64,000 bases of DNA, taken from NCBI GenBank assembly GCA_033065855.1, contig JAVXUO010001981.1:124001-188000 (forward strand), read 5' to 3'. Positions 1 through 64,000 of this stretch are shown here, piece after piece (position 1 is the stretch's first letter; every line of letters begins with the position of its first letter). The position numbers and the translations under genes are program-made. Below the pieces are notes generated by a model. The model saw only the letters and a program-made list of their open reading frames with translations, was not told where the DNA came from and did not search any database. The DNA is from Escallonia rubra (lineage: Eukaryota; Streptophyta; Magnoliopsida; Escalloniales; Escalloniaceae).

Positions 1-1085
1 CCGATGCATTCTTTGTTACTCTTCGACATTGGACTTGATGAATCTTCTATAGCATGTCCACTATAACTTTAAGCTTCTTTGGATTTAATCCATCTATCCA
101 ACTTCTCAAATGTGTCTTCATGAGTGTGCATGTATATACCTACTAAGAATACACTCAAAGCACACATTAGAACATAATCAATGTGTAGTTATCATCAAAA
201 CAAGATGTAAGCCTAGGTTATCCAACCCTAGGGCTAACACATATTTATGACTTAAAAACCCATTAAACACCTTTAACTATCTTATCTTAAAGAAGAGATG
301 AAAGAGACAACTTTTAGAATTGAAACACCTTCAAAAGGCTCCTCTAGACGAGTTCAAAACACTGTTTGAAGCTTCTACAAAATTTCCAAATCAATTGCTT
401 GAGGTTCTCCTTTAAGAACAAGCCTTAATTACAGGTTTTTTGTTGATTTTTCTTGAAATTTCTTCTCATAAACGTGGTAAAAGGATTAAGCATGTCATTT
501 AGATATTTTTTATATTTCAATTGGAAGCAAGTAGGAGGTGTCAAGTAGAAGTGAAGAGGTGGAGAAGTCATCAAAATTCAAGCATGATGAGGCTCGAAGC
601 ACGACATGTCGCGATCGTATGTTCACACGTCACAAGCATGACGATGATAGGTAGCATGAGGTGTTGATCAATGTAATAATCAACACTGACTCCTCGTTAA
701 GGAGAGGTGGCACGAGGTGGACAATTTTTTGCAGGCGGGCCCAAATAATTCACAGGCAGTTCGGTCAGCCGGTAACTCCTCTATGGAGTTTTCATAATTT
801 TTGTTTCAGACTCTTGTAAAAGAATTTTTGGTCATTCTAAGTGATCATTTAGAGTTTCTAAACGTCAAATACAGTCGCATTAGTGTTCATACATATTCTT
901 TTCCACTTCTAGCACTTTGTTCGCATTCTTAGAAACTTTACTCCATTCAATGTGTTAAACATATCAACATAAATTCAAGCACATTATCGTGCATAGTTCA
1001 TTGTGATCATTTTCACATAAAGTGATGCTTCTAATTATACTTAAATATGTAATCAAAGCATGTGAAATGTTGGGTTCTCTCAGCC
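1..1085 (-). repeat. probable 3' LTR sequence of the left gypsy fossil
   Basis: The stretch follows a purine tract (minus strand, about 1,085-1,105) just after the integrase tail. The part near 540-760 resembles 21,845-21,960 inside the solo LTR at 20,683-22,094: both have AAGCACGA and AGGTG repeats followed by a shared AATCAACACTGACTC stretch. This makes it LTR sequence of that family. The outer end is not in the window. Confidence 0.6.
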
Positions 1086-1820
1086 TCCACCCCTTGAAAG
1101 AATTTGGTCCCCAAATTAATATATTAAACTTACCAAATAGGTGCGGATAATCATTTTGTATATTCTCCTCTTTTTCCTGTGCGACTCCCCCCACTTCATG
1201 ATTTCCCACAAAACTTTAACCAGAGGAATGCTCTTGTTCATCAAAACTTATCACATCAAAAGCTAAAATCTACACCGACAACTCTTCATATGAGATATCC
1301 GATTGGATTCATATCGGCTCAGGACTAATCAGATGAGATGTGTTAGGATAACCTTTCCTCAACATAGAAACATGGAACACATCATGTACTCTTCCAAAGA
1401 TACAGGCGAGGCAACTCAGTATGTCAAATTCCCAATACATTTGAATATTACATAAGGGCCAATATATCCCGATGAAAACTTGCCTTTCTTTCCCAATCTC
1501 TTTATTCCTTTGAATGGTGACACCTTAAAAAATACAAAATCTCTGAATGAAAATTCCACGTATCTTAGTCTGTTATCAGCATAACTTTTCTGTCGATTTA
1601 GAGCAGTTAAAATCTTTTGCCAAATTTGCTGAATCTTCTCAGCGGTCTCTTAAACTATTTGTGGTCCAATTAAACGTTTTTCCCCGCCTTCACTCCAACA
1701 AATCGTTTCTCGAGCCCTTTTGCTAATCGGGGCAAAAACTCCAAAAATTAAAAATGCCAAAAATTCAGTGAGCGACACTAGTCCATATAGAACTTCCTAT
1801 GGTGCCATACCGATACAATC

Positions 1821-2340
1821 TTAATAAATTTTATTATAAGTAAATTCAATCAATGCCAGATACTGATCCCAACTTCCTTTAAAATCGAGCATACATGCAC
1901 GAAGCATATCCTCCATTATCTGAATAGTTCTCTCAGATTGTCCATCAGTATGAGGATGAAATGCTGTGCTAAATTTCATGTTTGTACCTACAGCACTTTG
2001 CAAACTATTTAGAAATGCTATATAAATCTTTGATCTCTATCAGTTACAATATCGGTATTCCGTGCAGCCGAACTTTTTCTTGTACATACAAATTGGGCTA
2101 ATTTATCTAATGAGTATGTCTTAAGTACTAGTAGAAAATGAGCAGGTTTCGTCAATCCATCCACAATCGCCCATATCGAATCATGCCCATTACTAGTCCT
2201 TGGCAATCCATAACAAAATGCATCATTATATGGTCTCACTTCCATTCTGGTACTGGTAACGCTTTCAATCTACCCGCCACTCTTTGGTGTTCGGCTTTCA
2301 CTTTCATATTTTTCCACCAGTAATTACATTTCAAATGCTG
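1821..2340 (-). pseudogene. gypsy integrase region (fossil)
   Basis: Minus-strand reading gives the integrase core motif FHPHTDGQSERTI followed by MEDMLRACMLDF, which is typical of Ty3/gypsy pol. An adjacent stretch resembles the HPVGTTMYQHL zinc-binding region. In life this enzyme would join the cDNA to chromosomal DNA. This copy is a broken fossil and no function is proposed. Confidence 0.8.
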
Positions 2341-2899
2341 ATACATCGTCGTTCCAACTGGGTGCACTGTATACTTTGACTTAGGGGCCTCTTTCAATTT
2401 TTCTTGTCGAACTTCTTCGGCCTTTGCTTGTCCTAAAGCAAATGCCTTTCCCGAAAGTCTTGGTTTCCTCGTACCTCAGCCTGTACTCATTCCCTGCTTG
2501 CCACTTGGCTGAACTGGTTTTGGCCTCGGATTAGGAAAATCGTTCACATGGTGATCCAAGGATTCACAACCATAACATTTCCTTCCTTCTTCCAACAAGA
2601 ATCATAATCAGGCCCACCTTTGCCACAATAAGAATAAGTCAATTTGTACCCGTGTACTTGCTGAATTTACGGAGTTCTTAGCTCTCCCCTAGGTTACTGC
2701 ATGCTTTTGTGGTCGTTAGATGCCCCCACTATTTGCACTTTATTACCACTGGTGTTCAAGTTCCTTCCACCTTGTCAAGTCAAAAGATTTGGTCTAGTTT
2801 CACTTAACCATGCCCTTTTCCTTTGTATGTCTCCATCACTTTTCTTGGATTTCAGGCTTCAGACCATCTTGAAACTTTCTAACCCTCCTATCTTCTCCC

Positions 2900-3300
2900 T
2901 TCACGAAGTAGGAACGTTGATGTGAACTTGGTTGCATATTGTTGCACAGTTAAAATATCCTACTCAAAATTAAGACTCCCTTTTCACTTAAACACTTCAA
3001 GTAATATAGTTTTTATTCAATTTAGTTTTGAACAATTTCCAAGTACGAACCGTTTGAGTCGCTCTCCATTTGTTATCAATCATTTCCCACCAACAAGCAT
3101 CATCATTCTCAAGTTTAAAAGTTGCAAGTAGTAATTTCATCTCATCATTCAGCCCCAAGGTTTTAAAGATTTTCCCCATGTTCATAATCTAATTATCAGC
3201 TTTGTCGAAACCACCCTCTCCAATAAACTCTGGTGGATGCATATTCATGAAATGCTTTAGCATTTCCATTTAACCTTTCCATTCTGGATCATGGTTAGAC
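2900..3300 (-). pseudogene. gypsy gag region (fossil)
   Basis: Minus-strand reading includes KLLLATFKLENDDACWWEM, which matches the Retrotrans_gag pattern (AxxxLxxxAxxWW) of plant gypsy elements. It lies between the primer site and the Cys-rich stretch, as expected. Broken fossil. Confidence 0.7.
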
Positions 3301-3360
3301 CCTTGGTCATTGAGAGTGTCATTTTGTTGATTCTTCATGCATGAGACCATATGCTTGAAT

Positions 3361-3375
3361 ATCTCTCTCTGTCTT

Positions 3376-3450
<75 letters not shown>
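3361..3450. repeat. compound microsatellite (CT)n-(CA)n-(TA)n
   Basis: Uninterrupted CT, then CA, then about 38 bases of TA. It lies inside the gag-side leader of the left gypsy fossil. Confidence 0.95.
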
Positions 3451-3451
<1 letters not shown>

Positions 3452-3600
3452 TGCAAGGCATTGTCAGTGTCTTTCCCCAAAGAACTTGCTTATCTGTCAG
3501 CGATTAGTACCTATAAAGAGGCATGAAATTAGAGAAAAATCAAAATTCTAAAATCAAGCTTAAGACTAAGAACATATCCTGGCAAATTAGCAAAACTTAT

Positions 3601-3612
3601 GCTCTGATGCCA
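3601..3612 (-). promoter_or_regulatory. primer binding site (initiator tRNA-Met type)
   Basis: On the minus strand the site reads TGGCATCAGAGC, seven bases after an LTR end in TTGACA. It is complementary to the 3' end of plant initiator tRNA-Met, the usual primer of this superfamily, and fixes the element as minus strand. Confidence 0.85.
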
Positions 3613-3619
3613 TCTTAGT

Positions 3620-4247
3620 TGTCAAGCCCCAAGAAGCAGGACACGACAACACATATTTTAATATGCTAACCGTCTTTGGAAGGTAATCAAAGTGCACTAA
3701 TTCCATTTGAAATACAAATCCACCCAAGAAGTGGTAGTGACATATTACATTCGTCCATCCTTACAAATCCAAGCTTATACACAGATACACACCACACCTT
3801 TACACTAGTTCATAACATATGACACATAACTATATAGCACACCTCAGTCTCTACTTACAAGTGCACGAGTACCTACTATCCCTGATTCTCGGGCACAAAA
3901 GGGTACTCAAAGTCTTCATGGTCAACGCCCTCATCTACCACTTCATGATTCTCTCCTATATCTAAAAAGCATAGATGGGAGGGGTTAGCCATGGTTACCA
4001 CTGATGTATATGGAAGCACCAGTTTGAAGAATCAGATAGGTTGTACTCCCTTTTTTGTTGACTCCAATTTTAGGAATTCAAGTATATGTTAAGGTTCCAC
4101 TACAATCATTTGTCCTTTTCATTCAATCCCAACAAATTGGACGGGGATACTATTTTTTTCTTCAATAGGCAAGACAGAATTGTCGATGGATTGGGTGCCT
4201 CAAAATGTGTTTGTAACTTTGACAAATGCAATGTACCCCTACTGCTA
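3620..4247 (-). repeat. 5' LTR, internal-side end (left gypsy fossil)
   Basis: The LTR begins on the plus strand with TGTCAAGCCCC (its 3' end on the minus strand) next to the primer site. It runs rightward until the PIF/Harbinger-like terminus at 4,248. Whether it resumes after 9,954 could not be decided by eye. Confidence 0.6.
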
Positions 4248-4835
4248 GGGTTCGATTGGAAAATGGAATTAGGAATTGTAATTCAATTCCAATTCTTATG
4301 GAATTGGAATTGACTAGGAATTTGTAATTCCATTGATTGGTTAGTAGAAAAAATTAGATTAAAGAATTGAAATTACTAAAGTCAAAAAAAGAAAAAAATG
4401 TAACAATAGTCATTGAATTGAAATTGCTAAAGTAAAAGTTATATTTTGAAATTGCTAAAGTAGAAATTTGTAATTCCCTTGAATTGAAATTGCTAACGTA
4501 AAATTTGTGTTTTGATCACAATAGTCTCGGCTAATCTTATTAAGTTACACAACTCCATTAATAAAATGGTTAAATTAGAGAGATAAAAATATGAAGTTTC
4601 TCCGAAAAAAGTCACAAGAAATTTTCACAGTACCAAACTAAAATGCTAGTCACAATTTTCTTCATTTCCCATACACAAATATCGAGTAATAAGGACAATT
4701 CGAACATCCAGTAATAGGAACAAATTCAAAATAGCTATTTAAGGAATAACATCTCAGATATACAATGACAAGAAGTAGCTACTAAATTAGATAACATTTC
4801 AGAAAGGTAATTAGCTAATCGTGTCAAATCGTCAT

Positions 4836-4980
4836 CCACGCCTAACTTGATATTCAGCGAACATGCCCTTGGTTAAATCATTTCTAAATGTTATTCATTC
4901 AGGCGTAAGTCGAATAGATCTTATCCCTTCCTCATTGCTTGTGTCGTCTCGAATTGGAGCAACTGCTAATTCTGCATCAA
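4836..4980 (-). pseudogene. remnant of PIF/Harbinger transposase C-terminus
   Basis: The minus-strand frame reads an acidic linker, then RSIRLTPE, a stop codon, and ITFRNDLTKGMFAEYQ. PIF/Harbinger transposases commonly end with a motif of the type T-x-E-W-T-x-F-R-(D/N)-x-L-x-x-x-M-(F/W). The stop sits where the tryptophan is expected, consistent with TGG to TGA. Only about 48 codons are recognisable. The rest of the transposase between here and 5,690 is not identified. The call is an inference from motif shape and from its position near an element terminus. Confidence 0.45.
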
Positions 4981-5550
4981 CCTCAGCAAAAGTATTAAGA
5001 AAGAATATTTTAAGCACGATGCAAATATGAACATGATCCATTCAAGATTTTATCTATGTCCAAAGAATCTCATCATAAATATGCCAAGTTGTACTCTCCT
5101 TAAATACCTAATCTACCAACAGTTCCTTATGTAAATGTATACAAAACTCATAAGTCATTACTGAAGCTGAACAAACTTGTGAATGCAAGGAAAGAGAATC
5201 AAAGATCAATTTTGTCAGAGCATGTGCATGCACACACCAGGAGAACGAGAGGAGTAGTAGATGATTGACTTCCTTTGCCAACCAAACAGTTACAGTTTTA
5301 CAGAACGATTTAGAAAATGCATAGATTGTAGAATTTTGCAAATAACTTGTGATTCTGATAGTACTTTAGAAGCACGTTATCTGCATTCATCACTCCACAG
5401 GGAGAAAATCGTGCATTTTAATACATGCAGAGAGCACCCAGTAGCATTCCACAAGAGTTTTCTGAGTTTCAAATTCTAATGTAGTTTTAGCTGATAAACA
5501 ACAAGAAAGCAAACACAATAGATTAAAGCTATCGGACATATACTTGTCAA

Positions 5551-5559
<9 letters not shown>

Positions 5560-5581
<22 letters not shown>

Positions 5582-5608
5582 AGAAGAAGAAGAAGAAGAA
5601 GAAGAAGA
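5560..5608. repeat. (GA)n(GAA)n microsatellite
   Basis: About 24 bases of GA followed by about 28 bases of GAA. It creates Ser/Leu- and Glu-rich reading frames that are not genes. Confidence 0.95.
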
Positions 5609-5689
5609 ACTAACAAGCAGAAGAAACATGCAGGAAAAAAAAAGAGTTTCAATAATATCGATGGAAATTGCCGCGTCCAAAACACATAC

Positions 5690-5760
5690 CATAATTCTAA
5701 GACTTTCTGGAATATATCAGTGGCTCCCGCAAAATCACTTGCCCTAGCAAGGAGCCTTCC
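5690..5760 (-). other. exon-like block with splice consensus, product not recognised
   Basis: On the minus strand, TTGACAG precedes and GTATGT follows a 71-nt block that reads RLLARASDFAGATDIFQKVL. The sequence has a TPR-like helix character (alternating small and hydrophobic residues), but I cannot name a family. It lies on the same strand as the captured Rossmann-fold exon and about 1.3 kb downstream of it, inside the same transposon. It could be part of the same or another captured gene, or a chance match to splice signals. Confidence 0.25.
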
Positions 5761-7086
5761 CTGTCAACTTAATGTTAAATAGTAACATTTTATAAGAAAT
5801 GAATGCAAGTTTATATGAAGGAAAATGAAATTTTCCATTCATCAAACTTTGAGATGTGAGCAAACATATAATCGCGCAGTATAAAATAAATACACCTATA
5901 CACAAGTAAAGTAGCAGAAAGTACCTGCATGCGTAATCTATCAACTTCGATCATTATAAGCGACCCCAGATTCACGTAATCTACACAAGTAAAGTAGATT
6001 GTGACTTGATATATACTATATATGTATGCACAAAATTATAAGCCAACAAGCTAAGAAAATGCTGCAGATAATAGAGAGAGAGACGCTTACACACGTAGAA
6101 TAATAATGAGGACTGATTATGATACCTCGTATAATTTAGGATTTTCTCAACTCTCCTTTTGATTAAGAAGTATCCTGATGAAAGTAAAAATGAAGGTAGA
6201 ATGTAATATGCACTGATATCAAGGCGAACTTGGGAATTCCTGTATTCACAAGGTAAAATGGTTCAGTCATGCTTGCAAAATAGAGGTTACTGGAAACAGA
6301 CCTTTTAAGAAGTGTAAGAACCAGAGGATGATGTAAAGCTTATGTAGCAATCTAGTAAATTTGTTGTTGTTACCAAGCATAAACTTCGTTTGATAGAACA
6401 TGTAAAATACTTCAGACATCAATCAGGATGTAGTTACATGTTCTTGTCAGCGGTAAGAGCATGATATTTGAAGGCAAGTAGAAAAAAATATCATGACAAT
6501 TTCTTGGGTCCGCAGGCACTCTCACTTTGGATTTGCAAATATATTTCAAATGTAAACTTTCATTTCTGAAGCCATTACTAGATATGCAACGTCCTTCTTT
6601 CTAACTGTTAACTGAGTATTTGCATAAAATAGCTTCAAAGACTTCTTTTGCTTCATCTGAAAAGTATTACAGCCAAATATTAGTTGGAACCGTCCTACCT
6701 CTATCTACGAGTGTCCATTCATTAACAAAAGTAAGCATAAATACTTCACAAGGAAGCTCATAAAAAATAACACACTATAGAGGACTGGAAAGGTGAACAT
6801 GGATCTTGTGCTAATCATAAAAACTAGAAACTAAATACTCATGAAAGATAAATGCATCTCTTAACCCCAGGACCAATCTGTCAAACACGTTCTAAGTAGA
6901 TGTCCATGGAAACCCATTTCCAGAAGTCGGATATCAAGAATAAATACAACTTTTTTTTGCAACATTTACACAATTACTTCTTGGAAAGATGCCAAGGAAC
7001 AAAAGTTCTTTAGGGAAGAAAAAGGAAGATATGAGGGACCTTACCCTCAAAACTTACAGTGAAAAGCATCACAAAGGAAATCTTAC

Positions 7087-7233
7087 CATATTCTTTTGCA
7101 GCATTTACTGCAACAACGTTTGCCTCGCCATTAATCCTTTGCATCTGTTCCTCGCTACCAAATCCCCCAAGGGTTGAAACCATTGTTGTAGCCCCAGGAA
7201 GTACTTCATCCCAATTTGCATAGAAAACATCTC
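7087..7233 (-). pseudogene. captured exon of an At1g32220-like NAD(P)-binding Rossmann-fold gene
   Basis: The 147-nt minus-strand block reads DVFYANWDEVLPG, then a TMVSTLGGFGSEEQM segment, then INGEANVVAVNAAKEYG. This closely follows plant proteins annotated as chloroplast NAD(P)-binding Rossmann-fold proteins of the At1g32220 type (from memory of the family). The block is bounded by an acceptor (CTTGCAG) and a donor (GTAAGA) in correct positions, and it has no stop. Upstream exons would lie at higher coordinates, where the sequence is transposon and gypsy DNA. The following exon of the family was not found. It is therefore a single captured exon, not a gene. Its good preservation suggests recent capture or little time to decay; both are inference. 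Confidence 0.8.
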
Positions 7234-7383
7234 CTGCAAGATCTATATGATAAAGAACAATTTTCATTTCAAAGCAATTACCAATATGGTAGAAAGGCAA
7301 AGTCCAGACGGATATACCATCATTTATTTGCGGGACAACATGAATTTGACTTACTCAACATTTGGACTGATTATGATACCTTG

Positions 7384-7736
7384 TGTAACGTACCGGGGTA
7401 GAATCGAAGACCATACGCTGCCGTTTAGTGCATTTTCTGTTATTCCGTTTAAAATTTGATAATTAGCGATGTTTACTGTTGTTTCAATTTGTTACCACCC
7501 TCTCTATATAAAAGGCGTGATCTGTTAGTGAGATATATGAAAAATGTGAAATGAAATGACCAAAGCTTCTTTCTCTCTCTAAGCTGTTTCTGTTCTCTCT
7601 CGTTCTCTCTCTCTGGCTCTCTTCTGTTACCTTCTTCTTCTTCCATAGCTCAATTTCTTGCCACTCTTCTCTGTAATTGAGCTGAAATTCCACTTGAATA
7701 GCTATGGCCATAGTGTCTCATGCTCGATACGCTACA
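7384..7736 (+). repeat. left LTR of inverted-LTR unit
   Basis: It starts TGTAACGTACC and ends CGATACGCTACA. TATATAAAAGG near 7,505-7,515 looks like a TATA box, followed by a CT-rich leader typical of U5. It is followed two bases later by the primer site. Confidence 0.92.
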
Positions 7737-7738
7737 AT

Positions 7739-7750
7739 TGGTATCAGAGC
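7739..7750 (+). promoter_or_regulatory. primer binding site (initiator tRNA-Met)
   Basis: TGGTATCAGAGC lies two bases after the left LTR and is a perfect match to the usual plant Met-tRNA primer complement. No matching site lies next to the right, inverted LTR. Confidence 0.93.
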
Positions 7751-7838
7751 ATCTTAATTGGGGCCTGAACTAGTCGCTAGTTGTAGGAATTTCTTCTTAA
7801 CCTCACCATTTCCAAAATTCTTGTAAGAGCCTCATTCC

Positions 7839-8780
7839 ATGAAGAACAATCAGTTCATTGTAACTGAGATGCATGAACTCCAGGAAGTAATAGAAAATCG
7901 ATTTGCGGCATACGACGTAAGGATGAGTTCAGTCAAAGCTACTATTGGGGACCTTCAACGGAGCAACTCTGCCTTGCTCCAGAGTTTCACAGAAATCAAG
8001 TTTCAGTTAAGGAATTGCATGGCACATATCAACTCCACCTTAGAACTTCCACCGCATCAAGATCAAGGTGAATTTAACAAAAGCCAATTCCAGTATAAGC
8101 CTCCTGTTAATTATAATTCCTCCACTCAAGCTAGACACGAAGACTGGGAGCACAATCATCCATCATACGATCTGCAACACGGCTCCTTTGAGGCTACCTT
8201 TGGTGACTTACGGCTCATTAATGCATCAGATGACATGGATATGAGAAACTCTACTCCTCAATCAAATGGGAAGTTAAACGCAACCAGCACGCAGTCGGCA
8301 AATCATGCAAAGACGAGTGAAATGCAGTACTCTGTGGAGCATCTACAAGGACGCCACCTCCTATCATTCAGTGTCGCAAATTTACCACAGAATATCTAAT
8401 GGAGCTAGATAAAGAAGAGGATCAATTCATTGATGCTCTTCGCTGCTGTGAGCTTGAGTGCCGAACTCAAAGTTGAAATATGACGGAAGAAGATATTTGG
8501 CAGATTGAGCAATCACATGATATTTCATTGATGAACCTTTTCTCGTATCGACAACAAATGTCATCCGTCCATAAATATGTGGATGATTTTCTGCTACTTA
8601 GGCCTTGGGTTTCAATTTATTTAGGACGGGAACCTTCTGAAGAAATCAATGTCAAATGTTTTGTTGACGGTCTCAAGGCCGAAATCAAAGATCTGGTGTA
8701 TAAATGGAGTCCTTTGACATTATCAACAGCCGTTTTTGTGGCAAAAAAAAGGGGAAACTGCTTGTGAAGCCAAGGTGTTT
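7839..8780 (+). pseudogene. gag region of inverted-LTR unit (fossil)
   Basis: The first part (from 7,839) is a predicted coiled-coil-like N-terminus with heptad-spaced hydrophobics. A later part (8,480-8,767) carries VKCFVDGLKAEIKDLV, which matches the Retrotrans_gag C-terminal pattern of chromovirus gag proteins. In life gag would build the virus-like particle. It is a broken fossil with a few breaks. Confidence 0.7.
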
Positions 8781-8953
8781 GACGAAAGGTCCAAGAGAAG
8801 GCTCACCAACAATTGCTCAATTCTTTCCGTCTCTAAATCAACGACTCAAGATAGGGACATGTCAACTGAGCTAGTATACAATTTGGCGGTAGGCAGAGGT
8901 GAATCAGCGGTTTTAGGATGGGTTAATAAGAGCCATAAGCTCTTCTCTGTAAT

Positions 8954-9306
8954 TGTAGCGTATCGAGCATGAGACACTACGGCCATAGCTATTCAAGTGG
9001 AATTTTAGCTCAATTACAGAGAAGAGTGACAAGAAATTGAGCTATGGAAGAAGAATAAGGTAACAGAAGAGAGCCAGAGAGAGAGAACGAGAGAGAACAA
9101 AAACAGCTTAGAGAGAGAAAGAAGCTTTGGTCATTTCATTTCACATTTTTCATATATCTCACTAACAGTTCACGCCTCTTATATAGAGAGGGTGGTAACA
9201 AATTGAAACAACAGTAAACGTCGCTAATTATCAAATTTTAAACGGAATAACGGAAAATGCACTAAACAGCAGCGTATGGTCTTCGATTCTACCCCGGTAC
9301 GTTACA
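8954..9306 (-). repeat. right LTR of inverted-LTR unit (opposite orientation)
   Basis: This is the reverse complement of the left LTR with the same length of 353 bp, and ends CGGTACGTTACA. Just left of it (about 8,939-8,955) sits CTCTTCTCTGTAATTG, which is also an LTR-internal sequence in direct orientation. Confidence 0.92.
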
Positions 9307-9954
9307 CCTTGATTGTTACTTTCATTGGGATACTTCATAATTAGAGTCCAAAGAAAGATAAATCAAAATGAGAGTTGAGAAAATCCTAAATCCAGACAAC
9401 ATCTAAGCCATGTCCATTACAATCATCTTTGACCGAAACTCAAAATCAACATCAACACCAAAGCAAATTGAGCATAGATGCTTGACTAACCTAGACTGTC
9501 ATCGCCGCCGTCAAAGATAGTAGATCATTACCACCGTCGCCGTCAAAATACTAGATTGTAGCCGCCGCCCTCTACACAGTAGATTGCCGCTACCATGACC
9601 GGGTTGAATCAAAGAGAAAAGAGAAGGAAGACAGCGGCTGGCGAGGTTGAATCAGAGTCAAAGAGAAGAGAGATCGTGAGGAAGAGAAGAACGTGAGGAG
9701 AGAACGAGAGACCGTGAGTCGGGATTGGGCCTTAATGGGGTCGAATCGTAACGGGCTTGGAATTGCAAATTTGAGGTTGGACCTTAGGAATTAGACCGTG
9801 GACCTTAAAATAAAATTTTAATTTCATGAAAATTTAGTATGAATTGTAATTTCAATTCCAAATAAGCCGTCCAATCAACAGAATTATAATTCTAAAGGTC
9901 CAATTCTGAAATCTACCTCAATTTCAAGGCTAATTCCATGATCCAATCGGACCC

Positions 9955-10299
9955 TTAATCTAGTCTAGTCTAGAGGTAAACGACTAATGACGGGAGTGAA
10001 GAGGTAGACGTGATGCTCGTGGTTCGTGGGTTTCTGAGGTGATTCTGGTTATTGTGGGTCGAGCGATTTGATTGAAGATGAAAAAGAAAAAAATTGAAGG
10101 AAATCAAAGTTATTTGTGAAGCTACCGAGGGATGCTAAGGTATAATTCATTTAAGAGGAAATATTTTTTCGGTTGTAAGTTTCAGAATAAATCTTAATCT
10201 AATTTTAAATCAACTTTAAATTATATTAAAAAAATAATTTATTGTAGGGATTTATTTTGATAAAAGCAATTTTAATGGACAAAAAAGACCAAAAATTTA
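9955..10299. other. unassigned spacer between two TIR elements
   Basis: AT-rich sequence with no recognised gene or repeat. It may be continuation of the LTR interrupted at 4,248, which I could not establish. It ends in TTA, the target duplication of the next element. Confidence 0.5.
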
Positions 10300-11015
10300 G
10301 GGGCAGTACGTTTACGTTTTTTGGTTTTTGTTTTTGTAATGATGATGAAAAATCTGTTTTTCGTGTATTTTTATTTTTTCCGGTTCCGTTTTGGATAAAA
10401 AAAATTCAAACAGTACCGAAAAATCTGGAAACACGTTTTCACCTTTTTCCGCTTCTTGTATTCTCTGTGTCAGAGAATACCAAATCCATATCACTGTTCA
10501 TAATTTTTTGGCCAGAGGTTCTGACGCCCAGCTGCAATGTCAATTTGTCGGTCTCCTCTCTCTGCTCTCTCCCTCTCTCATTTATGTACTCTACCTTCCA
10601 TGAATAACAGCTCCTTACTTCAATCTCACGCCCTTCGAAGACCTGCCGACATTAACGGAGAAGCTGCGCCGAGAAGGAGCCGAAGACCCAGCCTAGATAC
10701 GACGAAGCCTCGATCCACTACTCTCATCTTAATTTCTGCTTTCTCTTCTTTGATTTTCAATGTTTGGTTCAGCTGTGAATGATTATTGAGGGGTTTTGTT
10801 TTTGGAGTTCTGTTGATGAATTTAGGGGAGGTTTTTGGAGGAGATTTGGGTAAACTAATGTGAATCTTTTGGAAGGAAGATTAAAGGGGAAGGTGAGCCC
10901 GACTGGAAATCTGGGTTTGCTTGGGTTTAAGGAAACGGCGACGTGGAGTACAAAGTTTGTTTGTTATGCTTCTCTAAGAATTGCTTCTTTGTACGGCGAC
11001 TGAGAATTGCTTTTA

Positions 11016-12528
11016 CGTAACGTTTGGAACCAATTCTTTTAGGATTTGGATTTCAAATTTGGAATTGGAATTGGAATTGGATTTGGAATTCAATTCATTT
11101 TTTTCTGTTTGGAACGAAAAGGAATTCAAATCACGGAATTCCAATTTTGTGTTTGGAGAACAAAGGAAATGGAAAGATAATAAATTTTTAGACAATAATA
11201 TCCTTGACTTACGATGAAAAATAAATTACGATAAGTGGTTACAAGTGTGCTAGTGCCACCACATGGTGGTGTGGTGGTGGCAGCAGCATTGCACAGGGTA
11301 GCAACATCGACGGTGGAAGTGGTGGGGTGTCAAGTGATGGTAATGATGGTAGTGGTGGTATTGAGGTGTAACAACGTGTAACTGGTGGTCGTCAAGTGAC
11401 GCCAATAATGATGCCGGTGGCAGTGGTGGTGGCAATAGTGATGGTGGCGACGGTGGCAGTAGTGATGTCAGTGACGGTGATGGTGGTGGCGACAGTGATG
11501 GTAGCGGTGGTGGCGGCAGTGGTGGCAATAGTGGCGGCAGTGGTGATGGTGGTGGTGGCAGTTATGGTGGCGACGGTGGTGGTGGTGGTGGTGGAATTAT
11601 TAGTGGATGTGGCGGTGACAGCGGTGGTGGTGGTGGCAATAGTGGAGGCGGTGGTGGTGGCAGTAATGGTGGCGATGGTGGTAGTTGTGGTAGTACTGGT
11701 GGTGGTGGTGGCGGTGGTGGTAGTAGTGGTGGTGGCGGTGGTGGTAGTAGTGGTGGCGACGGTGGTAGTTGTGGCAGTACTGGCGGTGCTGGTGGTGGCA
11801 ATGGTGCTGGTGGTGGTGGTGGCGACGATGGTAGTTGTGGCAGTAGTGGTGGCGACGGTGCTAGTTGTGGTAGTACTGGCGGTGGAGGTAGTGGTGGGGG
11901 ATGCAGTGGCGGTGGTGGTGGCAGTAGTGATGATGGTGGCATTAGTAGTGGCAGCGACAATAGTAGTAGTGGCAGCGACAATAGTAGTTGTGGCACTACT
12001 AGCAGTGTTGGCGGTGACGGTAGTGGTGGCGGCGGTGGTGGTTGTAGTGGTGGCTGAGGTGGTGGCAGTGGCGGTAGTGTTAGCAGTGGTTGTGGCGGCA
12101 GCAACAGTGGTAATGGTGGCGGCGGTGGTGATGGCGGTGGTGGTGGCAGCAACGACGGTGGTGGTGGCGACAGTAGTGGTGGTGGTAGTAGTGGTGGTAG
12201 TAGTGGTGCCGGTGGTGGTGGTGGTGGCAGTAGTGGTACCGGTGGTGGTAGTAAAAGTGGTGTGGCGGTAGCGGCAATGAAGATGGTGGTGGTTGGTTCA
12301 TTGTTGGAGAGATTCAGAAAAAGGGTAAGATATGTAAATAATTACTTTTAATTCAAGTAAATCGAAATCCCATGAAAGCCTACCATTTTTCATCGGATTT
12401 CACAATAAAGAAACAAATCCAGTCAAATCCCATGAAATCCAATTCCAATTCCTTTTTTTTAATGTTCCAAACAAAAAAATTTGAGGATTTGAAATGAAAT
12501 TCCATCAATTCCATGGTTCCAAACACAC
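11016..12528. mobile_element. inner TIR element enclosing GGT array
   Basis: Arms containing GTTTGGAACCA near 11,022 and, inverted, TGGTTCCAAAC near 12,514-12,524 face each other. Both continue into GGATTTGG/GGAATTGGAATTGG-rich arms of about 100-150 bp. Possible TTTTA flanks are seen on both sides, but exact ends are uncertain. No coding sequence was recognised. The family is not assigned; it could be a foldback or hAT-like non-autonomous element. Confidence 0.5.
11260..12295. repeat. GGT/GGC/AGT trinucleotide-based array, about 1 kb
   Basis: Nearly every triplet is GGT, GGC, AGT, GAC, GAT or AAT in one register. One plus-strand frame is almost pure Gly/Ser/Asp/Asn and stays open for several hundred codons, but starts without ATG. 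The other frames give Val/Ala and, on the minus strand, Pro/Leu strings. Codon content is explained by the repeat, so I do not call a gene. The G-rich strand has many GG pairs and could form quadruplex-like structures, which is inference. Confidence 0.85.
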
Positions 12529-12998
12529 TTTTAGTGTTTGCACAAGGCTAGCCTTCAGTTGACAGTGAAACTCCCAAGAGATTAGAATGAGGTAGCTTGC
12601 TTGTCCTCTGGTTTACCTGCTTTGACAAGATAAGGATGCTAGATTGCAAGAACCTGTGAGCAGTTGACTAGCCATAAGTCTTTATATAAGGCATTCTAGC
12701 CGTCTTGCAAGACATGTGAGCAGGATGCTTTGACTAGAGCAAATAGTGTACAAATAGGGTAGGGTTAAAATGGGAAGATTTGTGTACAAATAGTGTAGAA
12801 AAGTTTAAACATACAAGATTGGTTCAGAAAAAGTTGATGAAAACGAAAATAAAAATAGTAAACGTACAAAAAAAACTGAAAATGTAGATATGGAAAAAAG
12901 TAAAAGTACACAATACGATTTTAGAACTGAATACTAAATTCTGGAAAACAAAAACAGAATACAAAACACGAAAAAAAAAATTGTAAATGTACAACCCC

Positions 12999-13500
12999 TT
13001 AGTATTTAAACAATATGTGCTAAAGGCTTTTTAATTCTTTGCAAGTAGACAAACTCTCAATTCATAGCGAGTTCTTTTTGCCTCTTACTAAGGACTTTTC
13101 TGAAAAAGAAAAATTAAACTAAAATTAGAAAGACTGCGCGAGCAAAAGAAACAAACAAAGCTTTTTGAAAAATGGCAAGTGTTTACACAGTAAAATCGAA
13201 CTGAGAATCTCTATCGATACAGCAAAATATTTGAAAAGCAAAGAATTAGAAAGAAGAAAGACTTGAAATCAAATCATGGTTTGTCTGAGTGTCGAGTTGT
13301 CATTGTTTTGGTCTTGCTTCTTCCTTTCATCGCGTTCCATTACAACTGTCTCTCAGTTGCTGAAATCTGCTTGTTCAATTCCTTTATGCTTGTTGAAAGT
13401 TGCAAGTTTGTATATCTTGTAACTGATATTAATTGTTCATGCCTTATCGATAACTGTACAAAACTTTCATGCAGTTCCTTTGATATAGGCCCCATGTTTT
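12999..13500. other. no feature recognised
   Basis: AT-rich sequence. A minus-strand reading near 13,340-13,588 looks protein-like (it includes HESFVQLSIRHEQLISV), but I cannot identify it. It may be leader sequence of the Tat-like repeat to the right. Confidence 0.4.
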
Positions 13501-15867
13501 TAAACTCTGTTCCCCACCTACTTTGGTCGCACCCAAGGGCCCACCAGGGATCCCGTTTTGCGTGACACGTCACATATTCAACGGTCAATTTTTCAACACT
13601 TTCAAACAGGTCAAAATGCGCACGTTCAAATCACGTGCATTTTTCATTGACTTTTGCGGCAATTCATGACTAAAATTATTTTCATGTCGCCAACGTAGCG
13701 ACTTTAGCATCACCATGACTTAGAAAAATAAGAAAAAGTGGACTTGGCGTGACTCGGGGGTCCGGGGGGGGGGGGGGGGGGTCAGCCACCCTTCCTTTAC
13801 TCATTCGAGCACTATGTCCGCATTGCTCACCCATCACCCGCGACCGTACGACGCTTGTTGTCGCCAGTACGCCGTCGCCGTGACAACCGTAGCTCGTGGC
13901 CGAGAAACTGTCGCCCGCGCCTCGGCACCGACTCCGCGACCCCCGTCTCCCGCACCTACGCGTCATCCACGGGACACTCCGCCGCGCTGCTAATACAGTC
14001 GTTCCCCCAGGCTCTCTGTCACAATACCGTTCCCCCGGCACCATTCACACTTCACAGCACCCGTGCGCCACTTCCATGACATGTGCCCCTGGCACCAGGT
14101 ATTGTCTCGTGACGATCGTCGTTGCGCCCATGCGCCATAATCATGTCTCGTTCCTTTGGCATCGTGCTCGTGCACCACAATCATGTTACATGCCCCCGGA
14201 CATCACACTCATTCACCACACCATGCACCCCCACCATGGACGTAGAACATGCTTCGACCCAGTCTCTGGAGTGTGCAGCATTCTAAGGGGCTCGGCTTGT
14301 AGTGCTCCGGCACGAGGACCTCTCACAGCGGGATAGGCTCGCTACCACAGAAGCTATCACCACCTCCATTCCGGGGTGCTCCGTTCGTAGTGCTCCAGCA
14401 CAAGGACCCCTCGAAGCGGGATAGGCTCACTACCATAGAAACTATTGCCGTCTTCATTCTGGGGGGCCCCGTTCTTAGTGCTCTAGCACGAGGACCCTTC
14501 ACATTGGGATAGGCTCACTACCACAGAAGCTATCGCCGGCTGGGGTGACTTGCATGACACTAGGCACGTCTGAGCTGCAACCACGTCCACGCACGTTACC
14601 AGTGATCATAGGTGCCCCCAAGAAGATGACCCCCGGGTCATTCCGAGACGGGAGTAGGTCTTTGGAGGGCATCGCGCCTAGTTCGTCTGGTAGTTGGTCA
14701 CAGGGACCTTCCCTCACCGCTGTCAGGTTCTCTCTGTGTCTCTTGACGCACCCTTCTGGGATTCAGTAAGGGCTTGGACCGGTGGCTAGGGCAACGAGCT
14801 TACTCTGATCATGCGGTCGTTGTGTGGTCAGTCTTCTTAGACAAGTAGAACGACGTTGTGTCGGGCAGGCAACGCGCATTTGGAAACCGGCAGTCCAATG
14901 GAGAACCAATATTTTTGGACCCCCTGGTGACATGTCAGTCCTAGGGGATAACACGTGTCAGCTGATGACATAGGCACACTTTTTCCTATAAATAGTGGAC
15001 TTTGGATTTCATTTGAACAGAATTTCTGTCATTTGACAAAATCACTTTCTCACTCTAGAATCCAAAAGTTTTGGAATTTTAGAGAGAGAAACACAATTGG
15101 ACCCTGACTTGGACCCTAGCTTGGACTGTCGACTGCCGACCCTGTTCATCTCTGCCTTGTCTCCACAGCATTGCCACTCCTCACAGCCTGTCTGGGGAGC
15201 CTTGCTCTCAGCCCTTACTCCACCTTCACTGTCTCTCACTTTATACATCTGACAGCTGACTCGGACTGCATCCTTTGTGGCACCTCCACGTAGGTACGAA
15301 CCCACTTTCCTTGGCATCAAACTCTAACTGTCACTACTCATCTATACCAGCCACATATTGTATTAAAACTATAATTGTTCTCAAATATCTTTAAACCTTA
15401 GCTTTCTTTACCATTTAAGCCCACCACCCTTGAGTTATGCGTCTTTTTTTGTCAATATCCCTTGGTCTTTACTCTATTATAATCCATGATTTTTGTTTTT
15501 CCAAAAATAAAAAATAAAAAATTAGTTGCTTTATCATCATACCTGTCATGATATGATGCATTAAGCATCAAATTCTAGTTTGATTGAATTGTCTTCCTCA
15601 CACCAGTCACTTTTTGTTTCTCTTTTCAAGCTACATTTAGCTTGATGTTTTTAGGATGACGGTATGTAGGCACTTTTCTTCAAGTCTAGCCATTTTTCTT
15701 GTCCAAATCGATTCCGAGGGTATTAATCCTCGATTCAGATTAGTACGCATGTATCGTGTACAGTCTTCTTTGCAGTCTTTCATCGTTCTTTTCACATCCA
15801 GATTAAACTACATTTGGCTTGATCCCTTTAGGTTGAGGATATGTAGGCGACCTTCTTCAGCTATGGC
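13500..15867. repeat. diverged Tat/Ogre-like LTR or leader sequence
   Basis: Near 15,810-15,860 the sequence has the arrangement GCTTGATCC, then AGGTTGAGGATATGTAGGC, typical of Tat-lineage gypsy terminal sequence (GATCC...GGATACGTAGGC in related elements, from memory). 13,500-13,620 is homologous to 63,876-64,000 at the far end of the window, so this is a dispersed repeat. The middle holds an 88-bp tandem repeat and an 18-base G run near 13,763-13,780. Boundaries are uncertain, the copy is broken, and no gene was recognised. Confidence 0.45.
14288..14548. repeat. 88-bp tandem repeat, three copies
   Basis: AGTGCTC(C/T) recurs at 14,301, 14,389 and 14,477, exactly 88 bp apart. Each unit continues through a GGGATAGGCTC block and an AGAA(G/A)CTAT block. 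Copies are about 80-85% alike by eye. Confidence 0.9.
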
Positions 15868-16789
15868 TGTAATGCCTAGAACTTTTATTTGTCGATAAAA
15901 AATTATTTTTCCTTAACTTAATTAAATTGGGATCGTTCATTATATTATAAATTATGGGAAAGGAAAAAAAGATAATTAAGTCCAAGGCTTTCTAAGAAAA
16001 TCCTTTTTAGGATCAATATAAATACCCTAGTATAGTCTCTAGTCGTCAAAGAAAATTATGTCAGCCTCTTCTACATGAAACAGAGAAAGAAATGGAGAGA
16101 GAAGAAAAACCTAGGGCAAGATTTCTTCAAGGTAAATTCCTAGTCTTTCCTCTCTTAAAATTTGCCATGTAATTGGCTTTTTAGGTATGATTTTGTGTGT
16201 GAGTTTTGTGTGGTTTGTGTGCGTTTTATGAGGGTTAATGGATGAAAGGGGGTTGTTGTGGTGTGGCAGCCATGGGGTCGTGCATTTGGGTGTGTCGTGA
16301 AGAGGAAAAAAAAGAGAAAGGGTTGCTGAGAAGGTGGGCGGCCGTGTAGGTGATGTTGTGGTGAGTGTTGTGTGTACGAGTGAGGGAGAAGGGGGAAGAT
16401 GGGGAGGCATTCGTGATCTGTGTGTTGTGTGGTGGTGTAAAGGGGGGCTTCCAAAGTAAGGGAGAGGGGAAAAGGAAGGGGCTATCATGGGGCAGCTGTG
16501 GTGTAGCGCGCGCGCGTGTGAAAAGGGAGAGGGGAAAAGAGAGGGGCTGGGATATGGGCAGCCATGATGTGGGTGTTGTGCTTGTGTGGTGTGGTTGCAA
16601 ATGAGAGGGAGAGGTGGTGGTGGTGTCTGATGGAAGTGTAGAGAGAGAGAGATGAAAAATTAGGGTTAAGGTTTTAGTGGTGGTTTGAGGTGATAGAGAG
16701 AGAAGGGGGTTGTCGTGGATAGCCATGGCAGCCGTGAGGCAGCATGGTAGTGACCACCATGAGGTGGTGGCTGTGTTTGATGAGGAAGA

Positions 16790-16830
<41 letters not shown>

Positions 16831-18532
16831 CAAATTAGGATTAGGGTTAGGGTTTCTTGAACAGGGAGAAGGTGAATAGTGAAAATTTAACAGGCATTCC
16901 CTATTTAGATTTTAAAGAGCTGTTTAGAGGTTGATTTAGGCAAAGTGTGAAACTAAAAACCCCCTTATTTTTACAAAACCTAGACCTTGAAATTTTCTAA
17001 GATTTTTCTAAGCATGTGAAGTGCATGCAATGGTATTATTTTGAAAAAGGGCATTTGAATTATTTGATATAGAAAACCAACCTATTTATAGCCGAAACTT
17101 TTACAGTGACCTCATTTTATTGTGACACTTAAGTGTCTAAAATTTTATGGCATTTCAATGCCGATTGTTGTGCTCTTGAAATATGGCCCGTAACGTTCAA
17201 TTAAAGGAGTGAGTTAGAATTTTGAGCAGAAAATCCCCAGAGAGACCTTTTAGTCCGAAAAACCCACCTAGTCATTTAAAAGGATATTTTGGGTCATTTT
17301 TTTGGTGTGAAATGGTACGTTAGGTATCAAGGGCATTTTGGTAACTTTACACAAGTCTGTTGGTATTTTGGTAATTTCATTCACTTGGGAGAAATTTAGC
17401 AGTCAGGCATGATTGAGCGCTAAGGATTAACACCGGTATGGTTTATCATTTAGGTTTCGATAGACGAGAGCTAGGATCGGCATTTGACCAAGTGTCAAAA
17501 TCGGTTATCGAGTCAATTAAGTATTCCTGTCATGTTCCTCCGTATACCATACTTTCTAATATATGTAAACGTGTACATGATTTTATCAAACGAAAACTTA
17601 AAAGTCTTTGTATTGCTTGTGCTTTCATGTTAAATTGTTTGACTAGAAAATGAATTAAAAATATCACGGAATGTGTTGCGTTTGGTTATTGTGAACTCTG
17701 TTTAAATTGTCGTATCAAGATGTTAATTTTGGCGATTGTGCCCCATATCCACTGGAGAAAGTGAAATTCTGAGTCCTGGTCAATGGGACCATATGTTGGC
17801 GTACATGACTGTTGCTCGTGGTTTGCCCCTACGACCACAATATTATTTATCTCGGGTTGAGGATGGATTCTGGGTCCTAGTCAATGGGACCATACGCTTA
17901 CCGCAGTATACCTAAGTTGTGATTAACTATGATAGTTGTTTGATGAGCTTTCGTGATGTCATACTCCGGTTCTGAGAATCTTTTTTGTACAAGTACATAT
18001 CCGTATACAATAAAACAATTTTTCGTTATGGTGATATTGATTTCCTGATCTTGAAAAGAAAATTCATGGCATGTTTTGAAATCCTCAAATCTATTTTCAG
18101 GACATGGTTTGTGTGCTTGCTCAGCTCTCACTCATTCCTTTATTTTTCAGATGAAGATCTAGGAGAGGTGGAACCCTATCAGCAACACGAGGGAGAGGCG
18201 CCAGAAGAGATCCATTAGAGTGATGGAATGTCTGTTAGACTCAAGAACTTTAGTGTTGTGATTGTGGACGGATAAACTTATGTAGGGAGCTTAGGCCTCC
18301 TAAATTTCTTTATAATTTTCAGTGACATGTGATTGAAGTTTATTTCTAACAGTTGAGGAACTTCTAAGTGCGGCTCTTAATAGCCAATTAATTAATCTAG
18401 AATCTAATGAGTTTGTTTGAATCTTGAGTACAGGTTATAGTAGGCCTAGCATAGCCCCATTAGAGGTTTAGTGGGTCTGCGGCCGGTCATGGACCTAGCT
18501 CATGGGGTCACCCATGGGTTTGGGTCGTGACA
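15868..18532 (+). repeat. 5' LTR of plus-strand gypsy fossil
   Basis: Starts TGTAATGCC and ends GGGTCGTGACA, 2,665 bp, followed by the primer site. It shares segments with the solo LTR at 22,380-25,214, for example GTTGTGCCCCATATCCA near 17,735 and 24,400. It contains an AG microsatellite at 16,793-16,826 and repeated TTTGGTAATTT motifs near 17,330-17,400. Confidence 0.85.
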
Positions 18533-18536
18533 TAAG

Positions 18537-18548
18537 TGGTATTAGAGT
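18537..18548 (+). promoter_or_regulatory. primer binding site
   Basis: TGGTATTAGAGT lies four bases after the LTR end and resembles the initiator tRNA-Met complement TGGTATCAGAGC. Confidence 0.8.
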
Positions 18549-18749
18549 AGGTTATTACGATCCTGTAGACTTCTACCTAGGCTAATGAGTTGGGGCAGGA
18601 TAGGAAAGGGGAAGGCCTTGACTAAATGAATTTAGGAATTTATTGATGTGTTTTTCTTGTGAATTTCAGTAGATGATTAAGTGATTGATTTTAACGAAGT
18701 GGCATAGTATTAACGGAAGATGTCTATAATATTTGTGTTGTGATAGGAT

Positions 18750-20370
18750 TATGGCAGATTAGAACGAGGATAGCTTGTCGATAAAGGTCAGTCAGATGCC
18801 TTCGGAAGAGTCAGGAGATTCTAACAACATGTCCTCGAATGAAGACAAGAAAATGTGAAAGCTCTAAAGGAATCTGCAGATTCGGGAAAGAGGATGATCC
18901 CATTAGAGAAGGAGATACAACGGTTGAAGGAGGAAAACAGAGTACTAGAAGCCTAGCTGAAGAGTATGAAGAATAGTGATAGTTTCAATTGGGAGCAAAG
19001 TCAGAAAGACTACAATTACTACTTTGAAAAGAAGGTTATAGAGTTACAAGATCGGTTTGGAGATGCAGATTTAGTAGGTAGAACAGTGGATCCAGAAATG
19101 AGAGAACTACATTGAGCAGGGAGACGATTAGGGTGAGGGAAGGAAGAGGAGGAATTAGCTGGATAGGAGAATGAGGCAGAATGTTTCTTCCTTTTCTTTC
19201 TTTTGAACCATTATATTGGAAAGTGCTTTTAGAAATAAAAAAATAGTAACGTTGATTAAGTTATATTTTCAATTTTATTATACTTTGAGTCGTTTGTTGT
19301 GCAACCTTTAGGATGAACGTGAATTATTGAATTACTTATACATTACTCAGTTAAGGGAAGGGAAAGATGTAAAACAATTTATATCGAATTAGAATATGCA
19401 AATTTATGCGATACTTTCATTTTGCTTAGACATCAGGCGTCCTTACATGAGCTTCCCTAGAGGTTGATAAATGGTTCGAGGGATCGGTGCTCAAGGTGAG
19501 GACGTGTTTCGGGTAGTGGAGAACCTTGCAGCTGGAGGCATAACCATCGAGAAATTCAAGAGGATGGACTTGCCCTCTTTCCCCGGTGCCACTGATCCCT
19601 TCAAGGCGAAGTTCTTGTTGTCGGACTTAAGAGGAAATATTTGAGGTTATGGGGTGTACTGAGAGGCAGAAGGTAAGTTTCACTGCATTCATGCTGGGGG
19701 ATGAAGTCAATCAGTGGTGAAGGCGACTAAATGAGTTAAGGTCGACGAGGTGGCCAGTATGGATTAGGAAGATTTTAAGGAGCTATTTCTCGAGAAGTAC
19801 TTTCCCCAGACAGTCAAGGAATAAATGGTGATAGAATTCATTTAGTTAACCTAGGGGAACCGCACGGTTAAGGAGTACGAGGCCGTTTTCACTCAGCTGT
19901 CTCGACATGCTACTCACTTGGTGTGGACACTAAAGCCAAGCGAGCGACAAAATTTGAGAATGACTACGACTCGGTATCAGGTCTCGCATCTCTAGTTAAG
20001 GTTGGGAACTTATGCAGAAATGGTGGACATAGCCCTAATAGCGAAAAGGGACAACAAGAACCTGTTCAAGATGCGGGACCAACAGAAGAAGAGGCCTGAA
20101 ATCGCAAGAAGTCAATAGAGGATGCAGCCTCAAAGGTGGAATGAACAAAGACAGGGGTCTGAAAGTTGAGCACCACCTCAGCAAATGAATGATCAACAAC
20201 TGAATATTCAAGGGGATCCACCAGCCAGAAGGGGTGGACAAGTCGGGGCACATATATGTTACATGTGCCAATAGTTCCACCGGGGCGGCCATGTTGGTGG
20301 GAGACAAGGAATTGTTTTGAATGTGGTCAGGAGGAGCATCTAGCTAGAAGTTGTCCCAAGGCAAAACCAA
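18750..20370 (+). pseudogene. gag region with zinc knuckle (fossil)
   Basis: Gag-like segments run from about 18,750. A CCHC knuckle, CFECGQEEHLARSC, is at 20,313-20,354. In life gag would package the element RNA. Broken fossil with many breaks. Confidence 0.8.
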
Positions 20371-20682
20371 AGATCCGGATGAGAAATGATGTGGTGAAGC
20401 TCAGGACAATGACGAGGGTTTTCGCGATGACTCAAGAGGATGAACAGGCTTTTGACTCGGTGGTTACAGGTACACTCCCTATCTCTTCTACCTTTACAAA
20501 AGTGTTATTTGATTCTGGTGCCACACATTCTTTTGCATTTCGTGCCTTTATCAAACATTTAGGCAAGCATTTAGAGCCCTTAGACGTTCTGCTATGTATG
20601 TCTACCCCAATGGGGCCCTCGGTTGTTGCGAACCAAGTAATCAAGGATTACCCAGTCAAAATGAAGGGTAGAGAACTAGTCG
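20371..20682 (+). pseudogene. protease start of gypsy pol (fossil)
   Basis: Contains LFDSGATHSF near 20,505-20,535, the DSG active-site motif of retroelement aspartic proteases. The region is interrupted by the solo LTR at 20,683, and protease-like sequence resumes at about 22,095. Broken fossil. Confidence 0.8.
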
Positions 20683-22094
20683 TGTGACGACCCGAGTTGC
20701 CAATCACCCAATTCGATATTTTTCAACAAAATCACAACACAATCCCAATCATATTAGAAGACCCAAGTGGCTGATATTATATCTTCAACACAAGTACAAA
20801 TAATCCCAATCAGATTACAAGTCCTATAAATAAGTTGCGAACATTTCTAAAACTCCAAAATTGTAAGTCCCACTCACGTCCCCGCTTGTATGTGCTCATC
20901 TAATTAATCATCTGCACTGGAAAGGTAAATGGGGGGGGGGGGTTTGAGCCGGGTAGCCCAGTAAGTGTAATAATCATAACACCATAGAATCAGAATCAAA
21001 CACGCTAAATAATTCAACATCAGTCAGTATATTTGACAGTCAAACCATCAACATTACCGAGGCTTAGTACCCCGAACAATTAGTAAACCAATTCAATATC
21101 CAAGTTGCACATCAAAGATACCATTTTAGCATCTTACTTCCGATATCCTTAAAGGGATCCGCCAAAGCTCAGCTGTATCATAACATACCATGCACATAGG
21201 CGAATCACTGGAGCACTGTCATTGATCAAAAGTACTTAAGCCACATCCCGCAAACATATTTCAAAAACAAGATGTTTACCAATATTCAAAACAAAGCATT
21301 TGAGCAAGATTTAGAACAACAGTGTTTAGGAGTACGTTGAACGTCGAGAAATAAATAACCACGTGGCATAAAAGAATAGTGATATGGAATTCCCCTTACC
21401 TAAAATCATGAAAAATCCACTTATACAATTGCTCCCAATCAGGCCCTATGATTCATTTTTCATAATCGCGGCTAGTCTTCTTCTCTCACTCTTTAGTTGT
21501 CAATCTACTGATGAAAGTCGAAGATAACTTAAAATAATTTAAAAAGATCAAAGGCCTATTTATAAAAATTTCTAGGAAGCACCAGGTGGATAGAAACACG
21601 AGGTGGCAAAACAAGGTCGTGCCACCTAACAAGCACGGCAAGGCTAAGCAAAGCACGACGAGGCGGGAAGCATGAGGTGGCAAGACAAGATTGTGCCACC
21701 TAGCAAGCACGACAATGCTAACCAAAGCACGACAGGCTCGAAGCACGAGGTGGCGAGGCAAGGTTGTGCCACCTAGCAAGCACGACAAGGCTCGAAGCAT
21801 GAGGTGGCGATACAAGGTTGTGCCACCTATCAAGCATGATAGGCTTGAAGCACGACGTGTCTCAATACTACGTTGACATGTCACACGCACGACAAAATAG
21901 GTAGCACGAGGTGTCGATCAGAGAAGTAATCAACACTGACTCATCAATAAGCACGAGGTGTCACAATTGAAGGATCACACCCAACAAGCACGATAATGTC
22001 AATCCCAATTGTCATTTAAAATCATCATCAATTTTTCCTCAACCAACCAGTAATATATTGACCACCTCTAAATTTTGAGGTGTTCCAAGTCACA
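20683..22094 (-). mobile_element. solo LTR (family of the left gypsy fossil)
   Basis: Perfect inverted termini TGTGAC...GTCACA bound 1,412 bp with no internal genes, inserted in the protease region of the plus-strand gypsy. Its inner part matches the LTR sequence at 540-760, placing it in the family of the left fossil. Target duplication is not clear. A solo LTR forms by recombination between the two LTRs of a full copy. Confidence 0.75.
21600..21850. repeat. tandem units with AGGTGG...CCACCT hairpins
   Basis: GTGCCACCT recurs at 21,619, 21,693, 21,766 and 21,820. Each is preceded by AGGTGGCA-type sequence, so each unit can fold into a 6-8 bp hairpin. AAGCACGA separates units. Spacing is 74, 73 and 54 bp. 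Confidence 0.85.
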
Positions 22095-22379
22095 AACGTG
22101 ATTTTTTTGGATATGTTGGAATTCAACGTTTATATTGGGAATTGATTGCTTAGCAGCATATCATGCCTCCCTAGATTTCTTTCATAAGAGAGTGACCTTT
22201 AACATCTCAGGTCAAGACCACTCGTTTTTCCAGGGGTCTAACATCACATCCCCTCCGCCTAAGGTTTCTGCCTTACAGGCAAACTGACTTCTTAGAAAAG
22301 GGTTGTCATGGGTACTTGGCCTTTGTGATAGACACCCAGCAAAAGAAGTTGGAACTAGAAGATAGTTCTGTGGTAAGAG

Positions 22380-25214
22380 TGTAATACCCCGCACCTAGAA
22401 TATGGTCTATGGTGAATCCTAGAATTTTTGTTAATTCTTTAGCGACGGTTGTGGTAATATACATTAATTGGAGTATTTAGTGAACATTATCGCCAGCCGT
22501 ATTAATTATGACCTTTAGCGACAATTTATAATGTTCTTAGGTTACAAATTAATGAGATGGTGAGATTGGCATACCCAAAATTTTATTTAGTCGACAAATT
22601 TGTTTTAGATCTTAATATAAAGAGTTTGTAGTCTTTTAAAGTGATGTGGATGAAATGAGAAAATAGTTAAGTGTGAAGGGGGTCTTTAGAAATATTTTAA
22701 ACTAGGGCAACCATATATTAATGAGACCTTTAGAGGACAACCGTCCAAGCTTTTGCAACCACCTTATTTTATGTAAATTAGAGAGAGAGAAGAAGAAGCA
22801 AGCTATGGTAAGAAGATTTCAAGGTAAAAATCTCTAGCCTCCCTCTTTAATCTTGGCCAAGTTATTGGGTGTTCTAGCTAGGTTTTTATGTATGAATTCA
22901 GTGGTTATTGGTTTGAATGTTAGGGTGTTGTGTGTGTTTCAGAGAGTGAGATGTGGGTGTGTTTGAGAAGAAGGCTGTTGTAGAGCAACATAAGAGTAGG
23001 ACAGGGTTTTTATCATATCTCCTTTATTTCAAATCCAATTGAAATGATTTTACTCTTTCTAAAAACCCCATTGTATCGCCTTCAACTTAAAGTTTTGAGT
23101 TTTCTTAGAATCCCACGTTTGCAAATTTTAAAATGACCTTAAATTCAATTCACTGTAGAAATCCAGATTTTTTGGTTTCTGGCAGCTACTTCAATTTGTC
23201 ATAGAAAATTAATTAATCATGATATTTTTGTGAACTTTACATTTCTAGAAACCTCAGAATGTCCTCTTAAACTTTGTAGCTTTGAGTTTTCTGATATTCA
23301 TAGTTTTTCTACTCCAAAATAACCATTGAACAAAATTGGTCTGCATAGAGATGTGCTGTTTTGATCAGCCACCTCGATTTACTGTAGAGAAGTCATTACT
23401 CATTGAATTTTTGTAACCCTTATATTTATGAAAACCTAACAAAGTCTACTTTAACTTTGTAGTTTTGATTTTTATAAGATTCATCATGTTTCAGGTTCAA
23501 AATGGTCAAAGTACAAAACTAGGGTTTGCTGAAAAAAATGTTATTTCTAGAATTACAGATCAGTCCATTGCCCAAAACTTTTTAAACCATTTCTGAGCAT
23601 ATATGGGCAAAGTGAAAACTAAAACTCTCATTTTTGCAAAATCTTCAACCTGGAATTTTCTGGGATTTTTTGGGCATGTAATGGGCCTAAAATGATTTTA
23701 TTTTGAAAATAGACTTTTGAATTGTTTGATATAGTAAACAAAATTTCTTTTTAGCTGGAAATTTTACAGTAATCTAAACACATTGAGATGCTTGAGCTTC
23801 TAAAATTTCGTGCCATTTCGGTGTCGTTTGAATATATTTTTAAATAGAAACCTTAGCGCTCAATTTAAGGAGAGGTTTAGGGTTCCGAACGGAGAATTCT
23901 CAGAAAGGCCATTTTGTCCACACACAAAAAAAAAACTCACCTAGTTGTTTTGAAAGGATGTTTTGAGTTATATTGGGTATGTAACGATACGTTGGCGTCA
24001 GGGGTAATTTGGTAATTTTACACAAGTCTAGGGAGTATTTTGGTAATTTCGCACACTTGGGGGAAATTTAGCACCTAGGCATGATTGAGAGACAATAAAT
24101 AATATCCATATGGTTTATTGTTTAGATTCTGATAGACAAGAGCTTGGGCAAGTCTTGGAACAAGAACCAGAAGTGCTTAGCTATCCAAGAAAGTACTCTT
24201 GCCATGTTCCTCCGTACAACATATTTTCCAATATATGTATATGTCATTTTACCAAATAAAAGTTTTTGAAGTTCTTGTAATGCTTATGTTTTCATGTAAA
24301 TCATTTGATGAAAAATTGAGTTAAAAAGGCCATGGTCTGTTCTGTGAGTAGATGATTTAAATTCGGTACATGTTGAATGAGATGATAAACTTGACTTGGT
24401 TGTTGTGCCCCATATCCAACGGGGGAATGTTGGATTTTGGGCCCTGATCAACGGAGCTTGTACGTTGATGCACATTACTGTTGCTTGTGGTTCGCCCTTG
24501 GGTCCACATAATTATTATCCCGGGTGTAGGAGGGATTTCGGGCCCTAGTTAGGGGGGCTTGTACGCTGACCGCAACACACCTAAGTTTGAATTTTCTGTG
24601 ATAAATGCAAATGAGCTTTCTTGATGATTATACTCCAATTTGAGAACCTTTTTTGCAAGTGCATATATGTATGTATATATAATGAAGAATGTTTTGTTAT
24701 GGTGACATTGAATTCCTGAGTTTGAAAAGAGAAATCTATGGCATGTTTTGAAACCCTTAAACATATTTAAGGGACATGGTATGTGTGCTTACTGGGCCCC
24801 AAGCTCATTCTTTAAATATTTTTTAGGGGATTACCTAGATGGAACCGGCACTGATGAGAGCCACGAGGATGTAGTTGCGGGAGATGAATGCTAGAGGAGA
24901 TGCACTCCTCATATTTAATAAATCTCTGGGTGACATGTTAGTACTGATTTGTATTTTGAGAATTTTAGAGCTTAGGTCTCCTCGAATTTCTTCATAGTTG
25001 TCAATGACTTGTAAGTGATAGTTTTAAATTGATTGCTGAGGAAATTCTATGTGAGGCTTGTAATAGCCAATGAATTGTTTTAGAATTAGCAAGTTGGAAT
25101 GAATTCTAAGTACAGGTTGGAGTAGGCCTGGCAGAGCCCTAGTGGAGGCTTAATGGGCCTGCAGCTGGTCATGGGCCTAACTCATGGGCTCACCTATGGG
25201 TTCGGGTCGTGATA
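22380..25214 (+). mobile_element. solo LTR of the host element's own family
   Basis: Begins TGTAATACCCC and ends GGGTCGTGATA, 2,835 bp, with AAGAG before and AATAG after (four of five identical). It shares blocks with the 5' LTR at 15,868-18,532. It carries TTTAGCGACGG at 22,438, close to its start. No internal genes. Confidence 0.8.
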
Positions 25215-26560
25215 AATAGAGTTTCCTAAGGTATTTACGAAAGTTTTGCCCGCGATGCAGCCTAATAAGGAAGTTGAATTTAATATGGAGTTGATTCTTG
25301 GAATTGCCCATATCTCTAAGGCACCGTATGTATAGCACCAGTGGAGTTAAGAGAACTAAATACACAATTACAAGATCTTCTAGATAAAGGGTTTATTCGT
25401 CCTAGTGCGTCACCCTTTGGTGCACTAGTAGTATTCGTGAAGAAGAAGGATGGCACGATGAGGTTATGCATCGACTACCGAGAGTTAAACAAGCTAAGGA
25501 TAAGAAACCGTTACCTTTTGCCCCCACATAGATGATTTTTTTGATCAATTACAGGGGGTGAAATGGTTTTCAAAGATTGACTTCCGTTCGAGGTATCACC
25601 AGCTAAGGATTAAAGATAGCGGATGTGTCAAAGACAACCTTTCGCACTAGATATGGGCACTATAAGTTTTCGGTTATGCCTTTTGGGTTGACTAACGCTC
25701 CAACAACATTTATGGATTTAATGAATAGGGTGTTCAAACCCTTCTTAGATCAGTTTTTAGTGGTGTTCATTAATGATAAATTGATATATTCTAAGACGAG
25801 GGAAGAACATGAACAACACTCAAGGATGGTACGAAAGATTCTAAGAGAAAAGAAGTTGTATACCAAGCTTAGAGTTCTGGTTGGATAGAGTTGCATTCTT
25901 GGGGCATGTAGTGTCGAAAGAGGGGATATTGGTTGACCCTAAGAAGATGGAGGTTGTTGTCGACTGGGACAGACCTACCACGGTGACGAAGGTTCAGAGT
26001 TTCTTAAGCTTAGTCGGATATTATCGCCTAACCCAAAAAGGGGTCACGTTTGAGTGGTATGATGATTATGAGAGTACTTTCCAAGAATTGAAGAAGAGAC
26101 TTGTCACGGCTCCTATACTTAATCTTCCAAGTGGGTTTGGTGGTTTGACAATTTATAGCGATGCCTCTCACAAAGGTCTAGGGTGTGTACTCATGCAAAA
26201 TGGGAAGGTGATTGCGTATGCCTTTAGATAGTTAAAACCGTAGGAGAAGAATTACCCAACCCATGATTTAGAGCTTGCGACCGTGATTTTTGCTTTCAAT
26301 ATTTGGAGACAGTACCTCTATGGAGAACGCTGAGACATATCCACTGACCAGAAGAGCCTAAAATATGTTTTCACCCAGAAGGAGTTAAACCTAAGACAGA
26401 GGCAGTGGTTAGAACTACTGAAGGACTATGACCTAAATATCCAGTACCACCCAGATAAGGCAAACATGGTTGCTGCTGCACATAGCAGGACGTCGTCTTC
26501 GTCTTTGTCCACCCTAATTACAAGACAGAGGCATTTATTAGAGGACATGAGGAAACTGAA
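25215..26560 (+). pseudogene. reverse transcriptase and RNase H region (fossil)
   Basis: Clear plant gypsy RT motifs: [10 protein letters not shown] near 25,465, [16 protein letters not shown] near 25,655-25,700, then FLGHV...VSKEGI near 25,895. RNase H-type sequence (IYSDASHKGLGCVLMQ) lies near 26,150-26,200 and [12 protein letters not shown]-like sequence near 26,400. In life it would copy element RNA to DNA. Broken fossil with several breaks. Confidence 0.9.
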
Positions 26561-26629
26561 CTTAGATGTCAAAGTTCGATGCTCGAACAAAGCGGCTTCG
26601 ATTAAGGTGCGAGCAAAAAACTAAACCAA

Positions 26630-27740
26630 CTGATTCTAGTTAACTCCATAATGAGCTAGTGCAAGCATATACATCTTCACATGATCCGTGGATCCGTTAT
26701 TCCATTGAATTTGTCCGTATCCGGCATCTCAAACATCGGATGGATCTATCCTTCGTGCTTACGGTAAGGGTACTGAGGTCCAGTAGGGCATCGATCTTTT
26801 TCACCTTAGCGATATGCAAGTCAAGCATTTCTAAGTTTTTCTCTCATTTCGGGGCAACAGTCTCCTCTTCATCATTAAATGCCCATTAGCTTTGAGTCCA
26901 GGCTTTTCCCTTTTCTTCTCTTCTTTCTCTTCTATCTTTGGTTCCTCTTTAGATTATTTGTTTTTATCTTTTCCCATGAGGAATCCTACACTAGAGGCGA
27001 TTTTTGTATGTTGAGCTATTAGAGCAGTGAGGTTAGCTTGAAAATCCTTTTTTAGATCACCAAGGATTTGGACGAGATACTTGGTTTATGGGTATCCTTC
27101 GACTATTGAATCCACTTGAGTTTTCGAGACATTTCCCAATACCGGAGCTTCATATTGATTCCATAGCTTGTTACCTTGCAAAAGAAAATATTTTGGAGTT
27201 TTTCATGATTTTTTTAATATCCCACTTCTTTTCTTTTTTTGACCTTTATTTCTTTTTTGTTTATTTTTTATAAATCTGATTAAGCAAGAATATTGAAAAA
27301 TCAAAACAAATGTGCAAAAGAAAATGTAGGAAATGCTAGGAAAACCAATTGAGGTAAAACTAAACCTAAGGTTCCTGCTTGGCATCGTGCTCAGCTTGGC
27401 ATTGGGGCAATCTTTGACCATAGGTCATGTCTCGAGCTGAATATACAACATCCTCTTCCTGGTCGGACGTAGAAAGATCTGGTGCCTAAACAGATGTCTC
27501 ACCCTTGCTTGCTTTGTATACTGGTGAAAATTCTTCTTTCACATTAGACTCGATAGGAGGGATGATCAAACCATTATCGATGAGATCTTGAATGGTAGGC
27601 CTCAAGGTGATACATTTCCCCATATGGTGTCCAAATGCTTGGTGATATTTGCATCGAACTTGCATGTCGGGCCCTTTCGGTGTAGGAATGGGGGATAACT
27701 TGGCGATTATACCTTTACTGAGTAGCTGTCCAAACACCTT
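26630..27740 (-). mobile_element. Tat-like gypsy gag fossil, minus strand
   Basis: Minus-strand CKYHQAFGHHMGKC at about 27,620-27,660 is the Cys-His motif of Tat/Ogre-lineage gag, followed by IQDLIDNGLI. Near 26,640-26,740 a reading like HVKMYMLALAHYGV resembles the gag core of the same lineage. Order of the parts is not the normal one, so this is a rearranged or composite fossil. Broken, many breaks. Confidence 0.6.
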
Positions 27741-28199
27741 GTCTGTAAGGGCATGTAGATTTTAGAACTTTCACCTAGTGATGGTTGGCTCCGACGAAAC
27801 CACCTCTCAAGATCTAACTATATCATTATATGCAAACACCCACGGCTGGGCGTTTGTCAACCAGTCTTGCGTACTTCCTCACCCTCGACGATTGAAGATT
27901 GTAAACATGGGATGATGTGGTGAGTGAATTTGTCAATCAGTACCAACACAATGTTGATCTGGATATTACTAGAAGAGACAAGGTGACTACCAACAGGATC
28001 TTATGGAGTTAGTGTCAACCTTTATAATACGAATGAGGAATAAGACCTCTCAGATGGTTAACTGCCCCCGTCAGAAGAGGAACATGTTAACATTATAAGG
28101 AAGAACTTGCTACCAGTGTAGCGTGAGTATCTTTTTTGGCATTTTCAGTTTTCCTTCAAACCACTCGTGGGATCCCTAATTCAAATTGAAGTTGTTATT

Positions 28200-28351
28200 T
28201 GTTTGCAGATCGGAGTTTGGCCGCGTCTATCTACTCCCTTGTGTACTCGACCGTGTGTACTGGCTGCTGTGCCAGGACTATAAGTAAATAAAGTTGCGCC
28301 CTTACTAACATCAATTGCTTTTGGTGCAGTGGTAAGCGCTTGATCCTAACA
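28200..28351 (+). repeat. TRIM left LTR
   Basis: Starts TGTTTGCAGATC and ends TGATCCTAACA. Its last 32 bases include TGGTGCAGTGG, a match to the tRNA A-box consensus. Confidence 0.93.
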
Positions 28352-28353
28352 AG

Positions 28354-28365
28354 TGGTATCAGAGC
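28354..28365 (+). promoter_or_regulatory. TRIM primer binding site
   Basis: TGGTATCAGAGC, two bases after the left LTR, a perfect initiator tRNA-Met complement. Confidence 0.93.
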
Positions 28366-28409
28366 AAGTCACGGGTTCGTGTCCCCCGGGGTGTATCTGG
28401 GGAAGGGAT

Positions 28410-28561
28410 TGTTGGCAGATCAGAGTTTGGCCGCATCCATCTACTCCATTGTGTACTCGACCGTGTGCGCTAGCTGCTGTGCCAGGACTATAAGGAAATA
28501 AATTTGCGCCCTTACTAATAGCAATTGCTTTTGGTGCAGTGGTAAGCGCTTGATCCTAACA
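28410..28561 (+). repeat. TRIM right LTR
   Basis: Starts TGTTGGCAGATC and ends TGATCCTAACA, same length as the left LTR. Followed by the TTATT duplication at 28,562-28,566. Confidence 0.93.
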
Positions 28562-29199
28562 TTATTTATAAGGGAACCATACCCTGAGAGACTAAGCCGA
28601 GAGGATACCATGTCTATGGTAGGAATGCCAATGCTTTGTCAAAGCCAGCTAATGTAAATACGACAAAAGTGTGAGGTCTCAACATGTAGTGTCATGAGAA
28701 GCCATTCCCAAGCCACAACGATGGTTCACCCACTTAAACGCCCCGCTGACAAAAGTCTTTGACAAGTTGCTACAAAGAGGTTTGATTGCCAAGTTGCCAC
28801 CTTCTCTTGCATTGGTTGTTAGCCGAAAGGATATGATGCCCAACCTCATTGTGCTTATCATTAAGGAGCTGATCATCACATGGAAAAGTGCGTTGCCCCC
28901 TATCATGCCATTCAAGACTTGATTGACAAAAGTGAAGTAAACCCTTTTGTCAGACCCAATATGAGGACAAAATCTCTACTGGCACACCAACTGTGCATAA
29001 GTGAGACATCTCTTTCGATGCAGTATCCTTATACGCTCGGCTAAAAGAGGATATTGTTACCAGAGTACCCCAGCACAAGATAAGACATACTCGATGGTCG
29101 GAGACTTTCCCGATGCCAAGTTGAGTACGATGTCGAGCCAGAGCCTTGGATGGTTTTCCTAGCATTTCTAGATTACTTTTTTCAGACTTTTTTTTAAGG

Positions 29200-30110
29200 T
29201 GTCATTTTTTTTGCTTATTTTGATTGCTCATTTAGACTGATGTAGCTGATTATGAATAAAAAGAAATAAAAAGTCAGGAATATTCCATTTCTTAAAAGTC
29301 TTCTTTTAGAGTTTATGTTTTCAATAAGTCTAGCATCCTTAGCAAGTCGAGAGCATAATAATTTTAAAAGCCAGAAAGAATTGCCCGATCTCATAATTGT
29401 TGAACTCATAATTGACCAATTACCTCAAAACATTGCACAAAAGATGATTTTGAATTTAAGACTAGTGCTATGTCTCTCGTTGACCCTTCTTCTTTGCACT
29501 TAAGGGGTAGTGACCCCTTTATTTTCAAGCCTAAAAATTAGGATTTCAGTTTCTTTGAAATTGAATGGCAGAAAACCTATAATAGAAGAGTTGATTTCAA
29601 ATTTAAACATTCGAGCGAGAATATAAAAGATTATTAAGAGAATGTTGTGACTTCCTTTCTTGGCCAACCCCTCGTTCATTAGAAACAAGCCAAATCCTCA
29701 ACAAATAATGAGGTGTCACATTCATATCAGTACTTTGTCCTGTTCAAGGACCACTTACTCCCCCTCCTATCTTGGATCATTCATCTTGAAAAAAGAGAAG
29801 AAGAAAAAGCCCACCAGACTGAAAACTCTAACATGAGAGAGAGAGAGAGAGAGAGAGAGACGTCGAAAGAATGTAGATTTGCATGAGTTTCCTTGAAGTG
29901 AGCATTCTGGATGATTGGAGGCCATTGATTGGCCACCACATATCATCCTGATTACCTTGTGCTAGATGTTTTTCCATTTGCTAGCCCTTTATGCCTAAAC
30001 AGTTTAGCATTTCTTTATGGAAGCCTATATTTCTAACCTTGGTGAGGGTAGTCCCCTTGTGTGTGCCTATGTCCCCAAGTAATGCTGCAAAGTCAACTTA
30101 ACATCGAAAG
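29200..30110. repeat. Tat-like spacer, copy 1 (continues at 33,203)
   Basis: Homologous to 34,640-35,440 in the same direction. Shared blocks include AACAAGTCGAGAACAT-like sequence, GGCCAACCCCTC near 29,662 and 35,018, GAATGTAG(A/G)TTTGCATGAG, and CCTTGTGTGTGCC. The copy is interrupted by the solo LTR at 30,111-33,202. Contains a GA microsatellite at 29,833-29,860. Non-coding; probably leader or LTR of a Tat-lineage element. Confidence 0.7.
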
Positions 30111-33100
30111 TGTAACAACCCAAAAATTTTGGAGCGTTGGGCAATCGATCGATTGATACTTGATCATTTAATCACCTCAATTCGATAAGAAAATCCCAAC
30201 ATATATCAGAGCTTCTACAATATCTTGAATCCATAATGTATTTCTCTTAAATGAAAGGACTAAATTAAAGTACTCAATACAAATAGTTTACAAAATGATT
30301 CCCTCACAAGGGCTTAACTAACAACTAGTAAAAATCTACACCAACTTCATAACGAAGCTCTATCCATTCCGAGTATCCTACTGTTGGTTATTGCCTACAT
30401 AACGGAACAGAAAAATGGGTGAGCTTTTGATAGCTCATAAAGATTGCTCAAAAATAGGAATTTCAAAATAATTCACAGATCCAATTCAATGTTGGCTTTC
30501 CAAGAGTTTCAAAATGATCATATCAAGTTCGATCAGATATTAATATGATTTTCAGATATGATGCAAACAATCATAGATGCTATTGAACATGAGCAATTGC
30601 AAAGCCACACAGGTAGTGCAGGGTAATCACTTAACAAAGCCACAAAGGCGATTCTCACTAACACTGATAACTACATATGCATATTTACACCGGCTAGTCC
30701 ATCAAGGTACTAGCCCACAACAATACACCCGCTAGTCCATCAAGGTACTAACCCACACCAATACACCGTCTAGTCCATCAAGGTATTAGCCCACACCAAA
30801 TCCTCTAATACACACCAACTTCCGCCAAAACACACCAATGCAAAATTTCATGTCAATATACAGAATGCAATAATCTCTAATACAATGAATAAATCAATGC
30901 TCGACAAGTAATAAATACCGAGCATCGATAAGGACTTTCAACAAACGCTTAAGCACAAAGCAGGGTTTTTGAACAAAATACATGATTATCTCAACATGAC
31001 AGAGTCCATAGAACAACAATAACAAATCTGAATGAAATGCGAAATCAATTATGAGGAGTTGGTTCGGATAAAAATCTCTTATCTCGATCCAAGCTATGCG
31101 CTCGCTGCTATGCAACCTCGTTCAGATCCTTTAATTTAACCTATATTGGCAAATATTTATCAGAATAAAATCTAACCTCGTAAACTATGAACCCATAACT
31201 AATTTCTTCTACATAACTCACTTCAACACTCTCAACTCAAATCAAATAGAAACGGGTCCTACATACGGCTAAACTAATTGAAAACCCCACGCGCTTCTAA
31301 ATGCATAATGGTACCCCAAAATTCATAATAAATTCTAGTAAGACACTATTATAGCTTAAAACATTATAAAAAGTTAAAACAAGAATTTTTTGAATATTTT
31401 TTAATTAAAATAATTTCTTTAAATACTAGAAAAACTCAAAAATAGCTATTATAAATTTCCAGCTCAAATCAATGCAATATATAAGGATACTACAAAAATT
31501 GAAATAAAAATTAAAAAGTATCAAAATCATTTTAAAATCATATGTTTAATTAACTCGAATGCGATATGGGTTTAGTACCAAATCAACTCTAAAAATTATG
31601 AAACTGAAATTGAAACTTCTTTATACTATAAAAACATTGCTATAATTTTTCTAGAATTTAATAATAATTTTAAAGACTCCAAATGAATTTTATAAAAACT
31701 AAATTTGTAAAAATTATTAAAAAAATAACAAACGATGTCAGAATAATATGAAATTTTAAAAGTAATTATATTATTGCCCTAAAAATTTCCTTTAAAGTTT
31801 TAGCATTTTTTTATTAACTGTACGATACCCAACAGTCATGTGATACAACGACGCAAGCACAATGTACCACTTTTAGTGTACAACTATCTCTCCTTAGCCC
31901 ATCTTCTTCATCCTCCCACTTCTGCCAAACCCAGAATACATTCTCTTAAAACCAATTCATACCTACGTTATACACTTGTCCCTTACACCAATAATCACTC
32001 CAAAATATACACCCCCACATCTCACACAAAAAACACAGACCCAAACTCCACAATCACACACACACACACATTTAACCCACACCCACTTCCTCACGGTAGT
32101 GGCTCTTTTCTCTGGTTTAATAGATACGCACACACCATTTAGCACTCACAGGTTCACACAAAAGGGCTACTACCTACTTCCTCCTTGTCTCTTCCACACA
32201 AGCACACATTCATGCACTCACGGTTACACATAAAAACACACTCAAATGAGTTTAGACACACATACGAAACTCCCACCAAACACACTACACCAGAAAAAAA
32301 AATGGATATGACCATCACAGCTACTGCCTCATAGCAGTAGCTCTTCCTCTTACCCAACGGTCACACCCACACATGCACTCTCATACCTATTTCCTTCACG
32401 GCTGCACCCCCTTCTCACAGCCGTAAAACCCACCCACAAACACCTCAAGGCATACACTACACCCTTCAAAATGTCATCTTCATAACATCCAGTATGTTAC
32501 GGCACAGTCACGGCCTCACGGCAATGGCTTTCTCCTTGCAACCATAGCATTTTTTTCCCCTTAAACCCACGAACCAATGCACACTACGGCAGCCACCATG
32601 GCTGCCCTCACTTCACGCACAACACAAATTACAACCACAACCCTTGATCTCATACAACAATGAATAAATTAAAAGTAAAGGACTAGAAAAATCTTACCGG
32701 AAGACTCTAAGCAACTCGGCGAAAACTTGTCGGCAAAAACTCTCTCTCTCTCTCTCTCTCTCTTCTCTTGAATCTGACTTTTTGTAACCGAAAATGGAAT
32801 AAGTTCAAAAAGATCAATGTTCTCCTATTCTCACTCCCTTATTCCCTCTTAAATTTTTCTTCCAAAAAAAAAAAAGAGTTGACTAACCTAAAAATCAGAT
32901 TTTGTATTCTTTTAATTATCCAATAACGCCAATAAAATTTAAATTTCCAAGTTACCCCGCTGCACTAATTGTCGCTAAAGGTTCCCAAAGATGCCACTCA
33001 CGCTAATCAATACTAAAGGTCCAATAAACATCAATTATAATAGCTATCGTTAAATTTTAACTCATGGGTCCTAAATTTTTTTTTTTGCTAAAGATTGCCG

Positions 33101-33202
33101 ATAAAAGTCAGTCACACTAATCAATGCTAAATGTTGTGTATGAAAATCGTCACTAAAAATTAAATTAACTGGCTAGACAATATCAAGGTTCAGGGTGTTA
33201 CA
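30111..33202 (-). mobile_element. solo LTR, 3.1 kb
   Basis: Termini are TGTAACA and TGTTACA (plus strand). Flanks are GAAAG and GAAAC (four of five identical). It is inserted in the Tat-like spacer, whose homology resumes on both sides. The minus strand starts TGTAACACCCTGAACC, related to the LTR at 45,030-47,166. It contains a CT microsatellite at 32,744-32,762 and TTTAGCGAC on the minus strand at 32,971-32,979. No genes. Confidence 0.8.
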
Positions 33203-33760
33203 GAAACGGTTCCTCTTCATAGGAACCGAAGTCTTGAAGATAAATGACGATAGAAATCGTGATGATCATTCGTTCAATGTCGAAAGAAAGAAGAAGTATG
33301 GAAGAAAAAGAAGAAGAAAAAATAAATAAATAGAAAGGTTGGAGAATAATTGTTTAAAGACGACACATAGAGTTGTGATTGATTAAATTAGAAGTATACA
33401 TATTCAGTAGATTTGGTTTGAACTACATCCGACCTAATTCCCTACTTCATTTTTATTGATTTTTTACCTTGAACACATGTAAATATGCAATAAAACTAAC
33501 TCTAATTTTATTTTTATATTTTTGGCTTGTACTCGACATTAGGGGTTGAATTGCCTACGTACGTATCCGGTTGCACTAATCGGACTCAAAACCGTCGTAG
33601 TTCGACTCTGGTCCTATGGGAGGTAATATACATTTTGGCGTTAGACTCAGACTCAGAGAAGAAAATGACTCTTTTTTATTTTCATAATAGAAATGTAATC
33701 GGGGGAAATTGGAGACAATTCTACGTGAATAAACTAGACTATAAAGATATTTAAAAATCA
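33203..33760. repeat. Tat-like spacer, copy 1 continued
   Basis: Continues the homology to the copy at 35,430-35,790 (TCATAGGAACC block). It then holds a TACGTACGTATCC stretch resembling the GGATACGTAGGC signature of Tat terminal regions. Confidence 0.55.
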
Positions 33761-34600
33761 CCTCGAGAATTTGTATATCTGGATGACTCGAGAACTCTCT
33801 CTGAAGGATCCACGAAGAGACTAAAACAACTTTTTAAGTGAATATGGAAGGCTTAAGTCTCGGGAGACATGATATACTACTTCACAAAGCAATGGTATAA
33901 AAGCTCAAGGAAGAAAAAAGCTTAATTAAAACAAAGACCCCATAAAATGAAGGCCAATGGGCCTATTTATAAAGCTCTAAGGCGCCAGAATTGATAAAGT
34001 TAGTTGTGCCAATATTGCGATTTGGAAATAAGTCACAATATTTGATAAAAGAAATGGTAAATGGACAAAAGTCAACTAACCGGCCAGTTTGTCAATAATT
34101 TTATAAATATTTCTTCCGAATTTCAAGGTATTATCTGACCCTAATTTAAATAATTATCTCTGGTTTTGCAGATGGGATGTACCAGATTGGGGATTTATCC
34201 TCCTAACCCATATAAATCAAGGATTTAATCTCATGTATCAGGGATAATTCACAGAATAATTTCCCAAATTATCTTAGACAAAATAAAATAAATATTCATT
34301 TTAGACACTTGGACTGGACTGGCACAAATTAGACTGAATTGAGCCTAATTACTTACTAGACTACTAGACTAAACTAAACTTGACAATTAAACTTATGACC
34401 TTGACAACAGGATTGGACTGGACCAAACTAATTAATTAAATAAGTTATATCTCTAGGCTTGAGCTTAATATGAACTCTAATTAATAATGAAGTCCATTAA
34501 TTTTTTAATTATTAATAACTACAAAAATTGGGTATTTACACCTAGGTAAAATAATAAAAAGCAAAAAGCAAAAAATTCAATAGAAATAGAATCTATCAAA
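33761..34600. other. AT-rich sequence, nothing recognised
   Basis: Low-complexity A/T-rich stretch with GACTGGACTGG-type short repeats near 34,310 and 34,410. Probably part of the Tat-like repeat around it. No gene seen. Confidence 0.45.
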
Positions 34601-35790
34601 AGACAAAAAAGAAGCAAAAAAAAAATATATTTTCAACTCTTAAAGGTCTTTCTTGGGGTTTGAGTCTTAGAGATTTCATGTCATGTTTATCTGCTTCCAT
34701 CCTTAACAAGTCGAGAACATATATAAATTTTCCAGCAAGAGATAGTTGCTTGGTATGAATTCTCAAATTTACCAATTACTTCAAAAGTTCACAATAATAA
34801 AAAAATATTGAATTTGAGCCTAGTGTTCTATCTCGTTAACACATCTTTTTTTGCGCTTTGGGATGATGATTACTATCTTTTCAAGCCTAAAACTTAAAAA
34901 TTGAAATTTCCTTAAAAATAATTTGAATAACATAAACCTAGTAAAAGAATTTGGTGCAAAGTTTAACCAGTTGACTTAGAAGTTAAGACTATCAGGAAAA
35001 GGCCGTGACTGTTTTTGGCCAACCCCTCACTAACTAGAAACAAGCTAAACTCTCAAAGATAATGAGGTGGAACATTGACATCAAGTTTTTCCCTTTCTTA
35101 AAGCTCACTAGTTCTTTGAGCATGGACCATTTATCTTGAGAAGAAAAAAAAAAGCCCATTAGGCTGAAAAACCTGAAAAGGGCGACCGAGGCAAAAGTTA
35201 GGACACCACAAAAAAAAAAAAAAAACTTAAAAGAATGTAGGTTTGCATGAGTCTTCCTTGAAATGAGCATTCCCGATGATTAGACACATATCATCATGTT
35301 TACCTTGTGCTTGATATTTTTACTTGATGGCCCTTTTGCTCCTAAAAAATTTACCCTTTCTTTTTAGAAGCCTATATTTCTAACCTTGGAATGAGTAGTC
35401 TCCTTGTGTGTGCCCTATGTCCACAATATCGCTGTTGGAGTTAACATGGAGGTTTCTTTCTCATAGGAACCAAACTCAAAAGATGATTCAAATCTTGATG
35501 ATCATTTGATATATAAGAAATAATTGCAACATAAAAGAAAGAAAAAAAAAGGAGAGAAAGAAAGTACTAGCAGCGTTGCAAAAAAAATAAAAATAAAAAT
35601 TGAAGCTGTTGAAGAATGATCATCAAGATCTACTGCATGGTTTAACTTTGATTTGAGAAGACTTACTCACCATGCCCGATAGTTTGAACTAAGTTAGACC
35701 TGATTTCTGTAATGGGGATACGTAAGCAGCTTAGTCATCATCTACGCTCGGCCTCCATGGGCAAACAAACTAGGGGCTTTGGTATCGTAT
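34601..35790. repeat. Tat-like spacer, copy 2
   Basis: Second copy of the segment at 29,200-30,110 plus 33,203-33,560, same direction. Ends with GGGGATACGTAAGCAGC at about 35,717, a Tat-lineage terminal signature. The two copies have diverged considerably (by eye about 70% alike), so the duplication is old. Confidence 0.65.
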
Positions 35791-35914
35791 TTGATTTTTT
35801 GAACTAATTTACCATTTGTTTCTTAATCCACACCCCGGCTTACATTGTGTCCGGCAAAGAAAGTCCTCCTTGAGGTTATGTTTGTTTATGAGATACAAAT
35901 GCAGATTACTTTAG

Positions 35915-35950
35915 ATGAGGTCAATATAAATGAAAAAATGAGATTTGAAA

Positions 35951-36004
<54 letters not shown>

Positions 36005-36039
36005 TTTCAAATATCATTTTTTTCATTTATATTGACCTC

Positions 36040-36041
<2 letters not shown>
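35915..36041. repeat. 36-bp inverted repeat around a (TA)n core
   Basis: Left arm 35,915-35,950 and right arm 36,004-36,041 are reverse complements with about two differences. Between them is about 46 bases of TA. A second TA/GT microsatellite follows at 36,041-36,078. The structure can fold into a long hairpin. It creates Tyr/Ile reading frames that are not genes. Confidence 0.9.
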
Positions 36042-36077
<36 letters not shown>

Positions 36078-36078
36078 C

Positions 36079-36770
36079 CTTGCACCTTTCTGAGCTTGTT
36101 ACTTTGTGGCATGGCATGTTCACTTCTGTATGGCTTTTTTATGACCTTTTAATTCCTGAATTTTCAAACCTGGTGTGTTCATCTCCCTATAGCCTTATGA
36201 TGACCATTAATTTTCATGAACTGCCTAGCATGCCCTATTTTATGCGCAAGTTTGATATTTCTGCCACCACTTCGAAGATAGCATAACTCACCATTCTGAC
36301 TTCTTCCACACATGACACATGGGATGGCTGGAAAAGTTGATCCGTCACCCTGACCAGTACGCCGTGTAGGTCAAACTCCAGAACTCTACGATGGTTTAAC
36401 TCAAGTAACCCGAGCTGGTCGAGCGCCTATACTTTGCGCTCCCCTAAATCCCATATCATGCCCCGATCGAATTTCAGAACTCTATCCAGATCCCATTATC
36501 ACTGAGCCAAAGTGGGCCTGAATATATGATTTTGTCCCCAACCTTTAACCTTGGGCACCGTCCTATGCTGATTGTAAAAAAAAAAACCTTTTTACTGACG
36601 ACTGTCAGCCCCTACAACTCTGTTCTGGAAAAATTCTTACTTATCTCTCTTCTATCCACCCTGTGTTTACTCATGACTTCCTCTATTGTCAAACTTACAC
36701 AGTTCCAAAACACATGCCAAATCAAGACATTCCATATAACTCGCCAAATTGAGCTGAGATCACCGAGACC
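36079..36770. other. no gene recognised
   Basis: Mixed-composition sequence next to a gag fossil. It may be part of the same element, but no motif was found. Confidence 0.4.
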
Positions 36771-37260
36771 CCCCGTCAAGACCTAAACCCTATTCAAACT
36801 TTCGGCAGCTATCTGCCTCTGTTCGTAACATTTTCACTGCAAATCTAGCGAACAAGAAAAACCTCAACTCAAACTCGTCTACAGACTCTTAATCTACTTG
36901 CATTAAATTAAAAAACTCCCTTAGCATAAGTTTACGATTACTCGTTGGGAATACCGGTTGAAAATAATTCCTTAACTGTTCCCAAATAATATCAATCATT
37001 TGCTAATGCGTAATGCTCTTCGCCACCATTTCTTACTCCTGATCAGCCTCCTTTCTTAGTTTATATACCGCAACTTCAATCCTTCATCGCTTCACTTACA
37101 ATTGTTCAAAATTTATACAATCAGTTGCTCAAATTTTTTCTCAATTTCGCTAACCCAGTTTGCTGCCTCTATAGGGTCCAATAACCTCCTATAGCTAGTC
37201 ACATTTATTTGGTAAATTTATCCAATGTACTCTCATCTCAAGGTTGTGGTTGGACCGGAT
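36771..37260 (-). pseudogene. gypsy gag fragment (fossil)
   Basis: Minus-strand readings such as IIWEQLRNYFQPVFPTSNR and LREFFNLMQVD match the Retrotrans_gag core (W-x-x-F-x-x-x-F-x-x-x-Y-F-P...). Broken fossil, several breaks. Family within gypsy not determined. Confidence 0.6.
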
Positions 37261-38079
37261 TTGTTACTCCTGGTTAGCCAAATTCTGCATGTCGTCAGAT
37301 CAGAATCGGGTTCCTAATGTTCAGAACTGAAACCAACGGTTCTAGGTTTTACTATTTCCCTTATTAGGTAGAGGTGCCCCTCTACAATCATAAAACCTCC
37401 ATACATTATATTTCCCAATCTAAAGATTGACTGGTCAAGTCTTTCCAATGCTGGGAAGAATTCTTGCTCATTATATACAGCCTATTGGAATCTCATCTAT
37501 CAGGGACCACTAAGCCCTCCATACAATTTCCACTGACAGTTATCAGGGTGATACCAACATGGGTATCAAGAACAACATAATGATTCTGTGTCAGCCCTCG
37601 AAAATTCACTGAAACTCACCATTTCACTCACTAACACACCCTACAAAGTTCAACACACACACTTACTGTAATATCTTGAACTTTGGAAGCCGTTTAAAAT
37701 AATCATATGCACTCCGAAAAATAAACGGGCATTAATTTTGGGCAATACTCGAGTACTAGTAGGGTATCGAAGCTTAAAAGATTTTTTGGACAAAAATGTA
37801 AAATTTGAAATTTTGGGGGTATTTTCGTAATTTTGAAAAACTTTGGGGGCAAAAATTTAAATTATGTTTTAGTGATGAAAAATAACAAAATGAGTGATAG
37901 TACATTTTTTCAGTAGTGTTTAACTAAATCAATAAAGATTAGACAAGTTTTTGGGTCTTAAATGCACTTATATAAAGTTTGGGGGCCATTTGTGCAATTT
38001 TAGAAAAAAATATTTAGAAGCCATTTTTTTTAGCTTGCCACCTCCTATTGGCTTAAGTGACTAAGCTAAGTTAAATAAT

Positions 38080-39219
38080 GGGATAATTGCGTAAAATACC
38101 CCTGTGGTTTGGGGTCGTTGCAAAAAGACCTCTGTTGTTACAAAAATTACAAATAGACACCTGTAATTGTAAAAGTGTTACAATCGTTAAAGAAATCATC
38201 CAAATTGACGGAGCGTGATCTTCACTCTCTTAAAAAGTGTGTTTGAAAGATTTTTAATACATTAAAAAGACTAAAATACCCTCCCCACTTTTTTCTCTCC
38301 CAATTAAGTCCCAATTTCTTCTTCAATCCAACCAAACCCTAACCCTAGCTGCCACTTTAAACCAAACCCCAAGTCTCAATTCCTGTCACCACAGAGCCCC
38401 ATCCACCACCACCATCCCCAATTTCTGCAACCACCCAGCCCCGACCACCAACCATCCCCAATTTCTGTCACCACAGAGCCCCATCACCAATTTCCCCAAT
38501 TTTTAGCGCCAAGTGCGCCGCTACCACCCACCATGAGTTCTGCATCGCTAGACCCGTCATCAACCGAACAACTTGCACCGCCGCCAACCTCTCTATGAGC
38601 CCCAACCACCTGCGCCGAACCCAATCGCCACCCTAATCACACGAACTCAGATCTAGGTTTTCAATCGCATATTGCGATGGAAACCCTAGATCTAAGTTTG
38701 TGCAATTTGGGTAAATCAACCACATCTAAACCTAATCACGTAGGTTTTATTCCACAAACAAATCCCGTCACATTAAAACTCCATAAGAATCGAGAAGAAA
38801 GCATTGCGGCAGAGAGATTGGTTTGACGACGAAAGGGAAGGCGATTGATTTGACAGGGTTGTGGCGGCAACGAAAGCAGGGGGCTTAGACTTATGGAAGC
38901 GACGAGCATGGCTGGGTGGTGGTGGTAGGGGCTGGATGGTTGTGATGAGAGAGAGGGCTTGGGCGGCGATGAAGCGTGGGGCTTGAGTGGCAGCGGTTGT
39001 GGCTACGGTGGTGCTGTTACCCCTTGTCAAGACTTCCTTCAACACACAAACAAAATTAGGTTTATATATGGGGGTATTTCGGACAATTTATTTAAATCGT
39101 TACAGAAATCGTCGGATGCAACACTTTTACAATTACATGTGTCTATTTGCATTTTTTGTTACAACATGGGTCTTTTTGTAACGACCCCAAACCATAGGGG
39201 TATTTTACGCAATTATCCC
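38080..39219. mobile_element. Mutator-type (MULE) non-autonomous element 1
   Basis: Perfect 9-bp target duplications TTAAATAAT (38,071-38,079 and 39,220-39,228) flank termini GGGATAATTGCGTAAAATAC that are identical on both ends. TIR similarity extends about 100 bp at roughly 90%. Nine-base duplication with long TIRs is the Mutator hallmark. The 0.9-kb interior is CCACC-rich on one side and has no transposase. Whether the C-rich interior comes from a host gene is unknown. Confidence 0.92.
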
Positions 39220-39874
39220 TTAAATAATTTAATGATGGGTCTTGGGAGGATAATGGAGTTTTCGGGTAAAGAAAATTGGGGGTAAGGGGGGAGAGAACAA
39301 AGAACAAAACAAAACAAGAAGAGAAACATGAAAGAAAACAGAGTGAAAAGAAAGGGAAAAAACAGAGAAGGAAAAAGAAGCAGGGGCTTCGAGGGGGCAA
39401 AGAAATCAGAGAAAAAGAGAGAGTTCGGGAAGAATCCTCAAGGGTAACTTCCTCATTATTTAGTGTAATTCTTGTTTTAAATCTAGTTTGTGATTTTCGT
39501 GGTTGTGTGTGTGTTTAGTGTTCTTCTGTGTGTGTATTTAGCTGTGTAAGAGGGTGGTGCTTTGGGGTACAGTTGGAGGATGAACCTATGTGTGATTCAT
39601 GTGTTTGTGAGGGTGTAGAGGTAAGGAAGAGAGCTATGAGAGGGTGCTGGTGTGTTGAGTGAGTGTGCTGAGTGCGTGTTGTGGGTTGGGTGTGGGCATC
39701 CATGGCTGGCGCAGGGTGTATGTGTGTGTAATTTTAGTGTGTATGTTTGTGTGTTTGTTAGGAGGATGTAAAGTAAAATGGTTGGTCTTCAGGGTGATTG
39801 AGGATCTGTGTGTCTGAGTTGTGTGTTACGGGGGTGATGGTGTGAATTGTGTGAACATATGTGTGTAAAAGATG

Positions 39875-40741
39875 TAGGGATGGCAATAAGACCCACAACC
39901 GGCGGATCCCCGCCCCGTCCCGCTCCTATAAGAGCGGGTCTTTTTTTACTTTGACCGGGCCACGGGGGGGGTATGGTTTTTTTTTTAAAAATCCGCAGCG
40001 GGTTAGGGGCAGGTATGGTATTTAGTCCAAACCGCCCCGCGACCCGGTTCCGCCCCGGTATTTAACCCTACTCATCTTTAATCCTAGCCGTCCATCTCAC
40101 ACATATATAATATGTCCTTACTCCTTATCATCCCCATTCCCCAACCCTAATTCCCAATCAATCTCTCACTCTCTGTCGACAACAAAGGTCTCACACTCTC
40201 ACTCTCTGCCGACAACAAAGGTGTCGCGGCGTCGCACCAACCCTAATTTTCATCTGCCGACAAAGGTGCCGCGTCGCCATCGCGCATCCTTCTTCTCTCC
40301 CGGCCTTTCCTCCGAACAGTTGGCGACTGACCATTTACTGATCTAAGGCACCGTCGGCTACTGACGCAACAACGAGCCATCAGACACCAAGCCGTCGATG
40401 TCGCCTGTGATCATCAATAATCCGTCGTTTCCGCCTGTGATCATCAGCAATCCGTCGCAGCCGTGATCGCTGCCATCTCAGTATATTGGGCTACCGTGAT
40501 CTACTGCCATGATTGCTGACATTTGATCGCTGCCATTTGATCACTGTCGTGATCTACTGCCAATTTCGAAGGGCATAAGGACATGGCGGGGCGCGGCGGG
40601 GAAGGGTTCAGGGTCGGATATGGACTTGAGGGTATATAACCCGGTGCGAGGCGGGTGCAGGGCGGGGTGGGATTTCAAGGGTAGCGAGGCGGGTGTGGAT
40701 CTTATAAAATCCGCATCCGACCCGCCCCATTGCCATCCCTA
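39875..40741. mobile_element. hAT-type non-autonomous element
   Basis: Termini TAGGGATGGCAAT and its inverse ATTGCCATCCCTA bound 867 bp. Flanks AAAAGATG and AAAAGATA agree at seven of eight bases, as for hAT 8-bp duplications. GC-rich subterminal GCGGGT/CCCGCC motifs lie near both ends. No transposase. Confidence 0.85.
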
Positions 40742-43071
40742 AAAAGATATGTGTTAGTGAGTGATATGCATGATTGAATGTGATTATGTGTGAGTAGAAT
40801 GTGTTAGTGAGCTGTTGGAGTAGTGTGTGGGGGAAATGGGTCTTGGCGGAACAAGGAAGAAGAGAAGTGTGTGTACAAAATGTGTAATATTATGTGGATT
40901 GATTTGAATAGTGATTGTAATCGTCACTAAAGGTGAAAAATTAATTAGGCAGTTTTTTTCTTGAATTTTTATAAATAGTTAGAGCCAAAATTAGATAAAG
41001 TTCAAAACAGTAACCCCTAATATTTTTATGAGACCTACGCTCTGGAGTGTTTCAAGAATTTTCGGTGTCCGCGAAGAGTGCTAAATTGGGGTACCGATTA
41101 AAGAAATTTATCAAATTATTTAGCATAGCAAACCAAGCTATTTTGATCTGAAAATTTTATAAAAATCTTATTTTACTTATATGATTCATATTCTAATATT
41201 TCAGGCCATTCTGAGGCTGATAGGTATTTTTTGCAAACCTAGCCTTTTAGCGCTCGGTCCGGACATCGGTTCGGGATTTTCTGGCGAAAATTTTCTAAAA
41301 GACTTTTTAGTCAAAAAATGACATCAGGATGATTAAAATAGCATTTTAAGAAGTTTTTGAGATTTTTTTTCAGGTGCTGAAAACCCCAAGGGTATTTTGG
41401 TAATTTTACCTATAAGAGGTATTTTGAGGTAAATTCACATACAGTAAGATTGTTTGAGTGATTTTACTTGCGGGAAGGCTGTTTCTGTGATTCAAGTGTG
41501 AGAGGGGGTATTTTGGTAATTTGCCACCTAAGGGGATATTTTGGTAATATGACCTAGGAAAGGTATTTTGGGATAATATTGCATACGGTAAGGCTATTAT
41601 AGTGATTTACATACGAGAAGACCATTTTGATGATTTAAGTCGGAGATGGGCACTTTGGTAATATTAAACCCAGGGGCGTTTTAGTAATTTTACATATCCG
41701 GTGAGGGGGTTCATTCTGGTAGTATGCGTGAGTCCGTATTAAGTTAAAATATTGTAATATAGTATGTATTCTAATTAGTTCGTTGTTCCATTTAGGTTAA
41801 AGCTAAAGACTTCCGGTTAAAATAATTTAGCTGCAGATCCATGTAATTATATCTGAACCATGGGTAAGGACGTTCGTTCGAACCCTTATTTTTATAACTC
41901 GTACTCGTAAGTACTCCTTGGATTTACTTATGACTAATGTTGAACTCTGAAGTATGTATTGATATTAGCATGTTATTATCCAGAGAAAACCGCAATATTG
42001 AACCTGAATCGATTATTTGGAAATCTTGTGATGCTCGCATGTTATTGCATGCTGAGAAAAATTGATAATTGTTTGTATATGTTCCTTTGAATTGTTGTGC
42101 GTAAATTCGATAATTATTCGCAATCGCTTTTGCTGTTTCTTTGTGATTTTCTTCTGGAATTCCGAATGATGGCTTACATCAGTATGTTTAATGTTATTGA
42201 GACCCGAATTGATTTCGGTGATTTGAGGTTATGTTAACGCTCATTGATATTGTTGATTTTTTTGTGTTGATCTGGGTATCCGTTCCGTGGGGAGGCGTTA
42301 TAAGGCTAGATAGAATCCTGCATGAAATGCGGGCTAGTACCCGATGGGACTAGTAATTACTATGATACATCATGCATGTGTACACTACCAACTATGCCTG
42401 AGTGGCATCGTAACCGTCCAGGATCAACGTTGATTTTTTATTTTATCTGCACCATATGTACCATGATTGTTATGGAAATGACTAAGAACAGACTATCTCA
42501 AATGGTTTGAAATCTCTCGAGAAATCTTTGTTGTATTTTGGAAATTATCTTTTATTGATCGTTTTGGAACCCATCGTGATGGTATTTGTCTATTTTCATA
42601 TTTATTTATGATGAATTTTGATCATTTTGAAAATCATTGAGTTTTTTATCGTTTGAAGTGTTTTGGAAATCATCGTCGGTTGGATTCTTTGGAATCGTGT
42701 TATAATCTTTATGTAGTCCTCTTACGACTTTACTGAGCTTTCAAAAGCTCACCCTTCGTTTGACTCCCTTCTGCATGTGATGATAAGCTGTAGTAGGTTC
42801 GGGAGTGGTTAGAGTATGTGTGAGGTTCCGGTAAGGTTGCCACTACAGTGTAGTGAAACCCCTGCGTGGGTCGGTACTGTCACCTTTTTTTATAAGGACT
42901 CGAGTTCGTAAAGAACTTAGGTTTTAACAGTTTAAGTTTAAGCAATCTTGTAAGCTTGTAATTGAAGAATTTGAGATGCTATCGGATTAAATGTTTTGAA
43001 GTATGTGCTAGTGAACAAATTTGACAGGTTTGATGTGATCCGGTAGGTCAACGTTCCGGGAGTTCGTGGCA

Positions 43072-45029
43072 CTCCCATAAACACACACCCAATCACGCAA
43101 GAACACACAGATACGCACACACAATACCACATCTGCCAGCCATGTTCATGGCACTCCCATAAAATGCATAATGCACAAGAACATGCATTGAACCCGCAAA
43201 CACCCACTAGAATACACACACGAAAACTTTGATGGATTACCTCTTGAGGAAAAGCCCGAATTCCCCCCTGTGTGCCCTGTTTCCCTCGGTTTTTCTTCTC
43301 TGTTACTGTTTCTCTTTTTGTTCCATTGTTCCTTCATGCCCGAATTTCCTTTTTTTCTTCTTCTTTTGTTTTTATTTAGGGCAAATTACACTTATATCCT
43401 TGAGGTTAGGGTGTAATTACAGTCAATGACACTGAGTTTCAAAATGTAACATTCGTGACCAAAAAACCCTAATTTTGTAACACTTGTGTCCATCCGTTAG
43501 GGTTCCGTCCAAAAGTGTATTTTTTTATGATGTCATCGTTATGTATTTTCAAAATGGCAATACTGCCCTTTATTGCAGTTAATGGTTTAAATTACAGGTA
43601 AGGACAATAGTTTGGATAAATTACACTTATGTCCAATATAATGGTTTAAATGTTCAAATTAGGATTAAGGTTTTTTAGGCAATTACACTTATGTCCAATA
43701 TAATTAGGGTTTGTATGAAAACCCTAATTTTCAAATTAGGTTTTCAAATTACCGCCTGCGACCAATCTTCTGCCGGCGTCGCCCCCATCGCCGGCGACGT
43801 TGCCTTTCCCCCTCCATCTCTTCTCACCCCCACCCGCGCCCACCGCAGCAGATCCGTCCCGCGCCTTACGCCGGTAGCTCCATCGCCCCATGCCACCGTA
43901 CAAAGTAACGCACCATCACTACTCACCACACCCGCTGCCGCCACCGACGAGACCCACCTCTACTTTCACCCGCCATCACCACCTCCACTTAAGATCTGAC
44001 CCAGATCCCCTTTCTATCTTCATCTGGGTTCAAGCCATGGCGGGCCGAGGACGGGGGAGGAAGACGGGATGAAGCACCGACGACGAGGGAGGAAGACGAG
44101 GTGCAGCGCCGGTGATGAGGGAGGAAGACGGGGTGCAGCGCCAGTGACGAGGGAGTTCAGACAGGTTGCGCAGGGAAAGGGGGAGGCAGACGGGGGTGCG
44201 GCGCCGGGGAAGAGGTTGTGGGCATGACGGGGAAATGGGAGGCAGACGAGGGACGGGAATGGGGGGAGGGGTGGCGCGAGTGGAGCTTGAAAGAAAGAAA
44301 TGGAGTTGGGGGTGGTGTGGGAAAGGGGGTGGGGCGGGGGGGGGGGGAGGGGTGGGGGAAAGGTTTAAGTAATGGCATTAAAAAAATAAGGTTTCAACTA
44401 AGGGGTAATAATGTCTTTTCAGGAAAACCGTTAGGATTTTTAAGATTCCATTTGGTCAACGAACATAAGTGTAATTTGTCCAAACTATTGTCCTTACCTG
44501 TAATTATACCCTAACCTCAGGGACACAAGTGTAATTTGCCCTTTTATTTAATCCAATCCATTATTCTATAATTGATTGGGTTAGTCATCGGATCAAATAA
44601 GAAGGAGGTGGCATCTCCTTACACCCACTGTTCTAAAAAATTAACACATAAGACATAATTTTTCAAAAATTACAAAATAGCCCCCCAAATTTCCAAAATT
44701 TACAAAATGGCCCAAAAAATCACAAAAATTACATTTTGCCCCAAAACTCTCCTAATCTTCATTAATTAAATTAGATGTTACTCAAACATACAATATCACT
44801 CATTTCATTAATTTTTTCATCACTAAAATATTAATTACATTTATGCCCCCAAAGTTTTTCCAAAATTACAAAAAATGCGCCCAAAATTTTAAAATTACAT
44901 TTTTGCCCCAAAATTCTTTTAAGTTTCGATACTTTATTAATACTCGAGCATAACCCAAAATTATCGGTCGTTTATTTTTCGGAGCACCGATAGTTATTTT
45001 AAACTGCTCCCGAAGTTTGGGATAATACA
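43072..45029 (-). mobile_element. LTR copy C', inverted relative of copy C
   Basis: 44,600-45,029 is the reverse complement, with divergence, of 37,680-38,080. Its minus-strand start is TGTATTATCCCAAACTTCGG. Further similarity to 39,420-39,700 is seen at 43,130-43,260. A Mutator-type element (43,379-44,541) is inserted. The left end joins copy C at 43,058-43,076. Confidence 0.6.
43379..44541. mobile_element. Mutator-type (MULE) non-autonomous element 2
   Basis: Perfect 9-bp duplications TTTTATTTA (43,370-43,378 and 44,542-44,550) flank inverted termini GGGCAAATTACACTT. The TIR is about 45 bp. A partial copy of the terminus recurs near 43,615 and 43,680, suggesting internal TIR duplication. 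The interior (43,745-44,370) is GC-rich with a G run, unlike the AT-rich surroundings. No transposase. Confidence 0.92.
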
Positions 45030-46950
45030 AAATCAAAGTCCCATAATTTTCATGATAGCTTCATAATATATAAAAAATATTGAAATAGAAATTCAGATTT
45101 AAAAGCACCGAAGTCATTTTAAAATCATATGTTTTGCTAAATCAATTATGATACAGATTTAATAGAAAATCAACTCTAAAAATTATGAAACTCTAAAAAA
45201 CTAAAACTTCTTTATATCATAAAAACATTTCAAAAATATGTCTGGATTTATTAAGGATTTTAAAGGCTTCAAATTAATTTTAGAAAAACTAAATTTGCAA
45301 AAATAATTCAAAATACTAAACGATTTCAGAAAAATCTGAAATTTTACCAATAATCCTAATATTAGCTTAAGAAACTTTTTACAAACTTTCATCAATTTAC
45401 GATAATTGCACGATACCCCACCGTCAAGTGGTACAATTGTGCAGGCACAATGCACAATGTTTTTACTGCACAGTACATCACATCACAATACCTCTTCTTC
45501 CTCCTTAATCTTCTACACCCACTTTCAAGACTCCTTAACACACACAGCAGACTACACACCTCACAAACCCACTAACACACCCTCACCCCCACCATTATAC
45601 ACTCAATGACCCACCCACCCACACACACACACATCACATAGCACACACTACGCTTCCCAGACCCACTGCCTTTCTTCTTTATTTTTTCCTGTTCTACACT
45701 TACGCACACCAGTACATCACTCACTCACTCCCTTGTCCCTTTACCCCCACATTCCCCAATTGCACACGTACAAATGCATCAAAACACACACTATATGTAT
45801 ACACTACACCCTTCGTACATCCCCTTCACAACATTTCGGTAAGTACAACACAGTCATTGCCTCTTGCTCAACACATGCATACACACATGCACTCTTTACA
45901 TCATATTACACACCCATCACACACATTACACTCCTCTCACCCACGTCTTCTGATTACATAAGAAAAGAAACCGTTTGAGCAACTTCTCAAGCACTTCTCA
46001 CTCTGCACCATAAAACGTATAGAGAATAAGGCTTCAATATTTTACCTAGTCATTTTAAAAACTCAGGAATCGAGCTGTTCACAGATTTTATACACACACG
46101 AACACGCTGCAAACACACACACACACACACACACAGAGTATAAAACACAAACACAAAAAAAAAAATACAACGTAAACCCACACTTCTTCCACCTGCACAC
46201 CCACTAAACACAAGCACATAACACACGCATACACATATATATATAGGCTGTTTTGGCAGCCCTCTAACTCACACAAAACACACAATTTCACAAACTCACT
46301 ACACCCACGCAGCCAGCATGGCTGTCCCCTCATGCACAACACAAGTACGCCAAACCGCAGTCCTTTATGGCTGCTTCTTTCCAGGCCATAAGACCCACAT
46401 ACGACCATTCGTAGACCGCCGTCGTGCAATTGCACCATGGCTGGTCGATTTCAGCCCCTTACCCATATAATTACAGCAGCCACCATGGCTATCATTATCG
46501 TCCCTCGCTGCCATCCCCTCCTTTCATGGTTGCCATTGCAGCCTCTCATTTCACACAAAACTCACCTACAATTAACACAACCTAATTTCGGCAGTCCAAT
46601 ACACCAATGCACACACATATTCTCACGCTACTCATTTCTAAATACATATATAAAAGCTAAAATTGTAACACTGGAAAAGAGCTTACCGGATATCGAATCG
46701 TCTCACTGGAAACCTTGTCGGAAGATCGCTCTCTCCCCTTTCTCACGAAGACACACATAATTCTCTTCCCCTCTTTCTCATTCTCTCTTTTCTCTTTTCT
46801 CATTCTTTTTCTTCTCTGTAATTGAAGGCATCCTTTTTTCTATAATCTGTCTCTATTTCTATTATGTAACCAAAAATCCCACTTAAAAGGTACCTTAATT
46901 CTCTCCATTTTTTCCTCATTTGTTTCCTCTCTTTCTAAATTTAAAGAGTT

Positions 46951-46989
<39 letters not shown>

Positions 46990-47166
46990 TTGTTGTAATC
47001 TTTTTATTTATTCAATAGTCCCCAATATAAATTTACATTTATATCTAAACCAGCTACACTAATCGTCCCTAAAGTTGCTAATATAAATATCGATGCTAAG
47101 TATAAAAATCATCGCAAAACAATTTAAATTTATCTCGTTAAAAATTTTGAAGTTCGGGGTATTACA
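45030..47166 (-). repeat. 3' LTR of minus-strand gypsy fossil (part)
   Basis: The minus strand starts TGTAATACCCCGAACTTC right after a purine tract (AAGTTGGAGAGAA). It shares blocks with the solo LTR at 30,111-33,202, such as GCACGATACCC near 45,409 and CTTACCGGA near 46,683. It meets LTR copy C' at about 45,030. CA microsatellites at 46,116-46,132 and 46,952-46,982. Confidence 0.75.
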
Positions 47167-47199
47167 TTCTCTCCAACTTATAAAAAAATCGTCCTCGAA

Positions 47200-48300
47200 T
47201 TTACGCACATGTAGCGTCGAATAAATGAGGGTAAGCACTTCGCATGGCCTCCTCTGATTTCCAGGTAGCCTCTTCAGTATTGTGATTCATCTACAGTACT
47301 TTCACCAGCGGGACCACCTTGGTTATCCGCACTTGTTCACGTCGGTCTAATATTTCCACCGGCATCTCTTCACAACTCAAATCCCTCTGAATATTCTCAG
47401 GACGATGCTGTAACACGTGAGTCAAGTCATGCACAACTTTCTCAACATCAACACGTGGAACACATTATGAACATGTGACAGATCCGGTGACAACGCCAAG
47501 AGATACACTACCGGTCCAATTCTCTCAAGGATTTCATAGGGTCCAATATATCTAGGGCTGAGCTTGCCCTTCTTCTCGAAATGCATTACTCCCTTCCAAG
47601 GAGATATTCTCAAATCCCGTGTATGCTTTGAAGCATACATACGTTATCTATCATGTGCCGCTTGCATGCATGACCGAATCAAATCAACCTTCTCACAGGT
47701 TACCTGTACCAACTCTGGGCCAATGAGGTGACGCTCTCCAACCTCATCCCAACATAACAAAGTTCTACACTTCCAACCATACAAAGCCTCAAAAGGCGCC
47801 ATCTGAATATTTGCCTGATAGTTGTTGTTGTATGCAAACTCGACCAACGGCAAATGTGTATCCCAAATACTCTGGAAATCTAAAGTGCAAGCCATTAACA
47901 TATCTTCCAAGGTCAAAATAGTCCGCTCTGACTGGTCATCTGTCTGTGGATGGAAAACTGTATTAAACCTCAAGTCAGTTCCTATAGCCATCTCGAAACT
48001 CCCTCAAAACCTCGAGGTAAATTATGGATCTCTATTAGATACAATTGACGCATGTACTCCATGAAGTCTCACAATCATATCCACATATTGAGCCAATTGT
48101 TGCATAGTAAAATTGGCTCGAATAGGCAAGAAGTGTATCGATTGACTTAACCGATCTACCATTACCCAGATCATACCAAATTCTCTAATCATCCTCGGTA
48201 AACCTCCCACGAAGTCTATAATGAGGTGTTTCCATTTCCACTCGGGAATCTCTAGGGACTGTACTGTTCCTGCCGGCTTTCGATGTTCAGCCTTGATCTA
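47200..48300 (-). pseudogene. integrase and chromodomain-like tail (fossil)
   Basis: Minus-strand FHPQTDDQSERTI near 47,920-47,960 and LSPRYIGPYEILERIGPV near 47,500-47,560 are standard gypsy integrase motifs. A chromodomain-like end follows near 47,220-47,330 (WMNHNTEEATWKSE). In life it would insert cDNA, possibly guided to heterochromatin. Broken fossil. Confidence 0.88.
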
Positions 48301-48887
48301 CTAGCACACTAAACACCGAAAAACAACCTATGTTATGTTCCTCTTCATTCATGCCCACCAGAAATGCTCTCGAAGGTTGTGGTACATCTTGGTGCCTCCA
48401 GGGTGCACTGAAAAATAAGAATTATAAGCCTCAGAGAACAGTAATCCCCTTAACTCCTCATCATTGGAAAAACATAACTGGCTCCCAAATCATACTACTC
48501 CCTCAGAGTCACTCCTAAACTCAGTTTGTTTCCCACTCTTCATCTTTTCAACAATTTTGGTGAACTCAGAGTCGCTCGTTTGTGCAGTCTTGATTCTGCT
48601 GATTAATGAGGGTTAAACCTGCATATCTGCTAGCACTGCATCATGTCCTGGCACTCTAATCTTTAGGTCCAATTTCCTCATTTCCTCCAACAACTGAGGT
48701 TGTATCATAATTAATGCTGCCAGATTCTCAGTATTCTTCCTTTATAAGAGTATCAGCCACTACATTGGCCTTACCGAGATGATAATGAATCGAGCAGTCA
48801 TAATCCTTCAGTAGGTCCAACCATCTCCGTTGTCTCATGTTAAGATCCTTTTGAGTAAAGATATAATTGAGACTCTTGTGATATGTG
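48301..48887 (-). pseudogene. H2C2/RNase H end of gypsy pol left of CACTA (fossil)
   Basis: Minus-strand [11 protein letters not shown]-like sequence near 48,810-48,860 is the RNase H C-terminal region of plant gypsy pol. Sequence between here and integrase fits the usual linker. Broken fossil. Confidence 0.75.
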
Positions 48888-48890
48888 TAT

Positions 48891-48903
48891 CACTACAAGA
48901 AAA
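48891..48903 (+). repeat. CACTA left terminal inverted repeat
   Basis: CACTACAAGAAAA, identical to the right end on the other strand. TAT target duplication immediately outside. Confidence 0.97.
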
Positions 48904-48904
48904 C

Positions 48905-49145
48905 AGGCTTTTAGCGACGGGGAAATTCGTCGCTAAAAGCCCAAAATTCGTCGCTAAAATAATTAGCGACGGATTCACCGTCGCTAAATATCCCTCGTAT
49001 AAAAGCCCGTCACTAATAGTTTAGCGACGGAATTTTTAAATCCGTCGCTAAATATGTGATTTTTACCGACGGATTTATTTTTCATTAGCGACGGATATTC
49101 CGTCGCTAAAAAACTTATTTAGCGACGGAATAAATCCGTCGCCAA
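48905..49145. repeat. left subterminal repeats (AGCGACGG type)
   Basis: About a dozen AGCGACGG or CCGTCGCT units in about 240 bp, in both orientations and often paired as hairpins. In En/Spm such motifs bind the TNPA protein. Here the binding protein is presumably the Transposase_24-type product, which is inference. Confidence 0.92.
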
Positions 49146-49403
49146 AAGTCAATTTTTTTTTTGAATTTTTTTTTATTTTTCAATTACCTAGACCTCTAAT
49201 ACAATTTTCAATTCTCAACAACAACACGCAATAATCAATACAGAAAGAAATATATATAATCAATTATAAAAAATATTTATAATAAAAAAAACTCATACAT
49301 GTACAAGCCGGGAACCGGATATAGCCGGTTAGGAGAGGGGAGAAGCGTACAAGCCGGGCGCGGGGGGGGGGGGAAGCTCGGAACGGGCAGGGGAATGGGC
49401 CCA

Positions 49404-51057
49404 TCAGGGGTTCCCGAGTCCCGGATCTGGATCCTGCTGATCCGGGGCCGGGGCGGCTGGTCCAGCAGTGCCCTGCTCCCTCATCATCCGGCACACCACT
49501 GTAGCAATGCGCTGGATCTCCTCGTCGTCCAACTGAGGCCGAGGAGACGGTGTTTGTGGAGGGGCAGCAGGGGGTGAGGACGCTCCTATCACGGCACGAG
49601 GAGTCGTGCTAGGCAGGCCGCGTATGCGGCCTTTCGGCCGATTCACGACCTCCGGCGTATCCAGCCATCGCTTCAACCCCCCAGTACTCGCAGCCGTACT
49701 AGTGGACGCTGATGGCTGTCTGGACTGCTGCTCGGACCCCCTTAGCTATTCATACGAGGCCTGCAAAAATAGTGGTTTAACGATATGTTATGGCATTAAT
49801 TAACGAAATAGACATTGAGGATAGAAAGAAAAAACATTAACTTAAATAAATTGACTCACATCGATCCGCCGGGCAATATCTGAAATATAGTCGCCCGCCT
49901 GGTGCGTCTCGTCCTTGTCCTTCTTCCGCACGTGCGTCTGAGTATAGGTCAGAGCTATGACCTCATCCTCCTCTAGATCCGGGTGCTCGACCGCGTTCAT
50001 GTGTCGGACGATGTCGTGTGGCACCGACCCCCCCGTGTGCGTCGGATCTCTGTTCTGTCTGTTCTCAGCCCCGCTCTTACTCTTGGCGTCCCAACCTGGA
50101 TCCGCAGCCCACCGATCTATCATCTCCCCCCATACACGGTGAGATATCCAATGTGGGGGATATTTCGTCATGTCCGTCATCGGGGCACCCGCGGGCAGCG
50201 CCTTCTTCGCCCGGTCTCGTGCATCGTGGAGCCATCGGCGGTAATTCTTGCCGATGTAGGCAAAGAAAGCCTGCTGCCCCAGTACCTGCTGCTCAGGCGT
50301 GTCAAACGTGAACCCCTCCTGTAATGCATTCAATAACACAAATTAACAACATAAAACAAACTGTAATTTAACATTTACTAACGCTGAAAAAAATACTTCA
50401 CCGTACCAGCCACTCCTCCCATAGGGCCTCCCTCGCAGCGGCATCCCAGTCCTTCCAGTACAGGCGTGGCTCGAAGAATCGGCCCTTCACAAGAACGCCG
50501 ATCTTCGTCCTCGCCATATTCTCCAGGATCCTGCCAAAGAAGTAATTAAATTAATTAATACAGTTCAAATATAAATTAACACCCAAAAATTTTAAACATA
50601 AGGCATGAGGTGATATTTTTAGTACTTACAGGCCCTCTTGCGTGAGCGTAACTCTCTGTTTACGCTGGGGGTCGATGCGTACCCCGCGTGTCGGACCACG
50701 GCCTCGTCGAGATCCTACAAAACACAGACATTAATACAGTTCAAATATAAGGCTAGCGAAAATGTACGAAACACCGTTATCAACTATACCTGAGGTAGAA
50801 CCCACGGAAGATGGAGAATGCACGCGCGTGTAGGATGAATCTGCGTCGGGCTGGGGCGACGGCTCGAGCTGAGGCTGGGGCAACGGCGATGGCTGGGGCT
50901 GGGGCGACGGTGACGGCGACGGCTGGGGCAGGGCCCCCGATGGCTGTCCGCGATCACTCTGTGCCTCGTCATCAGTAGGCAATGACGAGGTGGGACTAAC
51001 CGGGGAGGAAGCAGCTCGGCGTCCAGCCCGGCCACGAATAGCCCGTATCCTATCCAT
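49404..51057 (-). CDS. Transposase_24-type (Ptta/En/Spm) protein of CACTA element, five exons, one amber codon
   Basis: Exons (minus strand): 51,057-50,790; 50,714-50,630; 50,530-50,407; 50,318-49,860; 49,760-49,404. All introns begin GT and end AG and the frame is kept, giving 431 codons including the stop. Order of parts: a Pro/Ser-rich N-terminus, a GRGPTRGVRIDP segment, a WKDWDAAAREALWEEW segment, then a conserved region ending in RDPTHTGGSVPHDIVRHM, a signature of plant family PF03004. A C-terminal acidic helix (DDEEIQRIATVVCRMM) follows. This class is thought to bind subterminal repeats. The chosen start (MDRIRAIRG) is uncertain; an upstream in-frame Met lies at 51,069. One in-frame TAG is at 49,746-49,748, at the start of the last exon, between ASYE and LRGSEQQ. 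Confidence 0.85.
50631..51020 (-). other. Pro/Ser/Gln-rich N-terminal segment coding part
   Basis: Within the first exon about 40 residues are mostly Pro, Ser and Gln (PQPSPSPSPQPQPSP), which suggests a disordered linker. The second exon, which follows after an intron, is Arg/Gly-rich and may contact DNA; this is inference. Confidence 0.6.
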
Positions 51058-51132
51058 ATCTGACTTCATATAGATTATATACAAAGACATTAACACGTGA
51101 AAAACAATAATTTAGGCATAAATCATCATCGG

Positions 51133-51135
<3 letters not shown>

Positions 51136-51168
<33 letters not shown>
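51136..51168. repeat. (TA)n microsatellite between the two CACTA genes
   Basis: About 33 bases of alternating TA in the roughly 190-bp spacer between the stop of the transposase gene (51,252) and the start of the second gene. Confidence 0.95.
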
Positions 51169-51170
<2 letters not shown>

Positions 51171-51251
51171 ACGGATGTGCAAAAACACATCAATAAACAC
51201 CAAGTTCTAAAATGTTACTACATTTTTCCCGTGATGTTACAACATTACAAG

Positions 51252-54200
51252 TCAATCATTTTCAGTTTGCGAATCATCTTCATCACTATCCTCGTCGCCC
51301 TCTTCTTCGTGGGACTCGTCGTCCTCTTCATCTTCTAATTCATCCTCTTCATCAGTAGACTCGGTCACATCATCTCCAACACTTTCAACATCTTCCGCGT
51401 CATCATCTACGACTTCTTCTCCCACAAGAAGTGTTGTTGGAAGAGGAAGATCGTCCTCCTCGTTGTTGACCTCAACAGGGAACAAGACACGTGGTTGGTC
51501 GGCTTGAAAGGAGTCTAGCTCACTGTCATATGTCACGGGCAATTTCTTGGACTTGATAGTTGTATACCAATGAGATTTGGGATTGGCGACGTCCTCCGCG
51601 TAAAAGACTTGTACAGCTTGACTAGCAAACACAAAGGGCTCGTCTGATGCAAGTCTTGACTTGACATTGACATCTACAATCCCTTGAGAGCTAACACGGA
51701 TTCCTCTACTGCATGTGACATCGAACCACGTACACTTGAACATTACCAGGCGGTTTTGGGAACCCAGATATGTTAGCTCAACAATCTCATCTAGCTCTCC
51801 GTAAAAATCCATGCAATTCTCGGCATAACAGTCGCCGTTGACCAAGACTCCACTGTTTTGGGTTTGTTTTGTTCGGTCATCATCTTTTACGTTAAACCTA
51901 AACCCGTTGATGATATAGCCTCCGTAACAGGATGTTTGTTTGTTAGGGCCTTCGGCTAGTAATTTCAAGCAGGAGGCCACTGGTCTATCCATTGACTGAA
52001 CCTATTGTAGATGACGGTAAAAATTAAGGATAAATCAGTATACTAATTGGCCACAGAACTGTATATAACACATAATATAATTTCGTTAAATAATCTTACA
52101 CGGATTTTGAACCACTGTACAAATTGTGATTTCCGATGAGATTCAAGTCCAGCGGGATCAGTGATTAAAGATTCCGCATCGAACTCACTGCAAACCAATA
52201 TGCATTTAACTCGCTTAACACACACTTTCAATTATGTACAGCAATGTAAGTGAATTAAGACTTTAACTTACTCAACGAATGCCGAAACTTCATCGCAATT
52301 TAGAAGGGCATATATTGTTGCAGCACTGTACTCTTCATCTGTTAGCCATCGAGTATACGTTCGGCCGAACGGACTACCTGACTGCTTGAATATTGACAAT
52401 TGCCCTTCCAAATTTGTGCTTGCTCCGGGATCATTTCGGCCTAGTTGATTTAACCTTGTACCAACATCCGAACCGAAATATTGACTACAAAAGTTTACAA
52501 GTTCTTCCATTACGTAAGCCTCCGCAATTGAGCCCTCAACCCGAGCCTTATTACGGACTTTTTTCTTTAAATGGAACATGAACCTAGAAGTTTAGGGAAT
52601 CGAGTTAGGTGGAATATCAATGATAACAGATGTCGCATTAAGTGTAAACGAACAACTGTAACAATTTAAGGATTACCTCTCGAAGGGATACATCCACCGA
52701 TATTGCACGGGTCCACCCATCTTAGCTTCATATGCCAAGTGAACAGGCAGATGCTCCATTGAATCAAAGAACGAAGGTGGGAAGATTTTCTCCAGCTTGC
52801 AAATCGTCACCACAATGTTCTTTTCAAGCACTTCCATGTTACTCACCCGGATCGTAGAAGAGCATATATCTCGAAAGAAATGAGATAATTCAGTCAAAGT
52901 CTCGCAAACAACCCGTGGCAACAGTCCCCGGAAGGCAATAGGAATGAATCTCTCCATGAATACGTGGCAGTCGTGACTCTTCATCCCTTGGAACTTGCAT
53001 TCCGATACATTGCAACAACGAGATATGTTGGACACAAACCCATCCGGAAGCTTCAAATTCTTAACCCACTGACAGACCTTCTCCACTTGTTTCTTGTCTA
53101 GACAGTAAGGTGCTTTCGGAAGTATGGTCCTCCCACTGACTGTCCGAGGATGCAATTCACGGCGTACACCCAACTGTTGTAGATCCCTTCTCGCTTTAAG
53201 GTGATCTTTCGATTTGCCCTTGAAATTCATCACTGTGTTGAACACATTATCAAAAACGTTCTTCTCAATATGCATCACATCCATGTTGTTTCGGATAACG
53301 AGCGTCCTCCAGTAGGCTAACTCCCAGAAGATACAAAATTTTCTCCAGTTGTGCTCTTTCCCGAACCCTGCAATCTTCTGATCCGGCACACCCTTACCGT
53401 GTGGTATGTCAGTATCAAGTGCCTCCAGGTGTGAGAGTACTTCTTCACCAGATGGGTAGTCCAGCGTGACAACCTCACGCTCGATTGTCCCGTCAAATTT
53501 ATCCTTCTGCCTACGAAACTGATGGCCCGGTGGCAAAAGCTTACGGTGACATCCGAACCACGAGGCCTTTCCGCCGTGCTTTAACGTATGACCGGGGTTC
53601 ACGCCCATACAAGCAGGGCATGCTAGCTTCCCATGTGTGCTCCAGCCACACGTCATTCCCAATGCGGGGAAATCATGTATAGTCCACATCAAAGCAGCCC
53701 TCATCTGAAAATTTTGTTTAAGGGATGCATCATATGTTTCGACTCCATGATTCCATAATTGTTTTAACTCATCAATCAACGGCCTTAAATACACATCTAT
53801 GTCCTTACCGGGACTCTTCGGCCTCGGAATAAGCAACGACAAGAACATATACGGCTTCTTCATGCACATGCCTGGTGGAAGGTTGTAAGGAACAATAATA
53901 ACAGGCCAACAGGAGTAAGGCGTGGTAGACTAACCGAAAGGGTTGAACCCATCGGTTGCCAGACCAAGTCTAACATTCCGAACTTCCTGAGCAAAGACTG
54001 GATGCCTGCGGTCAAACTCCTTCCACGCCTCTCCATCAGCTGGGTGTGTCAGCACATCGGCATCGTTGCTGCGAGTCTCACGGTGAGCCCTCATATGTTC
54101 AGCCGTACTGGAGGAGTAGTACATTCTCTGAAGCCGTGGTGTGACCGGGAAATATCGCAATATCTTCCATGCAATGTTTTTCTTCTTCCCTTTGTCCGGT

Positions 54201-54910
54201 TTGTACCTCGAATGATCACATACTGGACATAATGACAAATCCTTATTCTCTTTCCAGAATAATACACAATCGTTATTGCACGCATCTATCCGGTCATAGC
54301 TCAACCCAAGTTTCCTCATCATCTTCTTCGCGTCATAGTACGACGGCGGTAGCTTTTCACTTTCGGGCAGTATTTCTTTGATGAAGGTAACAAACTCGTT
54401 AAAACCTTTCTCACTCAGCCCGTGGTCTGATTTCAACTGTAATAACCTACTAACCGCAGACAGCCGTGTGTGTTTCGGAGCTCCATCCCACAGCGGCTCT
54501 TCCGCAGCTCTCAACAACTCATAAAACTGATGAGCCCCCTCGTTCGGCGGTTGTGGACCGTCGTTACCCCAGTCAACATTAGCATGCCCAGCATCCATAA
54601 TCATATCTCGGAAATCATATCGTGCCTCCTCCCTAACTTCAGTTTGACTAGCCAGGTTGGACGACAATACTATCGTTTCCCCGTGCTGCGTCCACCTTGT
54701 GTATCCACCCATAAAACCGTACCGACGAAGATGCCATTTTACTTCAATTCTTTTTCTCCAGTGCAACAACTCACATCTACCGCACGGGCACCTTATCTTA
54801 TCAAGGTCAACATGTGCAGGATGCGCATAAGCGAAGTCGAGAAATTCGTCAACGCGACACTCAAAATCTTCAGCATTCTTCCTTTTCATCCAACTTCGAT
54901 CGACTGACAT
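51252..54910 (-). CDS. TNPD: TNPD/Tnp2-type CACTA transposase, four exons, one amber codon
   Basis: Exons (minus strand): 54,910-52,677; 52,583-52,272; 52,187-52,100; 52,001-51,252. Introns are GT-AG and the frame is kept over 1,128 codons including the stop. Residues about 1-90 are a Transpos_assoc-like zinc region (CPCGRCELLHWR). About 205-700 is the Tnp2/Transposase_21 domain: CNNDCVLFWKEN, CPVCDHSRYK, FPVTPRLQRMY, PYMFLSLLIP, and MDVMHIEKNVFDNVF. DUF4218-like sequence (KSHDCHVFMERFIPIAFRGL) follows, then a DUF4216-like region (GFRFNVKDDD) in the last exon and a highly acidic tail. The protein should cut the CACTA ends. One in-frame TAG lies at 53,930-53,932 (codon 327), between ATDGFNPFG and STTPYSCWPV. 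The start MSVDRSWM matches the usual start of this family. Confidence 0.93.
52584..52676 (-). other. intron 1 of CACTA transposase
   Basis: A 93-nt intron with donor GTAATC and acceptor CTTCTAG. Its length is a multiple of three, so the frame would survive retention unless a stop is met; the tail of exon 1 meets a stop in the intron. Confidence 0.85.
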
Positions 54911-55640
54911 GACGACTGAATTATCGTACTGTATACCACCTTCAATAATGACCAGTGATTAGGCATTGCCGATGTAAATATCAATGCATGAATGTTACAA
55001 CATGTCTACATATTTCCCCTCCACTCTTGAACAGGTAGTGGTCCTATCCCATTCAGAAAAGCACATGTTTATAAAACAGTGAATAACTCATGCTTAGTCC
55101 GATGTCTGTGGAAAATTCGGCAGCACCTCCCCGCATTTCTCCAAGTACACCACATCGATTAGGTGTTCTAACATTCATCTAACCTTGCTCAGGAAGGTTT
55201 GACGGATGTTAGAACACCAGATCTGTATGCACCCGGAGAAACACACGAGAACGTGTACCAAATATCCACGACATAGAACATAAAGCATGAGTCAAAATAC
55301 TGTTTTATAAACAATTAGCTTTTCCAAACTGTCCAAACTGGACATCCAAAGGCTCATTACAAGGCATTACTTTGTAATGAGTACCTTTGAACGGGAACTA
55401 AGGGTTTCTATGCATGCATGTGTTCAGAAATTGATAAGATATGCAAGAATCTTTCCGAAATATCAAAACTGCAGAATGATCGTTGCATATGTTATCAATT
55501 CCACATTAAATAGAACTCGTTGGCAACGAGTTGAACCATCTCGTTGCCAATGGACTTCTCAAAACAACAATTAATATAAAGAAGGCAGGGTTTGTAAACA
55601 ACGAGTAATTGAACCATCTCTGGGCAACATGGAGTAATTA
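54911..55640. other. start of CACTA leader, no gene recognised
   Basis: Unique-looking AT-rich sequence upstream of the transposase start. No second gene was recognised, though 5' untranslated exons could lie here. Confidence 0.5.
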
Positions 55641-56480
55641 TGGGATGTACAAGGGCTAATTAGGGCTAACTGGGTTATTAGGGTTAATTACGATTATTAA
55701 TTATAGCTGATTAGAGTTGATTAGGACTAATTAGGGTTATTTAGTCCTAATTAGGGTTTAATTGTGCCGAGTAGTGATGATTAGTCCTAATTAGGGCTAA
55801 TTGGGCTTAATTGGGTTATGTTAGGGCTAATTAATGTTAATGAGGGATAGTTTCGGATGATTATAGCTGACTAGGGTTGATTAGGACTAATTAGAGTTAT
55901 GTAGTCCTAATTAGGGTTTAATTGTGCCGAGTAGTGCTGATTAGTCCTAATTAGGGCTAATTAGGCTTAATTGGGTTATGTTATGGCTAATTAATGTTAA
56001 TGAGGGCTAGTTTCGGATAATTATAGCTAATTAGGGTTGATTATGACTAATTAGGGTTTAATTGTGCCGAGTAGTGATGATTAGTCCTAATTAGGGCTAA
56101 TTAGGCTTAATTGGGTTATGTTAGAGCTAATTAATGTTAATGAGGGCTAGTTTCGAATAATTATAGCTAATTAGGGTTGATTAGGACTAATTAGGGTTAT
56201 TTAGTCCTAATTAGGGTTTTGATGGTGCCGAGTAGTGTTGATTAGTCCTAACTAGCGCTAATTAGGCATAATTGGGTTATGTTAGTGCAAATTATGACTA
56301 ATTAGGCTAACTACAATCAATATGCGCATAATTGGGTTCATTTGGGCTAATTTGGGGTAATTACAGCTAATTTGAATTTCATCAGGTTCTTAGGGTTAAT
56401 TAAAACTAATTAGGCTCGTTAGAGCTAATTAGGGTTAATTGATTTATTAAAATATTGTTAATCAGGACTAATTAGGGCTA
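55640..56480. repeat. CACTA leader array 1: TTAGGG/CTAATTAGG type, about 160-bp period
   Basis: GTGCCGAGTAGTG recurs at 55,764, 55,924, 56,064 and 56,225 (spacings 160, 140 and 161). The filler is short CTAATTAGGG and TTAATTAGGG words. Confidence 0.9.
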
Positions 56481-56574
56481 ATTATAGCCAGCACTGGAGC
56501 CACGATTAGATTCCAGGGGGTGCATGCTAAAAATGTCGCATTAACCTAACTAACCTAAATTTAATGTACATTCA

Positions 56575-57145
56575 ACAACCTCAATTCCGACACCTCATAT
56601 AGGGTGTCGATATGGTGTCCGATACGTGTCTGACACCTCCAGACACGTGTCCGACACATACCGACGCGTGTCCGACGCCTCTGGACACGTGTCCGACGGC
56701 GTCGGACACGTGTCCGTCGCCCACCGACACGCACCTCCAGACACATCGGCATACGTTAATTTGTTTTTTAAATGCTGGACACCGTCGATCAAACGTGGTG
56801 TCCGTGTCTGCGCTAACTAACATGTATCCCAATCCAATTGGGTCTCATCCTCCGTCAACAACCTCAATTCCGACACCTCATATAGGGTGTCGATATGGTG
56901 TCCGATACGTGTCTGACACCTCCGGACACATGTCCGACACATACCGATACGTGTCTGACACCTCCGGACACGTGTCTGACACATACCGACACGTGTCCGA
57001 CGCCTTTGGACACGTGTCCGACGCCCACCGACACGCACCTCCAGACACATCGGCATACGTTAATTTGTTTTTTAAATGTCGAACACCGTCGATCAGACGT
57101 GGTGTCCGTGTCTGCGCTAACTAACAGGTATCTCAATCCAATTGG
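56575..57145. repeat. CACTA leader array 2: 283-bp repeat with GACACGTGTC palindromes
   Basis: TCAATTCCGACACC starts two copies at 56,581 and 56,864, 283 bp apart. Each copy contains about six CACGTGTC, GACACGTG or near-palindromic GACACGTGTC words, with CACGTG at the core. A degenerate third start lies near 57,160. Reading frames in this array (Asp/Thr/Cys-rich) are by-products of the repeat. Confidence 0.92.
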
Positions 57146-57500
57146 GTCCCATCCTCCGTCAAGAATCTCAATTCTCAATTCTCAATTCTCAAATGCTCAA
57201 TGCAATAAAAATTAACAAAAATCACACATTCAATCCAATTGGGTCCCATCCTCCGTCAATAATCTCAATATCTCAAATGCTCAATGCACAATTAATAATC
57301 TAAAATCATCAATTAACAACCTAAAATCATCAATTAATAATCGCAATTACTTCAAATGCACAGCTAATAACCTAAAATCATCGATCAGTAATCACAATTC
57401 TAAAACACACAATTAACAACCTAAAATTATCAAACAAATGATCAATGTTCAAATGGGAAAAAAATGTTCAAAATTCACATATCCGATGCGCTTGAATTAT
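57146..57500. repeat. CACTA leader: AT-rich CTCAAT/AATCATCAA degenerate repeats
   Basis: Short words such as CTCAATTCTCAA and CTAAAATCATCAATTAA recur several times. No gene. Confidence 0.7.
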
Positions 57501-58440
57501 TTCAATTTAGGGTTCGATTGTATTAGGGCATTCAATTTAGGGTTCAATTAGTTTCATTTAGGGTTCGGTTCGATTAGGGCATTCAATTTAGGGTTCAATT
57601 ACTTCAATTTAGGGTTCAATTAGGGGGTTCTATTGATTCAATTTAGGGTTCAGTTGATTTGAGACATTAAATTTAGGGTTCAATTACTTCAATTTAGGGT
57701 TCAATTAGGGGGTTCTATTGATTCAATTTAGGGTTCAGTTGATTTGAGGCATTAAATTTAGGGTTCAATTAGTTCAATTTAGGGTTCGGTTGGATTAGGG
57801 CATTCAATTTGGGGTTCAATTAGGGTTCGGTTAGATTGGGGCAATCAATTTATGGTTTAATTAGGAGTTCAATTAGTTTAATTTAGGATTCGATTCAATT
57901 AGGGCATTCAATTTAGGGTTCAATTACTTCAATTTAGGGTTCAATTAGGAGGTTCTATTGATTCAATTTAGGGTTCGGTTGATTTGAGGCATTCAATTTA
58001 GGGTTCAATTAGTTCAATTTAGGGTTCAGTTGGATTAGGGCATTCAATTTAGGGTTCAATTAGGGTTCGGTTAGATTGGGGCAATCAATTTAGGGTTTAA
58101 TTAGGGGTTCAATTAGTTTAATTTAGGGTTCGATTCAATTAGGGCATTCAATTTAGGGTTCAATTACTTCAATTTAGGGTTCAATTAGGGGGCTCTATTG
58201 ATTCAATTTAGGGTTCGGTTGATTTGAGGCATTCAATTTAGGGTTCAATTAGTTCAATTTAGGGTTCGGTTGGATTAGGGCATTCAATTTAGGGTTCAAT
58301 TAGGGTTCGGTTAGATTGGGGCAATCAATTTAGGGTTTAATTAGGGGTTCAATTAGTTTAATTTAGGGTTCGATTCAATTGGGGTTTTGGGTTTTGGGTT
58401 TTGGGTTTTGGGTTTTGGGTTTAGAGTTTAGGGTTTTGGG
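57500..58440. repeat. CACTA leader array 3: 240-bp higher-order repeat of TTTAGGG-bearing units
   Basis: GCAATCAATTTA(T/G)GGTTTAA recurs at 57,841, 58,081 and 58,321, exactly 240 bp apart. Each 240-bp copy is made of roughly 18-20 bp units such as CAATTTAGGGTTCAATTAG. TTTAGGG is the plant telomere unit. From 58,383 a run of GGGTTTT words follows, about 55 bp. Confidence 0.95.
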
Positions 58441-59780
58441 TTTGCGTCATCTAAATTTTACTGTCCCTTGCCCAGTTCCGTCCCGTCCCATCCCATCTAG
58501 ATCCAATGCCACTTAACCCGATCTTGTCTATGGCTTCCTGCCACCAAAGTAGTCGCATAAGGCCTATTTTCGGATCAGAAGCAACATCCATTGCTACTAT
58601 CTATTGCCCATAAATCCAAACTAATCAAACAACATGTTCCTACTATCTATTACCCATAAATCCACATGCCTAACATATCCTTCATTTAATTACAACGCTT
58701 TACATTAACAATCCATTTTATTGAAAGGTAGTAAAGTCAAACTACATTATACCCATTGTTAATAAAAAAAAACTATCAATCCAGCTCCTACAAACCCATC
58801 ATCATTGCAAAAACAGAAAACGAATATGCGAATATGACAAACGTACGAACCCTTAATATCTCTGACCCACAAATTCGCATTCTTAATATGACAAACGTAC
58901 GAACCCTTCATTTTAATAACACAACCAATTTTGTGCTTAGGCCAATCGTCAAGCTACCTAGCACAAACATTTCTTTTCTAACCACTTCATCGACAGCTAT
59001 ACTAATTAGATATATGTCAAAAATAATCTCTTCACTCCTCTCAACCTACATTTTTACCAAGCTACTTCATCCTCTAACTGAACTAGTTCTTCTTCTACCT
59101 TGTATGGGACTAAATAGAAAGTATCCATGTGCCCATGTTGTCCTAACCTTTTATAAAAAATTTCGAACACCCTCATATTGAATATATCAATGTCACGAAA
59201 CTCAACAAATCTGGTATATAGATTGGCCACATGCTTTCACAAAGCATCCTTCATTCCTCAGGTTTGTCCAATCCTCATCCTCCAAATCCCAATTAAAATA
59301 TGCATTTCTTATAATTTGAGTGAGGATTAAGCTCTAAAGCTAACAACAGATTCAGCTCCCCAGCAAGTCTAAGTTTAATGACTTGTAATAAAGGTCAAAG
59401 ATCAACACAAGATCATGCAACAAAAAGACATCATATTCATATACTGCAACAATTATTTCTAAACTAGAACTCCATCTAGTTTCCTTTTAACAACACAGGA
59501 CAACACTGAAGCTCTTAGCCTCTTACACAAAACCAAATACAGAATCAAAGATGCCCCAAACCTTTGAATTTTTCCATCAATAACAACAGAGCAGAGCAGA
59601 ACAACATCAAACGTTAAACATTCACACCCCAACTATCCAAGTTACCTCCCTCCCACCATACTATTTCCTAGAGGAATTACAGTCACAACCCTAAACCAAT
59701 CGTTTAAACAAGCATACACATTGTTGCATTGCATAGATACAATTACAAGTAAATTCGTGAAAAGGGTGCAAATGGATATG
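58441..59780. other. CACTA leader, no gene recognised
   Basis: AT-rich. A plus-strand frame at 58,756-59,181 is open but has no known motif, and its strand is opposite to the element's genes. Near 58,825-58,910 ATGACAAACGTACGAACCC occurs twice, 60 bp apart. Confidence 0.5.
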
Positions 59781-60040
59781 AAAAACTGGTGCAAAACCTA
59801 CCTGAAAATCAAGAGACCGCAAGAGAGATCGACGGCAGTGGCGGCGGCGGTTCTTCGGTTTTGAAGATCGGCGGCACTGGCGGCGACGGTGGCGGTGGCA
59901 GGCTATATTCCGTCTGGGGGTGGGTTGCCGGGGATGGCGACGGAGGTGGCGTCGAAGGAAATATTGCCGATGAGAGTTAATAGAGAGAGAGAGACAGAGA
60001 AAGAAACGGGAGAAAGAAAAGCAAAAGGGGATCTGTGTTT
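59781..60040. other. GC-rich GGCGGC block near CACTA right end
   Basis: GGC/GGT-rich stretch with short GAGAGA. It lies at the likely 5' end of the minus-strand transcript and may be its promoter or first untranslated exon, which is inference. Confidence 0.4.
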
Positions 60041-60044
60041 TTTA

Positions 60045-60378
60045 TACCTTTACCGACAGAACACACCCGTCGGTAAAAATCCGTCAGGAAAACTCTGCTT
60101 TCACCGACGGGTATTTTTACCGACGGCATTATTCCATCGCCTCTATGTTTTTGAAAATCATCGAAAATAAAAAAACCTATAAACTATTTATCGACGGTAC
60201 TTTTAGCGACGGAATAAACCGTTGATGCAAAATCCGTCGGTAAAAATATTTAACGACGGAGTGTTCCGTCGTTAAATATTTTTACCGATAGATTTTCATC
60301 GACGGTTTATTCCGTCGCTGAAATGGCTTTTAGCGATGGAATAAATTCCGTCGCTAAAAGTCCGTCGTTAAATCCTTC
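60045..60378. repeat. right subterminal repeats (ACCGACGG and AGCGACGG types)
   Basis: About a dozen motifs in 330 bp. The inner half (60,045-60,120) uses mostly ACCGACGG/CCGTCGGT; the outer half mixes AGCGACGG/CCGTCGCT and AACGACGG. The left subterminal region is nearly all AGCGACGG. Confidence 0.9.
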
Positions 60379-60391
60379 TTTTCTTGTAGTG
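60379..60391 (-). repeat. CACTA right terminal inverted repeat
   Basis: TTTTCTTGTAGTG, the reverse complement of the left terminus. TAT duplication follows. Confidence 0.97.
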
Positions 60392-60394
60392 TAT

Positions 60395-61999
60395 ATCTCA
60401 CAAATCTCACCATACAAATAATGTCTCCAGAGCTTTAGAGTAAATACGATTGCTGCCAATTCCAAGACATGAGTCGAGTAATTCTGCTCATGAGTATTCA
60501 GTTGTCTCGAGGTGTAAGCAATGACCTTTCCATGTTGCATTAAAACACAAACCAACCCTCTCGTAGAGGCATAGCTATAAATTAAATACCCTCCTGATCC
60601 CTGACGGCAACGTCAAAACTGATGCCGTTACTAATCTCTATTTAAGCTCCTGAAAACTTGACTCACAATCGTCAGTCCAGACGAACCACATATTCTTGCG
60701 TGTCAAATGGGTCAATGGTCCCACAATCTTAAAGAATCCTTCCATGAACCGTCTGTAGTAACCAGCTAGACCCAAAAAATTACGAACCTCTTTCACTGTA
60801 CTAGGCCTTTTCCATTCAGTCAATGTCTTAATCTTTGCTGGATCCATAGAAATCCTATCCCTAGACACAACATATGCCAAGGAACACCATCTGCTGAAGC
60901 CAAAACTCACACTTTGAGAGCTTCACATACAACTTCTGATCTTTCAACCGCTGTAATACCAGCCTTCAGTGCTCCCTATGTTCCTCCTGAAACTTAGAGT
61001 ATGCCAAGATATCATTGGTGAATACGACGACCAATTGATCCAGATAATCCTTGAACACCCTGTTCATTAAATCCATGAACGCTATTGGGGTATTCGTCAC
61101 AAGAAACTCGTAATGCCCATAGCGTGTATGGAGCACTGTCTTCGGTATATCCTCATCTCTCACTTCAACTGATGATACCCAGATTTCAGACCTATCTTTG
61201 AAAACCAACAAGCAACCTGAAGCTGATCAAACAAGTCTTCAATGTTGGGGCAATGTGTACTTATTACAAATTGTGATCTTGTTCAGTTCTCTGTAATCTA
61301 TACAGAGTCTCATTGTGCCATCCTTCTTTTTCACGAAGAGGACTGGGGCACCCCCTCAGAGATATACTAGGGGCGTATGAATCCCCGATCGAGCAACTCT
61401 TACAATTGCTCCTTCAGCTCATTCATCTCAGCTGGAGCCATATGATGCAAAGTTTTAGAAATGGGCTCCGCACCAGGAATAAGATCGATCATGAAATCAA
61501 TCTCATGGTTAATAGGCCCTCCTAGCAACTCCTTAGGAAAAACATTCATATACTGATATACTACAGGGATGGATGACAACGCAAGGCCGTCCTGACGAGT
61601 GTCACTGTTGTGAGCAATATATCCCTTACAACCCTGACGAAGCAATCACCATGCTTAGACGACAGAAATAACTTCATCAATCTACTCGGTTTAGACCCAC
61701 GATACACAAACTTAGACTGCCCCGAACTAGCAAATCTAACCAACTTCCCATGACAATCAACAAATGCATGGTTGGAAGACAACCAATCCATGTCCAAGAT
61801 GATATCAAAATCCCGTATGTATATTGGGATAAGATCTACAGGAATGTCTATATCCTCAACTCGAATATTACAATCACAGAGGACAAAAAAACTACTATTG
61901 ATTCACCCATCGGAGTGCCTATTACGATATCAGACTATAAAGTATAGGTTTTCACTTTCAGTCGATGTGCAAAGCCAAGCGATACAAATGAGTATGATG
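60395..61999 (-). pseudogene. protease, reverse transcriptase and RNase H region (fossil)
   Basis: Minus-strand motifs in order: protease-side MDMDWLSSNHAFVDCHGK near 61,740-61,797; RT-side [14 protein letters not shown] near 61,090-61,140, FTNDILAYS near 60,995-61,020 and VRNFLGLAGYYRRFM near 60,745-60,790; RNase H-side [19 protein letters not shown] near 60,445-60,500. Typical of Ty3/gypsy chromoviruses. Broken fossil with several breaks. Confidence 0.9.
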
Positions 62000-62099
62000 C
62001 TCCAGAATCAAATAATATATGGGCATCAAGGGAGTCAACTGGAAGTGTACTTAATACCACATCATTGGATACCTTAGCATCCTGAGCCGACATTCAAAA

Positions 62100-63530
62100 A
62101 TTCTAGCTGAGGTCTTGGACCTCTGCCCTTGCTGAGTCTGAGCTTGTTGACTCTGGCCCTTGTGATTCTATCCTTGCTAGAATTGACTTCCTATCGGACG
62201 AGGAGTGCTAGTCACTACTGCACTAACTGTAGATGCGAGGCAGAAAGCAGGCTAATTCTCTCTAGCAGATGGAGAGTTTCAAATCTGATGTTCCACACTG
62301 CCACACTTGTAAAAACCCCAAATAAGTTTATAGCATGGTCTATCACCATGGCTCTTCCCGCACATAGTACAAGGAGCGGCTTGAAGAATTAATCTGGTAC
62401 TCTGACCCGCACTTTGTGTAAATTGATGCCCTAGGCCATGTGGCGGTCTGGACCCAACACTCTACGTCGATCTAGCTTCTGCACTCTGCGCATTTCTAAT
62501 TTCTAGGTCTAGATCCCTGATATGAAGTAGGTCTAAACCCCTAATTTGTCCCATCTGTTGAAAGTCAACTGTCTGATAGTTGAAGTTTTTCTTTTCAGTT
62601 AAAAATTATCCTAAAGCTAAGCACTGTGAGCACCTTGATGCGGTGCAAAAGAAAGTTGTTGATGCTTGTCAGCCTCAAAGGCTTTAACCTCCAGTCTGTC
62701 CCTCTTTTAGCCACATTTTCATTGCTCAAACCTCTTCTTGTTATTAGATCTGGATTGTTCCAATGCACGTACCAAATCTACGCACTCCACGTAGCTCGAT
62801 AACTAAGCAAAAATTACTCCATCCCCCAAACCAGGCCTGAGTCCCCTCTCAAATTTACCGCATCTGTCGGCCTCAATTGGTAGCATCCTCTCTGTAAATT
62901 TTCCAGTTACGAGAATCTCATCTCGTACTCATCCACCGTTTCCCGGTTGGCCTAAGTTATATTGGTGAACTCTCTCTACATCTGCTCATGGTAACTCACG
63001 GAGAAGTACCGGCTATTGAATAGTTCCTTGAACAGCTCCCAAGTCATCTCTGCTCGTTGCAAAGCGGTCTTGCTGGCCTCCGCCATCTTCCACCATTGGT
63101 CTCTCCCCTCAACTTGTACACTACAAACTGAACCCTCTATTTATCCATGCATTTAAAGGCCCGGAAGATCTTTTCTAACTCTGCAATCCAACTCTCAGCC
63201 TTTGTAGAGTCCACTGACCCTTTGAAATTCGTCGCATTCTGCTTGTTGAATTCGCTCAGGGTACTCCCTTCCGGAGGTTGTGGTTGCGGCTGTTTAGGTT
63301 TTTGTATACCCTGCTACTGATTAACCAAATTCTTGGCCATGAATGCCAGAATTTGATTCATAGTATTTAAAGTTGCAACCATGGGTTCCTAGTTTTGTTG
63401 TTCCTGCTCTACATTGGGTACATCTGTAACAGGGACTTCTTGTTCTCCAGTACGGCCTCCTCAGCCTCCGCTACGGCCTCCTTGGCCCCTGGTGCCACCT
63501 CTACGAGTGCGTGTCGTGCTACAAAATAAA
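62100..63530 (-). pseudogene. gag and nucleocapsid region (fossil)
   Basis: Minus-strand NATNFKGSVDSTKAESWIAE near 63,180-63,240 is a classic plant gypsy gag signature. Cys-His knuckle remnants lie near 62,290-62,370. A Gly/Arg-rich start lies near 63,470-63,500. Broken fossil, several breaks. Confidence 0.82.
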
Positions 63531-64000
63531 CTACTATTAGAGTTGTACAATTATATTTTAGAGGAATAATGCAATTTAAAATTCATCAATCATAAATAAC
63601 AGACTTTAACATTAAGGAGAATTATTCACTTCTACTGATTACAAAAGACATATGTCTATATTTATTTATTTGTTTTCAATTATATATACTCTCTCTTCCT
63701 TTCTCCTCCCTAATTGTCTTCCTCGAACTCGTCACCTTCTATCTATCCTCACATACCAAGTTGTGCATCTTTAGGTACTCCTGCCATATCCTACAATAAT
63801 ATATGCAAACGACATCAATGTACCTCTGTCGACACGAATTCATACATCTAAGCTATCCTATCATGCAATTAAAAATTTGTTCCCAACCTATTCTGGTCAT
63901 ACCCAAGGGCCCAATAGGAGTCCTATTTCACGCGAACACGTCGACATTGTCAACGGTCAATTTTCCAACGCATCAAACCTGTCAGCGCCCGCGCGCCCAA
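63531..64000. other. leader or junction; right end repeats the 13,500-13,620 segment
   Basis: No LTR end or primer site recognised. 63,876-64,000 aligns in the same direction with 13,500-13,625, sharing CCCAAGGGCCCA and CAACGGTCAATTTT. Therefore a Tat-like repeat probably begins here and runs off the window. Confidence 0.55.

Follow-up and report, generated by a model that had tools for sequence, protein, structure and literature searches.

An LTR retrotransposon insertion in Escallonia rubra with opposed LTRs and U3 at both outer ends, probably derived from a strand-switched cDNA

In the genome of Escallonia rubra (566 Mb in 3,222 contigs), we analyzed a stretch of 64,000 nucleotides (C1307:124001-188000, hereafter the window) that carries, at 7379-9311, a short LTR element whose two LTRs face each other, with U3 at both outer ends and a perfect 5-bp target duplication around the whole. 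We consider it probable, at roughly 0.7, that an integrase inserted this unit in one event, as an aberrant cDNA from a short non-autonomous LTR retrotransposon, and that the aberration arose by strand switching during reverse transcription. In a normal LTR element, the cDNA ends in U3 on one side and in U5 on the other, and descriptions of integrase generally have it act on this combination. The window unit, together with a mirror-image insertion elsewhere in the genome that has U5 at both ends, suggests that reverse transcriptase sometimes copies a new DNA strand back on itself, and that integrase takes two identical ends.

The unit proper occupies 7384-9306 (1,923 bp, with an interior of about 1.2 kb), and the target duplication CCTTG lies flush with both of its U3 ends, at 7379-7383 and 9307-9311. 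Its left LTR (7384-7736, plus strand) is in sense orientation (U3-R-U5), starting with TGTAACG and ending with CTACA. After a 2-nt linker, AT, it is followed by the PBS TGGTATCAGAGC (7739-7750, plus strand), which we take to be of the initiator-tRNA type and which occupies the same place in copies with direct LTRs. The interior continues on the plus strand with a gag-like region (7751-8870) whose reading frame is not intact and which shares 95-96% identity with the direct copies on C1929 and C79, and then with the first ~73 bp (8870-8942) of the post-gag segment of the subfamily, where another member of the family, L010, has a piece of a SART-1-type host gene. The interior ends at 8942, missing 583 bp that include the PPT, and a 16-bp sense fragment of the LTR (8940-8955, equal to 7664-7679) bridges it to the right LTR (8954-9306, minus strand), which is complete, antisense and again has its U3 end outermost. 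Within the family, the unit sides with the L010-type subfamily. The inverted arms (7383-7739 and 8951-9307) are 97% complementary, and between the two LTRs there are 10 differences in 353 aligned bases (2.8%), 8 of them transitions; both LTRs retain a TATA-like box, located at LTR offset 120. The original prediction had described two 353-bp LTRs, about 3% apart and opposed, with U3 at both outer ends, and the arm alignment bears this out to the base. The perfect CCTTG duplication that it had reported is likewise present, a match that arises by chance with a frequency of 0.0016 (random 5-mers, two 500-bp flanks).

The locus has a second copy on the same contig: 62 kb off, the window sequence 6597-9957 (less the element) recurs as an inverted paralogous copy with 97-99% identity, for which either a segmental duplication or a haplotype join may account. 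This copy (L041; C1307:66900-69800, minus strand) is unbroken across the insertion site, with one CCTTG, and matches the flanks of the window unit at 98.9% over 787 bases on the left and at 96.9% over 651 bases on the right. On another contig, C1425 (L042), both flanks are matched contiguously without the element, and the site there reads CCTTC. Since the empty paralogous site on C1307 carries a single CCTTG, the 1,923-bp unit is one insertion; judged from these alignments, an insertion event that added 7384-9306 plus one CCTTG is well supported. The idea that the unit had integrated in its present form, put forward earlier with a proposal to look for an empty site carrying a single CCTTG, is thus supported by the duplication and by a site of exactly this kind, which exists as a paralogous site in the same genome. 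An exon-like repeat at 6134-6205 was also considered as the empty site, but adding the left flank did no better than random 35-mers, 520 of 2,000 of which reached the observed score.

Other members of the family were sought with the LTRs, the interior and the 3' part as queries, the best 40 of 45-124 candidates being scored for each. The family consists of short LTR elements with PBS, PPT, LTRs of ~335-425 bp and TGT..ACA ends. In the ten two-LTR loci inspected, the PPT GGGGTTGGGAA or close variants adjoins TGTAAC, and all six of the loci tested from this set have a 5-bp target duplication. For the survey of LTR orientation in other copies that the original prediction had proposed, we paired LTRs within 16 kb, left out repeated places and small fragments (e.g. 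C1999:8961-8991), and entered C2847, with LTRs 15.7 kb apart, as one interrupted direct element. Among the matches listed, at least 60 distinct LTR places resolved into 19 direct pairs (15 of them spanning 1.2-2.5 kb), 2 inverted pairs and 18 unpaired LTRs. Direct orientation is therefore found in 19 of 21 pairs among these matches, or in 19 of the 20 besides the window unit, the one exception lying on C11; at least four further direct pairs recognized by eye (C1477, C1696, C905 and C2331) came with no added inverted pair. Two of the loci, L013 and L014, have their duplication in common and are apparently a single insertion that was duplicated, and C734 and C2493, with a common flank and duplication, are probably also one duplicated insertion. 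Between gag and PPT, Pfam matches were obtained to the SART-1 family in L010:2802-3203 (E 2.8e-12) and to Methyltransf_29 in L018:1372-2268 (minus strand; E 2.9e-28). Because these host-gene fragments differ between two subfamilies, the family seems to have captured host transcripts at least twice.

Across six direct pairs, the LTRs show 4-16 differences, a range that includes the 10 of 353 in the window unit, and the unit is likely similar in age to these pairs, provided that its LTRs were alike at insertion. When 22 LTRs were aligned at the ten differing sites, the odd state was found in none of the other 20 LTRs at three sites and in one or two scattered LTRs at five; at the remaining two, it occurs in both LTRs of C1094, which are joined at one of the sites by C2988 and C11. 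The ten differences thus do not all appear to be simple later mutations, which makes a second template possible for the window unit and the dating soft. We have set our confidence in the best explanation slightly lower because of this possible second template.

The other inverted pair, at C11:98626-102536, is the mirror image of the window unit. It consists of an antisense LTR, antisense interior, a fold at ~100695, sense interior and a sense LTR, with U5 outermost at both ends and GATGG on each side as a perfect 5-bp duplication. Empty paralogous sites on C2051 and C1030 carry one GATGG each, with flank identities of 84-88%, and the flank matches on both contigs overlap by four duplication bases common to both queries. 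Between the two LTRs of the C11 unit there are 67 differences in 335 aligned sites; identity is 98% for the antisense LTR with that of C1701 and 93% for the sense LTR with that of C2221. As the two halves match different subfamilies, two templates appear to have met. The fold connects element coordinates 165 and 168 of 1,789, i.e. positions 3 nt apart, a closeness with P = 0.003 for two random breakpoints, although it was spotted after the fact.

Three more copies with rearranged LTR sequence were found. The first (L046; C1701:16668-18122) is a young element of 1,455 bp whose LTRs are direct and differ at 5 of 426 columns; its duplication is AGAGG. Its interior runs through gag, 87 bp of antisense U3, the antisense PPT region, a fold at 17530 and the sense PPT region to the LTR, and the two arms of the fold-back agree at 238 of 245 positions; this arrangement would fit a minus strand which, after folding back, switched to the RNA again. 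On C1999 (L024:2950-3328), an antisense LTR with its U3 end outward follows linker bases and a sense piece of that same LTR. Neither a left LTR, within the 3 kb examined, nor a matching duplication was seen, and we therefore did not count this locus as an inverted case; possibly, it is a one-ended relative of the window unit. C1418 (L030:2776-3203) was considered as a further case and rejected. It is a solo LTR with the duplication CCATG and inverted LTR pieces inside, and as its inside carries a 26-bp copy of host flank, it is better explained by templated repair after insertion.

The joints themselves show short overlaps. In the window unit, the 16-bp fragment shares CTC (3 bp) with the sequence on its left and AATTG (5 bp, 8951-8955) with that on its right; the C11 fold has an overlap of 3 bp (GCA), and the joint between gag and antisense U3 in C1701 one of 8 bp. 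Taken together, the overlaps at these four joints (5, 3, 3 and 8 bp; the C1701 fold is outside this set) exceed chance, with a Fisher P of 5e-6, or 0.0014 without C1701, against a null of random joints within one copy (L010) in which relatives substitute for the lost parents. A pattern search of the genome allowing up to 3 mismatches returned one occurrence each of the window joint and of the C11 fold and revealed no amplification of either. Being unique, joint and fold have the appearance of dead-end products rather than of a new replicating element.

We suggest that these structures arose by strand switching in reverse transcription. Plus strands begin at the PPT and therefore have U3 at their 5' ends, and minus strands begin at the tRNA and have U5 there. 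It follows that a switch of a plus strand onto another plus strand gives U3 at both ends, and that a switch of a minus strand onto a minus strand gives U5 at both. For the window unit, a nascent plus strand comprising U3-R-U5 and the linker, copied as far as the primer, would have left its template and annealed through AATT(G) to a same-sense strand in U5, where ~11 nt would have been copied in antisense. A second switch, mediated by CTC (which reads GAG on the copied strand), would have led to a point close to where the SART-1-type segment starts; from there, copying would have run on to the U3 end of that same-sense strand, yielding a duplex with U3 on both sides. An integrase, presumably of the type belonging to the element, would finally have joined both U3 ends to the target at the usual stagger of 5 bp. 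In the C11 counterpart, a minus strand would have switched onto another minus strand, leaving two U5 ends. Both halves of what the original prediction had framed as an either/or, namely an integrase joining two U3 ends or the use of a rearranged cDNA, are supported in this reading as parts of one event. The canonical, complete termini at both ends of the window unit speak for this explanation, as do the empty sites, the C11 mirror image, the C1701 fold-back, the overlaps at the joints and an LTR divergence within the range of direct pairs. Against it stands the need, in the plus-strand version, for two switches 11-16 nt apart; no replication intermediate of the switch was seen, and the like-ended insertions found among the matches listed are two, from one family in one genome. 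Defective retrovirus DNA produced by nascent-strand switching was reportedly described by Olsen and Swanstrom (1985).

The inner LTR terminus of the window unit sits within the AATTG overlap, and so the joining of an exact LTR end, as in autointegration, also fits the window copy by itself. By autointegration or intermolecular half-site integration, a U5 end would attack the U5 of another cDNA, and the product would integrate via its two U3 ends. The joint can be read accordingly, as a target ..GTAAT followed by the exact LTR terminus TGTAGCG, and inverted-LTR circles are reported as products of autointegration in the accessible text of one study (PMC4751563). However, the donor must then have been one LTR long, as otherwise antisense PPT and interior would follow the U3, and none is present. 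The 5-bp overlap is not expected from such a reaction (P = 0.006), the similar joint at C1999 retains linker bases past U5, and the folds of C11 and C1701 lie away from LTR termini; we therefore think autointegration unlikely. The 3-8 bp overlaps and the 16-bp patch are also compatible with a head-to-head fusion of two broken cDNAs through host microhomology end joining, the dimer being integrated via its outer ends, and this would agree with the two subfamilies that supply the C11 halves. Yet these halves break at most 3 nt apart in the element coordinate (P = 0.003), and C1701, beyond its fold, is back at a normal gag-PBS end, an outcome not readily produced by end joining, making this an improbable origin in our view. 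Both autointegration and the end joining of broken cDNAs retain some probability, but they fit C11 and C1701 worse than strand switching does.

The remaining accounts place the inversion after insertion or outside biology altogether. C1418 demonstrates that inverted LTR pieces can arise in an old copy, with copied host flank, and the right LTR of an ordinary element might similarly have been inverted or repaired from a template. In the window unit, however, both termini are exact for a complete LTR, with the U3 end flush with the duplication, and the interior end bears an LTR-fragment joint as well; C11 would moreover require a like accident, with U5 exact. An assembly artefact, from a fold-back read or a misjoined repeat, would be in keeping with a structure known from the assembled contig alone and with the inverted paralogue of the locus that this contig carries at a distance of 62 kb. 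Against an artefact speak the 10 differences in 353 bases between the arms, the canonical ends, the perfect duplication and the independent mirror-image case. The U5/U5 insertion on C11, with its two empty sites, renders both accounts very unlikely: we see hardly any room for a change after insertion, and still less for an assembly error. A nested insertion was considered as the origin of the window unit and rejected.

With its TG..CA ends, a PBS just inside the 5' LTR and a 5-bp duplication, the window unit resembles an LTR retrotransposon; direct LTRs and a PPT upstream of the 3' LTR are the features that it lacks. The label Gypsy, given in the original prediction, was not confirmed, as it relies on a Ty3_capsid match below the Pfam cut-off (E 0.04) in the relative L018 and on the 5-bp duplication, and none of the Pfam matches of four pieces of the window is to a gag family; membership in Ty3/gypsy is nevertheless probable. 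A DNA transposon with terminal inverted repeats, or a MITE, does not fit, since the family is not defined by such repeats (19 of 21 pairs are direct among the matches listed). DIRS retrotransposons have inverted terminal repeats, make no target duplication and use a tyrosine recombinase; the 5-bp duplication of the window unit speaks against this class. The Pfam matches of the four window pieces include no tyrosine recombinase family. The family shares LTR size, ends, PBS, a PPT next to U3 and the 5-bp duplication with short plant elements of the TRIM or LARD kind, whereas the window unit departs from them in its opposed LTRs, its two outer U3 ends and the loss of the PPT along with 583 bp of interior.

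Several published cases come close to parts of this structure. Rice has tandem LTR retrotransposon insertions that, in the accessible text, are described with a complex LTR structure, a single retrotransposition, a target duplication and an empty allele (PMC11899658); unlike the window unit they are tandem, and that portion of the text contains neither 'opposite orientation' nor 'head-to-head'. In cucumber, two elements with oppositely directed LTRs were removed in curation (PMC4600303), and in grape there are TRIM loci whose LTRs point opposite ways (PMC7166211). Both resemble the window unit in having opposed LTRs of the same family nearby, but the available parts of these two papers give no target duplication, empty site or mechanism. 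The autointegration products of Ty1 and retroviruses share with the window unit inverted LTRs made before chromosomal integration, and differ, according to the text at hand, in being circular, in arising by integrase attack at an LTR terminus and in having no host duplication (PMC4751563). Several retroviral integrases carry out concerted integration of two U5 oligonucleotides in vitro, as stated in the accessible portion of PMC3790719; two identical ends are joined there as here, albeit by purified enzyme and with short oligonucleotides instead of a chromosomal insertion through U3 ends. Among the titles listed and in the open-licence texts available, subscription papers being mostly outside this scope, we found no description of an opposed-LTR element with a target duplication.

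A U3/U3 and a U5/U5 chromosomal insertion, with normal duplications and empty-site checks, provide in vivo evidence that the integrase concerned accepts like ends, and we read such insertions as a record of DNA-on-DNA strand switching that is otherwise hard to see. An opposed pair of same-family LTRs with a perfect target duplication makes a searchable signature, for a class that was dropped in at least one published curation, going by the accessible text (PMC4600303). Since both U3 promoters of the U3/U3 form face inward, its transcripts can fold on R-U5, and the window unit, judging from its inward-facing LTRs and the TATA-like box in each, could give rise to R-U5 hairpin transcripts. Speculatively, and with considerable doubt, like-ended cDNAs (U3/U3 and U5/U5) might be a regular by-product of strand switching in plant LTR elements, inserted into the germline by integrases and hidden by tools that expect direct LTRs, and a U3/U3 insertion could then be a source of hairpin RNA silencing the whole family. 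Mu killer, which silences Mutator, is a precedent for silencing by hairpin RNA.

The surroundings of the unit contain further sequence of interest. Short exon-like pieces of a decayed gene recur around the insertion site in both orientations (6110-6205 and 7364-9391). An open reading frame at 7010-7354 (minus strand) has no Pfam match and presumably resembles a plant NAD(P)-binding protein, and broken frames at 1416-2475 (minus strand) resemble what we take to be a gypsy-type integrase. A long array of short, low-complexity units, and tandem repeats of greater length, are present at 11394-12300 and 55694-58400.
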